A stretch of 64,000 nt of DNA from Bacteroidetes bacterium HLUCCA01 (lineage in GTDB: Bacteria > Bacteroidota > Rhodothermia > Balneolales > HLUCCA01). The position numbers and the translations under genes are program-made. The stretch covers positions 1-64,000 of the forward strand of contig LIHN01000004.1 of NCBI GenBank assembly GCA_001314545.1. The letters run 5' to 3'. The notes below the pieces were generated by a model. That model was not told where the DNA came from and ran no database searches. It saw only the letters and a program-made list of their open reading frames with translations. The stretch's first letter is position 1; every line of letters begins with the position of its first letter. Shown in pieces: positions 1-64,000 of the stretch.

Positions 1-90
1 CAAGACCGACTCAATGAACGGCCCAGAGCAATTTTAGACTTTGACACCCCTAAAGAACGAATCACTCAACTTGTTGCATTAAAAACTTGA
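1..90 (+). mobile_element. IS30-family transposase, 3' end only
   Basis: The frame beginning at base 1 is open to a TGA at 88-90 and encodes the last 29 residues of a protein. They contain LNERPRAILDFDTP and end in VALKT. The L-N-x-R-P-R-x-x-L-x-x-x-TP pattern followed by a VAL-type tail is the C terminus of IS30-family transposases (DDE integrase fold). The rest of the gene lies outside the window. The expected right inverted repeat of the element cannot be recognised, because sequence related to a different gene begins immediately after the stop. This may therefore be a decayed element, or the IR overlaps the end of the ORF. Family assignment is by motif memory only. Confidence 0.6.
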
Positions 91-272
91 GACCGCCCTA
101 TAAACTGGAGACATTAATTGACTATTTCAACATTGTAGTGAAGAAACCTATGCATACAGCAATAGTAGACGCCCAAGCAACAAGGGCTGTATTTTGGAAA
201 TTGACAGGAATAGCAAATATTGCAACGCTTAGAGAAGCAAAAGTCCAGAAGGTAAAATGGAGTACGTACTAG
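91..272 (+). pseudogene. C-terminal remnant of a DnaQ-like (DEDDh) 3'-5' exonuclease
   Basis: About 60 codons, open from before base 91 to a TAG at 270-272, read YKLETLIDYFNI followed by HTAIVDAQATRAVFWKL. This matches the last motif of DEDDh exonucleases: a leucine-rich helix, then H-x-A-x-x-D (here HTAIVD) carrying the catalytic His and final Asp, then an A-x-x-x-F helix. The N-terminal part with the DxE and middle Asp motifs is missing. Upstream in this frame a stop appears within the transposase sequence, so the gene is broken by or next to the IS30 remnant. A TTG at 87 is the only early start and is unlikely to matter. It lies 15 bases before cas3. DnaQ-like domains are known as fusions or partners of Cas2 in some type I-E systems; whether this stub had such a role is speculation. 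Confidence 0.45.
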
Positions 273-287
273 ACATATTGAAATTTC

Positions 288-2921
288 ATGAGTGATGTAA
301 AATCCAGCTTTACTTGGGCTAAATTTATAAAGAATCAGTTTGGCGAAGTTCTTAACCAACATCATTTAATAGCGCATTCTGCGGATGTAGCTTCGGTGTT
401 TGAGGCAATTTTAAAGCATTCTATACTTAATCAAAGAATAGCAAAACTTGCTGGGTGGGAAGAGCTCAACGATACTCATATCGCAAGACTTTCTTTTTTG
501 GCAGCTATTCACGATGCAGGTAAAGCAAATATTGGATTTCAAAATAAGATTAACGCGCAACCGCCTTTTGTAGCAGGGCATGTCAAGCCCATGCTTGACC
601 TGCTCAACGCTGATTCAGATATTCAAAGGCAACTGCTCCTTCCCCTGGGCATCGGAGATATAATGGACTGGTTCGAAGATGATGATGTTTCATCAAACTT
701 AACTGAATTTCTTTGTGCAACATGGGCTCACCATGGCAAACCGGTACAACCCGGCTACGATTATAGAAATAGGTATTGGAAGCCTGATGCCGACCGTGAC
801 CCTGCAAAAGCACTTCAAAGCCTGGGCGATGCAGCTAAGCGCTGGTTCCCAGATGCTTTTGAGGATAATGCCCGCCCCTTTCCCTCAAATCATGCTTTAA
901 TCCATGGTTTTAACGGTTTACTTACACTTGCAGACTGGATTGGCTCCGATACACGATTCTTTGACTATGCAGATTATACTGATGCTTACATCGACGAAGC
1001 CCGAAATCGGGCATCCGTTGCAGTCTCAGCCCTGTTTCTGAATCCGGAATCAGCTCGGTCTTACTTGGAAACCTGCGAGGTTGACTTCCCTCTTTTCTGC
1101 GATTTCCCTCCGTATGCCATTCAGAGTTTGTGCCTGAAAGCCCCCCTTTATTCTGGGGGCAGTATTTCCATTTTGGAATCTGATACTGGTTCCGGCAAAA
1201 CGGAATCTGCTATTGCCCGCTTTTTATACCTGTACAAACAGGGCATGGTTGACGGGATGTATTTTGCTGTACCAACCCGCAGTGCCGCCACACAGCTATA
1301 TGACCGGGTTCGTGAAGCTGTCACAAGAACCTTTCCTGACGCAACTAATAGACCACCTGTTGTGCAGGCTGTATCCGGATACATCAAAGTTGACGGTGTC
1401 GATGGCGTACCCTTGCCCCAGTTTCAGGTGCTTTGGCCCGATGAGCATGACAGTCATTTTGAAGAGCGGGCCTGGGCCGGAGAATCATCCAAACGCTACC
1501 TTGCCGGAGCGGTTGTAATTGGCACTATTGATCAGGTACTACTTTCAGGCTTGGCGTTGAAACATGCTCATATGCGCGCAACGGCACTACTTCGCCTGTT
1601 CCTTGTTGTTGACGAAGTACACTCTTCCGACTTTTACATGACAAGGTTACTTCAGCGAGTTCTCGACTTTCACATCAAGGCAGGCGGGCATGCTATGCTG
1701 ATGTCTGCAACGTTGGGTTCAGCCGCCCGGCTTAAGCTGCTTAAAGCTGACAGCAGTGCTATCCCCGACTTTAAAACTGCCGTTGGGGTGCCCTACCCGC
1801 TCTTAAGCCACCATGATGGTTCAAAACCGGGCATAGCTACTGAAACCTGCCACTCCTCAGGCTTTCAAAAAAAAGTGCGGATGGAGGTCCGGGCGAGGGC
1901 TGCTGCTCATGATGAGGTTGGTTTACTTGCCGCAGATTTTGCAGCTCAGGGTGCACGGGTGCTGATTATCAGAAATCTGGTTAAAGACTGCCTGCTCACA
2001 CAAAGGGCGGTTGAAAACACTATCGGGGTGACACCGGAAATGCTGTTCAGCGTTGATGGTAGAGCCGCTCCACATCACTCACGCTACGCCCCTGACGACC
2101 GCAAATTGCTCGATAAGAGTATAGAAGCGTGTTTCGGTAAAAACAGCCCCGGGCGGGGTCTGATTGCCACAGCGACCCAAACCGTAGAGCAAAGTCTGGA
2201 TATTGATGCCGATATCCTAATAACGGATCTATGTCCCATTGATGTTTTGCTTCAGCGGCTTGGCAGGTTGCACCGGCACAAACGAACACGTCCGGAAGCT
2301 TTCAGACAGGCTCACTGCATCGTTTTAACACCGGAAAACAGAGATCTGAGCACCTCGATTACTACTAACGGTACTGGCAATAAAGGGAAACACGGCCTTG
2401 GGACGGTATATAACGATCTCCGTATGCTTGAGGCTAGCTGGAGATTACTTGAAAAAAAGGAAGCTCCAATCTGGAACATACCCGTTGACAACAGGCTACT
2501 TGTGGAAAGTGGCACACATCCCGAGGTACTTAATGCCATCGTTAACGAGCTAGGTGATAAGTGGCTGATACACCGGCAGGCTATGGAAGGACAAATTTTT
2601 GCACAGCAACAAATCTTCGGCATAAGCAAATATGACGTCAACCTTCCCTTTAGTGAAACCAGCTTTTCGAGTGATTTTGGTAACCCAAAAACAAGACTCG
2701 GCACCAATGATTTCAAAGTGTTGCTACCCTCATATCCTGTTGGGCCATTCGGCCAGCCAGTCGGGGAGGTGACACTATCGGCAAGAAATTTCGGAGACAA
2801 CCTTCCCGAAAACCTTGTCATTCCTGGAGATGACATTCAGCAAACAGACAGCGGTTTCAGCTTCACCCTAGCAGGTAAGACCTTCACCTATACCCGTCAC
2901 GGATTAGCCCTTCAATCTTAA
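288..2921 (+). CDS. cas3: Cas3 HD nuclease / superfamily 2 helicase, type I-E
   Basis: Cas3 is recruited by target-bound Cascade and degrades the displaced strand. The 877-residue protein has an N-terminal HD nuclease domain: His30 in HSADVA, the H75-D76 pair in AIHDAGK, H148-H149 in WAHHGKP and the DWIGSD segment at 216-221. A helicase follows, with Walker A in DTGSGKT (about 299-305), a DEVH box at 442-445, SAT at 473-475, and the motif V/VI stretch with TVEQSLDIDADI and LLQRLGRLHRH. Length is normal for type I-E. The ATG at 288 is the first start after the upstream remnant and leaves the HD domain whole. It is the first gene of an eight-gene run on one strand, 22 bases before cse1, so it is probably cotranscribed. 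Confidence 0.97.
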   Translation: MSDVKSSFTWAKFIKNQFGEVLNQHHLIAHSADVASVFEAILKHSILNQRIAKLAGWEELNDTHIARLSFLAAIHDAGKANIGFQNKINAQPPFVAGHVKPMLDLLNADSDIQRQLLLPLGIGDIMDWFEDDDVSSNLTEFLCATWAHHGKPVQPGYDYRNRYWKPDADRDPAKALQSLGDAAKRWFPDAFEDNARPFPSNHALIHGFNGLLTLADWIGSDTRFFDYADYTDAYIDEARNRASVAVSALFLNPESARSYLETCEVDFPLFCDFPPYAIQSLCLKAPLYSGGSISILESDTGSGKTESAIARFLYLYKQGMVDGMYFAVPTRSAATQLYDRVREAVTRTFPDATNRPPVVQAVSGYIKVDGVDGVPLPQFQVLWPDEHDSHFEERAWAGESSKRYLAGAVVIGTIDQVLLSGLALKHAHMRATALLRLFLVVDEVHSSDFYMTRLLQRVLDFHIKAGGHAMLMSATLGSAARLKLLKADSSAIPDFKTAVGVPYPLLSHHDGSKPGIATETCHSSGFQKKVRMEVRARAAAHDEVGLLAADFAAQGARVLIIRNLVKDCLLTQRAVENTIGVTPEMLFSVDGRAAPHHSRYAPDDRKLLDKSIEACFGKNSPGRGLIATATQTVEQSLDIDADILITDLCPIDVLLQRLGRLHRHKRTRPEAFRQAHCIVLTPENRDLSTSITTNGTGNKGKHGLGTVYNDLRMLEASWRLLEKKEAPIWNIPVDNRLLVESGTHPEVLNAIVNELGDKWLIHRQAMEGQIFAQQQIFGISKYDVNLPFSETSFSSDFGNPKTRLGTNDFKVLLPSYPVGPFGQPVGEVTLSARNFGDNLPENLVIPGDDIQQTDSGFSFTLAGKTFTYTRHGLALQS

Positions 2922-2943
2922 CTCACTCTAACCACTGCAGCAT

Positions 2944-4485
2944 ATGAATACGGACAACAAATACAACCTGCTTGATGAAAAACTGATTTCCGTTAGGTTA
3001 ATTGACGGCTCGCCGACAGACCTAAGTCTTACGGAAATCCTACTCTCCCTGAGCACGAGCGATGATATTGTAAGCTTCAGCGCCCTTCAGCCGCATCAAC
3101 AGCAATCCTGGTACTGCTTTTTGGTACAACTTGCGGCTATGGCCGCTGCAAGGGAAAATGGAAACAAACTTCCCGATACGCTGCCCCGCTGGAAAGAAGT
3201 GCTGTTGAAGCTTTCCGACGGATCAGAATCTGCGTGGTGTCTTGTGGTACCTGACCTTAAACAGCCCGCATTCATGCAAACCCCGGTTATTAAAGGGTCG
3301 CTTGAGGACGCCGGGTATAAACCCGGGATTGAAGGACCGGAAGATTTAGATATTCTCATCACTTCAAAAAACCATGATGTCAAAGCAGTAAGAATGCGCA
3401 GCCCTAAAATTCAGCACTGGATTTTTTCACTCATTAACCTGCAAACCATGGAAGGGAATTTTGGTCGAGGGAATTACGGTATCGTTAGGATGAATGGGGG
3501 CTTTGGAAACCGCCCGTTTATCGGCTACACAAAGAGAATAGGGTTCGCTTCCCGTGTGAGAAGGGATATTGAAATATTGCTACTCAATAGGGAAGCCGCC
3601 GTCGAAAATTACTCCGACTTCGGTTATTCGCTACTATGGGTAGTCCCGTGGGATGGCGGCAAAAACAACGGAGTCCCGATCCAAACCTGTGACCCGTGGT
3701 TCATTGAAATTTGCAGGCGAATCAGGTTCTCTGAAAACGAAAATAGCTTGGAATCCTTCAGGGCTAACAGTGAATCCAAAAGAGTTGAGGCACCGGAGGA
3801 GCTTTTCGGTGTAACAGGTGACCCGTGGACTCCAATTGACTCAGAAAAATCAAAATCTCTTACGCTCGGGGATGCTGGCTTCAGTTATGAACTCATACAA
3901 AAGATTTTGTTTAAGCAAGGATACAGAAGTCCTGTATCTATGAACTTTAAGCAAGATGAAAAAGGAGGTACCCACCTCATTTGCCATGGTCTTGTGAGGG
4001 GGCAAGGAAAAACCGGGGGCCTTCATAAGCGCATCATACCTGTTTCTGTAAAAGCAGCAAGAGCCTTGTTTCAGGATACTACATTGCAGGTAAAACTCGC
4101 AAAACAATCATCCACAAGAGTTGGGATGGCTCAGGATGCTGCACAAAAAGTGTTGCGACCCGCTGTTGCTTTACTGCAAAGCAACGCTAACTCTGTGAAA
4201 GCTGACGCCCCAAAAGTTCAAAGCTGGATCAACCTCTTCAACTCTGCCATCGATCAGCGGTTTTTTGATTCACTCTGGGACTCCGTTTCCCTCGACCCGA
4301 ATGAAGCCCGGCAGCAATGGGCTGAAATCCTTTACATGGAAGCAGAAAAGATTTACCTCGAAGCTGAGCGCAGTGTACCTATAGCTCAACTGCGGCGATA
4401 CAGAACCATCAGCGCCGCCCGAGCGCTGTTCTACAGCCGGTCCCGCTCCGTTTTGGAATGGCCGCCCGCGCCGGAACTTATCTAA
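2944..4485 (+). CDS. casA: Cse1 (Cas8e), large subunit of type I-E Cascade
   Basis: Cse1 recognises the PAM and recruits Cas3. The 513-residue protein opens with YNLLDEKLISVRLIDG, matching the conserved N terminus of the family. At about residues 155-180 it carries the QTMEGNFGRGNYGIVRMNGG region, close to the G-x-x-GRGNYGIARMNGG signature of the L1 loop that contacts PAM DNA. A helical C-terminal half follows, as in the four-helix bundle that docks Cse2. Length is typical. It sits between cas3 and cse2 with gaps of 22 and 25 bases. Confidence 0.95.
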   Translation: MNTDNKYNLLDEKLISVRLIDGSPTDLSLTEILLSLSTSDDIVSFSALQPHQQQSWYCFLVQLAAMAAARENGNKLPDTLPRWKEVLLKLSDGSESAWCLVVPDLKQPAFMQTPVIKGSLEDAGYKPGIEGPEDLDILITSKNHDVKAVRMRSPKIQHWIFSLINLQTMEGNFGRGNYGIVRMNGGFGNRPFIGYTKRIGFASRVRRDIEILLLNREAAVENYSDFGYSLLWVVPWDGGKNNGVPIQTCDPWFIEICRRIRFSENENSLESFRANSESKRVEAPEELFGVTGDPWTPIDSEKSKSLTLGDAGFSYELIQKILFKQGYRSPVSMNFKQDEKGGTHLICHGLVRGQGKTGGLHKRIIPVSVKAARALFQDTTLQVKLAKQSSTRVGMAQDAAQKVLRPAVALLQSNANSVKADAPKVQSWINLFNSAIDQRFFDSLWDSVSLDPNEARQQWAEILYMEAEKIYLEAERSVPIAQLRRYRTISAARALFYSRSRSVLEWPPAPELI

Positions 4486-4510
4486 ACCTTAACCCATACC
4501 TCAACAACCC

Positions 4511-5107
4511 ATGGAACCAAACCTCTTTTCACTCAAGCAGCCAGACGCGACCGCTTCAACCGGCGCTGAGGCTGAAGTAAAGCCCGCCACTTCATCACCG
4601 CCTTCTATCAGGACCGCCGTTGGCAAACTGGCAACTATGCTAGGTTCTGACTCCGGGCTTTCAACCGGCGACCTCGCACAGCTGCGGCGGATTTCACCCG
4701 AAAAGCCCTATACGCCTGCACTTTGGCGCCTGTTGCTATCTCTCGGGCTGGACCAGTCGCCCCCGTGGATGAAGCAAGACATCTGGGAACGGCGTTGGGC
4801 ATCGGTCATGATGGCTATGGCCCACACGCAGGGCCTGCACAACTACGATACCCGCTTGGGGGAAGCCCTTGCAACCGCCGGCTGGTCTGAACTCCGTTTC
4901 GTGAAGCTCCTGAACAGCCGGGGTGAAATGCTCGAAATACAGCTCCGGCAGCTGGCACGCTACCTTGCCGGCAAAGCGCAGGCCGCTAACTGGGCCGAAG
5001 CAGCAGAGCTATTGTTTTCGCAGGAAGGCAAAAGAGCCGATAAGATCCGCCTTCAGGTTTCCCGCGACTATTACACAACTCTTTACAAGCAGCAAAAAAA
5101 CTCATAA
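4511..5107 (+). CDS. casB: Cse2 (Cas11), small subunit of type I-E Cascade
   Basis: Cse2 forms a dimer along the belly of Cascade and stabilises the displaced strand. The protein is 198 residues, almost wholly helical in composition, with the motif pattern of the family: GDLAQLRRISPEKPYTPALWRLL near residues 55-77 and a C-terminal arginine-rich helix ending RLQVSRDYY. The first 35 residues are a low-complexity Ala/Thr/Ser leader not usual for Cse2, so the true start could lie downstream, though no nearby ATG gives a better one. It is followed by cas7e after 26 bases. Confidence 0.93.
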   Translation: MEPNLFSLKQPDATASTGAEAEVKPATSSPPSIRTAVGKLATMLGSDSGLSTGDLAQLRRISPEKPYTPALWRLLLSLGLDQSPPWMKQDIWERRWASVMMAMAHTQGLHNYDTRLGEALATAGWSELRFVKLLNSRGEMLEIQLRQLARYLAGKAQAANWAEAAELLFSQEGKRADKIRLQVSRDYYTTLYKQQKNS

Positions 5108-5133
5108 AACATTACCCTTAAAAAATCAAAACC

Positions 5134-6432
5134 ATGAGCATACCAAAATTTATCCAAATTCACGCTCTTACATCCTATCCCGCAGCACTGCTAAATCGTG
5201 ATGATGCCGGTTTCGCCAAACGCATCCCTTTTGGAGGCAAAAGCCGAACCAGAGTTTCCTCACAGTGCCTGAAATACCACTGGCGCAATTTCAAAGGCGA
5301 ACAGGCACTGCAAGACCTTGATGTCGGCAAATCATTCCGCAGCCGGGAAACCCTCGCCAGAAAACTTGCACAGCATCTCGTTAATGACGGCTACCCTGAA
5401 AAACTGGTCATCGCAGCCGTTGCAGCCCTCAAAGAATCTCTGCTGAGTGGGAAGAAACTTTCTGATAACGACTTCCAGAAGGTACTGAATGCTGAAACAA
5501 CTGAAGAACTTCAGGAAGTTCGTAAATCAGTGCATACCAGTCAGCTTACTGTCTTTGGTGAGCCGGAGATTAACTATCTCAAAGAAGTCGTTTCAGACAA
5601 GCTCAGTCACATTAGGGAAAATCATCCCGAATTTTGGACAGATGTTTCCTCAGCTGATAAAAAAGAGATCAAGGCCGTTTTGGAACTTTTAAACGACTAC
5701 AAAGAAAATGACCTCAAAAAAAACCTGAAAGGGCTCACCCTTGCTGCCGGTCTCGGGGCTGCTATGTTTGGCAGGATGGTTACCAGCGACTTTCTAGCCC
5801 GCGGCGATGCAGCCGTTCATGTGGCCCATGCCTTTACAACCCACGAAGAAGAAAGTGAGAGCGACTATTTTTCTGCGGTTGATGAGCTTAGGAGGGATGA
5901 GCCGGAGGATAGCGGTGAACTTGGTGCTGGCCATATTAACAGTTCCGAGCTGAACAGCGGCCTATTCTACAGCTATGTAGTCATAGATCTGCCCCTGCTC
6001 GTTTCAAATCTGGAAGGCGTAAGCAGAGAAAACTGGCTGGAAGCAGACCGAAGTCTTGCGGCCGAAGTGCTGCAGCGAATGATTCACCTAATCGCGACCG
6101 TATCACCGGGTGCCAAGCTGGGCTCCACAGCCCCTTATGCCTATGCACAGTGCGTGCTTGTTGAGGCCGGCAACGCGCAGCCTCGCAGTCTCGCCAACGC
6201 GTTCCAAAAGGCCGTTACAGGACACGGAGATGGCATTCTGGCCAATAGTTACAAAGCACTGGCCTCATTTCTTGGCGATATGGACGCCATGTACGAAAAC
6301 ACCAATGAGCGAAAGCTGGCAGCCGTTGGTCCCAAAGAAGACCTGCTCAGCATTTCCGGAATTTCATCCTCTGAATCACTTGCTAAGATCAGCGAATGGA
6401 CAGGGACATTAATTAACCCAAGTGTATCATGA
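5134..6432 (+). CDS. casC: Cas7e (Cse4/CasC), backbone subunit of type I-E Cascade
   Basis: Six copies of Cas7e normally wrap the crRNA spacer. The N terminus, FIQIHALTSYPAALLNRDD then GKSRTRVSSQCLKYHWR, is the RRM-fold start shared by the family. A second conserved block, GRMVTSDFLARGDAAVHVAHA, lies near residues 212-232. At 432 residues it is longer than most Cas7e proteins. The extra length appears to be a Lys/Glu-rich helical stretch at about residues 85-200, in the thumb/helical insertion position. Its stop overlaps the cas5e start by four bases (ATGA), implying translational coupling. Confidence 0.95.
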   Translation: MSIPKFIQIHALTSYPAALLNRDDAGFAKRIPFGGKSRTRVSSQCLKYHWRNFKGEQALQDLDVGKSFRSRETLARKLAQHLVNDGYPEKLVIAAVAALKESLLSGKKLSDNDFQKVLNAETTEELQEVRKSVHTSQLTVFGEPEINYLKEVVSDKLSHIRENHPEFWTDVSSADKKEIKAVLELLNDYKENDLKKNLKGLTLAAGLGAAMFGRMVTSDFLARGDAAVHVAHAFTTHEEESESDYFSAVDELRRDEPEDSGELGAGHINSSELNSGLFYSYVVIDLPLLVSNLEGVSRENWLEADRSLAAEVLQRMIHLIATVSPGAKLGSTAPYAYAQCVLVEAGNAQPRSLANAFQKAVTGHGDGILANSYKALASFLGDMDAMYENTNERKLAAVGPKEDLLSISGISSSESLAKISEWTGTLINPSVS

Positions 6433-7175
6433 AGGTACTTCTTCTGACCCTACAGGCACCAATGATGAGCTTTGGCGCCCCGATGATTGACCACTACGGT
6501 GTTATTCAGTCCTATCCTGCTTCATCTCTCCTCATAGGCATGATGGCCAACGCCCTCGGCTTGCGGCATCATGAAAGCGACAAGCTTAACCGGCTGCAAC
6601 AGCGGATGCAGTATGCCTGCCGGCAGGATAGAGCAGGTAGCAAAGTACGTGACTATCAGACAGCAGACCTCGGGCAGGAGTTTATGCTTGATACCCATGC
6701 ATGGACTACACGGGGCAAAACGGAGGAGCGGAAAGGGGGGGGCGCATCCAAGGGCACCCACATCAGACTGCGCGATTATTTTGCGGATGCCCGGCACACG
6801 ATTGCCCTCACCCTCACCCCTGAAACGGAAAGTCCAACTCTTGAGGCACTTGCAGAAGCACTGAAGCTTCCCGAAAGACCGCTGTTCATTGGCAGGAAAA
6901 ACTGTCTGCCTTCAGCACCGGTATTTGCCGGATTGATAGAAGCAGATAACATCATTGACGCATTGCTCCGGGCGCAGGCACCAATAGGTGATTCTGAATC
7001 TGAGCGGAAGTACCGGATCTGGTGGCCGGCCGGCATTGAACAAGACCTGGTGACCGCCGAACAAACCCTGCCTGTTACCGATCAACGAGACTGGGAAAAT
7101 CAGATTCATGTAGGGGACCGGCTTGTTTCAACCGCACAGATAACCCTTCGAAAACAAAAGGAGGCAGATTTATGA
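6429..7175 (+). CDS. casD: Cas5e (CasD), 5'-handle-binding Cascade subunit
   Basis: Cas5e holds the 8-nt 5' handle of the crRNA and contacts Cse1. The 248-residue protein begins MKVLLLTLQAPMMSFG, the family RRM start (LxLxxPMxSFG). It then has the PASSLLIGMMANALGL helix at about residues 30-46 and a GRKNCLPSAPVFAGL block near 157-171, the Cas5e equivalent of GRKSCPPAxPL. The length is usual. Four-base overlaps join it to cas7e upstream and cas6e downstream, so these three are tightly coupled. Confidence 0.95.
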   Translation: MKVLLLTLQAPMMSFGAPMIDHYGVIQSYPASSLLIGMMANALGLRHHESDKLNRLQQRMQYACRQDRAGSKVRDYQTADLGQEFMLDTHAWTTRGKTEERKGGGASKGTHIRLRDYFADARHTIALTLTPETESPTLEALAEALKLPERPLFIGRKNCLPSAPVFAGLIEADNIIDALLRAQAPIGDSESERKYRIWWPAGIEQDLVTAEQTLPVTDQRDWENQIHVGDRLVSTAQITLRKQKEADL

Positions 7176-7957
7176 GTATTACTCAGCACCCACAAATCTG
7201 GATGGTACAGTTATGGCTGAGAGCCCCGCGCATGCTGGAGCTGGGCAGAATGCTTCATCTGCCACTCAGCAAAACGAGCAGCAATTACCTCGTGCACTGC
7301 GCACTTTCTGAGCTGTTTCAGAAACAGGCACCAAAGGTATTCAGCCTTGAAGACGAGCATCGCACTGCTGCGCAGTGGGATACCGAATCAGGCCGTTTGC
7401 TACCCGTTCTCTGCTACTCAAACGTGGATAAGCAAGCCCTGCAGCTACTTGCTCAGGGCTTTGCATCGCCAACTGTGTATGATATTGTGAACTGGGAAAG
7501 GGTTGCGGCAAAGCCGATGCCTGAATTTTTCCCGGAGAACATGAAACTCTCTTTTGAGCTGCGCACCCAGCCCGTAATGCGGAAAGCCTCCAACGGTGAA
7601 AAATGGAAAAAAGGACAGGAAATTGACGTCTTTTTATCCAAAGTCTGGCAGACAGGCGATCCGAACGTGGAACTGAACCGTGAAGAAATATATACCGAAT
7701 GGCTCAGACAGCTGTTTGCAAGGCAGGGTGGTGCAGAAATTGAAACCGTTGGTGTACAGCGGTTTTCACTTGAGCGGATGTCGAGAAGGAATCATGAAGC
7801 CAAACGAAAAGTAACACTTATTCAGCGGCCCGATGTTACCTTCAACGGCATCCTCAAAGTAAAAAACAGCAGCCTGTTCAGCAGGCTGCTCGAACAGGGT
7901 CTTGGCAGGCACAAAAGCTTCGGCTTTGGTATGCTCAAGATCCGAAGAGCACCCTAA
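7172..7957 (+). CDS. casE: Cas6e (Cse3/CasE), pre-crRNA endoribonuclease
   Basis: Cas6e cuts the pre-crRNA at the 3' base of the repeat hairpin and stays bound to it. The 261-residue protein shows Tyr39 and His42 in NYLVHCALSELF, with the same Y-x-x-H spacing as the catalytic pair of characterised Cas6e enzymes. It ends in the glycine-rich loop GLGRHKSFGFGML that binds RNA in this family. Its expected substrate is the CCCCAT-ACAC-ATGGGG stem-loop of the array downstream. The start overlaps cas5e by four bases; cas1e follows after 12 bases. Confidence 0.95.
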   Translation: MSITQHPQIWMVQLWLRAPRMLELGRMLHLPLSKTSSNYLVHCALSELFQKQAPKVFSLEDEHRTAAQWDTESGRLLPVLCYSNVDKQALQLLAQGFASPTVYDIVNWERVAAKPMPEFFPENMKLSFELRTQPVMRKASNGEKWKKGQEIDVFLSKVWQTGDPNVELNREEIYTEWLRQLFARQGGAEIETVGVQRFSLERMSRRNHEAKRKVTLIQRPDVTFNGILKVKNSSLFSRLLEQGLGRHKSFGFGMLKIRRAP

Positions 7958-7969
7958 AGCCAAGCGCTG

Positions 7970-8860
7970 ATGCTTAAAGGAAGATTAGGTCTCGAGACAA
8001 CCAGAGTACCCCATGCCGACCGGCACGGGCTGCTCTGGCTTGAGCGCGGCAAACTAACCGTTGAATTTGGCTGCTTGCTGTTTACGACTGCCGGTACCCA
8101 ATTCCTTGATGCCGGCGCTTATGAAATCCCGTTTCAGCAGGTTTCGAACATACTGCTTGGTCCCGGCACGCTCATCAGCCATGATGCACTGCGCCTGTTG
8201 GCCCGGCAGCAAACCGGCCTCGTTGCGGTTGGCAGCGGCGGAACCCGTATTTATGCCGTTAGCATGCCCTTCGGACCCGACCGTGCCGAAATTGCGCGAA
8301 AACAGGTTAAACTTTGGTCAGACCCGGAGTTAAAAATTCAGGTCGTACGTGCCATGTACGAAAAACGATTCGGAGCACCGCTACCACACTACGCCAAAGA
8401 CATCAACTCTTTAAGAGGTATAGAAGGCAGGCGTATGAAAGAAGTTTACAAATTACTGGCCGAAAAGTATGGTGTATCCTGGGAAGGAAGGCGGTTTGAC
8501 CGAGATAACCCTGATAACGATACAATACTCAACCAAGCCATAAATCACGCAGCAACAGCTGCCTACGCCTCGGCTCAAATTGCTGTTGCAGTTACCGGAG
8601 CAATCCCGCAGCTTGGCTTTATTCATGAATCGTCAAGTAGATCTTTTGCACTCGATATTGCAGACCTCTATCGTGCATCCGTTGTTTTACCAATAGCCTT
8701 TGAAGCTGCAAAAAAAGCAGGCATACATCAGAACTATGACATTGAAAGAGAAACCCGAAAGCTCGCAAGTGCTATATTTAGGCAGGAAAAGCTAATCCCA
8801 AGTATGATCGATAGTATCAAAGAACTAACTGGTATCAATGACAATAGTAATCACACGTAA
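7970..8860 (+). CDS. cas1: Cas1e integrase of the type I-E adaptation module
   Basis: Cas1 with Cas2 inserts new spacers at the leader end of the array. The 296-residue protein has Glu152 in RGIEGRRMKE, His219 in GFIHESSSRSFALDIADLYR, and Asp229/Asp232 in ALDIADLYR, aligning with the metal-binding Glu, His and Asp residues of E. coli Cas1. The active site looks intact. It is ordered as in other type I-E loci and overlaps cas2e by 23 bases, implying coupled synthesis of the integrase subunits. Confidence 0.97.
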   Translation: MLKGRLGLETTRVPHADRHGLLWLERGKLTVEFGCLLFTTAGTQFLDAGAYEIPFQQVSNILLGPGTLISHDALRLLARQQTGLVAVGSGGTRIYAVSMPFGPDRAEIARKQVKLWSDPELKIQVVRAMYEKRFGAPLPHYAKDINSLRGIEGRRMKEVYKLLAEKYGVSWEGRRFDRDNPDNDTILNQAINHAATAAYASAQIAVAVTGAIPQLGFIHESSSRSFALDIADLYRASVVLPIAFEAAKKAGIHQNYDIERETRKLASAIFRQEKLIPSMIDSIKELTGINDNSNHT

Positions 8861-9227
8861 TTTGCCAGGTCGGTTTGACGGATTCCTTAAATCGTGCATG
8901 CATGAGATTGCTCCCGGTGTGTATGTAATTCCAATCATGAACAAAGGCGTACGAGAAAGACTATGGGAGGTACTACTTAGCTGGGCACAAGAAGTACCTG
9001 AAGACGGTGGCTTAATCTTGTTTTGGAGTAGTAAAAAAGCACCTGCTGGCTTAGCTTTTCGGGTGTTAGGGTGGCCCAAAAAAGAACTAAAAGAACACGA
9101 AGGCTTTTGGCTCACATATGGAAAAATCACTAAAGCTCACGATTCCGAAGAATTAATAAAGCTGCTAAAGGATAAAGATTTGAAAGATGAAGAATCCAAT
9201 ACAGAACCAACTACTCAGAGTTTTTAA
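8838..9227 (+). CDS. cas2: Cas2e, structural partner of Cas1 in spacer acquisition
   Basis: Cas2e forms the central dimer of the Cas1-Cas2 integration complex. The protein has 129 residues. It begins MTIVITRNLPGRFDGFLKSC and has the GVYVIPIMNKGVRERLWEVL and GLILFWSSKKAPAGLAFRVLG segments typical of the Cas2e branch (CT1978 family), which differs from other Cas2 proteins. The last 25 residues are a charged tail rich in Lys, Glu and Asp. No DnaQ domain is fused to it, in contrast with some type I-E Cas2 proteins; the only DnaQ-like sequence here is the stub upstream of cas3. Confidence 0.93.
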   Translation: MTIVITRNLPGRFDGFLKSCMHEIAPGVYVIPIMNKGVRERLWEVLLSWAQEVPEDGGLILFWSSKKAPAGLAFRVLGWPKKELKEHEGFWLTYGKITKAHDSEELIKLLKDKDLKDEESNTEPTTQSF

Positions 9228-9376
9228 ATTGCCTCAATCAAGAATATCTCAAGAGGTGTCAAGTTTTTGTCAATAACTTTACATCAAGTCTTATTTCCCA
9301 AAAGTATTTAAAGCTTTTCTACTTGATAGGTCCGTTGTATTGTCATTTTGTCAGCAATCTGTAATATTTTCACAGA
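9228..9376 (+). promoter_or_regulatory. CRISPR leader
   Basis: This 149-base AT-rich segment lies between the cas2 stop and the first repeat. Its composition contrasts with the GC-rich cas genes, as expected of a leader that holds the array promoter and the site where Cas1-Cas2 integrates. It contains runs such as TATTTAAAGC and GTAATATTTTCAC just before the first repeat. I looked for an IHF consensus and found only partial matches (around 9283-9296), so I do not claim one. Confidence 0.75.
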
Positions 9377-11786
9377 GGTGCCCCCATACACATGGGGATA
9401 GACCCTGTTCGATTTTCAGCCCGGCGTTGCTAAGGCTGGTGCCCCCATACACATGGGGATAGACCCTTTGAAATTGACCTTTAATGAGCCGTGTAGCAGG
9501 TGCCCCCATACACATGGGGATAGACCCGAGATGGATTCCAAACTAGACAGGGTGCTGGAGGTGCCCCCATACACATGGGGATAGACCCGACGTGAAGGAT
9601 GCGTTCCCGCTCCTTCTCGGGGTGCCCCCATACACATGGGGATAGACCCCAAAGTTAATTACATCTGGAATCACCCAAAATGGTGCCCCCATACACATGG
9701 GGATAGACCCGAAATAGAGCGTTTAAAACGACTCGGAATCAAGGTGCCCCCATACACATGGGGATAGACCTTCGACCGCAACCAGGAAATGTGGCGAATA
9801 CAAGGTGCCCCCATACACATGGGGATAGACCCCAACGGCAAAACTTCTTAAGCTTTTGCCGTCTGGTGCCCCCATACACATGGGGATAGACCCATGGGTG
9901 ATCTCATCCCTACATACCTGGAAGAGGTGCCCCCATACACATGGGGATAGACCCGCTGCACAAATGCCACAATATCAAGCCCCCAGGGTGCCCCCATACA
10001 CATGGGGATAGACCCTAAAGTTGCCATGATTAAAACCTTGTAAGTGAGGTGCCCCCATACACATGGGGATAGACCCTGACCTGGGCGAAGCGCTCGCGAA
10101 GATGCGAAGGTGCCCCCATACACATGGGGATAGACCCATTGCCCGCAACCGATGCGACCTGACGTACAAGGTGCCCCCATACACATGGGGATAGACCCGG
10201 TTCATGGGGTGATGAAACGCTTAACATTGAGGTGCCCCCATACACATGGGGATAGACCCGGCCAGCTGGTTGACTTCGGTCGACAAGTCCAGGTGCCCCC
10301 ATACACATGGGGATAGACCCGAGCCGACCCCGCCGGTCACTCCTGAACTAAAGGTGCCCCCATACACATGGGGATAGACCCCGGGTAACATTTAATTGCC
10401 CTCCATGACTAAGGGTGCCCCCATACACATGGGGATAGACCCTCCCGGAAAGGGCGCGATGACATACGGAAAAAGGTGCCCCCATACACATGGGGATAGA
10501 CCCCCGGATGTTAATAAACCCCGTGTAATCGCCCAGGTGCCCCCATACACATGGGGATAGACCCGGTAGTGCTGATGTGAAATAGTCTTTTTCCCAGGTG
10601 CCCCCATACACATGGGGATAGACCCCTAACCACCATGAGCCAACCCATACCCCAACCGGTGCCCCCATACACATGGGGATAGACCCAGCGATTGGAGAAA
10701 CTTGAAAATCGGTTCAACGGTGCCCCCATACACATGGGGATAGACCCAATAGCCTTTTTGGATGATGTGCCTTGATATTGGTGCCCCCATACACATGGGG
10801 ATAGACCCGGTGCGGGTGGGCAAATTGTTAAGCGCATTGTGGTGCCCCCATACACATGGGGATAGACCTATATTCTAATGGGTCTTTGATTCCGAGTCGT
10901 TGGTGCCCCCATACACATGGGGATAGACCCAAGAGGTAAAAGTAGGCGAGCTCTACCTGGACGGTGCCCCCATACACATGGGGATAGACCCTTATCAAAC
11001 TTCGTCGTCGTGCCTGGGAGAAAGGTGCCCCCATACACATGGGGATAGACCTACGTTGACGACAATCTGGAATGGACAGGTACGGGTGCCCCCATACACA
11101 TGGGGATAGACCCCGACCGCCCACACTACCACGCAATCATCTTCAGGTGCCCCCATACACATGGGGATAGACCCAAAATTGGACTAAGCCGAAACGAACC
11201 GCTGTAGGTGCCCCCATACACATGGGGATAGACCCCGCATTGCCAAAATTTGATTTGTCTGAAAGTGGGTGCCCCCATACACATGGGGATAGACCCGCGC
11301 TGGCTGACGATGACTTCCTCGTCGCTGAGGTGCCCCCATACACATGGGGATAGACCCAATTTCACATAAGGAGGCAAAAATGCAAGCGGGGTGCCCCCAT
11401 ACACATGGGGATAGACCCGGTTGTTATCGAAGGACGTTTGGCCTTGCCTAGGTGCCCCCATACACATGGGGATAGACCCTGCTTCGATACAAGCGATACT
11501 AATGGCCATACGGTGCCCCCATACACATGGGGATAGACCCGCTTCCAATCATCCATTTCCTGAAGAAGTAATGGTGCCCCCATACACATGGGGATAGACC
11601 AACGCTCAAATTCATCAATAATCCTGTGAGAAATAGGTGCCCCCATACACATGGGGATAGACCCCTATCTTCCTCGATGCTGAGGACATTAATTACGGTG
11701 CCCCCATACACATGGGGATAGACCCTGAATCCTGAGTACATCAAGATTGCTCAGGAGGGTGCCCCCATACACATGGGGATAGACCC
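9377..11786 (+). CRISPR. Type I-E CRISPR array, 40 repeats and 39 spacers
   Basis: Forty copies of a 29-base repeat recur every 61 bases with 32-base unique spacers. The exception is spacer 37 (11602-11635), which has 34. The repeat core forms a perfect hairpin, CCCCAT-ACAC-ATGGGG, followed by ATAGACC, which would become the 5' handle after Cas6e cleavage; this matches the E. coli pattern of stem then ATAAACC. Orientation (+) follows from that and from the leader lying next to cas2. The first 28 bases look identical in every copy. Only base 29 varies: C in most, T after repeats 7, 25 and 28, and A after repeat 37. The distal repeat (11758-11786) is not degenerate. No duplicated spacers were noticed. 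Confidence 0.99.
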
Positions 11787-12178
11787 GCTATGAAATTCTG
11801 CGTAGTACAACAAAGTACGTTCAGCATGGCGGTACCAAAGTTACCTTGCTGTACAGATGTGGCTGTCTTGTGGAGGAACGCCATACCATTTTACGGATTG
11901 TCATCCATCCTGCAGTTATCCACTCGCTGCGACAGACCATTGATAAATTTCCGGCTTTCTTTACTCGTCCCCGTGTGCTGCACCAGCGTCCTGATTGCGC
12001 AAGATCCACACCGAAAATTCTGAAGGCGATCTTCCAACGTGTTCTTTAAATACCTGACTGAAATAGGAGAGGCTGTTAAAACCGACGGCATAGGCGACCT
12101 CCATAATATTTCCACTGTTGTTTTTCAGCAACGCGATTGCTTGTTCCATCCGGTAGCAGGGGCAGATCTGGCCCGCCA
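11787..12178. other. Array-distal flank without an intact gene
   Basis: This 392-base stretch lies between the last CRISPR repeat and the stop of the oxidoreductase. The part nearest the oxidoreductase carries an AraC-type HTH remnant (listed separately). The part nearest the array (11787-11960) has a frame from 11786 on the + strand that stays open for about 60 codons, but I recognise no family in it. It probably consists of decayed gene fragments marking a recombination boundary. Confidence 0.5.
12015..12157 (-). pseudogene. AraC-family HTH domain remnant
   Basis: On the minus strand this segment reads YRMEQAIALLKNN, then IMEVAYAVGFNSLSYFSQVF and KEHVGRSPSEF. This is the second helix-turn-helix of AraC/XylS regulators, which also end the hybrid two-component proteins of Bacteroidota. 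Only about 46 residues of the domain exist: upstream in the reading direction the sequence turns into the 3' end of the oxidoreductase gene, and past GRSPSEF the frame runs into unrelated residues. There is no N-terminal domain and no credible start, so it is a gene fragment. Confidence 0.7.
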
Positions 12179-13963
12179 TTACTCCATCTTCAGGCTGAAT
12201 TTCCAGTTGGCGGAGGGGGTGCGGAAGGTGCGCCGCAGGGCCGACTCCGCCGCGTAAAAGCCACACATCCCGTGAACACCTCCGCCGGGCGGGGTGGACG
12301 AAGAGCAGAAATAATACCCATCCACCGGAATGGTGTAGGGCGAAAACGCGCTCACGGGCCGACTAAAAAACTGTCGCCAGTCCTGCACGCCGCCGTTGAT
12401 GTCCCCGCCGATGTAGTTCGCATTGTATTTTTCCAGCGCTTTGGTGTTCATCCCCCGGTCTTCAATGATGCGGTTGCGGAATCCGGGCGCGAAACGCTCG
12501 ATCTGGTTGACAATAGCCCTGCGCATATTGACGGTGGAGCCGTGAGGTACATGACAGTACGCCCACAACACCTGTTTTTCATCGGGCGAGCGGGAGGGGT
12601 CGGCAGCGCCGGGCTGCGCCACCAGGACGTAGGGTTTTTGGGGAATCCGACCCATACTTACCACTTTTTCGGCGGCGGCAATTTCTTCAAACGTACCGCC
12701 CAGATGCACGGTTCCGGCTTTTTGCAGCACCTCGTTGCGCCAGGGAACCGGTCCGTTGAGCAGGAAGTCCATTTTGTAGGAACCCCATCCGTAGCGGAAT
12801 TTCAGAAGCCTTTTGCGGTAGTACATGGGCAGCCGCTCGCCCATGATCTGTTCAACCTGCCGGGGGGTGAGGTCGAACAGCACCGCTTGTGTGGGGGGCA
12901 GCTGGGAGAGTTTTTCCAGGCGAAAGCCCGTGCGGATGTCGCCGCCGAGGCTGCGCAGGTAGGAGGCCAGGGCGTTGGTGATGGCCTGCGACCCGCCCTT
13001 GGCTACGGGCCACCCGCTGGCGTGGGCCGCCGCGCTGAGCACAATGCCGATGGCGGCGGTAAGGGGCCGGTCGAGGTTCTGGATGCCGTGGGCAGCGATG
13101 CCCGCGAACAACGCCCGGGTGTCATCGTTTTTGAATCGGCGGGCAATGCTCCTGGCCGACTGTATAGCGTTCAGACCGAAGGAGGTGAGCAGGGCGGGGT
13201 CTTGCGGTATGCCCAGAGGCGCGAGGCCGTCGATGGTGAATTGTCCCCAGTTGTCGACCAGCTGATGAACCAGGTTGTAGTAAGCCTGACCGTCATCGCC
13301 CATCGCCTCCACCGTCACCTGCAGGTCGCGATGCAGGAAGGCCACCTCGCCACGATCCAGCGCATGGGCAACGGGCAGGTCGGGATGCAGCCACTGAAGT
13401 CCGTGCTGGTGGAGGGGGAGCCGACGAAAAAAGGGCGATGAAATCCCCAACGGGTGCACGGCCGAGCAGACATCGTGCAGATACCCCGGCTGGATGAGCT
13501 CTTTGGTGCGGGTTCCGCCGCCGATGGTAGCCTCGGCTTCCAAAACGAGAACGGTGAGCCCTTCCAGGGCGAGTCGGACCGCGGCGGCCAGGCCGTTCGG
13601 ACCGCTGCCCACGATGATGGCATCGTAGTTTTTTGCGGCGCGCGGACCGGGGAAGTCCGGGGCGGGTTCGGGATCGGGGGCCGGGCTGGTTTCGGGCTTG
13701 GTTGCAGCCGTGGAGTCGGGCGCGGGGGCGGTACCCGGATTGGGCGTATGCGCAGAAGCGGACGCAGACTCCGTGTCTTTGGCGGATGCAGTAGCGGTCG
13801 CGGGCCCGGAGCCAGGCTCGGATGCAAGTCCATCGACCGGCATACCGGAAGCCACACCGGACATCGCAGGCACATCCGACGCACCCATCGACCCGTCACC
13901 CACCGGCGAGGGTGGCTGAGACGGCTGATCGCTGTCTGGTTTTGGGCTATCCTTTACACTCAT
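12179..13963 (-). CDS. FAD-dependent phytoene-desaturase-like oxidoreductase
   Basis: This belongs to the NAD(P)/FAD-dependent amine-oxidase/phytoene-dehydrogenase superfamily. The dinucleotide-binding motif IIVGSGPNGLAAAVRLA is near residue 116, followed by LEAEATIGGGTRT. The C terminus has PPGGGVHGMCGFYAAESAL, the usual FAD-contacting end, so the enzyme looks complete. The chosen start (MSVKDSPKPD, ATG at 13961-13963) leaves about 110 residues before the FAD motif, rich in Pro, Ala, Ser, Thr and Asp, with no signal peptide; an upstream in-frame ATG at 14062 adds 33 atypical residues. The substrate is unknown; related genes of this COG1233 type are not reliably carotenoid enzymes. The AraC remnant begins directly after its stop. 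Confidence 0.85.
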   Translation of the reverse strand: MSVKDSPKPDSDQPSQPPSPVGDGSMGASDVPAMSGVASGMPVDGLASEPGSGPATATASAKDTESASASAHTPNPGTAPAPDSTAATKPETSPAPDPEPAPDFPGPRAAKNYDAIIVGSGPNGLAAAVRLALEGLTVLVLEAEATIGGGTRTKELIQPGYLHDVCSAVHPLGISSPFFRRLPLHQHGLQWLHPDLPVAHALDRGEVAFLHRDLQVTVEAMGDDGQAYYNLVHQLVDNWGQFTIDGLAPLGIPQDPALLTSFGLNAIQSARSIARRFKNDDTRALFAGIAAHGIQNLDRPLTAAIGIVLSAAAHASGWPVAKGGSQAITNALASYLRSLGGDIRTGFRLEKLSQLPPTQAVLFDLTPRQVEQIMGERLPMYYRKRLLKFRYGWGSYKMDFLLNGPVPWRNEVLQKAGTVHLGGTFEEIAAAEKVVSMGRIPQKPYVLVAQPGAADPSRSPDEKQVLWAYCHVPHGSTVNMRRAIVNQIERFAPGFRNRIIEDRGMNTKALEKYNANYIGGDINGGVQDWRQFFSRPVSAFSPYTIPVDGYYFCSSSTPPGGGVHGMCGFYAAESALRRTFRTPSANWKFSLKME

Positions 13964-14078
13964 AAACCCAATATCGTTAAAAAATTGAACATAGCAGAAG
14001 CAATAAACGAAGCGGGTAAAACGATGCCATCGGTCGGGCCGGAGAGACCCACCTTCCGGCACAATATGGGTATCGAAG

Positions 14079-14102
14079 ATTGTAGGATTGTAGGATTGTA
14101 GA
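14079..14102 (+). repeat. Short 8-bp tandem repeat
   Basis: Between the divergent oxidoreductase and toxin-antitoxin genes the unit TGTAGGAT is repeated about two and a half times, ending TGTAGACC. It lies in the shared upstream region. Confidence 0.6.
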
Positions 14103-14156
14103 CCTTTAAATTGTATCTTTTAATCAGGCTAACTAAACACAACTGAAGAGGCCATT

Positions 14157-14390
14157 ATGAGTGTTATGAGCATCCGGATTGACGAAAAAAAACGCAAGCA
14201 ACTTAAAACTATTGCGTCTATTCAAGGAAAGAGTATGAGCAGTATCGTTGAGGACTTAATCGTTGAATATGTAAACAATTTTGTTGAAAGTAATGATCAG
14301 AGTGATCAATTAAAGATCATGATGAAAGCGTCCGAAACAGCGTTTGATGAGTGGTCAAATGAAGAAGATTCCATTTATGACGACCTATAG
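14157..14390 (+). CDS. Ribbon-helix-helix antitoxin of a MazF-type pair
   Basis: This 77-residue protein begins MSVMSIRIDEKKRKQLKTIA and continues GKSMSSIVEDLIVEYVNNF. A short basic strand, then two helices with the S-x-x-x-I-V-x-x-L-I pattern, is the ribbon-helix-helix DNA-binding fold. The C-terminal half is acidic (EEDSIYDDL) and would neutralise the toxin. An alternative ATG at 14166 gives MSIRIDEK, also plausible. The gene overlaps the toxin by 14 bases. Autoregulation by the antitoxin is typical of such pairs; the AT-rich segment at 14103-14150 upstream would be the operator region. Confidence 0.8.
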   Translation: MSVMSIRIDEKKRKQLKTIASIQGKSMSSIVEDLIVEYVNNFVESNDQSDQLKIMMKASETAFDEWSNEEDSIYDDL

Positions 14391-14733
14391 AAAATGGGAT
14401 ATCGTTTTGGTTTCATTTCCATTCAGCGACCTGAAATCAACCAAAAAGAGACCCGCACTCATAATTGGAACAGGCAGTATTGGTGCACATCCGTATTATC
14501 TGATTCTTTTCATAACCAGTAAAATTCCGTCTGAGTTAGAAAAAAATGATTATCGGATTACGACCTGGCAACAATCCGGTCTGCCTAGGCCCTCCATGGT
14601 GCGGTATAAAATTGCAACTGTGGATGCAGCTATCGTTCTAAAGAAACTTGGAAGTCTCCAGTCCGATGACAGAAAAGGGATACATACATTGTTATGCAAG
14701 GAGTTTTGTGAGGAAGATATGGGGCCGTCATAA
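14377..14733 (+). CDS. MazF/PemK-family mRNA interferase toxin
   Basis: The protein (118 residues from the ATG at 14377) starts YRKWDIVLVSFPFSDLKSTKKRPALII. This is the N-terminal strand-loop signature of MazF/PemK endoribonucleases (G/K-D-I-V-x-x-x-F-P-F-S-D, then K-R-P-A-L-V). A second conserved block is the SMVRYKIATVD segment near residue 69, equivalent to S-x-V-x-x-x-x-I-x-T-L/I-D. In-frame ATGs at 14344 and 14359 would extend it into the antitoxin gene; 14377 fits the family length best. The overlap with the antitoxin indicates coupled translation. Confidence 0.85.
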   Translation: MTTYRKWDIVLVSFPFSDLKSTKKRPALIIGTGSIGAHPYYLILFITSKIPSELEKNDYRITTWQQSGLPRPSMVRYKIATVDAAIVLKKLGSLQSDDRKGIHTLLCKEFCEEDMGPS

Positions 14734-14818
14734 CGCGGTGATCAGGCACAATACATACTCTTTGAATTCTCTTAATCTTACCGCGAAAAGTGTTGTACTT
14801 TTAGGGCCTGTTTGAACA

Positions 14819-14867
14819 GCGATTAGCGATTAGCGAATACCGAATACCGATTACCGATTACCGGTGA
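14819..14867. repeat. Seven-unit heptanucleotide repeat
   Basis: Seven consecutive 7-mers run GCGATTA, GCGATTA, GCGAATA, CCGAATA, CCGATTA, CCGATTA, CCGGTGA. The array sits just upstream of the FAD-dehydrogenase start in the 14734-14924 intergenic region. Confidence 0.8.
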
Positions 14868-14924
14868 CTGTTGGCCCGTGGGCCTTCGTTCATGGGTCTG
14901 CATCCGCGCATTACCTTCATTTTC

Positions 14925-16496
14925 ATGCCTGTAACCCTCCAACTTGTTGTCTCTCCCGAAACCGCCGGCGAACCCCACCTGCTGCGCGAAGCTGTGGCCC
15001 GCAAAGGCAACCTCCCGCCCGACGAAATCACCCATGTGGAGGTGCTTCGTCGCTCGATCGATGCCCGAAGCCGACAGGTGCGCGTGAATCTGAAGGTGGA
15101 TGTGTATGTGAACGAAGCCTATGCGCCCCAATCGGTTCAACTGCCCGACTACCCCAACGTTACCGGCCAGCCGGAAGTGCTCATTATCGGCGCCGGTCCG
15201 GCCGGACTCTTCGCGGCGTTGCGCGTGCTCGAGCTCGGACTCAAACCCGTGATTCTGGAGCGGGGCAAGGATGTAAAAGCCCGCATTCAGGACCTGAAAG
15301 CCATCAACGTAAACCATATCGTTAACGAGGACTCGAACTACTGCTTCGGCGAGGGGGGCGCAGGTACCTACTCCGACGGCAAGCTGTACACCCGGGCTAC
15401 CAAACGGGGTAATGTGCAGCGCATTCTCGAGCTGCTGGTGGGTTTCGGGGCCGTGAACGACATTCTCGTGGAGGCGCATCCCCATATCGGCACGAATAAG
15501 TTGCCCGGCATCATTGCGAATATGCGTGAATGTATTCTCGCCCACGGCGGGGAGGTGCATTTCAACACGAGAGTGACGGAGTTTCTGGTGGAGGGGAGCG
15601 CGATGAAGGGCGTGCGCGTGCAGGATGGCGGCATCCACCGGAGCAATCAGGTGATTCTGGCGACCGGACATTCGGCGAGGGATATCTTCGAGCAGCTGCA
15701 TCGACAGCAGATGCACATCGAGCTGAAACCCCTGGCCATCGGGGTGCGGGTGGAGCATCCTCAGGCGCTGATCGACCAGATTCAGTACTCGTGCGGCATT
15801 AGCGGGCGCGGTCCGTACCTGCCGGCATCCGCGTACAGCATTGTAAAACAGGTGGGCGGACGGGGCGTGTACAGTTTTTGTATGTGTCCGGGCGGGGTGA
15901 TTGCCCCGTGTGCTACGAGTCCGGGCGAGGTGGTGACGAACGGATGGTCGTCGTCGAGGAGGGCGCGGTCCACGGCGAATTCGGGTATTGTTGTGGAGCT
16001 GCGTCCTGAGGATTTCAAGGGGTATGCGCAGCATGGTCCGCTGGCGGCAATGTATTTTCAGAAGGCGGTGGAGCAGCGGGCCTGGGAGATGGGTGGGCAA
16101 ACGCAGACGGCTCCGGCGCAGCGACTTAGTGATTTTCTGAACGGGAAGGTATCGGCATCACTGCCCAAGACCTCCTATGCGCCGGGCATTACCCCGGTGG
16201 AGCTGGGCGAGGTGTTGCCGGACTTCATCCATCGGGCGCTGCAGGGCGGGTTCCGGCAGTTCGGGAAGTCGATGAAAGGATTTGTGACCAATGAAGGCGT
16301 GGTGCATGCGCCGGAATCGCGGACTTCATCGCCGGTGCGGATTCCGCGTGACCCCGAGAGCCTGCAACATGTTCAGATCAGCGGACTGTATCCGTGTGGG
16401 GAGGGTGCGGGCTACGCCGGGGGCATCGTTTCGGCCGCGCTGGACGGGGAGCGGGTAGCGAATGCCATCGCGCTTGCAAACAAACAACAAGCATAG
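14925..16496 (+). CDS. FAD-dependent dehydrogenase (COG2509 type)
   Basis: From the ATG at 14925 the protein has about 523 residues and begins MPVTLQLVVSPETAGEP. An N-terminal domain of about 75 residues precedes the FAD Rossmann motif VLIIGAGPAGLFAALRVLELG (near residue 85). It is followed by the family-specific GEGGAGTYSDGKLYTR and SFCMCPGGVIAPCATSPGEVVTNG blocks, and it ends GLYPCGEGAGYAGGIVSAALDG. These are hallmarks of the COG2509 uncharacterised FAD-dependent dehydrogenases. An upstream ATG at 14871 would add 18 unconserved residues. The substrate is not known. Single gene with no obvious operon partner. Confidence 0.85.
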   Translation: MPVTLQLVVSPETAGEPHLLREAVARKGNLPPDEITHVEVLRRSIDARSRQVRVNLKVDVYVNEAYAPQSVQLPDYPNVTGQPEVLIIGAGPAGLFAALRVLELGLKPVILERGKDVKARIQDLKAINVNHIVNEDSNYCFGEGGAGTYSDGKLYTRATKRGNVQRILELLVGFGAVNDILVEAHPHIGTNKLPGIIANMRECILAHGGEVHFNTRVTEFLVEGSAMKGVRVQDGGIHRSNQVILATGHSARDIFEQLHRQQMHIELKPLAIGVRVEHPQALIDQIQYSCGISGRGPYLPASAYSIVKQVGGRGVYSFCMCPGGVIAPCATSPGEVVTNGWSSSRRARSTANSGIVVELRPEDFKGYAQHGPLAAMYFQKAVEQRAWEMGGQTQTAPAQRLSDFLNGKVSASLPKTSYAPGITPVELGEVLPDFIHRALQGGFRQFGKSMKGFVTNEGVVHAPESRTSSPVRIPRDPESLQHVQISGLYPCGEGAGYAGGIVSAALDGERVANAIALANKQQA

Positions 16497-16837
16497 CCAA
16501 GGCCTTACGCCTGCAAACGGTAAGCGGTAAACGAAAGTAGCCAAGGCCAGTGCGTCTGCTTACGGTGAACACTACTACGAAGCTCGCGGATAACCAACGC
16601 CATAACGAGCGAGCGTAGCAAACGCCATTTGCCAGGCGACCTGATACATACTCTATCGTTTTCTACATAGTACACATTAATGCGTAATTCGTATTTTGTA
16701 TAGTACACTTTATTCGAAAAATCGTATTATATATAATACACATCTTAATCAACGCCCTGCATCCTTGACTGAAACCATTCAGATTTCACGAAAGCAGCTC
16801 CCTCGAATGTGTGCACCCGAACAAACACTACAACGAT
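16497..16837. other. Repeat-bearing intergenic region
   Basis: This 341-base region upstream of the ATPase contains two kinds of repetition. A direct repeat, TAGCCAAGGCC, occurs at 16494-16504 (the first copy includes the TAG stop of the preceding gene) and 16538-16548, each followed by a related GCCTGC/GTCTGC and ACGGT stretch. Farther along, at about 16664-16745, three AT-rich segments share the core ATAGTACAC or ATAATACAC, spaced about 30 bases apart. No gene seen. Confidence 0.6.
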
Positions 16838-18037
16838 ATGGATGAACTGGTCGACAAATACCGACGTCTTTTAACAACCGTCAACACGGAGTTTATCCGG
16901 GGTTTATACAATAGCGTGAACTGGGAGGCCCGGGCAATCAGCATTCAAGGCGCCCGTGGAACGGGTAAATCAACCTTAATGCTCCAACGCATAGTACATG
17001 CCTCCTTGCCGGTCGATCAATCCTTGTATGTCAGCCTTGACGACCTATATTTCAGAGAGCATTCCCTCATTGAAACGGCCACGAATTTTGTCAGATTCGG
17101 CGGTAAATACCTATTCATCGATGAAGTTCACAAATACCCTGACTGGCAACAAGCTGTTAAAAACATATACGATTTCAACCCCGATCTTAACATTGTTCTG
17201 TCTGGGTCATCCATGCTCGCTCTACAAGATGCGCTACCCGATCTGGGTAGAAGGGTTTTGAATTATCAATTACACGAACTTTCACTACGTGAATTTTTAA
17301 ACCTTAAATACGGTTTAAATCTATCGCCCATATCGTGGGATGACCTCATCGTTCAACACGCCTCACTGAGCCATGATCTGGTTGCCCATATATCGTATCC
17401 ACTTGCAAAGCTTAAAGAGTATCACCAAATCGGTGCCTATCCTTTTTTCATGGAGGGTGAGCTTGACTACCCCCGGCGACTTAATCAACTCATCAACCTT
17501 CTCATCGATTATGATCTGCCTGACGTTATACCCGTAACCCTGTCAACAAGAACGCAGCTCAAAAAACTGCTCAGTGTAATTTCGAAATCGGTTCCATTTA
17601 CGCCCAATATTGCCAAACTGGCCCGAATATTGGACGTTAGTCGGTCAAGACTGCTGGAATTGCTGCATATTCTTGAGCGGGCACAACTACTGCGCTCGTT
17701 GCACGCCAATACCCGAGGCCTGAGCTTCCTGAATAAACCCGATAAGCTCTACCTCCACAACACCAACCTCATCCATCTGCTTGGAGAGGGGAATCCCGAC
17801 ACCGGTAACCTCCGGGAAACCTGGGCAATTTCTCAACTTGCCGGTGCAGGCCTCCAGTTACGATATCCTAAAGCTGGGGATGTCCTTGTAAACGAACACT
17901 GGACGGTGGAGGTGGGCGGTGCAGGCAAATCAGGGAAACAGTTGTCGGAAGTGGATCACAGTTTAGTTATTCGTGATGGCATTGAACATGGCTATGGTAA
18001 TGTCATCCCGCTGTGGCTTCTGGGTTTTCTGTATTGA
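16838..18037 (+). CDS. AAA ATPase with DUF4143 domain
   Basis: The protein starts MDELVDKYRRLL and has Walker A in QGARGTGKST (near residue 35) and Walker B in KYLFIDEVHKYPDW, then the sensor stretch IVLSGSSMLAL. The C-terminal third has a winged-helix segment (IAKLARILDVSRSRLLELLHIL) and the nuclease-like DUF4143 region. This is the AAA_14/DUF4143 architecture, common and patchy in bacteria and archaea and of unknown role, though often seen near mobile or defence loci. A GTG at 16811 would add nine residues. Neither start has a clear ribosome-binding site. It appears complete and stands alone. Confidence 0.85.
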   Translation: MDELVDKYRRLLTTVNTEFIRGLYNSVNWEARAISIQGARGTGKSTLMLQRIVHASLPVDQSLYVSLDDLYFREHSLIETATNFVRFGGKYLFIDEVHKYPDWQQAVKNIYDFNPDLNIVLSGSSMLALQDALPDLGRRVLNYQLHELSLREFLNLKYGLNLSPISWDDLIVQHASLSHDLVAHISYPLAKLKEYHQIGAYPFFMEGELDYPRRLNQLINLLIDYDLPDVIPVTLSTRTQLKKLLSVISKSVPFTPNIAKLARILDVSRSRLLELLHILERAQLLRSLHANTRGLSFLNKPDKLYLHNTNLIHLLGEGNPDTGNLRETWAISQLAGAGLQLRYPKAGDVLVNEHWTVEVGGAGKSGKQLSEVDHSLVIRDGIEHGYGNVIPLWLLGFLY

Positions 18038-18077
18038 TAACGGTTGTGTTAATTAGACATTATAAACCTATACTACT

Positions 18078-18233
18078 ATGCCAAAAGCAACACTTCGTGT
18101 AAAAGAAGGTTTTCATCAGAAGCTTTACAAAAGAAAGGGCTGGGTGTGGCCCCATGGGGCGAAGGCGTACAGGTGGCGCGAGCTTTGGGCGAAGATGCGC
18201 CCGTCGTGGGCGGTGACCAGCCCGTACGCATGA
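18078..18233 (+). CDS. Hypothetical small ORF or gene remnant
   Basis: The ATG at 18078 opens 51 codons, MPKATLRVKEGFHQKLYKRK then a Trp- and Arg-rich tail. It is not recognisable. The last part is also open in another frame (VARALGEDAPVVGGDQPVRM, ending 18238), with more protein-like composition, so this may be the frameshifted 3' end of an older gene and not a functional peptide. Confidence 0.2.
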   Translation: MPKATLRVKEGFHQKLYKRKGWVWPHGAKAYRWRELWAKMRPSWAVTSPYA

Positions 18234-18306
18234 CGTGATTGCAACATGTTAATTTTTTTTCGACAAAAACGGCATTTTTACTGTACGTGTCAGTTCAGGA
18301 GTTTAC

Positions 18307-18327
18307 CTATACCTATTCCAGGTATAG
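18307..18327. repeat. Perfect 8-bp inverted repeat with 5-base loop
   Basis: CTATACCT-ATTCC-AGGTATAG forms a perfect hairpin between the convergent ATPase and polymer genes. It is not followed by a clear T-run on either strand, so terminator function is uncertain. The right arm continues into TATAGTAC, the same core seen at 16690-16705 and 20531-20540. Confidence 0.55.
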
Positions 18328-18445
18328 TACAACAGCCTGAAATTATACAGCAGAATCCAACTTCGTACCTGCATCAGGGACTCGCCTCAAAACGAACAAC
18401 TGAGCCTATATACCTCTTTGTACAAGTGCTTTGTGGTATGCCGCT

Positions 18446-19657
18446 TCAACGCATTGTGCATCCCGGCTTGCCGCCACAGCCGGCCTCCAGCAACGCCACC
18501 ACATTACGGGTAGCCCGGCCGTCCTGCATGCTGAAAAACAGCTCCCTCACCCGTTTACGTTCTTCATCGAAACCGTCTTTACGATGCAGCGCGTTTTTAA
18601 CGTCTTGCAGAAAATCAGCCTGGGTAGACGGCTCAGGACCCGGACGAACCTCCACCGGCGGAAATGCATGTCCCCGTTCATAGGTGGCGGCATCGTAGGG
18701 CAAAAACACAACAGGAATATCCCGCAACAACCCCTCCAGATAAATGCTGCTATAGTCGGTTATGATGCAGTCAACCGATGGCAGGAGCTGGAACACCTCT
18801 TCTACGGCGTGCTGACCAGCATCCATAATCCGGTTGCTCACGCGGGTGAAGCGCTGCAGCGAAAACCGGTCGTTGGGATGGGGCCGGAGGCAAAGCAAGG
18901 CCTGCTCGCGTTCCAGCATAGCCGCTATGGCATCAATGTCCTGATCAGGAAAGGGAAACCATCGTGTGCGGGCGCGCCTTCGGTACGTTGGTGCGTACAG
19001 AATGACCTTGCGGATTGCTATACCGTTGGTCTGCAGGACTTCGGGTAATGGCTGCTGCTCCGACCCCAACAGTTGATCGTAGGCCGGGAATCCGGTTTCG
19101 GCCAGTTGAGTGGGTTCAAGATTAAACCGGCGGGCAAAAAGCTCCGATACAGCCGGAGAGCTGGACAGGAATACGTCGATGGGTTTAAAACGGTAGCGAA
19201 GGATAGCCCGATGAAGGAATCCCGGGGGGTTTTCGGATGCCGGACGAAGATACTCCCCGCGCTTGGTGGGCAGGCCGTGGTAGGTCTGGATGATCAAGGC
19301 ACGTCGGGGCAGGAAGATAAACGGATAGTCGCTGGTACCGTGGGTCAACAGGATGACATCGGCCCTCGCAATCATTTTGAGTCCGGCCAGGGAGTGAGTT
19401 CGGCATACCACAGCTTTGCCGAAACGCTCCGATAACCGCTTTACGAGGGCAGGACTCCTACTCAGCCATACCGCCTTGAGGGTGGGATGTTCCAGAAGCG
19501 ACTCAAACAATACGCGGGTATTGCCCCGGTACCCGTCGCCGTGAAAAGCGGTCAGCACCACAAGACCGGGCTGCTTTCGGTAGAAGAGGTGGAAAAATAT
19601 GGATACGGCTCCATAGGCCCATTGCAGCAGATATGGGGTACGCCGACTCACCCGCAC
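18446..19657 (-). CDS. CDP-glycerol:glycerophosphotransferase-family polymer transferase
   Basis: The protein (403 residues) belongs to the TagB/TagF-type family that transfers polyol phosphates from CDP-polyols. Visible family features are the segment RALIIQTYHGLPTKRGEYL, equivalent to the QTWHG-T-P-x-K motif around residue 122, and CIITDYSSIYLEGLLRDIPVVFLPYD near residue 311, matching T-D-Y-S-S-x-x-x-D/E. A hydrophobic N-terminal patch (YGAVSIFFHLFY) suggests membrane association. It overlaps by 10 bases with the upstream nucleotidyltransferase, so the two form an operon. In a Gram-negative this more likely modifies a surface glycan than builds teichoic acid; that is inference. Confidence 0.8.
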   Translation of the reverse strand: MRVSRRTPYLLQWAYGAVSIFFHLFYRKQPGLVVLTAFHGDGYRGNTRVLFESLLEHPTLKAVWLSRSPALVKRLSERFGKAVVCRTHSLAGLKMIARADVILLTHGTSDYPFIFLPRRALIIQTYHGLPTKRGEYLRPASENPPGFLHRAILRYRFKPIDVFLSSSPAVSELFARRFNLEPTQLAETGFPAYDQLLGSEQQPLPEVLQTNGIAIRKVILYAPTYRRRARTRWFPFPDQDIDAIAAMLEREQALLCLRPHPNDRFSLQRFTRVSNRIMDAGQHAVEEVFQLLPSVDCIITDYSSIYLEGLLRDIPVVFLPYDAATYERGHAFPPVEVRPGPEPSTQADFLQDVKNALHRKDGFDEERKRVRELFFSMQDGRATRNVVALLEAGCGGKPGCTMR

Positions 19658-20421
19658 AGCAGGGTCGACGACAATGCTAAATACGGCCTGCCGTTTTCTT
19701 CCGCCCGCAGCAAATCGGCCGGTGTGTCGATTTCATCCCACCAGTGGTCAGAAAAATCCACCATTTTCAACCGGATCTGTTGCTCGTCCAGCAAGTCTTT
19801 GATGGCCAGTTCGTAAAATACCGCCGTATCCTGCTGTTCAATTCGCCGGTGGATGCGCTGCAGGAGATTGGTTTTGCTTTGCGCACAAAAAGAGTAAATA
19901 TTCACCGTTTTGTAGAGCTTTTTATGCGATGGCGGCTCTTTTTTGATGTGGAGGTCGCACAGATACCCATCGCAGCAGACCTCTGCGGTGGTTCCGTTGT
20001 GTCGGGAAGGATCAAAACGTTCCAGGGCGATGCGGTTTTCAACCAGAAACTGCTGCATCACCGAGCCATCCAGCACAATGTCGGATTCAATCAGTGCGAA
20101 TCCGTCTTTCAGATGCGGCTCAGCCAGCCATAGCGAATAGATATTGTTGGTGGTGGCATAACGGGCATTGTGTACGGTCGTTATGCGCATACCCGAAGTG
20201 CGACCCTTCAGGTAGGTTTCTACACGCTCGGCTTTAAACCCGGTGACAATGACCACCTCACGGAAGCCAACGGCCTCAAGCGTATCCAGCATGTGGCCCA
20301 GAATCGGTTTTCCCAGGACCTCAACCAGGCACTTGGGCAGGTTGTGGGTATAGGGCTGAAGTCGACTGCCTGTTCCGGCAGCGAGAATAACGGCAGTAGT
20401 TACAGTAGGTGACACGGGCAT
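19648..20421 (-). CDS. LicC-like NTP:phosphocholine/phosphopolyol cytidylyltransferase
   Basis: The 257-residue protein starts with VTTAVILAAGTGSRLQPYT and HNLPKCLVEVLGKP, the nucleotidyltransferase signature (A-A-G-x-G-x-R-L then K-P/K-C-L). It has NNIYSLWLA, FALIESDIVLDG with the metal-binding Asp, and DHWWDEIDTPADLLRAE at the end. The NNIYSL and WWxEIDTxxDL blocks are typical of LicC-type cytidylyltransferases, more than of sugar-phosphate enzymes. It would supply CDP-choline or a CDP-polyol to the polymer transferase with which it overlaps. No choline kinase (LicA) or LicD is in the window, so the alcohol is undetermined. Confidence 0.82.
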   Translation of the reverse strand: MPVSPTVTTAVILAAGTGSRLQPYTHNLPKCLVEVLGKPILGHMLDTLEAVGFREVVIVTGFKAERVETYLKGRTSGMRITTVHNARYATTNNIYSLWLAEPHLKDGFALIESDIVLDGSVMQQFLVENRIALERFDPSRHNGTTAEVCCDGYLCDLHIKKEPPSHKKLYKTVNIYSFCAQSKTNLLQRIHRRIEQQDTAVFYELAIKDLLDEQQIRLKMVDFSDHWWDEIDTPADLLRAEENGRPYLALSSTLLCG

Positions 20422-20518
20422 GCGTTTGACTGGATAATTTTGGATTAAATATAACCCAAACGCAACAAACTTGCATCACAAAACCCTACCGTATACCACA
20501 AAGCACACGGTTAGCCAC

Positions 20519-20544
20519 TACATGTACGCTGTATAGTACATGTA
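20519..20544. promoter_or_regulatory. Perfect 9-bp palindrome upstream of the LicC-like gene
   Basis: TACATGTAC, eight bases (GCTGTATA), GTACATGTA. It lies in the 182-base gap between the end of the M14 peptidase and the start of the LicC-like gene, both on the minus strand, about 100 bases upstream of that start. There is no T-run next to it, so an operator for a dimeric regulator is as likely as a terminator. Confidence 0.5.
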
Positions 20545-20603
20545 ATGATTAAAAGCGTGCGCTGCAGCATACGTTTATCGTTGCTTATCTCCCGTTTGAT
20601 TCA

Positions 20604-23192
20604 TTACATATTCTGCAGCACGGCGTTGCTGAACAGCAACCTGCCACTGTACCAGAATCCCCGGAACAACGGATTGTCAACCATCAGAATCACCTGTCCG
20701 CGACCTACATTGATCACCCCGAAGTTGAGCGACTCTTCCACCACAGGTTTCACCTTGTAACCCACGAACCCGCTGGTGAAACCATCCGCCGGAATATGTC
20801 CTACATTCCAGCCTCTGTTCAAATATTCAAACGCATCGGTGCGGCGCTTAAGTGAGAAATAGGTCTCGGGCATCCCAAAACCCAGCGGGTGGGTTACATC
20901 GATGTGGGTACGGAAAATACCGCCCGCCAGCGAACTGCTCATCCCCTCCCGACGACGATCGCCAAATACCCGCAGACGGTCGTCCATCGCATCTACCTCC
21001 TCCTCATCCGGCGATTTCGCCTCCGGAACATCGACGCCGCGCAGGCTGCCAATCTGGGTTATCACATTCTCCAGCACAATCAAGCGCCCCCCTCGTGAGA
21101 GCCAATCGGATACGCGGTCGCCTGTCGTGCCGGTTAGCAGACTGTTATACCGACCCGCCGGCAGTACCATCACGTCAAAATCGAAGAAGTTCAGCTGCCC
21201 GACCCGGTCCATATCCACCAGGGTAATCGGGTATTCCAGCTGCCAGTCGAAAAAGTGCCAGACCTCACCCATGTTCATGCCCGATACGTCCTCGCCGGTG
21301 AACATGACCACACGCGGCGCTCTGGCAAACGCCACGCTCTCCGAGCTTACATCGATGCTGGCCGGATTCAGTCCCGTGCCGGTGGCAATGGGCGTGCGCC
21401 CATATTCTGCTGAGAGCGCCTGTACGGCGTCATCGAACCCATCGATGTGATCGTTGTTGTGGCGGGTAATGACGATGGATCCACGGGGTACATCGCTGGC
21501 ACCTACCTGCATCGGCTCGGAGGTCAGGCGTACACGAAATTCCTCACGATGGAGGCGGGCCAGGAACCGGGCATCCTCAAAGCTCTGCCAGGGGAAAATG
21601 TAGGCGTAAACCGGGTCAGTTACGGCCTGCTGCGGGGCAGTATTCAGCACCGCATCGGCATCGCCTTCCGGATTGAGTCGCTCGGTGGTGGCAAACGCGG
21701 TAACGCCGTACACATAGGGCAGCGACCAGGCCGTGATATCATAGGTCAGGGAGTCGACCACCGTGGTTCGCGGTTCCAGCAGCACATTGGCCAGCACGGA
21801 CTTCGGCTGATACATGCTCACGATGATATCCTCGCCGGTGGTGCTGATCGCCTCGGTGGCACCGGTCTGATAGTTAAACGCACGCAGGTTCCTGCGGGCG
21901 GGCGCGGTACCGAACTGAACCTGCTGGGCTTCCAGAAGCTCCAGCATGGCACGCAGGTTATCCCGGTTTCCATCGTGGCGAAGGATATAGGTTTTGTAGG
22001 TGGTCTGGGGATCGTTGCGGGAGGTATCAAAATAGCGCTGAAACTCGGCGGCAACACGGTCGTGGTTACGAGATACAACCTCCACGGTCGACATCCCCAC
22101 GCGGTGCTGGTTGCCCAGACGGTGTTCCAGGGTGTGCAGGTGGTCTTCCGGTGTAGTCACGGCCAGACCGGCACCCCAGCTTCCGCCCTGCTCGTAGGTC
22201 ATCCCGATGGCGCCCTGAAAGGTAGGCCAGGTGTCACCGTAGCTGGGATAAAACAGATCAAACACCTCGCCGGTATAATACAGATGGTTGACCGCATCGA
22301 AATGACGGGCATGATTCTCGCCGATGGTGGTCTGAAATTCCTTCTGCCAGTCGGTTATGCTGGTGTGAAACGGATTGGCAGCCGGGGCAAAGAAGTAGCG
22401 GTAGCCACCCATTTCATGAAAATCGGCGTGTACATGCGGAAGCCAGCGCTGATAAATAGCGTTGCGCAGCTGGGATTCCCGCTGGGTCTGCCAGGCCCAG
22501 TCGCGGTTCATGTCAAAGTGATAGTGATTCAACCGACCGTTGGGCGATGGCTCACGATGCTCGCGGGACAGGGGATGGGGATCAAAATGCCGGCCTACCA
22601 CCTGATTGAACCACACAGCGTAGCGCTCCGTCCCGTCCGGATTCAGCGAAGGATCCATGATTACGAGGGTGTTTTCCAGCCAGGGCTTGGTGTCGCGATT
22701 GGCGGGATTGGCCAGTTCGTACACGGTTTGCATGGAGCCCTCAATACTGGCGGCCTCATTCCCGTGAATGTTGTAACTCATCCACAAAATGGCGGTCTGG
22801 TCGGCCGGATCCGGGTCCCCCTCGGCCAGTCCCGTACGACGCAGGTTATTCACGCGGATGTCTTCCAGTCGGTTCAGATTCTCCGGTGCGGAAATGTAGA
22901 CCACCATAAGCGGCCGGCCTTCGGTACTGGTACCGTAATGCTCCAGGGCGATGTAGTCGCTGTTGGCTGCTACGTGCTCAAAATACGCCACCATCCGGTG
23001 GTGAAACGTGAAACGCTCGCCCAGCTCATAGCCCAGAAACTCGGCCGGCGACTGTACCCCTGAGGCGGTTTGCACGGAGGCCCGGGCGGTGGCTGCAGTC
23101 TGAGCCTGTACGGCGGGCTGCATCGAAATCAGCATAACGAGGGTGAGGGCCACGGAAGCAATGGTAGTAAATCGAGTTCGTATCATGTACAT
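20604..23192 (-). CDS. Secreted M14-family zinc carboxypeptidase-like protein
   Basis: The 862-residue protein has an N-terminal signal peptide (TIASVALTLVMLISM, cleavage near AVQAQ) and an M14 peptidase domain. H143 and E146 in NIHGNEAASIE match the H-x-x-E zinc motif, NPDGTERY is the substrate-binding N-P-D-G block, and HVHADFHEM at 253-261 contains the third zinc ligand. The long C-terminal part resembles a glutamine-amidotransferase-like fold, as in related large M14 proteins of Bacteroidota. No T9SS sorting domain is seen, so it is probably periplasmic or exported otherwise. An alternative start is the ATG at 23186. Ppx/GppA lies 281 bases upstream on the same strand; nothing was found in that gap. 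Confidence 0.88.
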   Translation of the reverse strand: MYMIRTRFTTIASVALTLVMLISMQPAVQAQTAATARASVQTASGVQSPAEFLGYELGERFTFHHRMVAYFEHVAANSDYIALEHYGTSTEGRPLMVVYISAPENLNRLEDIRVNNLRRTGLAEGDPDPADQTAILWMSYNIHGNEAASIEGSMQTVYELANPANRDTKPWLENTLVIMDPSLNPDGTERYAVWFNQVVGRHFDPHPLSREHREPSPNGRLNHYHFDMNRDWAWQTQRESQLRNAIYQRWLPHVHADFHEMGGYRYFFAPAANPFHTSITDWQKEFQTTIGENHARHFDAVNHLYYTGEVFDLFYPSYGDTWPTFQGAIGMTYEQGGSWGAGLAVTTPEDHLHTLEHRLGNQHRVGMSTVEVVSRNHDRVAAEFQRYFDTSRNDPQTTYKTYILRHDGNRDNLRAMLELLEAQQVQFGTAPARRNLRAFNYQTGATEAISTTGEDIIVSMYQPKSVLANVLLEPRTTVVDSLTYDITAWSLPYVYGVTAFATTERLNPEGDADAVLNTAPQQAVTDPVYAYIFPWQSFEDARFLARLHREEFRVRLTSEPMQVGASDVPRGSIVITRHNNDHIDGFDDAVQALSAEYGRTPIATGTGLNPASIDVSSESVAFARAPRVVMFTGEDVSGMNMGEVWHFFDWQLEYPITLVDMDRVGQLNFFDFDVMVLPAGRYNSLLTGTTGDRVSDWLSRGGRLIVLENVITQIGSLRGVDVPEAKSPDEEEVDAMDDRLRVFGDRRREGMSSSLAGGIFRTHIDVTHPLGFGMPETYFSLKRRTDAFEYLNRGWNVGHIPADGFTSGFVGYKVKPVVEESLNFGVINVGRGQVILMVDNPLFRGFWYSGRLLFSNAVLQNM

Positions 23193-23473
23193 CTATGTTA
23201 TGGTAAGCGGAAAGACGACCGGATGGATGACCGCAGCCAAAGCGGGCACGACCGGAGTATCGGAAGAAAAGGCAAAGTACTGAAATATGCGGTGGGCAAC
23301 AACGGCGGGAGACCGCGGCAACATTATTTGACACAGGGTACCTACTGCGGCGCAACAGATGCCGAACGGCCAAGGAAGGTACAGACACAGGTGGATTGCC
23401 GGCGTTGGCGGGCTGTTAATGCATGAAATCCCGCGGTGAAAAACCGGACGGCGCCGGCGTTGGCGGGCACACG

Positions 23474-25150
23474 CTATCCCGGCATGCGGACAATCTGCAG
23501 CTTGCGATGCATCAGTTTCTCGAAGAGCTCCCGTTTGCGCATCGCCCCCCAGATCTCCAGCTCCGGATCGCCCTGGGTTCGGATCTGGATTTCGACCACG
23601 CTTTTGCGCACCACGGTACGGATATCCTGCACATTCTGGTAGTGGGAGCGATCCAGCCCGTCGGCCACGCGCAGGATACCCGCCAGCGACCGGACGGTCG
23701 ACTTCTGCTCGCGGGTCAGGGCCTGAAACAACGCATGCCCGGCTTTGGGCACCGAGCGGCGGTGATACCGCGCCACATGCGCCATGATTTCAATTTCCTC
23801 CTGGGTAAACCCCTTCAGATCGGCATTCTGAATCAGGTACAACGCATGCTTGTGGTGTTTTTTGTGGGAGATATGATAGCCGATATCATGCATGAGCGAG
23901 GCAAACTCCAGCAGTTGCCGGTCGTGGTCGCCCAGGCCATGCACCGACCGCGTATCTTCGAAAATCCGCAGAGCCAGTCGGGTGACCTGCGTGGAATGGT
24001 CTTCATGCCAGCTGCATTTACGCAGCAGCTCATACACACTGCGGGTGCGGGTGTCCGGATACACCTCCAGAAGACGGAGGTCCTGCATTTCCCGTTTGAT
24101 ATAGCGCAGAATAATCCCCTCCCGCATCGCTTCGGTAGATGTTTTAATCCGGTCGATTTTATACCGGGTCAGTACGGTGTGCACCTGCACGAGTCCGGCC
24201 ACAATGAAATCCACCCGTTTGGCGTCCAGACCGGGCACCACAAGCCGTTGTTTGTGATCCATTTTCAGGAACTTGCGATAAAATGCCGTGAATTCCTGTC
24301 GGGTATACTCAAATTCATTCAGCATAACCGCTACCCCCGTTCCGGCCGTCCCGTTGCTGCCGGCGACCAGACGTTCGGCGGCAATCATCGCCGCGATGTT
24401 CTGCATGGTTCCCGAGCTGCCCACCAGCATGGTCACCCCACGTTCCTTCACCGCCGCATCCACCTTCACGAGTTCCCCGGTGTACACCGCCTCCAGCTTC
24501 TTAACCGAGGCCTTGGAAATCGGATCTTCTTTGACATAGTCGGCCGACATCCGCGCCACGCCGGTCTTGCGGGAATCCAGAAAATACAGGCGGATATGGT
24601 CGGCAATGATAAACTCCGTACTCCCCCCGCCGATGTCCATAATCAGCGCCATCTCCCCGTTCAGGCTGAGGGCGTGCTGCACGGCAAACCCGATCAGTTC
24701 GGCCTCGGTGGTGCCGGGAATGGCACGGATCTTGATCTGCACCTCATCGATGGCACGCTGGATAAACTCCCCTCCGTTGGCGGCTTCGCGGATGGCCGAG
24801 GTAGCATAGGCCAGAATCTGCTCCACCCGGTAGGAGTCGCACAGGGTTTTGATTTTCTGCAGGGCCTCCAGTCCGCGCAGCATGGCTTCTTCGGAAAGGT
24901 TTTTCCCAAGGCCGTCTCTGCCCAGGGTGACCATTTCTTTCAGGGCGTCAATAGTGTCATAGGTTCCATCGGGCCGGATATCCACAATCACCGCGTGAAA
25001 AGAGTTGGTTCCGATATCAATCGCGGCAATACGTCGTTTTTGGTTGGTGGAGCTAGGTGTTGACGCTGATTGCGGGTGTATCACGATAGAATAACTGCTA
25101 TTTTTCGCTATGCTTATGCGGAACAAGGTCCCGCGCGGTTGGTTCCTCAA
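23474..25150 (-). CDS. ppx: Ppx/GppA exopolyphosphatase with C-terminal HD domain
   Basis: This enzyme hydrolyses polyphosphate or pppGpp. The 558-residue protein has the two actin-fold phosphate loops: AAIDIGTNSFHAVIVDI near residue 42 and ALIMDIGGGSTEFIIAD near residue 188. ATSAIREAANG precedes the second. The C-terminal 200 residues form an HD domain (FASLMHDIGYHIS then HKKHHKHALYLI), the long Ppx/GppA architecture. The first 40 residues are not conserved; a GTG within SIVIHPQ could be the true start. It is upstream of the M14 peptidase with a long gap, so a shared operon is uncertain. Confidence 0.9.
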   Translation of the reverse strand: MRNQPRGTLFRISIAKNSSYSIVIHPQSASTPSSTNQKRRIAAIDIGTNSFHAVIVDIRPDGTYDTIDALKEMVTLGRDGLGKNLSEEAMLRGLEALQKIKTLCDSYRVEQILAYATSAIREAANGGEFIQRAIDEVQIKIRAIPGTTEAELIGFAVQHALSLNGEMALIMDIGGGSTEFIIADHIRLYFLDSRKTGVARMSADYVKEDPISKASVKKLEAVYTGELVKVDAAVKERGVTMLVGSSGTMQNIAAMIAAERLVAGSNGTAGTGVAVMLNEFEYTRQEFTAFYRKFLKMDHKQRLVVPGLDAKRVDFIVAGLVQVHTVLTRYKIDRIKTSTEAMREGIILRYIKREMQDLRLLEVYPDTRTRSVYELLRKCSWHEDHSTQVTRLALRIFEDTRSVHGLGDHDRQLLEFASLMHDIGYHISHKKHHKHALYLIQNADLKGFTQEEIEIMAHVARYHRRSVPKAGHALFQALTREQKSTVRSLAGILRVADGLDRSHYQNVQDIRTVVRKSVVEIQIRTQGDPELEIWGAMRKRELFEKLMHRKLQIVRMPG

Positions 25151-25215
25151 AAAATAGACAATTCCCGCGCGATTCCTAAAGTTGCTTCCGATTAACTTTT
25201 CGATTTCTTTATGCT

Positions 25216-28200
25216 ATGAACATCCTCACCCCATGCTCCCGTGTTTCATCCGGGGCGGTTTATCCGGCCGAATCGGGTTTCAGGCCATCAGGCAACTGGT
25301 TTTGGACTGTCGGGATTATGTTCACGTTGCTCACGGCCGGCCTTCCGGAAGCCGGCGCCCGTCCTTCAGGAGCTACGTCCGTGTTGTACCCGTATGCAGT
25401 CGGCATTGGCGGGTTCCCGGCCGGCGAAGCAGGTTTGTACGGAAGCCCTGGCACACTGCCGACCGGCGACGCAGGTTTACATGCATCCGGTTCACTACCC
25501 CCGGCGGGACCGGTGCAAATGGCCCACAATGGAGGTTTCTCTGACCGTCCCGGCGAAATGCCCAGACGCAATGCGGGTCAGTCCGCCACCACCCCCCGAT
25601 TTATTCCCGGGCAGCTGATCCTTAAACTGCACTCCGGCAACACGGCGCTCAAGTCGACCGGCACCTCCGGGCCGGCCGGTTCACCGGGACCGGCCACGCA
25701 CGCCCAGCTCTATGCGACCCTTCAGGCCATGGGCGGCACCGAGCTCCTTCCTGTAATGAGCCCGGAAGCCCTGCGCGAACTCCAGACTGACACGCGGCTC
25801 AGCCGATTCCCCGCCACCAGCTCCGATTCCCGTTCCGGGTACACCCGTGCTCTTCCTGACGACCTCACCCGGACCTACATCGTATCCATCAACCCGTCCA
25901 TCGACCCCCTCATTGCAGCCCGTAAAATCACGGAAATCCCCGGTGTTGCCTACGCCGAACCCCGTGTCATTATGGAAACCACCGACCTGCCCGGGCACGT
26001 TCAGGCTCCCTCGTCCATGTTCACAAAACGTGAACTTTCCGCCGGGCACGCAGGGGTTCGTCTATTCACAAAATGTGAACATACAGCTTCCCAAAACAAC
26101 CCACACTTGTTCACGTTTCGTGAACAAGTTGCCCCCGGAAGCACAGACGAAATATTCACAGAACGTGAACTTTTCATGACCGGCACAGAGAATTCTATGT
26201 TCACAAAACGTGAATATTCTTCCGTTGACCCAACCCCGTTAACCGTTTACCCTGCGGGATTCGCGCCCACCTCAAACCATACTCCCGGGACGCTTGACAC
26301 TACCCCCAACGATCCCCGCTTCGGCGACACCGGCCAGAATTATTTCAGCTACCAGCGTATTCCTCAGGCGTGGGAAACCTCCACCTCAGACACCTCCATC
26401 GTCATCGCCATCGTTGACTCCGGGGTCGACTACCTGCATCCCGACCTATCTGCCAATCTGTGGCGCAACCCGCAACCCGGTCGGGCAAAGGAGCTGTTTC
26501 CGGGCATCTTCGCCGCTGTAGAAAACGATACCATCGGCTGGAATTTCTGGGACAGCGGACCGATTTTCAATCCCGTCCAGAATGGCGATCCCCGTGCCAA
26601 TTTCTCCAGCCACGGTACCCATGTGGCCGGCATCGCTGCGGCTGCAACCAACAACGGCATCGGAATTGCCGCCAGCGGCTACCATAGTCGCTACATGGCT
26701 GTGAAAGCCGGTGGCACGGCCGACGAACCCCGCGCCATCGGGTTCGGATTCGAGGGCATTCTCTATGCCGCCGTGAATGGAGCCGATGTAATCAACGCCA
26801 GCTTCGGCACCTCCTTCAACTCCCAGTTTGGTCGCGATGTGGTGGATTTTGCTACCTCCCTGGGCTCCCTGGTGGTAGCCGCGGCGGGAAACACCCGGCA
26901 GTTCGGCCTGTTCTACCCCGCATCCTACACCAACGCCGTAGCCGTGGCCTCGGTGGAGCAGAACACCGGAACCGTCTCGAATTTCAGCACCTACAACTTT
27001 GGTATTGATGTGGGTGCCACAGGCCGGAGCATTTTGGGCACCATCCCGGACAGCTCCTATGCGCTGAATACCGGAACCTCCATGGCTTCGCCCATCGTGG
27101 CCGGCGTTGCCGCGCTCATCCGTCATGCCCATCCCGATTGGTCGCCCCAGCGTATTCAGGGGCAGCTCCGCAGTACAGCCAATCCCTCCATCTACAATGC
27201 CAATCCCTCCCTGACCTGGATGCTGGGCGGCGGTCTGCTGGATGCAGAAAAGGCCATCAGTGAACCCCTTCCGGCGGTCCGACTGGTAGACGCTGCCTTC
27301 GAGAATCAGGATGGTCAGCGACTGCTGCTCAACGAAGACGGTACCATACGCATCCGCCTGACCAATACCGGCGAGACCGCAACGGCCCTGACCTGGCAAA
27401 TTGAAACGGTTACGGGCGGAGGCGATCTCAGCACCCCGGGCGGATCCATCGGCGCCGTGGCCCCGGGCGATACCCTCAGCTTCGACATCCCCCTGCGCAT
27501 TCCGGACGACATCGACCCGCGCGAAAACCCGGGCTTTGTAATCCGATTACAGGATGCCGCTACCGGCTATGACGATTTCCTGCATGTGGAATATCAAAAT
27601 CTGTACGTTGACACCCACGATGCCAACCGGGTTCGCATGAGCTTTTCCAGTAACGGGGGTATCGGCTACGGGGTTGGCGGCGATGCCACCACCGGTGTGG
27701 GATTTGTGCCGCTGGTTGAGGAAAACGGCACCGTGTTTGATCTGGGAAATGTGCTGTACGAGTCGGGCCTGATGGTCATGTATGATACCGACGATCAGAC
27801 CTGGCTGGTAGACAACGTGCGCGAGACCGACTCGGCTCCGCTGCAGTTCAAGCCGCTGAATCCGTTTGAACTCGGCGATAATTCGGACGGAACCGCCCAG
27901 GTGGGTCGCGCCCTGTTCAACTCCGATTTCAATCCGGATGCGCCGAAGCTGGAGGTGTCTATGCAGACCTACGCCATGACCGACGGCGGTCCCGATCAGG
28001 GCATCCTCGTATTCTTCACCCTGGAAAATCAGGATGCGCTGGGCCGGACCTTCGAAAACCTGTACGTGGGCACCTACACCGACTGGGACATCGCCAATTT
28101 TTCCCAAAACAGCGTCCGGTTCAGTGAACCCGACAGCCTGCTCATTGCCTATGACACCAACAACGGCGAGGAACCGCTGGTCACCGTCGCCCACCTGAAC

Positions 28201-28806
28201 AACGTTGCCTCGGCACTGGCCATTGACAACGCCTGGGACGATCCGGTAGACAGCCTGAATTTCGGGGTGTACTTCGGGGACAGCGATCCGGGCTTTACCC
28301 GGGAGTACAAACGATGGTCGATGCTGGCCGGTACCCGGATGACCGCGCGCGACAGCACCGATATATCGATGGTCACTTCCAGCGGTCCGTTTACCCTGGA
28401 GCACCTCCAAAATATCACCGTTGGATTTGCCTATCTCTTTGGCATGAATGAAGATGAACTTCGCCAGCAAGCCGCTTTGGCCCGGGCACAGGAGGTGGTT
28501 TTGCTGAGCAACGAACCCCGGAGCCCGGTCTATGTTCCGGATCGGGTGGAGCTGGTGGGGAACTTTCCGAATCCGTTTAATCCGGCCACACAAATTCTGG
28601 TGGAGATCAATCAGCCGATGGAGGCAGACCTGGCGGTCTATGATATGCTGGGCAGGCAGGTTACCACGCTTCACCGCGGAATGCTGGACTCACCGGGGCG
28701 CTACGCATTCACCTTTGACGGCAGCAGGCTGGCCAGCGGGGTGTATCTGGTGGTCATGCAGACACCGACTTCCCGGCTAACGCGGAAAATGCTGCTGCTG
28801 AAGTAA
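25216..28806 (+). CDS. Subtilisin-like (S8) serine protease with T9SS sorting domain
   Basis: The 1196-residue secreted protease has the complete catalytic triad: Asp401 in AIVDSGVDYLHPDL, His466 in SSHGTHVAGIAAA and Ser622 in NTGTSMASPIVAGVA. A hydrophobic segment at about 28-45 serves as signal. It is preceded by 27 polar residues, so the ATG at 25318 could be the start. A propeptide (FIPGQLILKL) follows a low-complexity stretch. The C terminus, GNFPNPFNPATQI then LASGVYLVVMQ and RKMLLLK, is a type A T9SS sorting domain, so it should be exported and attached or released at the surface. Between propeptide and catalytic domain (residues 269-333) it carries five FTxxE repeats encoded by DNA palindromes at exactly 45-base spacing. 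Confidence 0.95.
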   Translation: MNILTPCSRVSSGAVYPAESGFRPSGNWFWTVGIMFTLLTAGLPEAGARPSGATSVLYPYAVGIGGFPAGEAGLYGSPGTLPTGDAGLHASGSLPPAGPVQMAHNGGFSDRPGEMPRRNAGQSATTPRFIPGQLILKLHSGNTALKSTGTSGPAGSPGPATHAQLYATLQAMGGTELLPVMSPEALRELQTDTRLSRFPATSSDSRSGYTRALPDDLTRTYIVSINPSIDPLIAARKITEIPGVAYAEPRVIMETTDLPGHVQAPSSMFTKRELSAGHAGVRLFTKCEHTASQNNPHLFTFREQVAPGSTDEIFTERELFMTGTENSMFTKREYSSVDPTPLTVYPAGFAPTSNHTPGTLDTTPNDPRFGDTGQNYFSYQRIPQAWETSTSDTSIVIAIVDSGVDYLHPDLSANLWRNPQPGRAKELFPGIFAAVENDTIGWNFWDSGPIFNPVQNGDPRANFSSHGTHVAGIAAAATNNGIGIAASGYHSRYMAVKAGGTADEPRAIGFGFEGILYAAVNGADVINASFGTSFNSQFGRDVVDFATSLGSLVVAAAGNTRQFGLFYPASYTNAVAVASVEQNTGTVSNFSTYNFGIDVGATGRSILGTIPDSSYALNTGTSMASPIVAGVAALIRHAHPDWSPQRIQGQLRSTANPSIYNANPSLTWMLGGGLLDAEKAISEPLPAVRLVDAAFENQDGQRLLLNEDGTIRIRLTNTGETATALTWQIETVTGGGDLSTPGGSIGAVAPGDTLSFDIPLRIPDDIDPRENPGFVIRLQDAATGYDDFLHVEYQNLYVDTHDANRVRMSFSSNGGIGYGVGGDATTGVGFVPLVEENGTVFDLGNVLYESGLMVMYDTDDQTWLVDNVRETDSAPLQFKPLNPFELGDNSDGTAQVGRALFNSDFNPDAPKLEVSMQTYAMTDGGPDQGILVFFTLENQDALGRTFENLYVGTYTDWDIANFSQNSVRFSEPDSLLIAYDTNNGEEPLVTVAHLNNVASALAIDNAWDDPVDSLNFGVYFGDSDPGFTREYKRWSMLAGTRMTARDSTDISMVTSSGPFTLEHLQNITVGFAYLFGMNEDELRQQAALARAQEVVLLSNEPRSPVYVPDRVELVGNFPNPFNPATQILVEINQPMEADLAVYDMLGRQVTTLHRGMLDSPGRYAFTFDGSRLASGVYLVVMQTPTSRLTRKMLLLK
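26020..26214. repeat. Five phased 15-base palindromes inside the S8 protease gene
   Basis: TTCAC-N5-GTGAA occurs at 26020, 26065, 26110, 26155 and 26200, exactly 45 bases apart. The cores are AAAAC, AAAAT, GTTTC, AGAAC and AAAAC. The third copy has arms extended to 10 bp (ACTTGTTCAC and GTGAACAAGT). The 30 bases between copies show no evident similarity. In frame each palindrome encodes F-T-x-R/C-E. Confidence 0.95.
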
Positions 28807-28812
28807 GCGCCG

Positions 28813-29946
28813 TTAAAAAATTCGATACTCCAGATAGTCGCACGGAATGGTTCCGTTGATCATATCTACCTGACGCTCCGGAGTAAGACCAAAACTGTCT
28901 TTAAAGGCTTTGTCGCCGGTGAATACCACCACCTTGTATCCGGGGGCGTATTTTTTCAGGTGGGTGGCAATACGCGGGTACAGTGCCCTGAGCGACGACA
29001 TATCGCCGATTCGCTCACCATACGGCGGGTTCATGATAATCATGCCCTTGTTGTCGTGGGGAACATAAATCTGGTCGACCTTCCCCACGCGCACCTTCAC
29101 GTTTTGTGACAATCGGGCACGTTTGAGATTCTTGATCGTAGAATCGATGGCGCGATCGTTGAGGTCACTGCCGAAAATCCAGTCCACATCCTTACGGGTA
29201 GCATCGCGGGCTTCCTTCTGCACCTGAAGCCAGAGCACGCTGCGGAATCCGGGCCAGCGCATAATTCCGAAGGTATTGTGCAGGAGTCCGGGCGCCTTAT
29301 TTTTGGCCATAAGAGCACCTTCAATCAGGAAGGTTCCGGTACCGCACATCGGGTCGATGAGGGTGGTTTCGGGATTCCAGCCCGACATTCTGAGCAATCC
29401 CGCAGCCAGCACCTCATTCAGAGGAGCGGGTCCGGTAGCCACGCGGTAGCCACGTTGATTCAATGACTTTCCGGAGGCATCCAGCGAAACCGTTGCGGTC
29501 CCGTCGCGACCTACATGCAGGTTGATCAGCACATCCGGATCTTTGGGCGATACGCTGGGTCGCAGGTCGTATTTTTCCCGAAACTGGTCCACAATGGCAT
29601 CCTTCGACTTTTGCGCCAGGAAAATATTGTGGTTCATCTCCTGATGGAAGGTATCACAGTCGATGGCGAAGGTGGTTTTCAGGGTAAGCGGACCGTGCCA
29701 TTGAATACCTCGCACAAACTCATACAGTTCCTGCTCATTGGCTACCACAGCCGAGGCGAGGGGTTTGAGCACGCGCAGCGTTGTGCGGGCATGCATGAGG
29801 ATGCGGTACAGGGTGTGGTCATCGGCCTGAAATGCGACCCCACGCTTGCGGGCCTGAACGTCGGTGGCGCCCAGTTCCGTGAGTTCCTGCTGAAGGACCG
29901 GTTCCAGTCCCTGCAGGGTTTTGGAGAAATAACTGGTACTGTTCAA
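28813..29946 (-). CDS. THUMP-domain RlmL/RlmK-like 23S rRNA methyltransferase
   Basis: The 377-residue protein begins SYFSKTLQGLEPVLQQELTELGA, the N-terminal ferredoxin-like and THUMP region of RlmL-type enzymes. Its class I methyltransferase domain has DPMCGTGTFLIEGALMA (SAM loop), FGSDLNDRAI and the catalytic MNPPYGERI motif of N2-guanine methyltransferases. Length suits the short THUMP-MTase form, not the RlmKL fusion. Its stop is seven bases from the convergent protease stop. panD is three bases upstream on the same strand, so they are probably cotranscribed. Confidence 0.9.
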   Translation of the reverse strand: MNSTSYFSKTLQGLEPVLQQELTELGATDVQARKRGVAFQADDHTLYRILMHARTTLRVLKPLASAVVANEQELYEFVRGIQWHGPLTLKTTFAIDCDTFHQEMNHNIFLAQKSKDAIVDQFREKYDLRPSVSPKDPDVLINLHVGRDGTATVSLDASGKSLNQRGYRVATGPAPLNEVLAAGLLRMSGWNPETTLIDPMCGTGTFLIEGALMAKNKAPGLLHNTFGIMRWPGFRSVLWLQVQKEARDATRKDVDWIFGSDLNDRAIDSTIKNLKRARLSQNVKVRVGKVDQIYVPHDNKGMIIMNPPYGERIGDMSSLRALYPRIATHLKKYAPGYKVVVFTGDKAFKDSFGLTPERQVDMINGTIPCDYLEYRIF

Positions 29947-29948
29947 GA

Positions 29949-30353
29949 CTATTTGATTCCCGTTTCTTCTGCGTACTGCTCACGGTAGACGGATTCTGAT
30001 ACCGTTCGTACCGGCTCGTTGTCTTTGTTCAGAATCACAATATGCGGCTTGTGTACGCGGGCTTCTTCCGGAGTCAGCTGGGTGTAGGAGATGATGATTA
30101 CACGGTCGCCCACGGCATTCATCCGTGCGGCCGGACCGTTCAGACAGATGACTTTACTTCCGCGCGGACCGGGAATGGTATAGGTTTCCAGTCGGGAACC
30201 GTTGTTGACGTTGACAACCTGCACTTTTTCATAGGGGAACAAGTGCGCTGCGTCCAGCAGATCCTGATCGATGGTGATGCTCCCCTCGTAGTAGAGGTCG
30301 GCCTCGGTCACGGTGCCCATGTGCAGTTTCGATTTGAACATTTCAATAGTCAT
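29949..30353 (-). CDS. panD: Aspartate 1-decarboxylase (pyruvoyl enzyme)
   Basis: PanD makes beta-alanine from aspartate for pantothenate. The 134-residue precursor starts [20 protein letters not shown] and has the self-cleavage site Gly24-Ser25 in YYEGSITID at the same numbering as the E. coli proenzyme; the Ser becomes the pyruvoyl group. The [16 protein letters not shown] and [19 protein letters not shown] blocks are conserved. It is 107 bases downstream of panC, its partner in the same pathway, on the same strand. Confidence 0.97.
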
Positions 30354-30460
30354 ACGTCAGCAAGCGAGTCAAAAAAGATGGATATACAATGTAACGGGAT
30401 AGCAGAACGGCGGTTTTATGAACCCTTTCGGGTACTCAGTCACCCACGGAAAGGCCTGTT

Positions 30461-31330
30461 TCAGCCGGGAGATTGCAGTACGATGTTGTCAATAAGCCGG
30501 GTTTTACCCATCCAGGCAGCCGCCGCCAGAATGTAACGGTGCCTCGGATCAACGCGTTCCCGGGGTTGCAAAGTCCGTTCATCAACAACTGAAAGATAAT
30601 CAATTCTGAAACCATTTGCTCTCAGGCGCGATGCAACCCCGGCCAGGGCCTGCGCCAGCGCCGCTTCATCGGGCAGGGCACCGGTGAGGATGAGGGACTG
30701 CAGCCCACGAAGTTCAGCGTTCAGCTGCGGGGCCCGGCTGCGTTCCTCATCGGTGAGATAGCGGTTGCGGGAGCTGAGGGCAAGGCCGTCATCCTCGCGA
30801 ACAGTCTCCCCGCGGTGGATGCGCACCGGGATATTGAACTCACGCACCATGGTTTCCAGCAGAATCAGCTGCTGGATGTCTTTCTGCCCGAACCAGGCAT
30901 CGGTGGGCTGGATGATGTTGAAAAGCTTGTTGACCACCAGCAATACCCCGTTGAAATGCCCGGGACGGGTGGCGCCGCACAGGTGATCGGTCAGTTCATG
31001 GATGGCCAGGCTCAGAAAACGGCCTCCCGGGGGATACATCTCGTTGTTGGAGGGCACAAAAACCAGGTCAACGCCGGCATCGCCACAGGCCTGCAGGTCC
31101 GTTTCCAGCGGACGTGGATAACGGTCGAGGTCTTCGTTGGGACCAAACTGCGTGGGATTGACAAAAATGGTGGCAACCACCACATCACAGGTCGACCGGG
31201 CCTGGTGGATGAGGGCGAGGTGGCCCGCATGCAGGGCGCCCATGGTGGGAACCAGCCCGATACGGGAACCCGACCGGCGATGCGGCTCCAGTGCCGCCCT
31301 GAGCTCAGCGATGGTTTGAACCGTTTGCAT
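30461..31330 (-). CDS. panC: Pantothenate synthetase
   Basis: PanC joins pantoate and beta-alanine with ATP. The 289-residue protein shows GLVPTMGALHAGHLALI with the nucleotidyltransferase HxGH motif at 34-37. It also has FVNPTQFGPNEDLDRYPR, FGQKDIQQL, and RDDGLALSSRNRYL as REDDGLALSSRNRYL, the KMSKS-like loop region. Length is normal. It lies between the E2 gene upstream and panD downstream on the minus strand; panC-panD form a natural pair, while the E2 gene need not belong to the same unit. Confidence 0.97.
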   Translation of the reverse strand: MQTVQTIAELRAALEPHRRSGSRIGLVPTMGALHAGHLALIHQARSTCDVVVATIFVNPTQFGPNEDLDRYPRPLETDLQACGDAGVDLVFVPSNNEMYPPGGRFLSLAIHELTDHLCGATRPGHFNGVLLVVNKLFNIIQPTDAWFGQKDIQQLILLETMVREFNIPVRIHRGETVREDDGLALSSRNRYLTDEERSRAPQLNAELRGLQSLILTGALPDEAALAQALAGVASRLRANGFRIDYLSVVDERTLQPRERVDPRHRYILAAAAWMGKTRLIDNIVLQSPG

Positions 31331-31422
31331 AGATCAATCCGTTGTTCATAAAAAACGGCATGAGGCGGAAACCCCATGCCGTGCTCAATACCATAGCTGC
31401 CCGGCGGGGGCAGCCTGTGTGA

Positions 31423-32844
31423 TTATACGCTGCGGTTCGGATCAAAGGCTTCCAGCAACTGTACCACGCGCTGTACAAACGCACCACCCAATGCACCATC
31501 AATGATGCGGTGATCGTAGCTCATCGACAGGTACAGCATATGTCGTACCGCAATCACATCGCCCACTTCCGTTTCCATAACTACCGGTCGTTTCTTGATG
31601 GCGCCGGTTCCGAAAATGGCCACCTGAGGCTGATTGATGATGGGGGTTCCCATAAGATTCCCTACCGAGCCGTAGTTGGTCAGGGTAAAGGTGCCGCCCA
31701 CCAGGTCGTCAGGCGAAAGCTGTTTGCTGCGGGCCTTGCGGGCCAGATCGTTGGTGGCGCGCGCCAGTCCGTGCAGGTTCATTTCACCGGCATTTTTGAT
31801 AACCGGAACGATGAGGCCGCCGCTGCCCGACTCGCCCAGCGCCACGGCAATACCGTAGTTGATGTCGCGCTTGAGTACGATGTTTTCACCATCTACCGAA
31901 CTGTTCATCAGCGGATATTCGCGCAGGGCCTGAATGGTAGCTTCAATGATGAAGGGGGTGAAGGTGAGCTTGAACCCGTTTTCTTTCTGGAAGCGGGCTT
32001 TGTTCTTCTCGCGGAAGTTGACCAGGTTGGTTACATCGGCTTCGGCGAAGGTAGTCACGTGGGCAGAGGTCTGCTTGGATTTGACCATGTGGTCGGCAAT
32101 CAGCTTGCGCATGCGGTCCATCTTGATGATTTCCACATTGTCGCTGGGCCAGTTGACCTTGATTTCACCGGCTGAAATAGGATTGCCGCCGGAGGAGGCC
32201 GATGCGCTGGCAGCACCACTGGAGGCGGATGCGGCCGGTGCCGGGTCTACGGGCTTGCTGAGTTTCGGTGCAGAAGCCGGCTTGCCCGACTTTTTCTTCT
32301 CGATGAAGTCCAGCACGTCCTGCTTGTTGACGCGTCCCTGAGCGCCGCTGCCCTCTATAGACTCCAGCTCTTCCATGGAGACGCCTTCTTCTTTGGCGAT
32401 GGAACGCACCAGGGGCGAGTAGAATCGTCCGTCGCTGCCTTCGCGTTGGGGCGGGGTGTCGCCCTGAACCGCGTCCGGGGCCTCTTCGACCGTAGTTTCA
32501 TCGGCTTGCGGCGCCGGCGCTTCGGCGGGCTCATCGGCCGGTTCAGGTGCTTCATCAGCGGCATCCGAAGCAGCGGCACTGCCTGCATCGGCTGCTGCAG
32601 CAGCATCGGTTTCAATAATGGCAATCACATTGCCGACTTCAATGGTATCATTTACTTCAGCCAGAATTTCCACCAGAATACCGGAGGCCGGAGAAGGCAC
32701 TTCTGAGTCGACCTTATCGGTGGCAATTTCCAGAAGGGTTTCGTCTTGTTCAATAGTATCACCGACCGACTTCGTCCACTCGATGACGGTTCCTTCCATG
32801 ATGGATTCACCCATTTTGGGCATCACAACTTCAACACGTGCCAT
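31423..32844 (-). CDS. Dihydrolipoyl acyltransferase, E2 of a 2-oxoacid dehydrogenase complex
   Basis: E2 carries the lipoyl swinging arm and the acyltransferase core. Domains in order: a lipoyl domain with Lys44 in EIATDKVDSEV, a linker of about 75 residues rich in Ala, Asp, Glu and Pro, the E1/E3-binding domain (FYSPLVRSIAKEEGV to GRVNKQDVLDFI), a second linker, and the catalytic domain ending with YDHRIIDGALGGAFVQRV, where the DHRxxDG His and Asp are catalytic. One lipoyl domain and 473 residues fit a branched-chain or general 2-oxoacid E2; pyruvate or 2-oxoglutarate specificity cannot be decided here. E1 and E3 are not in the window. Confidence 0.92.
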   Translation of the reverse strand: MARVEVVMPKMGESIMEGTVIEWTKSVGDTIEQDETLLEIATDKVDSEVPSPASGILVEILAEVNDTIEVGNVIAIIETDAAAAADAGSAAASDAADEAPEPADEPAEAPAPQADETTVEEAPDAVQGDTPPQREGSDGRFYSPLVRSIAKEEGVSMEELESIEGSGAQGRVNKQDVLDFIEKKKSGKPASAPKLSKPVDPAPAASASSGAASASASSGGNPISAGEIKVNWPSDNVEIIKMDRMRKLIADHMVKSKQTSAHVTTFAEADVTNLVNFREKNKARFQKENGFKLTFTPFIIEATIQALREYPLMNSSVDGENIVLKRDINYGIAVALGESGSGGLIVPVIKNAGEMNLHGLARATNDLARKARSKQLSPDDLVGGTFTLTNYGSVGNLMGTPIINQPQVAIFGTGAIKKRPVVMETEVGDVIAVRHMLYLSMSYDHRIIDGALGGAFVQRVVQLLEAFDPNRSV

Positions 32845-33075
32845 GTTTTAATACTGTATGTGTGGGATTAAAAAAATTCAATGATGCAAATATAAGGGAT
32901 AGCCAAATCAATAGTACTATGATTTCCGGCACGGTTTGCCCGTCTGGAATCGCTTTTTCAGCGGATAATGACCACCGATATGCCCTCCGTTGGTATTCCT
33001 TACAGGACACACCGAATTTTCCGGACTCCGGTAAACCTGTTGGTTACTGCCGGACGGCCGGGCCGGCTGCCGGCG

Positions 33076-33095
33076 CAGCTCAGCTCAGCTCAGCT
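33076..33095. repeat. CAGCT pentanucleotide repeat over a stop codon
   Basis: Four tandem CAGCT units. The stop codon of the minus-strand histidine kinase (33085-33087) lies within the repeat, so gain or loss of a unit would shift the frame and change the C terminus. Confidence 0.8.
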
Positions 33096-34380
33096 CTTTT
33101 GGAAAAACGACCGTGACCCGGGTCCCGCCCACATTTTCGAAGGTAATGCTGCCCTGTAGCTGATCAACCAGGCCGAAAATTATGGTATAACCGAACGAGG
33201 TTGACTCCGAGGGTTTGAACCCGTCGGGCATCCCGCATCCGTTGTCAGACACTACCAGGGTGTATTCGTTGTCGGTCTCGGTAAAATGGATGTGCATTAG
33301 CCCTTCGGTCTGGCCCGGAAAGGCATGTTTGTAGGCGTTGGTAATCAGCTCATTGACAATAAGCGCACAGGGAACCGATTTATTCAGGTCGAGGCGAATG
33401 GTATTGGCTTCAATTTTAACTTCAACATTCATCGACATGTCCGAAAAAATACCGGCTGCAACCTGTTCAAACCGCCGTAAAAAGGCCCCGAAATCAACTG
33501 AGTCGAAGCTTTCGTTCTGATAAACCAGTTCGTGAATGAGCGACATCGACCGCACGCGACCTTCGGTTTCATTAAAAAGGAACCGGGTTCTGTCGTCATC
33601 AAAGGAGTCGCTTTGCAGACTGAGCAGACTGGAGATAATAGCCAGGTTATTCTTCACGCGATGATGAATTTCCGCCAGGAGCACCTTTTTTTCGCGCAAA
33701 TTTTTATTCAGCTTATCCTCGTTTTCCGTCAGCCGGACAATCATGGATTTGCTGCTGAGGTGATCGTTGATGACCTTGCCTATTATCACGGTGGCGATGG
33801 GATAAAAAATCAGTACCGTGACAGCAAATTGCCGCATAAAGGCGTCCCGGGTATCCGGGTTGAGGAAAAGGTAAAAAATGAGCATCATGGCCAGGTGAAC
33901 CAGCACCCCCATCACATACAGGGAGACAAATGTATGATGTCCGCCGGTCTTGCTCCGGTTCCAGTAAAAGATGTGTCCGATGACGAAGGATAGGAGAATG
34001 ACGGCAATGCCCACTTCGGTAGACGATCCACCCACATACATTCGGGCTGTCACTGCGATGACGGTGCTGATCAGGCCGGTAACGGGACCAAAAAACAGGG
34101 CGGAAACACTGATAACCACTGATCGTGCATCAAATATGGCACCATCCAGAACCGAGTAGGGAAAAATCATCCCTACAGCGGCAGACATGCCGAAAAGCAG
34201 TCCCTGCAATGTGAGTCCGAGGGGTGTACTTTTATCGAACCGGTGGTCTATAAACCCCGAAATGGTACTGATTGAAATAAGGATACCCAGATTGTAGAGT
34301 AAGCCAATCACTTCCATGCAAACTGCCCCGAAAAAATGTTTTTCTGACCATTGGCTGCGGGTTAATCCCATCGGCACCAT
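33085..34380 (-). CDS. Membrane histidine kinase, LytS-like sensor with HisKA_2/HATPase
   Basis: The 431-residue protein has an N-terminal membrane region of about six hydrophobic segments (residues 20-210). The sequence [24 protein letters not shown] resembles the 5TM LytS/YhcK-type sensor domain. A coiled linker follows, then a HisKA_2 dimerisation box with the phospho-acceptor in [19 protein letters not shown], then an ATPase domain with [21 protein letters not shown] and [10 protein letters not shown]. HisKA_2 kinases of this type often lack an adjacent regulator, and none is present here. Its last codons fall in a CAGCT repeat. Confidence 0.88.
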
Positions 34381-34710
34381 TACCCCCGGACACGACCGGT
34401 ATCGTCACAAGCATGACCCACAGAAGCACATTATCGGTCCAATATACACAATTTAAAACGGCGCGGTACAGCTAATTGCCCGAACGGCCGTGCCCGTTCA
34501 ACCCAAACGGAGACAACGGCTTTTTACACACGAACGGGAATTGGATGAACTTCAGATAAGGTACTGTGGTAACACGCAGATTTGGTATCTTTGGACGAAA
34601 GCTGGTATCGGGTTTTTGCATAGTGCCGGCGGATAGTACGTTCAGCTCCGCCCGCAGCTCCATTCGGTTTGGTTTTCCCGATTCCACAAGCCTGAAACTG
34701 ATATTCTGTT
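34381..34710. other. Intergenic region between divergent kinase and AMP nucleosidase genes
   Basis: The 330 bases must hold the promoters of both genes. I see an AT-rich patch at 34438-34455 but no convincing promoter boxes, RNA gene or repeat. Confidence 0.4.
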
Positions 34711-35889
34711 ATGAAAGAAATGATGACGCTCTCACCGGTTACCGGTGAGAAACTTGAAGACATGGAGCAGCGCATTGAAGACCTCCTGAACTACATGGAG
34801 GAGGTTGACCAGTCAGGGTACTACCCCCAGCTGACCGTGGTGCGATCATGGTCGGAACACAACCCCCGGATTTCCGGCGAATTTGCCAAACCCCGGGTGT
34901 TTTCCTGGTATCTGAGCCGTGAAATAAAACGGCTGCTGCTTAAAAATGCCGCCATCGAAGTGCGTCCGAGTCGGAAGAAGATTGCCCTGAACGATCCGGT
35001 CTTGCTGGACAATCTGGATGAGGATGTGTGGGATTTCACCCAGAAAAAGCTGTTTCTCTTCCGCGCTGAACGCATCGACCTGTCCATCGACCGCCTCCAG
35101 CACTACACCGGTACCCCGGCGGAGGATTTTCAGCGCTACATCCTGTTTACCAACTACGATATGCATGTGGAGGTCTTCAAAAGGAAGTTCCCTGACTGCG
35201 TGCAGCCTGCGCGGGCCGGAGTTCAGATGCCGGCCTATCACCATAAACTGGACGACAACCTGGGCGTTACCCTGGTAAACATCGGTGTAGGACCGTCCAA
35301 CGCCAAAACCTGTACCGATCACGTAGCCGTACTCCGTCCGGATGTGATGATTATGGTGGGACACTGCGGCGGACTGCGTAACCATCAGGAAATCGGCGAT
35401 TTCGTGCTGGCATCCGGGTATATGCGTTCGGATGGTGTTTTTGATCAGATTCTACCCAAAAGTGTTCCCCTAACACCCAATTATCTGCTGAATATCCACC
35501 TGCAGAATGCCCTGGAAAAATTCCAGCTCAAATACCGGCTGGGTACGGTCTATACCACCGATAACCGTAATTGGGAATTCGTCAAAAAACGGACGGTAGA
35601 AGAAATCAGCATGAGCCGGTCTATTGCCATTGATATGGAATCGGCCACGGTAGCAACCAATGGGTTCCGGTACAGAGTGCCTAATGCGACCCTGCTCTGT
35701 GTGAGTGATAAACCCTTGCACGGCAAGCCCAAGCTATCGGGTGCCGCACAAAACTTCTATAACAATTCGAAGGAAAAACACCTGGAAGTAGTGCTTTCTG
35801 CCATCGACGAAATCAAGCGAAGTAATCCGGCCGGACTCCCCAACGACTCCCTGAGGGCGGCTGATGAACCGCTGATGGGCGGAATTTAA
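34711..35889 (+). CDS. amn: AMP nucleosidase
   Basis: The enzyme hydrolyses AMP to adenine and ribose 5-phosphate. The 392-residue protein has an N-terminal AMP-nucleosidase-specific region (RSWSEHNPRISGEFAKPRVFSWYLSREI and the following 100 residues) and a C-terminal nucleoside-phosphorylase-fold domain. In that domain MVGHCGGLRNHQEIGDFVLASGY and AIDMESATVATNGFR, the latter with the catalytic D-M-E-S, are clear, as is CVSDKPLHGKPK. It is shorter than the E. coli enzyme but matches the short forms of Bacteroidota. The GNAT gene follows after 19 bases, probably in the same transcript. Confidence 0.93.
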   Translation: MKEMMTLSPVTGEKLEDMEQRIEDLLNYMEEVDQSGYYPQLTVVRSWSEHNPRISGEFAKPRVFSWYLSREIKRLLLKNAAIEVRPSRKKIALNDPVLLDNLDEDVWDFTQKKLFLFRAERIDLSIDRLQHYTGTPAEDFQRYILFTNYDMHVEVFKRKFPDCVQPARAGVQMPAYHHKLDDNLGVTLVNIGVGPSNAKTCTDHVAVLRPDVMIMVGHCGGLRNHQEIGDFVLASGYMRSDGVFDQILPKSVPLTPNYLLNIHLQNALEKFQLKYRLGTVYTTDNRNWEFVKKRTVEEISMSRSIAIDMESATVATNGFRYRVPNATLLCVSDKPLHGKPKLSGAAQNFYNNSKEKHLEVVLSAIDEIKRSNPAGLPNDSLRAADEPLMGGI

Positions 35890-35908
35890 CGCAGCGGAGG
35901 TTCGGGCT

Positions 35909-36481
35909 ATGATGGATATGCGCCTTTGCACGGCCGATGAAATCCTCCCGTTGCGCCATTCGGTACTTCGGGCAGGCAAACCCTTTGAAACGGCCCGTTT
36001 TACCGGTGACCATGCACCGGGGTCGCGGCACTATGGCTTGTTTGAAAACGATGAACCCATGGTATGCCTCTCGTTGCTGCAAAATGCCATCGAAATCACA
36101 CCCTCTGCCGTTGCTGCACTGCCTTTCTGGGTTCCCGTAAGCGAGGGAATCTCCGGCAGCGAAACCCCGGAAGGCGGGTGGACCGATGAAGAGGGCGGTC
36201 CGGTCAGCACCGATCCCGACCAGCACGGCGCTCCGATACGGGCCTGGCAATTACGGGGAATGGCTTCCCATTTCAGAGCCCAGGGACGCGGCTTGGGCAG
36301 CCAGCTCATGGCCTACGCGCTGAACGATGCTTCCCGGATTGGGTATGCATCGGTTTTCTGGTGCAATGCGCGGTTGCGGGCCGTCCCGTTTTACGAGCGA
36401 AACGGGTGGAAAATCATTTCCGGGGCGTTTGAGGTGCCGGATATCGGTACCCACTACCGCATGCTCACCGTGGTTGGCTGA
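35909..36481 (+). CDS. GNAT-family acetyltransferase
   Basis: The 190-residue protein has the acetyl-CoA-binding loop in SHFRAQGRGLGSQLMAYAL (R/Q-x-x-G-x-G) near residue 112. It is followed by the GNAT beta-5/alpha-4 segment VFWCNARLRAVPFYERNGWK (N-A-R-x-x-A-x-x-F-Y-x-x-x-G). An acidic insertion of about 30 residues (SGSETPEGGWTDEEGG) precedes the CoA site. The substrate cannot be inferred. It directly follows the AMP nucleosidase gene. Confidence 0.85.
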   Translation: MMDMRLCTADEILPLRHSVLRAGKPFETARFTGDHAPGSRHYGLFENDEPMVCLSLLQNAIEITPSAVAALPFWVPVSEGISGSETPEGGWTDEEGGPVSTDPDQHGAPIRAWQLRGMASHFRAQGRGLGSQLMAYALNDASRIGYASVFWCNARLRAVPFYERNGWKIISGAFEVPDIGTHYRMLTVVG

Positions 36482-36786
36482 GTGTGCCGGAATGCCGGGT
36501 GTACACGAAACAGCCCTCAGCGGGCCCCGGGGTCGTGCCTGCATGACCGGAACCGCTCTGTGTTCCAATCCGCACTATTGGGGCACATAAGGCAGAGCCT
36601 GCACGGCCATACCTGCGATACCGCCCGGACCAGAATGCCGCTTTCCCGACCCGCACCAGTTTAAAATCGTTAGCATAAGTTAATTTGACTTATTCCTGCC
36701 AGAACGACATTTTTTATGGAGTTACGTGTGTCGTCCGGGGCTGTGCAGCCCGCTTACCTTCTGTTTCACCAACGGGAATACCTCGT
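36482..36786. other. Intergenic region upstream of the TPR histidine kinase
   Basis: The first 180 of the 305 bases are GC-rich without an open gene. An AT-rich patch at 36661-36695 (TTAAAATCGTTAGC, TAATTTGACTTATTCC) is the likely promoter area of the kinase, but I cannot place boxes with confidence. An upstream TTG at 36685 would extend the kinase by 34 atypical residues and is not favoured. Confidence 0.4.
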
Positions 36787-38691
36787 ATGTCGTCTCTGCC
36801 TCACCCCGGCCGCTTCGTCACGGCCATCATAATACTAGCATCGCTGACGGTGCAACCGGTTCTGGCTCAAAGCAATATGGATGGGCCGGAAACATCGCCT
36901 GACAGCACCCGTCAGGAAAGGCCCAATCCCTACACCGGTCAGGCCCTGCGCGATACGCTGGCGGTACTGCCCGATACGGCCCGCATCGACTTTGTCAACG
37001 ATCACTTCTACCAGATTTACAGCGCCGATTTTGAACTTGCCGTTGACGTTTCCGCCGAAGCCCTCGGACTCAGTCAATCACTGGGCGATGTGCGTCGGGA
37101 AGGGTTCAGTGCCATGCATCACGGCCTGGGCCTGGCCATGTCGGGTCGACTGGACGAAACCTTATCGCACTACCTGCACGCCCTGGAGATCTTTGAGACG
37201 CTCAACGATGTAGAAGGCCTCAAGCTGCTGAAGTTTGAAATGGCGGCTTTTTATCGCCGGCAGGGAAATCTGGACCGCGCCCTGGAATTGCTGGACTATG
37301 TGGAGCAGGCCGGTCGGGATACCGATGACAACATGAACCTGGCCCGGGTGCTGGGTTACCGGGGCACCATGCTGGCCCAGGCCGGCGATTTTGAAGAAGC
37401 CCGGCCGTTTTACGAGGAAGTTTACCGGTTGCGGGTGGAGCTGGGCGACAGCATCGGGCTGGGATACGCCCTGCTGGATATGGCATCGCTGGCACTCTCG
37501 CAGGAAAATTACCCCGAAGCGTATCGGTTCGTGGATGAATCCATCGAAGTGCGTCGGGCCATCGGCGACATGCAGGGACTGGCCATCAGCACCCTCGCCC
37601 GCGGTGAAACTCTTTTTGCCGAAGGCCGGCTGAGCGAAGTCCCCCCGTATTACGATCGCGCCCTGCGCATGGCACGGTCGCTCGGCTATGATGACCTCGC
37701 CCGGTATATTTTCGACCGGTACATTGACTTGCATGAAACCATGGGTAACCATGAGCTGGCACTGGGTTATCTGCGTCAGCGCACGGCGCTTTCCGACAGT
37801 CTGTTTAATGTTGAGCGGGTGAAGATCATTGAGGAACTGAATACCCGGTATGAAACCGAGCGACGCGACCGGCAGATTGCGGAACTGGAGCGGGAACGGG
37901 AGGTGCGGGAACTGACCCTGCAGCGTAACCGGGTGATGACTTCGGGCCTGGGTGCAACCCTGCTGCTGCTGATGGCAGTCGGGTTTTTGTGGCAGAGTAA
38001 GGTGCGCCAGCGGGAGCTGGAGTACCGGGTGAATGCCCTGGAGCTGGAGCAACGCATGCAGCGGGAACGCGAGCGGATATCGCGCGATTTGCACGATCAT
38101 GTAGGTGCCCAGCTGGTGAATATCATTTCGGGATTATCGCTGGCCGAGCGGTTTTCCTCCGGTAAGCTCCCGTCGCGCAGTGATATGAATGAAGCCGACC
38201 TGCTGGCCTCTTTACGCACGGAAGCCCAGCACACGATCAAACAACTGCGCGACACCATCTGGACCCTCAGCAACAATGAAATCAGTCCGGAAGCATTTCA
38301 GGAGTATCTGGGCAATTATCTGCAGCAATTCCGCGCTCTCACCGGCATAAAGGTGGATGTGCACTTTGATGAGCGGCTGGCCGACGCGCTCTCACCGGCC
38401 CGGGCACTGAATATTTTTCGCATTATTCAGGAGGCCCTGCAAAACGCGGCGAAACATTCGGGCGGGGATTCGGTGTTGATTTCATTTGAGAACGAGGCCG
38501 GCCGGCTTGTGGGCAAGATCCGCGATAACGGGTCGTTCAGGAAGCCGCAGGACCGCATCGACGGAGGTGGATCGGGCCTGGGCAATATGAAAAAACGGGC
38601 GGAGGAAGCCGGCGGAACCCTGCAGGTTCACGGCGATGCCTCCGGCACGGTGGTGGAGTTTGTTTTCGATGAGGCGGGTAAATCGTTGTGA
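36787..38691 (+). CDS. TPR-containing sensor histidine kinase (HisKA_3 type)
   Basis: From ATG 36787 the protein has 634 residues: a signal peptide (FVTAIIILASLTVQPVLAQ), about 280 residues of TPR repeats (for example YEEVYRLRVELGDSIGLGYAL and YDRALRMARSLGYDDLARYI), a coiled coil rich in Glu and Arg, one membrane segment (VMTSGLGATLLLLMAVGFLW), then a cytoplasmic HisKA_3 box with the phospho-His in RISRDLHDHVGAQLVNII and a HATPase with FRIIQEALQNAAKHSG and DNGSF. This is the NarL-partner kinase class common in Bacteroidota, with periplasmic TPRs as sensor. No LuxR-type regulator is adjacent. The start was chosen for the signal peptide. Confidence 0.9.
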   Translation: MSSLPHPGRFVTAIIILASLTVQPVLAQSNMDGPETSPDSTRQERPNPYTGQALRDTLAVLPDTARIDFVNDHFYQIYSADFELAVDVSAEALGLSQSLGDVRREGFSAMHHGLGLAMSGRLDETLSHYLHALEIFETLNDVEGLKLLKFEMAAFYRRQGNLDRALELLDYVEQAGRDTDDNMNLARVLGYRGTMLAQAGDFEEARPFYEEVYRLRVELGDSIGLGYALLDMASLALSQENYPEAYRFVDESIEVRRAIGDMQGLAISTLARGETLFAEGRLSEVPPYYDRALRMARSLGYDDLARYIFDRYIDLHETMGNHELALGYLRQRTALSDSLFNVERVKIIEELNTRYETERRDRQIAELEREREVRELTLQRNRVMTSGLGATLLLLMAVGFLWQSKVRQRELEYRVNALELEQRMQRERERISRDLHDHVGAQLVNIISGLSLAERFSSGKLPSRSDMNEADLLASLRTEAQHTIKQLRDTIWTLSNNEISPEAFQEYLGNYLQQFRALTGIKVDVHFDERLADALSPARALNIFRIIQEALQNAAKHSGGDSVLISFENEAGRLVGKIRDNGSFRKPQDRIDGGGSGLGNMKKRAEEAGGTLQVHGDASGTVVEFVFDEAGKSL

Positions 38692-38813
38692 GATTTGTGC
38701 AAATTTTGAAAGATTAGACGGGTTTCTCACTCTCTGTATATAAACGCCCCTGCGACCGGCCGACTGCAGGTCCGGCGATGGGGATCAATCTGCAATGTTT
38801 ATATATACCCGTT

Positions 38814-39536
38814 ATGATACAGGACATCGTCCATCAGGAAGATTTGAAAATACCGGTAAGGGTGGTCAAAGATATGCCGCCCGATGAGCAGCCCCGTGAA
38901 AAACTGCAACGCCACGGTGCCGAAGTGCTGTCCAACGCCGAGTTGCTGGCCATATTGCTGCGTACCGGCACATCGCGCATGAATGTTATTGATACCGCAC
39001 GTTCTATTCTGGATTTCAGCGGCGGACTGCACAACCTGCCCAGGAAGGAGTACAAAGACTTGTGCCGGGTTGACGGTATTGGTTCGGTCAAGGCCGTGAC
39101 CATTGTGGCCGCCATGGAGCTGGCGCGCCGGCTGCAAAGTGCTTCCATCGATGAAAAGATTTTCTTCCGCTCTCCGGAAGAAGTTTACGCGTATTTCGGA
39201 CCTAAAATGCGGGATCTGCGCAAGGAAATCTTCATCATCGCCTTCATGAATTCGGCCAAGCGCATGATTGGCTATGAACGCATGAGCATCGGTGGTCAGA
39301 CGGCAACCATTGTGGATCCCTCCGAAGCCATGCGGCTGGCCATACTGAATGACGCCCATAGCGTAGTGCTGCTACATAACCATCCCTCCGGAAATCCGGT
39401 CGCCTCCCAGGCAGACATCCAGCTGACGCGGCGACTCTACGAAGCCGGACGGATTGTAGGCGTTTTTGTGGAAGATCACATCATCGTGGCCGGTTATGAG
39501 TATGTTAGTTTACGCAGTAAAGGCTTGATAGGGTGA
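38814..39536 (+). CDS. radC: RadC-family JAB/MPN-domain protein
   Basis: The 240-residue protein has an N-terminal helix-hairpin-helix part (LCRVDGIGSVKAVTIVAAMELARR) and a C-terminal JAB metallopeptidase-like domain with VVLLHNHPSGNPVASQADIQLT, the H-x-H-P-S-G-x(n)-S-x-x-D zinc signature. The PREKLQRHGAEVLSNAELLAILLRTG start is typical. Despite its name, a DNA-repair role is not well supported for the family. The ATG at 38814 fits family N termini better than the ATG at 38778. Confidence 0.93.
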   Translation: MIQDIVHQEDLKIPVRVVKDMPPDEQPREKLQRHGAEVLSNAELLAILLRTGTSRMNVIDTARSILDFSGGLHNLPRKEYKDLCRVDGIGSVKAVTIVAAMELARRLQSASIDEKIFFRSPEEVYAYFGPKMRDLRKEIFIIAFMNSAKRMIGYERMSIGGQTATIVDPSEAMRLAILNDAHSVVLLHNHPSGNPVASQADIQLTRRLYEAGRIVGVFVEDHIIVAGYEYVSLRSKGLIG

Positions 39537-39623
39537 ACTTCCGTATATTCGGGCTGAATCAAAATCCTGCAGGTAACCCGGTTTCAATACAACGGAAAAG
39601 CCTGCTCATTGTGAAACGCAGCC

Positions 39624-41255
39624 ATGAACGACTACCTGAAAAAAATCATCTCTGACGCCCTGCAAAAACTGTATCCGGACCTGGAATTACCGGAAATCAT
39701 TCTGGAAAAGCCGCGTATTGCCGAACACGGCGATATGGCCACCAATGTGGCGATGACCCTGGCCAAACCGCTTCGAAAAGCACCCCGGGGCATTGCAGAG
39801 GAATTGGTGGGCGCACTGGAATACGATGCCGGTCAGCTGGAATCCGTTGAGATTGCGGGTCCCGGATTCATCAACTTCCGGTTTGCCGCCTCCTGGTTGT
39901 ATGATGCCTTGAACGGAGCCCTGCAGCAGGGATCCGGGTTCGGGAAAAGCACCCTGCTGAAAGGAAAACGCTATCAGGTGGAGTTCGTGAGTGCAAACCC
40001 CACCGGACCACTTACCGTGGGTCATGGTCGGAATGCCGTTCTGGGCGATACCATTGCCCGGCTGTATGAGTGGACCGGGGCTGCGGTGGAGCGCGAGTAT
40101 TATTTCAATAACGCCGGCCGGCAGATGCGGGTGCTCGGAAACAGCGTGGCGGTGCGCTATCAGCAGCTGCTCGGTCGTGATATGGAGCTTCCCGAGGGCA
40201 GCTACGAGGGAGAATACATCGTGGATATTGCCCGGCAAATGACCGAAGAACACGGCGATGCCTACATCGATCAACCCGATCACATCCTGTTCAAGGAAAC
40301 CGCCGAAAAAGTCATTTTTGCCGACATCAGCAAGACGCTGGAGCGCATGAATATCCGGATGGATACCTATTTCAATGAAAACGACCTGTATGAAAACGGT
40401 GCCATTGATTCGGTGCTGCAGCGACTCGACCAAAAAGGGCTGACCTACAAACAGGACGGGGCACTCTGGTTCAAAACCACCCTGTTCGGTAAGGAGAAAG
40501 ACACGGTGCTCGTAAAAAGCTCCGGGGAACCAACCTACCGCCTGCCCGACATTGCCTATCACGCTCACAAACTGGATCGTGGCTACGATGTATGCGTGGA
40601 TATCTTCGGGGCAGACCACATTGCTACTTATCCCGATGTACTTTCAGGTCTGGAGGTGCTGGGATACGATCCGAAACGGATTGACGTGCTGGTGTATCAG
40701 TTTGTAACCATCGTTATGGAGGGAAAACCCTTCAAAATGAGTACCCGGAAAGCCAACTTCGTCACCCTGGATGAACTCATGGACGAGGTGGGCTCGGATG
40801 TAACCCGCTTTTTCTTTCTGATGCGCTCGCCCGGAACGCATCTTGAGTTCGACATAGCCCAGGCAAAGGAAAGCGGAGAGAAAAATCCTGTTTTCTACCT
40901 GCAATACGCTTACGCGCGGATCCGCAGCATTATGCGGAAAGTGGAGGAAACACTGGAGGATGCCGGGAAGGCGGACCTGTCTTTGCTGCAGCATGAGAGC
41001 GAAGTCGCGCTGATAAAAATTCTGCTGGATTTTCCGGAATGGGTGGTCAGCGCAGCGATGAGCAAGGAGCCGCATCGACTGATCAACTATCTGAACGAGG
41101 TGGCGGCGGCGTTCCATAAATTCTACCACGACTGCCGGATTATCGGGGAGGATCCCGGTCTGGCCGTGGCCCGTGTTACCCTGCTCAAAGGCGTTGCCGT
41201 TGTAATGGCCAACGGACTGGGTATTCTGGGCATTGACGCTCCCGAGAAGATGTAA
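39624..41255 (+). CDS. argS: Arginyl-tRNA synthetase
   Basis: This class I synthetase charges tRNA-Arg. The 543-residue protein has the N-terminal Add1 domain, the HIGH-like motif in VSANPTGPLTVGHGRN (124-137), KMSTR at 371-375 in the KMSKS position, and a C-terminal DALR helical domain (SEVALIKILLDFPEWV to end). ArgRS naturally needs tRNA for activation and tolerates such a KMSKS variant. The gene stands alone; the ATG at 39624 matches the usual start. Confidence 0.97.
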   Translation: MNDYLKKIISDALQKLYPDLELPEIILEKPRIAEHGDMATNVAMTLAKPLRKAPRGIAEELVGALEYDAGQLESVEIAGPGFINFRFAASWLYDALNGALQQGSGFGKSTLLKGKRYQVEFVSANPTGPLTVGHGRNAVLGDTIARLYEWTGAAVEREYYFNNAGRQMRVLGNSVAVRYQQLLGRDMELPEGSYEGEYIVDIARQMTEEHGDAYIDQPDHILFKETAEKVIFADISKTLERMNIRMDTYFNENDLYENGAIDSVLQRLDQKGLTYKQDGALWFKTTLFGKEKDTVLVKSSGEPTYRLPDIAYHAHKLDRGYDVCVDIFGADHIATYPDVLSGLEVLGYDPKRIDVLVYQFVTIVMEGKPFKMSTRKANFVTLDELMDEVGSDVTRFFFLMRSPGTHLEFDIAQAKESGEKNPVFYLQYAYARIRSIMRKVEETLEDAGKADLSLLQHESEVALIKILLDFPEWVVSAAMSKEPHRLINYLNEVAAAFHKFYHDCRIIGEDPGLAVARVTLLKGVAVVMANGLGILGIDAPEKM

Positions 41256-41454
41256 TTTCAGGACCGGTTGAAGTGGCTGCGACAACGCTCGCTGTGGTTG
41301 TGCGTCCCGACTCTGCAAACCATGCGGAAGCACTGTGTCCACGCTGATGTGACAGGTTCTGCCAATCAGAACAACAGTCAGGCGAAGTTAAACGGTATAC
41401 ACGCTGCTTAGGCAGCAGCTGCTTCACATTTGTCGGTGTCTGCCCGCAGCAGGA

Positions 41455-43248
41455 TTACTTGACAAACATCATTTTGCCGGATTCAACCCGTGTCGGGGTT
41501 TTAACCACGTAGAGGTACACACCGGATGCCAGTCCCCGGGCGTTGAACGGAATATCATAAAATCCGCGGTTCAGCTCCCCGTGAACCAGTCGGGCCGCAC
41601 GCTGTCCGGTTACCGTGTACACATCCACCGTCACGAAGCCCGGTTCGGGCAGCGCGAACGAAATGGTGGTGGTGGTGTTGAACGGATTCGGATAATTCGG
41701 CAGCACGGTAAGCTGTTCGGGCAGCTGACGGGCTTCCAGGCTGTAGGTAATATCCTGGTCTGCATCAGTTGGATTGGCAAAAATCAGTCGCACCTGCCGG
41801 GCTTCCTCCCATCGGGCCGTGGTCGTGATGCGTAGCCCGCCGCCCCCGGATGCCTCTCCGCTGGCAGTCTGCTGCCAGACATCATACTCCCCGTTCTGAT
41901 AGACTACCATCAGTGCGGCCCCCGCAGCGGAACCCGTAAACGAAACAGTCATACCAATTTCTCCCACCAGGCTGGCAACTTCGTTAATCACTACGTATTG
42001 GGCAGCCCGTGCGCGGGTTTGCTGCGGCAGCGTCCGCACGGAATCGGCAAAGGCAAAGTGAAAGGTACGCCGCGGTGTTGGATAAGCAGCGGCTTCCTGA
42101 AACCCGAATCCATCCAGGTGCAGTGTGCCCGAAGCCGCATGCCAGCTGTGATTTCGGGTAAACTCCGTATTGAAATCCAGTCCCCGGTCCTGCATCACCG
42201 TCCGCATCACCCCGGTCATTTGGGCAGTGGACGGTCGACCGGCAATCTCCTCCCAGACATCCACCCAAAAATCCAGCCCGATCTCCTCGGCATAAAACAA
42301 ACTCCACGTCACATGTTCGTAGGCCAGCGGTGTACTCCCGTTCGGATTGCCGAAAACCGACGTAGAACCGTCGATGTAGTTGTAGTAGTCGTTCACCTCA
42401 TCATACACCAGCTCCTCAATCATTGTGGCATCCATCTCCAGCCAGTCCAGGCTCACATTGAAATTCGCCCAGTAAAACCGGTTATAGACATATTGAATGG
42501 CATGCATCATTTCATGGGCGATGGTAACCTTGAGCGCCCCCAGCTGTGAACCGCCCGGATTATCGTTGGGAGGGAACCCTTCAAACGTGTTGTGAACCGC
42601 GATGAAGGTGGTCTCCCCCTGCGATTGTGTATAACCGTACGCATCGATGTTCAAAAACCGAAATAAATACGGAGACCCCGGAACGAGAAAATCGCGGTAT
42701 CCCAGCGTTTCAATCAGATACACATAGCTCTCATCGGCATATTCAGCAGCCCGTTCAATGTAATCGGGTATGCCGGAACCATCCAGGTCGGCAGACGGTA
42801 CGGCATGACTGCCCGTCCGGGTAAATTCGAGCCGGAACCTTCCCGATGGTGAAATATAGGTCTCGGTATTGGCTATTTCGATGGGGCTTTCAGCACGATA
42901 TTGCTGCAGGGCTGTGAGATAAGCCCTCGCCTCGCGAACAGAAGCTGTGAGTGCCTGGTCGTTCTGCGTCCCGTCCGGATTCACAACTGCAGGGGGGTAC
43001 GCTCCGGACTCCGATCCGTTATGCGCATCAATACCGCCTGTACGACGCGCCTGCTCAGCTGCAAGCAGATGCGGTGTCATGCACTTGATCGGGTTTCCGG
43101 TCTGCTGTGCCTGCTGGAGTTGTGCCGCAAGCCGCTGCCATAACACGACGGGATGCGAGGTGGTGGTATCAGCCGTAACCTCCGCACCCAATAACAAGCC
43201 GGGGAGCAGGACGAACAGAAACAGTCCGGAAAACAGAATACGTTTCAC
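41455..43248 (-). CDS. Secreted putative zinc metalloprotease with T9SS sorting domain (copy B)
   Basis: The 597-residue protein has a signal peptide (ILFSGLFLFVLLPGLLLGA), a calcium-binding-like SADLDGSGIPDYIE segment (152-165), and HEMMH at 245-249 in GALKVTIAHEMMHAIQ, a zincin H-E-x-x-H motif. A downstream Glu in DWLEMDATMIEELV is a possible third ligand. It ends in a type A T9SS sorting domain (NYPNPFNTTTTISF, ASGVYLYVVK, KMMFVK). The pattern resembles the MXAN_6640-type putative metalloproteases. It is paralogous to the upstream gene, with which it overlaps by four bases, so the two are cotranscribed tandem duplicates. Substrate unknown. Confidence 0.88.
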   Translation of the reverse strand: MKRILFSGLFLFVLLPGLLLGAEVTADTTTSHPVVLWQRLAAQLQQAQQTGNPIKCMTPHLLAAEQARRTGGIDAHNGSESGAYPPAVVNPDGTQNDQALTASVREARAYLTALQQYRAESPIEIANTETYISPSGRFRLEFTRTGSHAVPSADLDGSGIPDYIERAAEYADESYVYLIETLGYRDFLVPGSPYLFRFLNIDAYGYTQSQGETTFIAVHNTFEGFPPNDNPGGSQLGALKVTIAHEMMHAIQYVYNRFYWANFNVSLDWLEMDATMIEELVYDEVNDYYNYIDGSTSVFGNPNGSTPLAYEHVTWSLFYAEEIGLDFWVDVWEEIAGRPSTAQMTGVMRTVMQDRGLDFNTEFTRNHSWHAASGTLHLDGFGFQEAAAYPTPRRTFHFAFADSVRTLPQQTRARAAQYVVINEVASLVGEIGMTVSFTGSAAGAALMVVYQNGEYDVWQQTASGEASGGGGLRITTTARWEEARQVRLIFANPTDADQDITYSLEARQLPEQLTVLPNYPNPFNTTTTISFALPEPGFVTVDVYTVTGQRAARLVHGELNRGFYDIPFNARGLASGVYLYVVKTPTRVESGKMMFVK

Positions 43249-45947
43249 TTGATCAGGGTAATTTTCTGAGTAGAATGAACAGGAGATAAGCTATTATAAC
43301 CCATTGCTGTAAAGCGTATTACATAAACACCTCCAGCCAGGCTAGCCGCATTGAATCTGACCTGATGCCTGCCAGCCGACACCTCATTGGCGAATACACC
43401 CGCTACCTGTCTGCCGAGCATATCATACAGTTTGATTTCAACCCTGGAGGGTTCGCCAACCGAAAATGGAATAACGGTTGCAGGATTGAAGGGGTTCGGG
43501 TAGGCCGGATGCAGGCGGGTCAGGGAGGGGAGGTCTCCATCGACCGGAACACCGACGCCTTCTTTAGGTTGGATGCGGGCCGATACGGAGGGACCGGGTT
43601 CGGCGGAGAATCGCTCGTCGAAATGTACGCTGGAAAAGCTGATTTGTGCCGTGGTATCCTGCATCGGTGAAAAAATGAGCTCGATTACGGTACGATTTAC
43701 GCCCCCGACCGACGAGATTGCAGCGATCCGGGCGCCGGAATCGGTGTAGAAGTAGCGGTTCAGCTGATTGAATGGGTCTACACCGGGCAGCTGAACCCGT
43801 TGGAGGGAAACCAGGCTGGAATCAAAATCAACATCCAAAAAGACCGAGGTGTAGCTGTCGCGCCGGGCCAGATCCAGAAATACCCGCAGGGTGTCGTCAT
43901 CGGGGGTCGTTCCAACCTGAAAGCGGGCGGAAAGATCGGTCTCCGTCAACGGTTCAACTGCGGCTACCCTCCCGGTCAGCGGTTCACCTGTGGTGTCATG
44001 GTACGCTGCCGGTTCAACTGCGGCAACCCTCTCCGTCAACGGTTCACTTGCAGCCGGCACCTTTGATTGCGCTGATGCCATAGTCTGTGTGCGCTGCATC
44101 AGCGAGGCTGCCGGATACCAGCCTGCCGCATCCGGGTCGGCCGGAAAACCACCCGAAATCCCGAACTCGGAGGCGCGCCAGACCAGAGCCGCATCAAACG
44201 AAGTAACCGCGCCGTCGCCGCTCACATCGGCCAATGCCGACTCTACACGCGGAAGCGAGGCTGCAGCGCCTGCGGGAGCCTGCACCACGCGCATAAGCAT
44301 CTCCTCAGCATCAGCGCGATTCGTCCTTCCGTCAGCGTTGAGGTCGCCATAAGCGTGAATGCCCCTTAACTCGTCCGACTCGCCTGCCGTGAACTGTGCC
44401 ACCAGACCCGATTCCGGACCGGCATTGGCCAGCACCAAACCCAGCCGCTCAACGTCAGCCCAGCTCCAGTTGGTGTGAACTCCCCGGAAATAGGCCTCCT
44501 CCGACGTCTCAGAAATCGGGGCACCATCGCCCGAAATCCCATTGAAATCCGTCGTCGAAGCAACGCGGGATGCACCTGCAGCCTCGTCAGCGGGCAGCGT
44601 TGATGCAAACTCGTCAACAGCTCCATCCCACAACACCAGCTCCCGAACCGATCCATCCGACATAAAACCAAGCATGGCCATTGTCTGCCGGCTGCTGTTA
44701 CGAAGCAGAGCCGCGGCTACTTCGCCCTGCAACCCGAACGGAGGGGTTATTTCGTAGAAACGACCCGAAAACGGGACCATTGACGGCTCCGGGGAAATAT
44801 ACGGAAGCGCAGCGGCGGACTGGGAGATAACCGCATTGGGGTACAGCGATGCATCCGTAAACCCGTATCCCGGCCGATGACGATCGCCGGAAGCCATATG
44901 CCAGGCCAGATTTCGCACAAACTCCGCCGAAAAATCGGCACCGCGAGCCTCGAGCGCCAGGTTCATGGCGTCAAACATGGGGATTAACGGTGTTTGCTGC
45001 ACCTCCCGCCATACATCCACCCAGAAATCGTGGCCGAATCGCTCCACATAATACAGCCCGAAGGTGGCCTGCTCGTACGCACGGGGAACGCCGCGGTGCG
45101 GACCCCGAAATACCGAGGTACTGGCTGTCAGGTAGTTCAGATAGTCCTTAACCGTGGGAAAAACCACTTCTTCGATCATCGTGGCATCCAGCTCCACCCA
45201 ATTTACCGTGCCGGCATCGCCGCGCCAGCGATTGGTGGCGAATTGAATGGCGTGTTTCATTTCATGGGCGATTGTAACCTTCAGTGAACCCAGCTGCTGC
45301 CCGTCGGGATCCTGATTCTGCGGAAAGCCGTTAAAATTGCGGTGTACCTCGATGTAGGTGGTCGGGTAGCTGATTCCATCCACCTGGACGGTCGTAGAGC
45401 GGGTGAGACCGTAGAAGGAAAAGTTGCGGAAGTAAATATCGTAGGGTCGACCCGGAATCAGAAAATCCACAAATCCGAGCTGCTCTACCAGATAGTTATA
45501 GCTTGAATCGGCATATGCTGCAGCGTATTCGATGTAATCCGGAATCCCGTTCTGATTCTCATCGAGGGAGGGCACTGCATGAATTCCTTCCAGGTCATAA
45601 TGGAGCCGGAATCGCGCAGAAGCACTCAGATAATCGGCGTCTGCAACCAATGGCGGGGCGTTGACAAGAGCGGCAACCTCGGTTGGAATCTGCGCCTTCG
45701 GACCCAGGCGATCGACCTCGATGAGCAGGGGGGTCATGCATCGGAGTCCGGCAAGGTCACTGAGGGTGTAGGAGCTTCCGGAATGCCCGTGATGGGCGAT
45801 GGAGTCAGACCGCTGCTCCGGTGGCACCTGACCCATGCCAATGCCGGGAAAGACCAGTATCAGCAGCAGGGCAAAATGTTTTACCTGCCCGAAAAGCCCG
45901 TGCTTTCGGATGTGTCCCGTACCCGGTAAAGACAAAATCGTACTCAT
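43245..45947 (-). CDS. Secreted putative zinc metalloprotease with dockerin-like pair and T9SS domain (copy A)
   Basis: The 900-residue paralogue of the next gene has HEMKH at 238-242, the matching DENQNGIPDYIE segment and WVELDATMIEEVV. Additional regions follow: two EF-hand-like dockerin motifs (DLNADGRTNRADAEE and DVSGDGAVTSFDAA), a repetitive stretch with EPLTxRVAA units, a cohesin-like beta domain (DLSARFQVGTTPDDDTLRVFLDL onward), and a T9SS sorting domain (AYPNPFNPATVIPF, AGGVYVIRF). The signal segment is HFALLLILVFPGIGMG. A dockerin-like module in the same chain as a cohesin-like one suggests calcium-stabilised surface assembly; that is inference. Divergent from trhO. Confidence 0.86.
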   Translation of the reverse strand: MSTILSLPGTGHIRKHGLFGQVKHFALLLILVFPGIGMGQVPPEQRSDSIAHHGHSGSSYTLSDLAGLRCMTPLLIEVDRLGPKAQIPTEVAALVNAPPLVADADYLSASARFRLHYDLEGIHAVPSLDENQNGIPDYIEYAAAYADSSYNYLVEQLGFVDFLIPGRPYDIYFRNFSFYGLTRSTTVQVDGISYPTTYIEVHRNFNGFPQNQDPDGQQLGSLKVTIAHEMKHAIQFATNRWRGDAGTVNWVELDATMIEEVVFPTVKDYLNYLTASTSVFRGPHRGVPRAYEQATFGLYYVERFGHDFWVDVWREVQQTPLIPMFDAMNLALEARGADFSAEFVRNLAWHMASGDRHRPGYGFTDASLYPNAVISQSAAALPYISPEPSMVPFSGRFYEITPPFGLQGEVAAALLRNSSRQTMAMLGFMSDGSVRELVLWDGAVDEFASTLPADEAAGASRVASTTDFNGISGDGAPISETSEEAYFRGVHTNWSWADVERLGLVLANAGPESGLVAQFTAGESDELRGIHAYGDLNADGRTNRADAEEMLMRVVQAPAGAAASLPRVESALADVSGDGAVTSFDAALVWRASEFGISGGFPADPDAAGWYPAASLMQRTQTMASAQSKVPAASEPLTERVAAVEPAAYHDTTGEPLTGRVAAVEPLTETDLSARFQVGTTPDDDTLRVFLDLARRDSYTSVFLDVDFDSSLVSLQRVQLPGVDPFNQLNRYFYTDSGARIAAISSVGGVNRTVIELIFSPMQDTTAQISFSSVHFDERFSAEPGPSVSARIQPKEGVGVPVDGDLPSLTRLHPAYPNPFNPATVIPFSVGEPSRVEIKLYDMLGRQVAGVFANEVSAGRHQVRFNAASLAGGVYVIRFTAMGYNSLSPVHSTQKITLIK
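43951..44070. repeat. Four 30-bp in-frame tandem repeats
   Basis: GGTTCAACTGCGGC-type units start at 43951, 43981, 44011 and 44041, exactly 30 bases apart; copies 1 and 3 are nearly identical over 20 bases, copies 2 and 4 diverge. On the coding (minus) strand they give the EPLTxRVAAV repeats in copy A of the metalloprotease pair. Confidence 0.85.
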
Positions 45948-45964
45948 TTCAGTTAAAATAACCG

Positions 45965-45972
45965 TATTTTTG
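45965..45972 (+). promoter_or_regulatory. Putative -7 promoter box for trhO
   Basis: TATTTTTG fits the TAnnTTTG -7 element of Bacteroidota-type housekeeping sigma factors and lies about 95 bases upstream of trhO in the divergent intergenic region. No matching -33 box at 19 to 21 bases spacing was found, so this is tentative. The surrounding AACCGTATTTTTG recurs at 52861-52872. Confidence 0.3.
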
Positions 45973-46067
45973 CAACTTCGTTACCCATTGAGCGGCAAAA
46001 TCATGCACAGCCGACCAAACAGATCACGAAACCCATCGATCCACGCACAAATGGCCTGTGAATATCT

Positions 46068-47045
46068 ATGTACAGCGTAATTCTCTACTATAACTTCACT
46101 CCCGTCGAAAATGTTCAGGCATTCATTGCCGAACATCGTTCTATCTGCAAGGACCTGTCGCTGAAAGGGCGCATTTACGTGTCGGATGAAGGCATTAACG
46201 GCACCCTGTCCGGCGCTACGGAATCGGTCGACCAGTACAAAGATTTTCTGCGCGGCAAGCCGGGTTTCGAATCAACTGAGTTCAAGGAAGACCATACAGA
46301 TCATATTCCCTTTGCCAAAATGATTGTCAAGAAACGGCCCGAAATCGTTTCCTTGAAGGCTGAGGAATTTATTCAACCCGGTACAGAGGGCGTGGTTTAT
46401 CTGGAACCCCATGAATGGCGGCGTGTTATGGAGTCGGGCGAGGATTATGTGATGATTGACGTGCGTAACGACTACGAATCGCGCATCGGGCACTTCGATG
46501 GAGCCCTGCTCCCGCCGGTCAAGAACTTTTATGATTTTCCACAGTGGCTGGACGAGGCGGGCATAGAAAAGGACCGCAAGGTACTCATGTATTGCACCGG
46601 CGGCATCCGCTGTGCAAAATTCTCGGTGTACATGAAAAAACAGGGGTATCAGGATGTAAATCAGCTCCATGGGGGTATCATCAACTACGGCTACAAAGAG
46701 GGAGGCGCCCATTTCAGGGGGAAATGCTTCGTCTTTGACGACCGCCTGGTGGTTCCGGTGAATCCTGACGATGAGGAACCCATCGCAACCTGTGAAATCA
46801 CCGGGGTTCCCTGTGATACCTACATCAATTGCGCCAATATGGAGTGCAATAAGTTGTTTATCTGCTCGGAGGAGGGTGCCCGAAAAACAGAAGGGTGCTG
46901 CAGCGAAGCCTGTATGCAGAGCGGGAAGAAGCGGCCTTTTGATCCGGACAATGCCTACGCGCCCTTCCGCAAATGGTACCACTATTTTGGTCCGGAATTC
47001 AAAGACCGGCAACGGGCCCGGGCGGCCTCGCCCAGCAAAGGGTGA
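46068..47045 (+). CDS. trhO: tRNA uridine(34) hydroxylase with rhodanese domain
   Basis: TrhO makes 5-hydroxyuridine at the tRNA wobble position using O2. The 325-residue protein has an N-terminal YceA ferredoxin-like domain (LKGRIYVSDEGINGTLSG) and a central rhodanese domain (VMIDVRNDYESRIGHFDGA) with the active-site loop YCTGGIRCAKFS containing the essential Cys. A C-terminal Cys-rich part (TGVPCDTYINCANMECNKLFICSEE) suggests metal binding. Its stop overlaps the start of the next gene (TGATG), implying coupled translation with an RluA-type enzyme; both modify RNA uridines. Confidence 0.95.
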   Translation: MYSVILYYNFTPVENVQAFIAEHRSICKDLSLKGRIYVSDEGINGTLSGATESVDQYKDFLRGKPGFESTEFKEDHTDHIPFAKMIVKKRPEIVSLKAEEFIQPGTEGVVYLEPHEWRRVMESGEDYVMIDVRNDYESRIGHFDGALLPPVKNFYDFPQWLDEAGIEKDRKVLMYCTGGIRCAKFSVYMKKQGYQDVNQLHGGIINYGYKEGGAHFRGKCFVFDDRLVVPVNPDDEEPIATCEITGVPCDTYINCANMECNKLFICSEEGARKTEGCCSEACMQSGKKRPFDPDNAYAPFRKWYHYFGPEFKDRQRARAASPSKG

Positions 47046-48250
47046 TGCTTCCGGGGTGGATGCATATTCCGCTGGGGGAGGCGGAACGGAACCGGCTCCG
47101 ACGCCACCTCCGGTACCCCGGTTCCACGGCTGCATCCCGCGATTTCGGTGACGATGCATCAGCTCCGGCTGCATTCAGCGATTCCGGTGACGATGCATCA
47201 GCTCTGGTTGCATCGCTGACGCTGGAAAAACGCACAACCCCGGACAATCCCATCACAGATCCGGAAAGGCAGTCTGAACACGATTCCGTTCAGCACTATC
47301 CATACAGCACGGTCCGACTGGTCGCCCCTTATGAGCATACCTATCAGTTTCGGGTCAAGCCCCGTGAAGCCGGCCAAAGCCTGATCAGCCTGCTTACAAC
47401 CCGATTCCCGTTCCGGTCTGCGCAGGAATGGAAGCAGAAAATTGATACACAAATGGTCCTGGTTAACAACCAGCACGCCCGTGGCGATGGAATTCTTAAA
47501 CCGAACGACATCGTATCACACCGAAATACCGGTGTGACAGAGCCCGCCATTCCTGACGACTTTCCCATTCTGTTCGAAAACGAGCAGCTCGTAGTGCTGG
47601 ATAAACCCGCACCGGTTCCGGTACATGCAGGAGGGCGATACAACAAAAACACCGTTATTTCGGTACTTGAATCTATGGGATACGCCTCGCTTTTCGTAGT
47701 CCACCGACTGGATGCCGTCACGTCCGGACTTTTGGTTTTGGCCAAAGACCCCAATTCCGCTAATCAATTGAAAGACAAGTTTATAAACGGATTAACAAAG
47801 AAAATGTATGAAGCCATTGTTTTCGGGGTTCCCCGGGAAGATTCAGCGGTAATCCGCGCCGCAATCCGCAGAAAACAGGGTATAGCGTTTGAATGCACGG
47901 ATGCCGATGACGGTATGATGGCAGAAACCCGGTTCGAGGTGCTGGAGCGGGGTTCAGGTTGGGCAAGGGTTCGATGTTTTCCGGTTACCGGCAGAACCCA
48001 TCAGATTCGGCTGCATCTGCGGGAATGGGGTTTTCCCGTCTGGGACGACCCGCTTTATGGCCCGCATACATGCACCAGGCCTTCTGACCTCCCTGTCGAA
48101 ACGCCGGATCAAAACCCACCATCATCAGGAATTCCTGCGAAAGGCGCGCCACAGCAAAAAAATGATTCAGACGATGGTTCCCCCGGTCTCATGTCACCGA
48201 TGCAGAACCGACCCATCAGCCTGGTCAGCCTCGACCTTCAGTTCAGGTAG
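47045..48250 (+). CDS. RluA-family pseudouridine synthase with extended N terminus
   Basis: The catalytic domain contains HRLDAVTSGLLVLAK with the nucleophilic Asp, the YEAIVFGVP region, TRFEVLERGSGWARVRCFPVTGRTHQIRLHL and the final GFPVWDDPLYGP, all RluA hallmarks. An S4-like region (FRSAQEWKQKIDTQMVLVNN) precedes it. The ATG at 47045 overlaps the trhO stop and gives 401 residues; about 90 of these before the S4 part are not conserved and include a 13-residue tandem repeat (GDDASA). The true start may be farther downstream. RluA versus RluC/RluD-type target cannot be told. The tail past residue 340 is also low in conservation. Confidence 0.88.
   Translation: MLPGWMHIPLGEAERNRLRRHLRYPGSTAASRDFGDDASAPAAFSDSGDDASALVASLTLEKRTTPDNPITDPERQSEHDSVQHYPYSTVRLVAPYEHTYQFRVKPREAGQSLISLLTTRFPFRSAQEWKQKIDTQMVLVNNQHARGDGILKPNDIVSHRNTGVTEPAIPDDFPILFENEQLVVLDKPAPVPVHAGGRYNKNTVISVLESMGYASLFVVHRLDAVTSGLLVLAKDPNSANQLKDKFINGLTKKMYEAIVFGVPREDSAVIRAAIRRKQGIAFECTDADDGMMAETRFEVLERGSGWARVRCFPVTGRTHQIRLHLREWGFPVWDDPLYGPHTCTRPSDLPVETPDQNPPSSGIPAKGAPQQKNDSDDGSPGLMSPMQNRPISLVSLDLQFR
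47141..47218. repeat. Two 39-bp in-frame tandem repeats
   Basis: Units starting at 47141 and 47180 share GGTGACGATGCATCAGCTC and the following TGCAT; each encodes 13 residues with core GDDASA. They lie in the non-conserved N-terminal extension of the RluA-type protein. Confidence 0.8.
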
Positions 48251-48288
48251 GTACCCCCAAAAAAAATCGGCGGCAGGGAAGCTAAGGC

Positions 48289-48915
48289 TTAATCGACCAG
48301 GAAACTGGATTTCAGGTCGCTCCAGGAAAAGCTCTGGCCCGAACCCACATCCGTCCAGGAAACGATACGCCACAAGCCGTCCTCGCCCGACTCCAGCAGC
48401 AGCACAAACCGCCCGTTGATATTGGTGGGAACACCCACATTGGCACGATTGTGGATCAGTGTCAGGGCATAGTCTGCCACAACCTGCTGCTGATTAACCG
48501 AGATAACCTCGATGGAGATTTCACTAAGCCGCAAATCGTGCCCGGTTGTATTCTCGGCAGCGGCGCGCAGGTTGTTGAAGTACAATTGTTCCTGATCCAG
48601 ACCCCAGTCCGACCATAGCTCCGGATTGCTCTGTAAGGCCGGCAAGGAGGGGTTAAACTCGAACGCGCCCTGATCCAGATTACGCAGGTAATTCTGGGTA
48701 TTCAGATTTTTCACCGCATTAATCAGATTATCCAGCACAATTTCAGGTCGGTCGGGCTGCAGGAAAATACCCGCCGTATCGCCTCCGGGAGGTTCAGCCG
48801 TCCGGGTTTCGAAAAGTGAACATCCGGCGGCCAGCCAGAACAATACCATAAAGGCAATCCATCGGGAACGGATTTCGGGCGAAGTGGCATCCATCATGGC
48901 ATTAGTATTGGGCAT
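48289..48915 (-). CDS. Putative lipoprotein of unknown function
   Basis: The 208-residue protein has a lipoprotein signal, WIAFMVLFWLAAGCSLF, with the lipobox Cys near residue 32, so it should be anchored in the outer or inner membrane. The mature part resembles an NTF2-like/SnoaL-type fold in composition, with EISIEVISVNQQQVVADYALTLIH and the closing GLWRIVSWTDVG strands, but I cannot name a family. Alternative starts are the ATGs at 48897 and 48894. It is 34 bases from the upstream alpha/beta hydrolase gene's end on the same strand. Confidence 0.75.
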   Translation of the reverse strand: MPNTNAMMDATSPEIRSRWIAFMVLFWLAAGCSLFETRTAEPPGGDTAGIFLQPDRPEIVLDNLINAVKNLNTQNYLRNLDQGAFEFNPSLPALQSNPELWSDWGLDQEQLYFNNLRAAAENTTGHDLRLSEISIEVISVNQQQVVADYALTLIHNRANVGVPTNINGRFVLLLESGEDGLWRIVSWTDVGSGQSFSWSDLKSSFLVD

Positions 48916-48948
48916 ACAATAGGTCAGACCGGAATTTACGTGGTCCCT

Positions 48949-49740
48949 TCAGGACTTGAAAAAAGTCTCTGTAATAATCTTGAACTGATGGGCGCGGTCA
49001 AGGAAAGCGTAGTGTCCTGCACCGTCAATGACAGCCAGTCCGGCATTTTTAATGCCTTTTTCCATACGTTTCGCCTGATATACCGGGGTGGCATCATCGT
49101 TTTTCCCCCACAAAAGCAGTACTTCCTGAGCGATATGCGGTAAGGTGGGTTCCAGATATTCGGAAACGGTTTTTACAAAGACCTCGCGCATGACACCGTC
49201 GAGGGTTTTGTAGTCGGAAGAGCCGAGCATTTTCCAGACCTTCGTTCCTCGCAGCCACTTCAACCCCCGCTCCGACAAGCCTTCCGGGAGCAGGGTGAAC
49301 GGAAATTTCAGGGCTTTGGCGGTGTATTTACGCAGATAGTATTTCGGCGGTCGTCTGGGTTTCATTCCGGCGCCTCCGGTAATCAGAACCTTATCAACCA
49401 GGGCAGTGCTTGCATCACGTGCGCACAGTTTCAGGGTAACCCTCCCGCCAAAAGAGTGTGCCAGCACATCAACAGGTCGTTCAAGCTGTTCGATGTAGGC
49501 CTGAATCATATCGGCATAGTCGTCAACGTTCCAGGCAACGGGCGGAGGTGGCGAATGGCCAAACCCGGGAAAGTCGATCAGATGGAAGGTCCGCTTGAGG
49601 CGGAGCGAGCTGCTGAGCGGTTTCATAATCTCGCTGCTCGCACCCCATCCGTGCAATATTATCAGTGGCTTACCCTTACCAAACGAGAAGGTCTTTACCG
49701 GCACCCCCTGGTAATCGAAAATCGATTCATTTATATCCAT
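48949..49740 (-). CDS. Alpha/beta-fold hydrolase
   Basis: The 263-residue protein has the oxyanion region LIILHGWGASSEI, the nucleophile elbow VLAHSFGGRVTLKL (Ser of H-S-F-G-G), a probable acid in LLLWGKNDDATP and the catalytic His in IDGAGHYAFLDRA. The fold and triad are complete. The Pro-rich SPPPPVAWNVDDYADMI is the usual cap-entry region. It could be an esterase or a C-C hydrolase; there is no context to decide. Cytoplasmic, no signal. Confidence 0.88.
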   Translation of the reverse strand: MDINESIFDYQGVPVKTFSFGKGKPLIILHGWGASSEIMKPLSSSLRLKRTFHLIDFPGFGHSPPPPVAWNVDDYADMIQAYIEQLERPVDVLAHSFGGRVTLKLCARDASTALVDKVLITGGAGMKPRRPPKYYLRKYTAKALKFPFTLLPEGLSERGLKWLRGTKVWKMLGSSDYKTLDGVMREVFVKTVSEYLEPTLPHIAQEVLLLWGKNDDATPVYQAKRMEKGIKNAGLAVIDGAGHYAFLDRAHQFKIITETFFKS

Positions 49741-49924
49741 TGTTGCAAGTTACACAAATCTCACACTAAAAGTGATGTAATGAATCGGCCATTTCCGACT
49801 CTATATATACAAGGGCAGGGTAGCCCTGACAACAAACAAGGGTGGCGCGCCGGACCGGTTCGCTGGTCCGGTGCCCATTTTTATTCAGACCGTGTTGCTC
49901 CCCGTAACCTTCACCTATACAGCG

Positions 49925-50719
49925 ATGCCTATGAAAAAAAACGCCTGGTTTTTCTGGATTGATCGCCTGCACATTACCCCTTCGGAACGGTACCTCGTTA
50001 CCGGGCTGATGGCTCTGTATGCCGTTCTGTGGCTTCTGACTCCTTTTTTCGAGACACGGAGCCACTTTGACGAGGCGTATTACGCCCCTCTTATGGCCGA
50101 ATTCTCAGCACTGACAGCCGACCGCTACGAGGCTGATAAATTGTTGCTGGATCAATATTACCCCGGACAGCAGGATACCATTGAGGTTCTGGCCCGAGAA
50201 CGGATTCCGGAATCCTTCCGGCAGATGGTTGACAGTGAACTGGAACGCAGGCAGCTGGAAACCGGACTCCCTATTGCAGCGGGCGCAGAAGCAAGCCTGA
50301 CGGACGGCGCAGGCTTCCCGGTCGGAGGCAGACCTTCAGCGGGAGATTTGCCCGTAACAGACGCTGCCGGTAACAATACTGCTGCTACTGCAGGCAGGTC
50401 ATCAATGGGAGATCCGCTCACCACCGATGCCGCTGTTACGAATACTGCTGCTGCAGGAGGCAGACCATCCACGGAAGATTTACCCGCACCAGGACCGTCA
50501 CCCGGCAGCCCGGCTGCCGACACCCTGCTGCAGGTTTCCCTCAACCATGCAAATGCCAGCGAATTGACACAATTACCGGGAATCGGACCCGTAATCGCCA
50601 GCAGAATCGTAGAATATCGGGCTGAAAACGGTCCTTTTCAGCGCAGGAAAGACATCATGAACGTCCGCGGTATTGGTCCGGCACGTTACGAGCAGATAAA
50701 AGATTATCTGACGCTGTAA
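49925..50719 (+). CDS. ComEA-like helix-hairpin-helix protein
   Basis: From the ATG at 49925 the protein has one membrane segment ([20 protein letters not shown]), a helical region, a repetitive linker of about 65 residues, and a C-terminal ComEA-type HhH domain: [28 protein letters not shown] followed by [21 protein letters not shown]. ComEA proteins bind DNA outside the inner membrane in transformation; single-pass anchoring with an HhH end fits that, though some such proteins have other roles. An ATG at 49871 would add 18 residues before the membrane segment. The linker contains 66-bp tandem repeats. Confidence 0.82.
50327..50490. repeat. 66-bp in-frame tandem repeat, about 2.5 copies
   Basis: Units begin with GGCAG at 50327, 50393 and 50459, spaced exactly 66 bases (22 codons), encoding variants of GRPSxxDLPxTDAAxxNTAA in the linker of the ComEA-like protein. 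Confidence 0.85.
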
Positions 50720-50841
50720 ATTTGGACAATTTTTTTCAGAATTTGGCGGTTATAGGCAGTACTATATGCGATGTACCGGCGGTGTTTCCTCAAACTCAGT
50801 TCATACACCGGCAACCGGCTAACCCTGAAAAAAACCACTTC

Positions 50842-52392
50842 ATGCAGCATCAGATCCTCTGGGCCGACGACGAAATCGAGCAGCTTCGTCCACATATCAT
50901 CTTTCTGGAAAAGAAGGGTTTCATCGTTACCCCGGTAACCAATGGCGAAGATGCCCTCGCATTAATCCGGAAACAGTCTTTTGACCTGGTCTTCCTGGAT
51001 GAGCAAATGCCCGGAATGGACGGCCTGACCACCCTCGGACATCTCAAAGAACTGCGTCCGGCACTTCCGGTAGTAATGATTACCAAAAGTGAGGAAGAGC
51101 ATATCATGGAAGATGCCATCGGCTCACGGATATCCGATTACCTGATCAAACCGGTCAACCCAAATCAGATACTGCTCACCATCAAGCGAATTCTGGACCG
51201 CCAGCGCCTGCGAAACGAACATTCTGCACAGATTTACCTTCGCAACTTTAATCAGCTTTCCCAGCAGATTTATGCCGCAGGCGACTGGAACGAGTGGATC
51301 GCCATCTACAAACAGCTCACACAGTGGGATATTGAGATGGAATCGGGCGATGAAGCCCTCCGCCAGGTACTCATGGACCAGTTCCAGCAGGCGAACCGTG
51401 AATTCGGCCGGTACATTCAGGAGGAATACGCCTATTGGATGCGCGAGGATGCCCGGGACCGTCCCCGCTTGTCGCCCGATGTGCTCGAAACCTTTGTCAC
51501 CCCCCTCCTGAACGATGACAAACCCTGCTTTTTCATCGTCATCGACTGCATGCGGTACGACCAGTGGCTGGTATTTGAAAGTGTGCTCAATGAGTATTTC
51601 ACCATCAGTACAGATTTCTACTACAGCATTCTGCCCACAGCCACGCCCTACGCCCGAAATGCCATTTTCTCCGGGATGTTTCCCGAAGACATCGCATCTG
51701 TGTATCCCGATTTATGGAACATGCAGGATGATAACGAAAGCTCGCTCAACCGTCATGAAGATCAGCTGCTCGAGCAATTTCTGTCGCGCAAAAAACCGGG
51801 CATGAAAGCCCGTTACGAAAAAGTGCTCACCGCCGATGACAACAAACGGGTAAACGACAAGATCAAAAACTATCTGCAGCACCCCTTCAGTGCCTTTGTT
51901 TTTAACTTTGTGGATACCCTGGTCCACTCCAGGTCCGATTCCGACGTACTCAAGGAAATTGCACCGGATGTAGCGGCTTTCAGATCCCTGACCCGCTCCT
52001 GGTTCATGCACTCGCATCTGCTGCAAATTCTGAAAACACTGGCCTCGGAAGATGTGAATATTGTCATCACTACCGATCATGGCTCCGTTCGGGCGCTTCG
52101 TGACACCAAGGTTATCGGTGACCGCGACACCAGTACCAGTCTGCGCTACAAATACGGCAAACACCTGAAGGCTGATCGTGACGGTGCCATCCTGGTCAAG
52201 GATCCCTCCGCCTACCGGCTGCCCCGCACCCAGCTCGCTATGAATTACCTGTTTGCCCTGGAAGACTACTATTTCGTATACCCCACGAACTACCACAAAT
52301 ATCAGAATAAGTACAAAGACACCTTCCAGCACGGAGGTGCCACCATGGAAGAGATGATTCTGCCCATTGTGCATCTAAAACCCCGACGCTAA
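50842..52392 (+). CDS. porX: PorX-type response regulator with PglZ domain
   Basis: PorX regulates type IX secretion, usually with PorY. The start at 50842 gives [15 protein letters not shown], a receiver domain with acidic pocket WADDE, phospho-Asp in [14 protein letters not shown] (near residue 53) and SDYLIKPV with the conserved Lys. The C-terminal two thirds is an alkaline-phosphatase-fold PglZ domain ([36 protein letters not shown]-like [13 protein letters not shown]). It lies five bases before tsaE, the PorX-TsaE order known in many Bacteroidota. The upstream extension from a TTG at 50722 is not protein-like. It accords with the T9SS cargo proteins in this window. Confidence 0.93.
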
Positions 52393-52396
52393 AAGC

Positions 52397-52852
52397 ATGA
52401 AATTCAACGACGATATCCGGGCCACCACCTCCGGTGCCGATGAAACCCACAAACTGGGTCGCTCGCTGGCCGCACTGGCTGAGCCCGGCGACATCATCTG
52501 CCTGTATGGCGACCTGGGCGCGGGGAAAACGGCCTTCACCAAGGGCTTCTGCCATGGGCTCGGCTACAACCCGGATCAGGTCAACTCACCCACCTTCACC
52601 CTCATTCATGAATACCGCGGCAAAACCCTGCCCGTATTTCATTTCGATGCATACCGTATTAAAAATGTTGCCGAAGCATTGGAAATCGGTACGGAAGACT
52701 ATCTGTACGGCGAGGGTGTCTGCCTCATTGAGTGGCCTCAACGTATCATGGAACTCATTCCACCCGAAGCAGTTCACCTGTATATCGAAAAAGTAAGTGC
52801 AGATGTCCGAAGTTTTTTACTTACCCGAAATCCCAAAAAACCTGCAAATTGA
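52397..52852 (+). CDS. tsaE: TsaE, ATPase of tRNA t6A synthesis
   Basis: TsaE supports TsaB-TsaD in making t6A37 on ANN-decoding tRNAs. The 151-residue protein has a P-loop YGDLGAGKTAFTKG (37-50), SPTFTLIHEY with the switch-like Thr, FHFDAYRI and CLIEWPQRI, all TsaE signatures. Length is normal. It follows porX after four bases and is likely translated from the same mRNA. Confidence 0.95.
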   Translation: MKFNDDIRATTSGADETHKLGRSLAALAEPGDIICLYGDLGAGKTAFTKGFCHGLGYNPDQVNSPTFTLIHEYRGKTLPVFHFDAYRIKNVAEALEIGTEDYLYGEGVCLIEWPQRIMELIPPEAVHLYIEKVSADVRSFLLTRNPKKPAN

Positions 52853-52864
52853 TTCAATAAACCG

Positions 52865-52872
52865 TATTTTTG
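52865..52872 (+). promoter_or_regulatory. Putative -7 promoter box upstream of a 10-bp repeat
   Basis: TATTTTTG in the context ACCGTATTTTTGG follows the tsaE stop by 13 bases and matches the TAnnTTTG -7 element. A -33 element at proper spacing was not found. Transcripts from here would include the 10-bp repeat array before the next gene. Confidence 0.3.
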
Positions 52873-52900
52873 GCACCTTATTTAGCTCAGACCGCCCGGT

Positions 52901-52980
52901 TCCGGCACACCCCGGCACACCCCGGCACACCCCGGCACACCCCGGCACACCCCGGTACACCCCGGTACACCCCGGCCGAC
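52901..52980. repeat. 10-bp minisatellite, eight units
   Basis: Units of CCCGGCACAC run from 52901 to 52950 (the first with an initial T), then two of CCCGGTACAC, and a last divergent CCCGGCCGAC. The array lies between tsaE and the small gene at 53076. Confidence 0.95.
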
Positions 52981-53075
52981 CGGCGGCTCCGATACGAATT
53001 ACCATCACCAGCGATAGCTGACAACACGTGATAAAAAAGAAAAGTCCATACAAAACAGATCGTCTCCCGGTAATC

Positions 53076-53303
53076 ATGCCTTACCACTACCGGGCCTCGA
53101 ACGACCTGCGTCCCGGCGACCTGGTTTACTACGGTCCATGTCCGGAGTTTTATGGTATCGGGGAAATCCTGCAGGTCGTCGACAAACTTTGTGTGGTGGA
53201 TTTCAGGGGAACCGGGGAGCTGGGACTACACAAAGATGCCGTCGAAAAAAAATACCTCATCCCGATTCATAAACTGGGCTTATCCCATCTTTTGACGGAG
53301 TAA
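53076..53303 (+). CDS. Hypothetical small protein
   Basis: From ATG 53076 the 75-residue protein reads MPYHYRASNDLRPGDLVYYG, FYGIGEILQVVDKLCVVDF and a closing LIPIHKLG. The G-D-L-V-Y-Y-G then V-V-x-x-x-C-V-V-D-F pattern suggests a small beta barrel such as those of KOW/SH3-like domains, but I do not recognise a family. A GTG at 53028 would add 16 basic residues. Its leader contains the 10-bp minisatellite. It is 93 bases from the convergent symporter. Confidence 0.6.
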   Translation: MPYHYRASNDLRPGDLVYYGPCPEFYGIGEILQVVDKLCVVDFRGTGELGLHKDAVEKKYLIPIHKLGLSHLLTE

Positions 53304-53396
53304 GCGGATTCGGTTTACAACCTGCGCTCGCAGATTTCGAAAAGTACCCGCAAAGCCAGGCTGGAGTTCACCCTCTGACGGCACACATACCCGGTA

Positions 53397-54842
53397 TCAC
53401 CGGTTGCCGGTTGCACGGGGCCAACTGGTACCGCCCCTCAGTTTGAAATACCCAAACAAGACCAAAGAAACAGCCAGTCCGGGATAAAACGGCTCCAGCC
53501 CGAGTAGCGCATACCCGGCTGCATCGCCCCCCGCCATCATCCCTCCGACCAGCCATCCCAGTGAAACCAGTACCGGGACTCCCAGCAAAGTCAGAATTTC
53601 TGCGGATGAAACCCGAAATCCGGCATAATAGACGCCGGCTACCGGCAGCAGCAACCCGGGAATGATTACCGAACCGATTACATACCATAAATCGATTACG
53701 CTCGGAAACAACCACACCAGAATCAGGGCCAGCAGGGTAGCTGCGGCAATTCCCGCGCGGGTGTAGCGAACAGCAGATGCCCCGGACGGAGGAGTGACCA
53801 TGTCGCGGCCAAGCGTCTGTCCTGCCAGAAACAAAAAACTATCGAGCGTTGACATGACGGTTGCCAGCAGGGTGAGCATGAACAGTCCCAGCAATCCGGC
53901 GGGCAACAGGTGCGCGGCAAGTGCCGGATAAATCAGCACCGCATCAGACATCCCTGCCAGAATCACCGCGCCGTAGAGTGCGGTAAGCAGGGTGAGCATA
54001 TCAAAAACGAACCAGCATAAAATTGAAACGAGGATACCGTTTCGAGCAGTTTTCGGCGACCTTGCCGCTGCGGATCGCTGATGAAACCCCGGATCCACAA
54101 AGGTCCACAGCGCAATAAAAAACCAGACCAGAAGGTAACTGACCGGCTGACCGCCTGTTGGTTGCCGGTGGGTGTCAGGCAGCTGATTCCATATTCCTGC
54201 CGGGTTGCCTGCATATTGCCAGGCGAAAATGAGCAGTACGATGAACCCTCCGTACATAAGCACAACCTGCAGCATATCGGTTCGCACCACAGCACCAAAT
54301 CCCCCCCAGGACACATACAAAGCGGAAAAAACCGCTACACCAACCACTATATACCACCCGTCAACACCCAGCATAAACGATGCCAGCACAGCCGTCATCA
54401 GCAGATAAGGTGCCGGATTCACCAGCATGAAAATCAGTCCCGCACTCAGTTTCGAAGCCTGGGTTCCGTACACGGCTCCAACAGATTCAGGAATGGAAAT
54501 GGCCGGGTTCTCGCGTATTTTCCCTGCAAAGAAAACGGCAAAGAGTACCGCAAAAACATAGTAGGGAAGTCCCATGACGACCCACTGGGATATGCCATAT
54601 AAATAGCTGAACTCTCCGACGCCCAGAATTCCGCCATACCAGGTGGAGACCAGAGTGGCAACAAATGCCGGCAGCGTCAGCCTTCTGCCCGACAACAGAA
54701 AGTGCTCATCCCCGGAAATACCGTCTGCCGGTCCGCTCCGGGCCGACCTCCAGCTTAAAAACACGAGCAGCAGCAAATATCCGATGATAAGTCCGCCATC
54801 CAGCCAGCCCAGGGAAACCTGTGTTACTGCGTCATCCCCCAT
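53397..54842 (-). CDS. Sodium:solute symporter (SSS family)
   Basis: The 481-residue membrane protein has about 13 hydrophobic segments and the SSS-family features: FLLSGRRLTLPAFVATLVSTWYGG near residue 47, VSWGGFGAVVRTDMLQVVLMYGG near residue 180, and FMLTLLATVMSTLDSFLFLAGQTLGRD, the conserved S-T-x-D-S region of TM8-9 that binds Na+. It starts four bases after the stop of thiamine pyrophosphokinase on the same strand, which suggests a shared operon. Substrate specificity is not readable from sequence; thiamine or a precursor is a context-based guess. Confidence 0.9.
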   Translation of the reverse strand: MGDDAVTQVSLGWLDGGLIIGYLLLLVFLSWRSARSGPADGISGDEHFLLSGRRLTLPAFVATLVSTWYGGILGVGEFSYLYGISQWVVMGLPYYVFAVLFAVFFAGKIRENPAISIPESVGAVYGTQASKLSAGLIFMLVNPAPYLLMTAVLASFMLGVDGWYIVVGVAVFSALYVSWGGFGAVVRTDMLQVVLMYGGFIVLLIFAWQYAGNPAGIWNQLPDTHRQPTGGQPVSYLLVWFFIALWTFVDPGFHQRSAAARSPKTARNGILVSILCWFVFDMLTLLTALYGAVILAGMSDAVLIYPALAAHLLPAGLLGLFMLTLLATVMSTLDSFLFLAGQTLGRDMVTPPSGASAVRYTRAGIAAATLLALILVWLFPSVIDLWYVIGSVIIPGLLLPVAGVYYAGFRVSSAEILTLLGVPVLVSLGWLVGGMMAGGDAAGYALLGLEPFYPGLAVSLVLFGYFKLRGGTSWPRATGNR

Positions 54843-54846
54843 GAAA

Positions 54847-55488
54847 TCAGCTCCCCTGGGTTAAATCCACATTAGCATTAAGCACCATGAGCAGCAACTG
54901 GCCGGAACGGTGTCTGATCCGGACCAGCGGGGCTGTGGCACGGTTGGAAGAACCATCGCGAACGCCGTTTTCCAACGGCTCATCGTGCAGTGCAAACGCA
55001 AGACCCTCCGTATGAATGCCCTCTACCCGACCAGAAAGCGGAAATAATGACACGGTAGTACCTTCCCGGGTGGAAAAATGATAATCGCGGGGGAGCAGGC
55101 ACATCCAGCCTGTATCGTCACGCATCAGCAACGTTTCAAAATACGGTGCGAACTGTGCCATGACCGATATGTTCTTGAGTGACTGGTCCAGTCGCCGGCC
55201 GGTTGCACCCAGGAGGGTCACCGAGCGGGCTCCACGCTCCATCGCCGCTTTCAGGGCCTTTTCCAGGTCGTTGGTTTCCTGATCGGGATCATGGACAACC
55301 GTTATGCCGGGATAGTGGGATGTGGGAAAGCTGTCAAGGTCGCCGATGACGAGGTGGGGTTCAACGCCGTATTCCAGACACCACAACGCGCCGCCGTCAG
55401 CGGCAATGAGCAAATCAGCAGTATCCAGAACACGATGAAACAGCTTCCTGTCTGGAGGCTGACCGTTTCCGGCGATGAGAACATGCAT
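54847..55488 (-). CDS. thiN: Thiamine pyrophosphokinase
   Basis: The enzyme converts thiamine to thiamine pyrophosphate. The 213-residue protein shows LLIAADGGALWCLEYGVEPHLVIGDLDSF with the metal-binding G-D-L-D-S, then HDPDQETNDLEKALKAA (D-Q-x-x-x-D-L-E-K) and GATGRRLDQSLKNI, the full catalytic signature, and a C-terminal substrate-binding beta sandwich. Length is typical. It leads the two-gene unit with the sodium:solute symporter. No TPP riboswitch signature was seen in the upstream 290 bases. Confidence 0.93.
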   Translation of the reverse strand: MHVLIAGNGQPPDRKLFHRVLDTADLLIAADGGALWCLEYGVEPHLVIGDLDSFPTSHYPGITVVHDPDQETNDLEKALKAAMERGARSVTLLGATGRRLDQSLKNISVMAQFAPYFETLLMRDDTGWMCLLPRDYHFSTREGTTVSLFPLSGRVEGIHTEGLAFALHDEPLENGVRDGSSNRATAPLVRIRHRSGQLLLMVLNANVDLTQGS

Positions 55489-55783
55489 GGAGGGTCAAAA
55501 TTTGGAGGTTACCGGGCGAGGCAGAACAACCGGAAAGGGCAAGATATCGGGTTTCGGGCAAAATCGGTATCTTTCAGCCAAATACGCCGCGGCAAATCCA
55601 ACCGTTTAAAAGGTTAGGTCAATGTGTCCGACTCCCCCCGGTCAACTGACCATTGCCGGCGCTCTTTGCTCTATCTGAGCGAAACGCCGGACATATCCTG
55701 CGGATTGGCGCCATCTATTGTCAGGGAAATACCCGGACCGTGCCCGGCGCTTAACTGCCTCACCTTAATTTCAGACAGACTTC

Positions 55784-56785
55784 ATGCCTCAAACCCGACC
55801 GGAAACCGAACAGCTGATTAAGTCCCTCACCGCCTATAAAAACAAGCGCGTAGCGGTAATTTCACACGTACGCCCCGATGCCGACTGTATCGGGTCGCAG
55901 GTTGGGCTATGTCGGTGGCTGAAAGCTAAAGGTGTTGAGGCCCTTGCATTTAACGATGACACCCTGCCACCCAATGTAACCTGGATTGGAGAGTATTTCC
56001 CGATCCGACAAACCTCGCTGAGTCAGATGGCAACCTGCGATGCCATCGTTTTTGTAGACGGCAATCATCCGTCCAGATTCGGACTGGCCGGAGAGTTCGC
56101 CGAGAAGTCGGGCAAGCCGCTGTTTATGGTCGACCACCATCCGAGTCCGGCTTCCCACCTGTTCAAGGCCTGCGTTTCGGTGGTATCCGCCTCGTCCACC
56201 AGTGAGTTGATTTACGAAATTTACGAGCGGGATGATTTGCAGCACCTTGACCGGGAGTCGGCCGAGGCCTTGTATGCAGGCATGGTAACAGACACGGGTT
56301 CATTCCGGTTCGACAGTGTGACGGCAGCAACGCACGAGGCCGTGGCCCGCATGATTCACAAAACCGGCCTGAGAACCGAGCCCATTCACCGCAAGGTGTA
56401 CGATGGCAAGACCATCAATCAGCTGCACCTGATGGCCCGGGTACTGGACACTGTTGAAACCCATCACGGCAACCGGATTGCATCACTCCGCGTGCCTGCC
56501 GCCGTCCTTCGCGAAACCAAAACATCCTACCACGACCTGGAAGGCTTCGTCAACTACGCCCTGGCCATCCGCGGCGTCATGGCCGCCGTCATCTTCAGCG
56601 AAATGGACAACAAAATCAAACTCAGCCTCCGCTCCAACTCAGACGACATCGACGTAAACATCTGGGCACGCGAATTCAACGGAGGCGGTCACGCCAAAGC
56701 CGCCGGCGGATTCCACGAAGGCCCCCTGGACAAAGCCGTGCACGAAGTCCTCGCCGTTGGCGCCCGACAACTCCACCACCGATGA
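55784..56785 (+). CDS. NrnA-like DHH/DHHA1 phosphoesterase
   Basis: NrnA-type enzymes degrade short oligoribonucleotides (nanoRNA) and pAp or cyclic dinucleotide products. The 333-residue protein has VAVISHVRPDADCIGSQVGL with the H-x-R-P-D-x-D metal motif, IVFVDGNHPSR, LFMVDHHPSPASH (the DHH motif), TDTGSFRFDS, and the DHHA1 end WAREFNGGGHAKAAGGF. Its stop overlaps the next start (ATGA). The 295 bases upstream, shared with divergent thiN, show no clear promoter box. Confidence 0.92.
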   Translation: MPQTRPETEQLIKSLTAYKNKRVAVISHVRPDADCIGSQVGLCRWLKAKGVEALAFNDDTLPPNVTWIGEYFPIRQTSLSQMATCDAIVFVDGNHPSRFGLAGEFAEKSGKPLFMVDHHPSPASHLFKACVSVVSASSTSELIYEIYERDDLQHLDRESAEALYAGMVTDTGSFRFDSVTAATHEAVARMIHKTGLRTEPIHRKVYDGKTINQLHLMARVLDTVETHHGNRIASLRVPAAVLRETKTSYHDLEGFVNYALAIRGVMAAVIFSEMDNKIKLSLRSNSDDIDVNIWAREFNGGGHAKAAGGFHEGPLDKAVHEVLAVGARQLHHR

Positions 56786-58008
56786 TCCCGCCACCCATGA
56801 ACACCCGTCCCGCCACCTACCCCCTCCTGGCCCTCATCGCCGCAATGCTGCTGTCTGCCACCCTCCCGGCCTGCCAGACACAACCCGCCGAGCCCCAAAA
56901 CGAAACCCCGCCGGAGTCCGGCTCCTACTTCCTGGACCAGCCCGCACCACGCTCCGAATATGACACCGGCTTCGACGCCGAAATCAATGACAGCCGCCAA
57001 AATGCCATCACCCGCGCCGTTGAACGCGTCAGCCCGGCCGTAGTCAGCATATCCGTATCCGGCGTACGCGAAAGCGCCTCGCGCGACCCCTTCTTCGATT
57101 TCTTCTTCAATCCGGGCTTCGTGCAGGAATTCACCAACCTGGGCAGCGGCTTCATCGTCAGTGAAGACGGTCACGTGCTCACCAACGAACATGTCATCGG
57201 TCGGAACGCCCGAACCATCCAGGTCATCCTGTCTGACGGCAGTACCTACGAGGCAACCCTGCTCGGCCGCGATGAATTTGCAGACCTCGCCCTGCTGAAA
57301 ATCAATTCCACGGATAAATTTGAACACGTAGTCTTCGGCAACTCCGATGACCTGATTGTCGGGGAGTGGGCTATAGCCGTGGGAAACCCTTTCGGATTGT
57401 TCGAAGACGGTCAACCCTCCGTTACCGTAGGGGTTATCAGCGCCCTGAAACGGGATTTCAGGCCCAATCCGCAGGAACCCAGGGTGTACCTGAACATGAT
57501 TCAGACCGATGCAGCCATCAACCGGGGCAACTCCGGCGGACCACTGGTCAACAGCAGAGGCGAGGTCATCGGTATCAACACCTTCATCTATACAGGCGGC
57601 ACCAGTTACGGCTTCGTTGGACTCGGATTCGCCATTCCCAGCAATACCGTAATCCGCATTATGAACATGCTGGTTGAAGACGGACAGGTCACGCTGGATT
57701 ATGACGCCGGATTTGAATGGACGGGCATCACGCGCGGCCTTGCCTTCCGGTACAACCTGCCTACCCTTCAGGGCCTGCTCGTTGTCAGTGTCAATCGCAA
57801 CGGACCTGCTTTCGAGGCCGGTATTCTGCCCGGAGATATCATCCTGCGAATAGGAAACGAGCCCGTTTACAGCCAGAATCACGGGTGGGCACTGTTCCGG
57901 GAATACAGCGATGGTGACACCATGGAAATCGAACTGTACCGCGAAGGGCGTCTTTATGAAACCGAAATGCTGCTGCGGCGCCGGCTGCCGGCTGAGACAG
58001 GTTCCTGA
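56782..58008 (+). CDS. HtrA/DegP-like periplasmic serine protease, lipoprotein
   Basis: The 408-residue protein has a lipoprotein signal (PLLALIAAMLLSATLPACQ), then a trypsin-like domain with His in LTNEHVIG, Asp in FADLALLKI and Ser in INRGNSGGPLVNSRG, and a single PDZ domain (GLLVVSVNRNGPAFEAGILPGDIILRIG). One PDZ domain and a lipid anchor resemble DegS/HtrA-like stress proteases. The start at 56782 overlaps the NrnA stop; the ATG at 56797 is equally possible. Codon usage here is markedly C-ending in the first 400 bases, as in the end of the preceding gene. Confidence 0.92.
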   Translation: MIPPPMNTRPATYPLLALIAAMLLSATLPACQTQPAEPQNETPPESGSYFLDQPAPRSEYDTGFDAEINDSRQNAITRAVERVSPAVVSISVSGVRESASRDPFFDFFFNPGFVQEFTNLGSGFIVSEDGHVLTNEHVIGRNARTIQVILSDGSTYEATLLGRDEFADLALLKINSTDKFEHVVFGNSDDLIVGEWAIAVGNPFGLFEDGQPSVTVGVISALKRDFRPNPQEPRVYLNMIQTDAAINRGNSGGPLVNSRGEVIGINTFIYTGGTSYGFVGLGFAIPSNTVIRIMNMLVEDGQVTLDYDAGFEWTGITRGLAFRYNLPTLQGLLVVSVNRNGPAFEAGILPGDIILRIGNEPVYSQNHGWALFREYSDGDTMEIELYREGRLYETEMLLRRRLPAETGS

Positions 58009-58105
58009 TCAGCTAATTTCTTTTACGAATTGCATATCAGCATAAGTGAATGTATTTTCGTGAACCGTAACATTTTTTAAGAAACACCGCTGGAAAACCT
58101 TACAG

Positions 58106-58573
58106 ATGGACATCGATAAAAGAAACCGCGTTATCGGCTTATTCCTTTGGGTAGTAATCATCGGACTGGGCTATGTGCTATTTGATTCAATCTGGTCGCC
58201 CTACCAGGAAGTACTGGAACAACGCCGGGAGCAGCAGGAAGTACGTGACCGCATGGAGTCACTGCGTGACGCGCTGATTGCCTACGAAAGAGCCAATGAA
58301 GAATTCCCCGAAGACCTGGATCAGCTCATTGAGTTTCTCCAAACCGATTCCCTCATGGTTGCTCGGCGTGATTCGCTTTTTGCTGATGGTTTCACCAACG
58401 GATTCAACCTGGATCAGTTCACCTACTCACCCCGCCCACCCGGCAACCGGTTTGAATACGCCCGCAACGACACCCTTCGCCCGCAGATTTATCTGCTCAC
58501 GGATCCTGATTCGGAAGATCGGATCGGCAGCCTGGAGCGAACCACGATGCTAAATGCCTCAAACTGGGATTAA
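58106..58573 (+). CDS. Hypothetical membrane-anchored protein
   Basis: The 155-residue protein has one N-terminal membrane segment (VIGLFLWVVIIGLGYVLF) and a coiled helix (LEQRREQQEVRDRMESLRDALIAYERAN). The segment AYERANEEFPEDLDQLIEFL recalls the helix-loop of GspG/PilE-like pseudopilins, in which Y-x-x-x-x-G-x-Y/F-P-x-x-L-x-x-L is common, but there is no prepilin peptidase site. The small C-terminal region is beta-rich. It is seven bases upstream of the DUF3822-like gene and probably works with it. Confidence 0.65.
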   Translation: MDIDKRNRVIGLFLWVVIIGLGYVLFDSIWSPYQEVLEQRREQQEVRDRMESLRDALIAYERANEEFPEDLDQLIEFLQTDSLMVARRDSLFADGFTNGFNLDQFTYSPRPPGNRFEYARNDTLRPQIYLLTDPDSEDRIGSLERTTMLNASNWD

Positions 58574-58579
58574 GGTCCC

Positions 58580-59434
58580 ATGCGTGAACTACCCGTCAGC
58601 TTAGGCGTTTGCTTCTCAGACCGTCAGTTATACTACGCGGTCTCAGATAAGGAGAACCCATCGTCGCTGAGCCGGATCGGGAAAATTGATTTCAACTTTG
58701 ATCTGCTTCCCAGTATTCTCAGCCGGGAGGCAGACACCTACAAAGCCATCGTCGACAACATCGACCGGCTGGTAAAAAAACACGAAGTAACCGAATTCCG
58801 GTGCCTCGTTCCTGCTCATCTTGAAACCTGGTCGGCCCTGCCGAAAAGCGTGTACGACGAACCCTCCGAGCGGGAAGCCTATCTGCGTATTCTCAAGCAC
58901 GGCGAGTCGCGCCAGCAACTGGAAGCCTTCTGGTTTGATATGAGCAACCGCGACTTCCGCTTTCTCGCAGTCCGAAATCGTACCCGTTCCGATAATTTCG
59001 CCCAGCTGGGTGATATTTGCGCAACCACAGAGCTTTGCAGCGAATTTGAAATTGGTCTGCGGTGGATGAAGCTGACACAATCTACCGATTCGTTCAAGGC
59101 TATCGGATGCTACTCCAACGTCATCACGGTTTCCTCGTTTGTCATGGGAAAACTCAGGGCGGCTACCTTCATCCGATTCCGGCACATAGAAGACCTCAGC
59201 TATCTGTGGCTGCAACAGGCCTCCAACCTGGGATGGATGAACGGCGTGCATGACACCATCTGTTACTATGGCAACAATGTGTTTAAGGTCAATGAAGTTC
59301 TCCAGCACATCATTGACCACGAGGCCCGTCAACTTCGCTTCGATACCCTGGCCAATATGCAGGTGAACGCTCCGGAAGAAACCTATGGATTCAACCTGGA
59401 AGAAGCCTTTCCTGCCATCATCCTTGCTCACTGA
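58580..59434 (+). CDS. DUF3822-family protein, probable actin-like fold
   Basis: The 284-residue protein has two subdomain starts reminiscent of the actin-ATPase fold (VSLGVCFSDRQLYYAVSD at the N terminus; KLRAATFIRFRHIEDLSYLWLQQA and DTICYYGNNVF in the second half). The gene order before rsmD and coaD is the one usual for DUF3822 genes in Bacteroidota. That family has a solved structure with an RNase H/actin-like fold but no known activity, and I see no P-loop-like phosphate motifs with conserved glycines, so nucleotide binding is doubtful. Assignment rests mainly on context. Confidence 0.6.
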   Translation: MRELPVSLGVCFSDRQLYYAVSDKENPSSLSRIGKIDFNFDLLPSILSREADTYKAIVDNIDRLVKKHEVTEFRCLVPAHLETWSALPKSVYDEPSEREAYLRILKHGESRQQLEAFWFDMSNRDFRFLAVRNRTRSDNFAQLGDICATTELCSEFEIGLRWMKLTQSTDSFKAIGCYSNVITVSSFVMGKLRAATFIRFRHIEDLSYLWLQQASNLGWMNGVHDTICYYGNNVFKVNEVLQHIIDHEARQLRFDTLANMQVNAPEETYGFNLEEAFPAIILAH

Positions 59435-59437
59435 CAT

Positions 59438-60001
59438 ATGCGAATTATAACCGGTACCCTTAAAGGTCGACGCCTCAAAGTACCCGATTCCGGGGTCATC
59501 CGACCTACCTCAGACCGTACCAAGGAAGGAATGTTCGGGGTTATTGACGCCAGACGGTACTTCGACGGACTGCATGTGCTGGATCTGTTTGCCGGGTCAG
59601 GTAACCTTGGCTTTGAAGCCATCTCCCGTGGGGCCGACCAGGTGACGTTTGTGGATGACAACCGCCTTTCTGCCGGTATCATCGCCGAAAATGCCGAAAC
59701 CTTCGGCATAACCGGGAAAATCCGCACCATACAGGCCGATGTCATGCGTTTTCTGAACGGTCCGGCCCGCCCGTATGATTTGATATTCTGCGACCCTCCC
59801 TATGATTTTCCTCAAATGGATGAACTGGTTGCGCTGGTGCTTACAGCAGGATGGATGGAACCGGACGGATGGTTTCTGCTGGAGCATGACAAGTACAAGA
59901 ACTTCGCCGATCATCCCAACTGCGTTTTTTCAAAACCGTATGGCAGAACTATTGTCACAATTTTCACCCTGCCCGGCAACGAAGAAGACGCTGAACTGTA
60001 A
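59438..60001 (+). CDS. rsmD: 16S rRNA (guanine966-N2)-methyltransferase
   Basis: The 187-residue protein opens MRIITGTLKGRRLKVPDSGVIRPTSDRTKEGMF, the RsmD N terminus. It has the SAM loop VLDLFAGSGNLGFEAISRGA, the acidic strand VTFVDDN and the catalytic FCDPPYDFP motif. Length is normal. It follows the DUF3822-like gene after three bases and precedes coaD by 12 bases, the common rsmD-coaD pair. Confidence 0.95.
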   Translation: MRIITGTLKGRRLKVPDSGVIRPTSDRTKEGMFGVIDARRYFDGLHVLDLFAGSGNLGFEAISRGADQVTFVDDNRLSAGIIAENAETFGITGKIRTIQADVMRFLNGPARPYDLIFCDPPYDFPQMDELVALVLTAGWMEPDGWFLLEHDKYKNFADHPNCVFSKPYGRTIVTIFTLPGNEEDAEL

Positions 60002-60013
60002 TCCCCTGCAGCC

Positions 60014-60502
60014 ATGACCGCACTCTACGCCGGATCGTTCGACCCGATTACCTACGGCCATCTGGATATTCTTGAACGTGCAACCCACCTGTTTGAGAAA
60101 GTATACGTGACCATTGCCGTAAACACGCGAAAAAAATCCATTTTCTCTCCGGAAGAGCGTGAAAGCCTGATCAGGGAATGTATACAGGACAAGCCCTGGG
60201 CCGACAAGGTGGAGGTAGATCAATTCACCGGCTTATTGGTAAATCACGCCCGGAAACTGGGCGTAAAGACCCTCGTTCGCGGAGTCCGGCAGATCTCCGA
60301 TTTTGAGTACGAATTCCGCATGGCACTGATGAACCGGAAGCTATCGCCGGACCTGGATACCATTTTCCTCATGCCCCGGGAAGAACTGACCTTTGTGTCG
60401 GCCTCGCTCGTTAAGGAGGTTGCCTATTGGGAAGGGGATGTACACCACTTTGTGCCGGAGAATGTGGCCAAAGCGCTGGAATCGAAGCGCCACCTGCTTT
60501 AA
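60014..60502 (+). CDS. coaD: Phosphopantetheine adenylyltransferase
   Basis: CoaD makes dephospho-CoA from 4'-phosphopantetheine and ATP. The 162-residue protein has ALYAGSFDPITYGHLDILERA with the T/Y-x-G-H nucleotidyltransferase motif, GVKTLVRGVRQISDFEYEFRMALMNRKL, and FVSASLVKEVAYWEGDV, all CoaD-specific. With panC and panD elsewhere in the window, three CoA-pathway genes are present. Confidence 0.97.
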   Translation: MTALYAGSFDPITYGHLDILERATHLFEKVYVTIAVNTRKKSIFSPEERESLIRECIQDKPWADKVEVDQFTGLLVNHARKLGVKTLVRGVRQISDFEYEFRMALMNRKLSPDLDTIFLMPREELTFVSASLVKEVAYWEGDVHHFVPENVAKALESKRHLL

Positions 60503-60754
60503 ACACTGCATGTGGTTAGTGCGGCGGACTGTGCTGCCGCCACCAGGGCGGTGCCGCTATAGGGTACACTCCGCCGAACACGGCAACCCTCGCTCCACTG
60601 TCGCACAATCCGGCATCCATGCCATCAGCTGCACCCCGTTGCAGTAGCGGGGCAAAAGGTGGCGTTAGGGCATCCATTCTCACCCGCTTTTTTAGTAACT
60701 TGCCTTCCAGTTAACTGTGTTACAGGGATTTTTTTAACATTATTACAGACACTT

Positions 60755-61951
60755 ATGGTATCACAACGAGCTAATTCACTGGCTGCCTCGGAGACACTCA
60801 AAATTACGGCGCTGGCCAAGGAAATGAAACGTGCCGGCAAGCAGGTCATCTCCCTGAGTGCCGGTGAACCGGATTTCAAGACGCCGGACTATATCTGCGA
60901 GGCCGCCATTCAGGCCATCCGGGACGGACATCATGGCTACACGATGAACACCGGCACCCCCGAACTTCGCGAAGCTATAGCAAGTAAACTTAAGCGCGAC
61001 AATGCGCTGGATTACACACCCGAACAAATTATCGTGTCGAATGGTGCTAAGCAGTCGGTCGGGTTTACCCTGCTTGCAACGGTCAACAACGGTGACGAGG
61101 TGATCATCCCGGCTCCCTATTGGGTTTCCTATCCGGAGATGGTTAAACTGGCCGAGGGCATACCGGTCATCGTGAAGACCTCGTTCGAACATCAGTACAA
61201 GCTCACGCCGGAGCAACTGGAGTCGGCAATAACCGACAAAACCCGCGCCTTGATTCTTTGTTCGCCCTCCAACCCGACCGGGAGCTGCTATACGGCCGAT
61301 GAGCTCAAAGCCCTGGCCGCCGTCCTGCTAAAACATCCGAATATCTACGTCATTTCCGATGAGATTTATGAATACATCGTTTTTGATGATGAACATGTAA
61401 GTATTGGTCAGGCCGAGCCGGCCATTATGCCCCAATTGTTACTGATCAATGGCTTTTCCAAGGGTTTTGCCATGACCGGGTGGCGGCTGGGCTATCTGGC
61501 CGGTCCGTCTGATGTGGTCAAGGCCGTATCCAAAATTCAGAGTCAGGAGACCTCCGCGCCCTGCACCATATCGCAGATGGCCGGCGAGGCTGCCTACCGC
61601 GGATCACTGGATGCGGTAAACGCCATGCGCGATTCGTTCAAAAAACGTCGCGACTTTGTGGTTGACGCATTGAATGCCATCCCCGGGGTTGCCTGTTTCC
61701 GTCCCGGAGGAGCGTTTTATGTATTTCCGGAAATTTCGGCCTATCTGGGCACCAAAACGCCGGATGGACAGACTATAACCACGTCAACTGAGCTGGTTAT
61801 GTATCTGCTGGAGAACTTCGGTATTGCCACCGTACCGGGCGATGCCTTCGGTGAGCCGGGCGGCATCAGGCTCAGCTACGCTATTGCCATGGAAGACCTC
61901 CAAAAAGCCGTTGTGCAGCTGAAAGAAGGCTTGTTGTCACTGCAAAAGTAA
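60755..61951 (+). CDS. Class I pyridoxal-phosphate aminotransferase, aspartate type
   Basis: From ATG 60755 the 398-residue protein has ISLSAGEPDFKTPDYI at the N terminus, ILCSPSNPTGSCY, YVISDEIYEYIVFD and the PLP lysine in LINGFSKGFAMTGWRLGYL, then the C-terminal GIRLSYA. These are subgroup I-gamma aspartate aminotransferase features; prephenate use is possible. The upstream in-frame ATG at 60659 encodes an unlikely hydrophobic extension. The 252 bases between coaD and this gene show only GC-rich inverted patches (60524-60545) with no T-run. A strong hairpin terminator lies 54 bases after the stop. Confidence 0.93.
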   Translation: MVSQRANSLAASETLKITALAKEMKRAGKQVISLSAGEPDFKTPDYICEAAIQAIRDGHHGYTMNTGTPELREAIASKLKRDNALDYTPEQIIVSNGAKQSVGFTLLATVNNGDEVIIPAPYWVSYPEMVKLAEGIPVIVKTSFEHQYKLTPEQLESAITDKTRALILCSPSNPTGSCYTADELKALAAVLLKHPNIYVISDEIYEYIVFDDEHVSIGQAEPAIMPQLLLINGFSKGFAMTGWRLGYLAGPSDVVKAVSKIQSQETSAPCTISQMAGEAAYRGSLDAVNAMRDSFKKRRDFVVDALNAIPGVACFRPGGAFYVFPEISAYLGTKTPDGQTITTSTELVMYLLENFGIATVPGDAFGEPGGIRLSYAIAMEDLQKAVVQLKEGLLSLQK

Positions 61952-62005
61952 CTGCAGTTCATACAGTTAGGTTCAGGCTGCCTGCCAAAACACATCCGCA
62001 TCTAC

Positions 62006-62032
62006 AAAAATACCCCGATTTGGGGTATTTTT
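62006..62032. terminator. Rho-independent terminator after the aminotransferase gene
   Basis: AAAAATACCCC, five bases, GGGGTATTTTT: a perfect 11-bp stem whose outer A/T runs serve as U-tracts on either strand. It ends 10 bases before the next gene's ATG, so that gene's transcript must start within or downstream of the hairpin, or read through it. Confidence 0.9.
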
Positions 62033-62042
62033 GTCTGAGTAC

Positions 62043-62636
62043 ATGGAACAAAAACAAAAAGCATATCAGGAGGCCCTTGAACAGTTTCTGCTGTTGTGGG
62101 GGGAAATGGCACCGGCCTGGGGCATTAATAAAACTATGGCCCAGATCCACGCCCTGCTGTATGCCGAAGAAGATCCCATGGACACCGACACGATCATGGC
62201 CACCCTCGATATCAGTCGGGGAAATGCCAATATGAACCTGCGCAAGCTCATCGAATGGGGGCTTGTGAGCAAGCACCAGCAGCAGGGGAGTCGTAAAGAG
62301 TACTTCGCCGCGGAAAAAGATGTCTGGGTCATCGCTTCCATCATCATCCAGGAACGGCAGTACCGTGAACTCGTACCGGTTAAACAGCACCTTATTGAAT
62401 GCCTGCAGCTGCTGGAAGTAGAAGAAAACACGGATCAGTCGGGCGATGCCGACACGGCCGTGTTTCGTGAGCGCATCGAAGATTTTATCAAGGTACTGGA
62501 TCTGTTCGAAGAGTTTTCCGCGGCCCTGCTGCCCTATGTGGAAAGTAAAAAACTGGGCTCCCTGAAGACCCTGCTCAAACTGGCCAAGGCCCCGCGCAGG
62601 GTACTGGATTCGTTCAACAAAGACAAAAAATCATGA
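62043..62636 (+). CDS. GbsR/MarR-type transcriptional regulator
   Basis: The 197-residue protein has FLLLWGEMAPAWGINKTMAQIHALLYA, DTDTIMATLDISRGNANMNLRKLIEWGLVSK and GSRKEYFAAEKDVW, the winged-helix pattern of the GbsR branch of MarR regulators, and a C-terminal dimerisation helix pair. GbsR proteins often control osmoprotectant or efflux genes; the target here is unknown. An in-frame TTG at 62031 falls in the terminator stem, so 62043 is preferred. It overlaps the YraN gene by four bases. Confidence 0.87.
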   Translation: MEQKQKAYQEALEQFLLLWGEMAPAWGINKTMAQIHALLYAEEDPMDTDTIMATLDISRGNANMNLRKLIEWGLVSKHQQQGSRKEYFAAEKDVWVIASIIIQERQYRELVPVKQHLIECLQLLEVEENTDQSGDADTAVFRERIEDFIKVLDLFEEFSAALLPYVESKKLGSLKTLLKLAKAPRRVLDSFNKDKKS

Positions 62637-62998
62637 AATCTACGGTTGAAAAAGGTAAATGGGCCGAAGATCACGCCTGCCGGTTTCTGGAAGATTCAGG
62701 GTACAGAGTCCTGGACCGCAATTACCGCTTTATGAAGGCCGAGGTCGATATTGTTGCCTTCATCCCGAATGAAATTGTCTTTGTGGAGGTGCGTTCCCTG
62801 CAGAAAACGCTGTTTGGCCGACCGGAAGAAACCATCAGCGACAAGAAAAAGCAACTGCTGTACGAAGGTGCGGAGGCCTGGCTTTATGAGCGTAAAATGG
62901 ACGGAGCCCGGATCCGCTTTGACGTGATCAGTGTGATTGGTGATTATAACGACGAAAATCCTGAAATAGACCACTTCAAAAACGCTTTTTGGCTGTAG
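62633..62998 (+). CDS. YraN/UPF0102-family endonuclease-fold protein
   Basis: The 121-residue protein reads KGKWAEDHACRFLEDSGYRVLDRNYRFMKAEVDIVAFIPNEIVFVEVRS. This is the UPF0102 signature with the restriction-endonuclease-fold residues: E in WAEDHA, E-x-D in AEVDIVA and E-x-R in FVEVRS. The family has an unsettled function related to Holliday-junction-resolvase-like folds. It is coupled by ATGA to the GbsR-like gene. Confidence 0.92.
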   Translation: MKSTVEKGKWAEDHACRFLEDSGYRVLDRNYRFMKAEVDIVAFIPNEIVFVEVRSLQKTLFGRPEETISDKKKQLLYEGAEAWLYERKMDGARIRFDVISVIGDYNDENPEIDHFKNAFWL

Positions 62999-63054
62999 GA
63001 TGGTAGATTAACAGTATCAGAACACCTATTTTGAGAAATTAACCTCACCCGCCT

Positions 63055-63360
63055 ATGCTGAAAATGAATCCGGTCTGGAATCCGCTGCGCTGGAAAAAAT
63101 CGTTTCTTGTGTCCATGCTTGCCTTTTTTCTGGTGATCTGGTTCGGCTTTTTCGATACCTACAGTGTGTGGACCCGTATTCAGCTGGAGCGTGAAAAACG
63201 AAGCCTTTTACAAAAAACCGAACAACTGGTGCATGATACCGCCTTACTCAGGGAGCGTATTGAGGCCCTCGAAAATGATCCGGCCCTGCTGGAACGCATC
63301 GCACGGGAAGAGTATGGCATGCGAAAACCGGGTGAAACCATATACCGCATCCGGGAATAA
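63055..63360 (+). CDS. DivIC/FtsB-type septum formation protein
   Basis: The 101-residue protein has a single membrane helix (FLVSMLAFFLVIWFGFF) followed by a periplasmic coiled coil (QLEREKRSLLQKTEQLVHDTALLRERIEALEN) and the conserved end DPALLERIAREEYGMRKPGETIYRI, which is the DivIC/FtsB signature. It would bridge FtsL and FtsQ in the divisome. It stands between YraN and the ROK kinase with gaps of 56 and 23 bases. Confidence 0.9.
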   Translation: MLKMNPVWNPLRWKKSFLVSMLAFFLVIWFGFFDTYSVWTRIQLEREKRSLLQKTEQLVHDTALLRERIEALENDPALLERIAREEYGMRKPGETIYRIRE

Positions 63361-63383
63361 ATAACCTATTAGCCTGTACAACT

Positions 63384-64000
63384 ATGGTAACTATTGGAAT
63401 TGATCTGGGGGGAACCAACATCAAAGGCGCCCTGATTGACAGCAAGCTGGGCATACTTTACTCATTTTCTATTGAAACGGAGGCCGACCAGGGTAAGGAT
63501 CACGTTATTGGTCGTGTTGCCGAAGCCATTCAGATGGCCAAGGCAAAAGCCGAGGGTGAAATTTACGGCGTGGGAATCGGCTCGCCCGGCGTCATCTCCT
63601 ACGACCGTACCACCGTATCGGTGCCGCCCAACTTCCCGGGGTGGGAAAAAGAAAACCTCGCCGAAATTCTCCGGGAAAAAACGGAGCTTGACTGCTTCGT
63701 AGACAACGATGCCAACCTAATGGCCCTGGGGTCATCCCGTTTCGGGATAGGCAAACAGTTCGACAGTTTCATCATGATTACCCTGGGTACGGGTGTGGGC
63801 GGAGGTATCATTTATCAGCGCAAACTGTACCGGGGTGTTACCGGAGGAGCTGCTGAACTGGGGCATGTCATTATTGATACCAACGGCCCAGATTCACTGA
63901 GTCCGGCGCGGGGGGGCATCGAGGCCTATCTGGGTCAGCGCTTTCTGAGCCGGCTGGCCTGGGAGGAGATTCGCAAACGCACTGACAACCCCCTGTATGA
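63384..64000 (+). CDS. ROK-family sugar kinase (glucokinase-like), 5' part
   Basis: The frame from ATG 63384 is open to the window edge (205 codons). It begins VTIGIDLGGTNIKGALID, the ROK phosphate-1 motif, and has GVGIGSPGVIS, CFVDNDANLMALG (catalytic Asp in D-N-D-A-N) and MITLGTGVGGGIIY. Next, ELGHVIIDTNGPDSLSPARG-GIEAYLG occupies the place of the ROK zinc motif, but none of its usual cysteines is present, only the His. The C terminus is outside the window. Sugar specificity is undetermined. Confidence 0.9.
   Translation, partial: MVTIGIDLGGTNIKGALIDSKLGILYSFSIETEADQGKDHVIGRVAEAIQMAKAKAEGEIYGVGIGSPGVISYDRTTVSVPPNFPGWEKENLAEILREKTELDCFVDNDANLMALGSSRFGIGKQFDSFIMITLGTGVGGGIIYQRKLYRGVTGGAAELGHVIIDTNGPDSLSPARGGIEAYLGQRFLSRLAWEEIRKRTDNPLY

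Follow-up and report, generated by a model that had tools for sequence, protein, structure and literature searches.

Sequence comparisons indicate that the palindrome TTCAC-N5-GTGAA, five copies of which form a regular array inside a subtilase gene of the 64,000-nucleotide stretch analysed here (the window), is quite probably a binding site of a small Cro/CI-like HTH protein, which would be encoded elsewhere in the genome. The whole explanation, in which the palindromes are bound by this protein, the arrays are clusters of its sites and chromosome marking is the favoured role, is one that we consider likely. The palindromes lie at a pitch of exactly 45 bp, at the same five positions as recorded in the initial annotation of this gene (Table 1), where only 0.05 copies would be expected by chance in the window and five were reached in 0 of 100 shuffles. 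They are read in frame as FTKRE, FTKCE, FTFRE, FTERE and FTKRE. The palindrome arms are invariant, and the 30-bp spacers have a mean identity of 9.8/30, a value reached by 24 of 2000 shuffles; the spacers, described at first as unrelated, are nearly so, but their identity slightly exceeds that of the shuffles, so that slight traces of an earlier tandem duplication may persist in them. The core of the middle copy is GTTTC, in the near reverse-complement form already noted, and its arms, given before as 10 bp, measure 11 bp with 3 nt between them and are 100% complementary. In three of the five copies, the inner pair is an A–C mismatch.

Table 1. Features of the palindrome array and its host gene (positions in the window)
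Feature	Position	Strand	Sequence or basis
Palindrome 1	26020..26034	.	TTCACAAAACGTGAA
Palindrome 2	26065..26079	.	TTCACAAAATGTGAA
Palindrome 3	26110..26124	.	TTCACGTTTCGTGAA; extended arms 26105-26129, 11 bp, perfect
Palindrome 4	26155..26169	.	TTCACAGAACGTGAA
Palindrome 5	26200..26214	.	TTCACAAAACGTGAA
Secreted subtilase ORF, 1196 aa, T9SS-type C-terminal sorting domain	25216..28806	+	Host gene
Subtilase catalytic domain, downstream of array	26395..27183	+	Domain match
In-frame insertion, ~105 aa, between propeptide region and catalytic domain	25977..26306 (boundaries approximate)	+	Orthologue alignment

The subtilase ORF matches Peptidase_S8 at amino acids 394–656 (E 9e-43) and Por_Secre_tail at amino acids 1117–1192 (E 4e-6). 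The Peptidase_S8 match begins after the array, in agreement with the placement of the array between propeptide and catalytic domain in the initial annotation. The array-bearing segment is absent from the closest subtilase orthologues: among the aligned subtilases of the same genus and family, the linker at this site is ~5 aa in genomes G001 and G003, ~35 in G002 and ~110 here. FTxRE is kept by none of the aligned orthologues, the segment itself being missing, and a search for degraded palindromes in the same-genus linker gave one match with two mismatches, which was not clearly above chance.

The source genome belongs to the order Balneolales (22 contigs, 3.37 Mb) and contains 38 exact sites, compared with 0 for a reversed-pattern control. 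The counts in the five genomes of its family are 38, 19, 14, 28 and 17, against a mean of 4.9 and a maximum of 13 across 124 Balneolales genomes from outside it (rank test, p 7e-5). Thus the excess of the motif for which a search of related genomes had been advised is present in the family relative to these 124. The opposite picture, with FTxRE kept alongside broken palindromes and no genome-wide excess, was found in neither respect; its peptide part is inapplicable because no orthologue keeps FTxRE. The top count outside the family is that of G005, a member of another Balneolales family with 13 exact sites, in which an orthologue of the HTH gene was not detected. The palindrome consensus is R-TTCAC-R-NNN-Y-GTGAA-Y; the shared unit is only ~17 bp, and the flanks are not conserved. 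Most single sites with an A/T core and all three arrays of the source genome lie within ORFs, and the relatives show the same trend. Few sites are found at promoters, their depth within the gene varies, and the host genes (glmS-like, recD-like, RND, GH13-like, protease and helicase) have no common function.

Besides the array in the subtilase gene, a second array of seven copies at a pitch of 45 lies in a helicase ORF and a third, at a pitch of 36, in an FAD-oxidoreductase-like ORF, both functions being assigned from sequence and alignment; these two arrays read SQNVN and both are insertions relative to the orthologues. Neither 45 nor 36 bp corresponds to whole helical turns. A more distant member of the family has 15 copies, mostly at a pitch of 21–22 bp; they follow a sorting-domain gene in an array that is largely noncoding, and a neighbouring gene holds a coding array.

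A search of the family for paired sites returned, in five of five genomes, a pair at a pitch of 30 where one and the same small HTH gene begins. Its GTG start codon falls within the first palindrome; the second is translated as SHYVN, SHHVN, SHNVN, SRNVN or SQNVN. The protein matches Phage_CI_repr (PF07022) above cut-off in 5/5 family members, and its predicted model matches Cro/CI folds (phage 186 CI with a probability of 0.99), but no match reaches E 0.001. Across the order, a palindrome with up to one arm mismatch is present at the gene start of 12/12 HTH orthologues with the recognition helix L[SA]M, compared with 0/11 of those with another helix; as the carriers fall into two clades (family f1, that of the source genome, and genus g18), this is strong evidence but represents fewer independent events than the 23 homologues. 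In g18, another genus of the same order, the HTH relative is longer with an S24-like domain, which scores above cut-off in two of the five relatives, and a single perfect palindrome lies 33–39 bp upstream of the matched domain. The S24 domain was not found in the HTH proteins of family f1. The HTH gene is chromosomal and adjoins msrA in 5/5 family genomes, and no phage genes were seen within the ~3-kb loci read. In the source genome it encodes 122 aa and is located on contig C7 at ~26.9 kb (about 26,878–27,243), and its own two sites carry one arm mismatch each and are therefore not the best-matching copies. The predicted target sequence of the HTH protein would be TTCACRNNNYGTGAA. The two sites at its own start codon suggest that the protein probably regulates itself. 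Among the options raised in the initial annotation, a binding array for a DNA protein is the one supported by these results, namely by the genome-wide excess, the linked CI-like HTH family, and the codon constraint and use of two reading frames set out below.

The presence of tens of sites, mostly within unrelated genes and few at promoters, makes chromosome marking or titration the most likely role. Given binding by the HTH protein, marking or organisation of the chromosome of the SlmA/MatP type is our tentative proposal, with protein titration as the alternative. The arrays would then be points of high occupancy, and a local transcription roadblock in the host gene may be a side effect. On contig C7 (1.07 Mb), four sites fall within 121 kb, and stretches that contain sites have a slightly higher GC content than samples of the contig (p 0.005); both observations are only suggestive. 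Contig C7 showed too little GC skew for the origin or terminus to be placed. This contig also shows a strong GC gradient, from ~45% to 60%.

It is improbable that the roadblock is the function itself, with the intragenic sites acting as operator clusters at which a bound repressor stops transcription until it is released on a signal. Although the arrays are multi-site clusters located 0.5 to 2.9 kb into genes, the HTH is of a repressor-type fold and the g18 relatives have at their C terminus an S24-like domain, as is typical of inducible repressors, the host genes are functionally unrelated and blocking several of them would be harmful. Moreover, the position of the site in the gene is not constant, and the f1 protein is without an S24 domain.

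The sites seem to have arisen in more than one manner. The genes for a LEA14-like protein, an RND pump and a GH13-like enzyme have the site in place of aligned residues, at unchanged length; the sites in the genes resembling recD and glmS, like those that follow two signal peptides, are found where the sequence is inserted or variable. Single sites made by substitution without insertion argue against a mobile element, and the palindromic mobile repeat first suggested is not supported for single sites, several of which arose in this way, but may still apply to the arrays, which do sit in insertions absent from orthologues. In its fuller form, this alternative proposes a palindromic element inserting in frame, as in Rickettsia, with arrays produced by repeated insertion or by copying between genes, and we regard it as rather improbable. 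The same palindromes do recur across unrelated genes, and the helicase, oxidoreductase and subtilase arrays all occupy segments missing from orthologues. In addition, one spacer of the window resembles one spacer of the helicase array at 18/30 bases despite their different reading frames, a likeness reached in 7 of 2000 shuffles and a hint of copying between arrays. Against these observations stand, beside the in-place substitutions, the shortness of the shared unit, the absence of conserved flanks, the lack of any associated transposase among what was seen, and the marking of HTH gene starts in another genus by the same palindrome.

Under the explanation that we prefer, the array in the window would be a cluster of sites accumulated in an in-frame insertion within the loose linker of the protease. 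Tandem duplications whose lengths were multiples of three would have kept the frame, the spacers would then have drifted, and selection at the DNA level would have retained the palindromes. This explanation leaves the great length of the insertions unaccounted for, and the 13 sites of G005, the array pitches that do not fit whole helical turns and the mismatched sites of the HTH gene itself also weigh against it. The glmS-like amidotransferase ORF (5104–7653 of its stretch) is 849 aa here, ~810 in G002 and ~615–650 in relatives; its extra length comes from a long insertion before LGHTRWATHGE, with one palindrome inside. The oxidoreductase orthologue of G002 has different in-frame insertions of its own, one at the same place with the near-palindrome GTCACAAAACGTGAAC and one at a new place. 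In-frame loop growth seems to be common in this genus. A further reading, which is speculative and on the whole doubtful, is that a domesticated phage-type repressor has become a chromosome marker with its sites written into coding sequence, the in-frame loops serving the DNA sites and not protein function.

Two of the three reading frames of the palindrome are open, and both are used, as FTKRE in the window and as SQNVN in the helicase and oxidoreductase genes. The pattern TCNCARAAYGTNAAY, which covers SQNVN written with TCN for serine and with all valine codons, has 18 matches in the genome, of which 18/18 carry TCA and GTG, minor codons that account for 10.8% of serine and 34.7% of valine usage respectively. 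This result indicates that the constraint is on the DNA and not on the peptide. Throughout the seven units of the helicase array, TCA and GTG do not vary while the spacers drift, and one unit of the oxidoreductase array has both arms changed together (GTCAC...GTGAC). Three sites are shared with G002 of the same genus (in the glmS-like gene, the GH13-like enzyme and a 594-aa exported protein); their arms are kept, with differences between the species at the degenerate R/Y positions only.

That selection acts on the peptide or on a hairpin in the RNA, instead of on a DNA site, is thus very improbable, and both readings are largely refuted. Many single sites encode SQNVN and the array as RNA gives a better fold than its shuffles (z -4.06), but the two frames give different peptides, the codons are fixed, and the inner A–C mismatches, common on the sense strand and disfavoured in an RNA stem, make such a stem unlikely. 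The protease-processed linker of FTKRE sites proposed earlier is also unlikely, as the arrays in the helicase and oxidoreductase genes encode SQNVN. A plain coding minisatellite with symmetry by chance is scarcely credible in spite of the visibly duplicated spacers of the helicase array, being refuted by the genome-wide excess, with the arms in the window invariant against randomised spacers and single palindromes also present in many genes, as well as at the starts of HTH genes.

We compared the sites with known systems. SlmA sites lie mainly in coding regions, apparently without gene regulation, according to an excerpt of the SlmA work (PMC3116907), and the sites here are likewise mainly in coding sequence and away from promoters. 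As with SlmA/SBS and MatP/matS, there are tens of near-invariant palindromic sites (38 exact here, control 0). SlmA, however, is of the TetR family and MatP of another fold, whereas the protein here is PF07022 Cro/CI-like, and regular in-frame arrays such as those found here are not described for SlmA/MatP in that excerpt (PMC3116907). The PF07022 HTH and the paired putative operators at its own start are shared with Cro/CI-type phage repressors; in contrast with these, the gene is chromosomal, beside msrA, and most putative operators lie inside other genes. Non-canonical LexA-like regulators of Bacteroidetes also have a phage-repressor HTH and N5-spaced palindromes, GGA-N5-TCC and CTAA-N5-TTAG (PMC8565304), and an S24 domain is found in the g18 relatives too, but the family HTH protein has no S24 domain and the half-site differs. 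The published Balneolaeota LexA box is the direct repeat TTACACATATTTTWTACATA (PMC7739468), which is unrelated, and it was rejected as the identity of the palindrome.

Rickettsia palindromic elements are inserts of ~150 bp with a conserved peptide (review PMC10969869). The palindromes here similarly occur in frame within unrelated genes, but they differ from those elements (~100–150 bp, conserved peptide) in being a 17-bp site used in two frames and made several times by substitution; orthologues show an empty site for the arrays and not for several single sites. PARCELs are tandem palindromic coding repeats that encode a conserved 25-residue amphipathic domain (PMC2996958), and tandem palindromic repeats within coding sequence are common to both, whereas the units here are of 15 residues with no conserved peptide beyond the palindrome. 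A CRISPR array was also rejected, since the array is open in-frame coding sequence in a protease gene and the CRISPR repeat of the window differs. The window does contain a CRISPR–Cas operon at 288–8860, which looks like type I-E (cas3, large and small subunits, cas7, cas5, cas6 and cas1, gene names judged by eye from the ORFs), followed by two CRISPR arrays (9987–10504 and 11449–11725) with the repeat GGTGCCCCCATACACATGGGGATAGACC at a 61-bp period.

For replication iterons inside a phage O gene, the comparison is the lambda origin. Paired sites were found in 28 viral contigs, and one of the ten examined matched in detail. In this contig, L322 of IMG/VR, a Phage_rep_O gene has two perfect and two near palindromes (3005–3119), the first two of them 45 bp apart, which read SQNVN with FTKDE copies beside them. 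The sites are possibly an intragenic origin, and the host gene is the replication protein itself, unlike those of the arrays here. The palindromes are lacking in two annotated relatives of this O gene, for which reason convergence was assumed, and the resemblance to the arrays is likely to be convergent.

Similar sites occur in distant bacteria. Many Lachnospiraceae records among the matches listed have a recurrent pair of TTCAC-N5-GTGAA at a pitch of exactly 45 bp, as in contig L063 (TTCACTATAAGTGAA and TTCACAAATAGTGAA). Gut Bacteroidales MAGs (L070, L080 and L138), also among the matches listed, have arrays of the motif at a pitch of 40–41 bp, mostly outside long ORFs and with conserved spacers, which look like a different element. 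Both were set aside as candidates for the same system, as core and context differ.

CI-like repressors and the operators they use are already known, as are chromosome proteins with sites in coding regions. Our literature searches found no description of this palindromic site family, nor of regular in-frame multi-copy arrays that lie in unrelated genes and are linked with a chromosomal CI-like protein. The pattern suggests a system of DNA binding or chromosome marking within coding sequence that has not yet been described. If binding is confirmed, the protease, helicase and oxidoreductase arrays would be cases in which protein sequence has been shaped by the need to hold a DNA–protein site, and they would provide a straightforward way to test how far DNA-level selection can bend coding sequence. 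Balneolales would then have a candidate chromosome-organising or titration system built on a phage-repressor fold.
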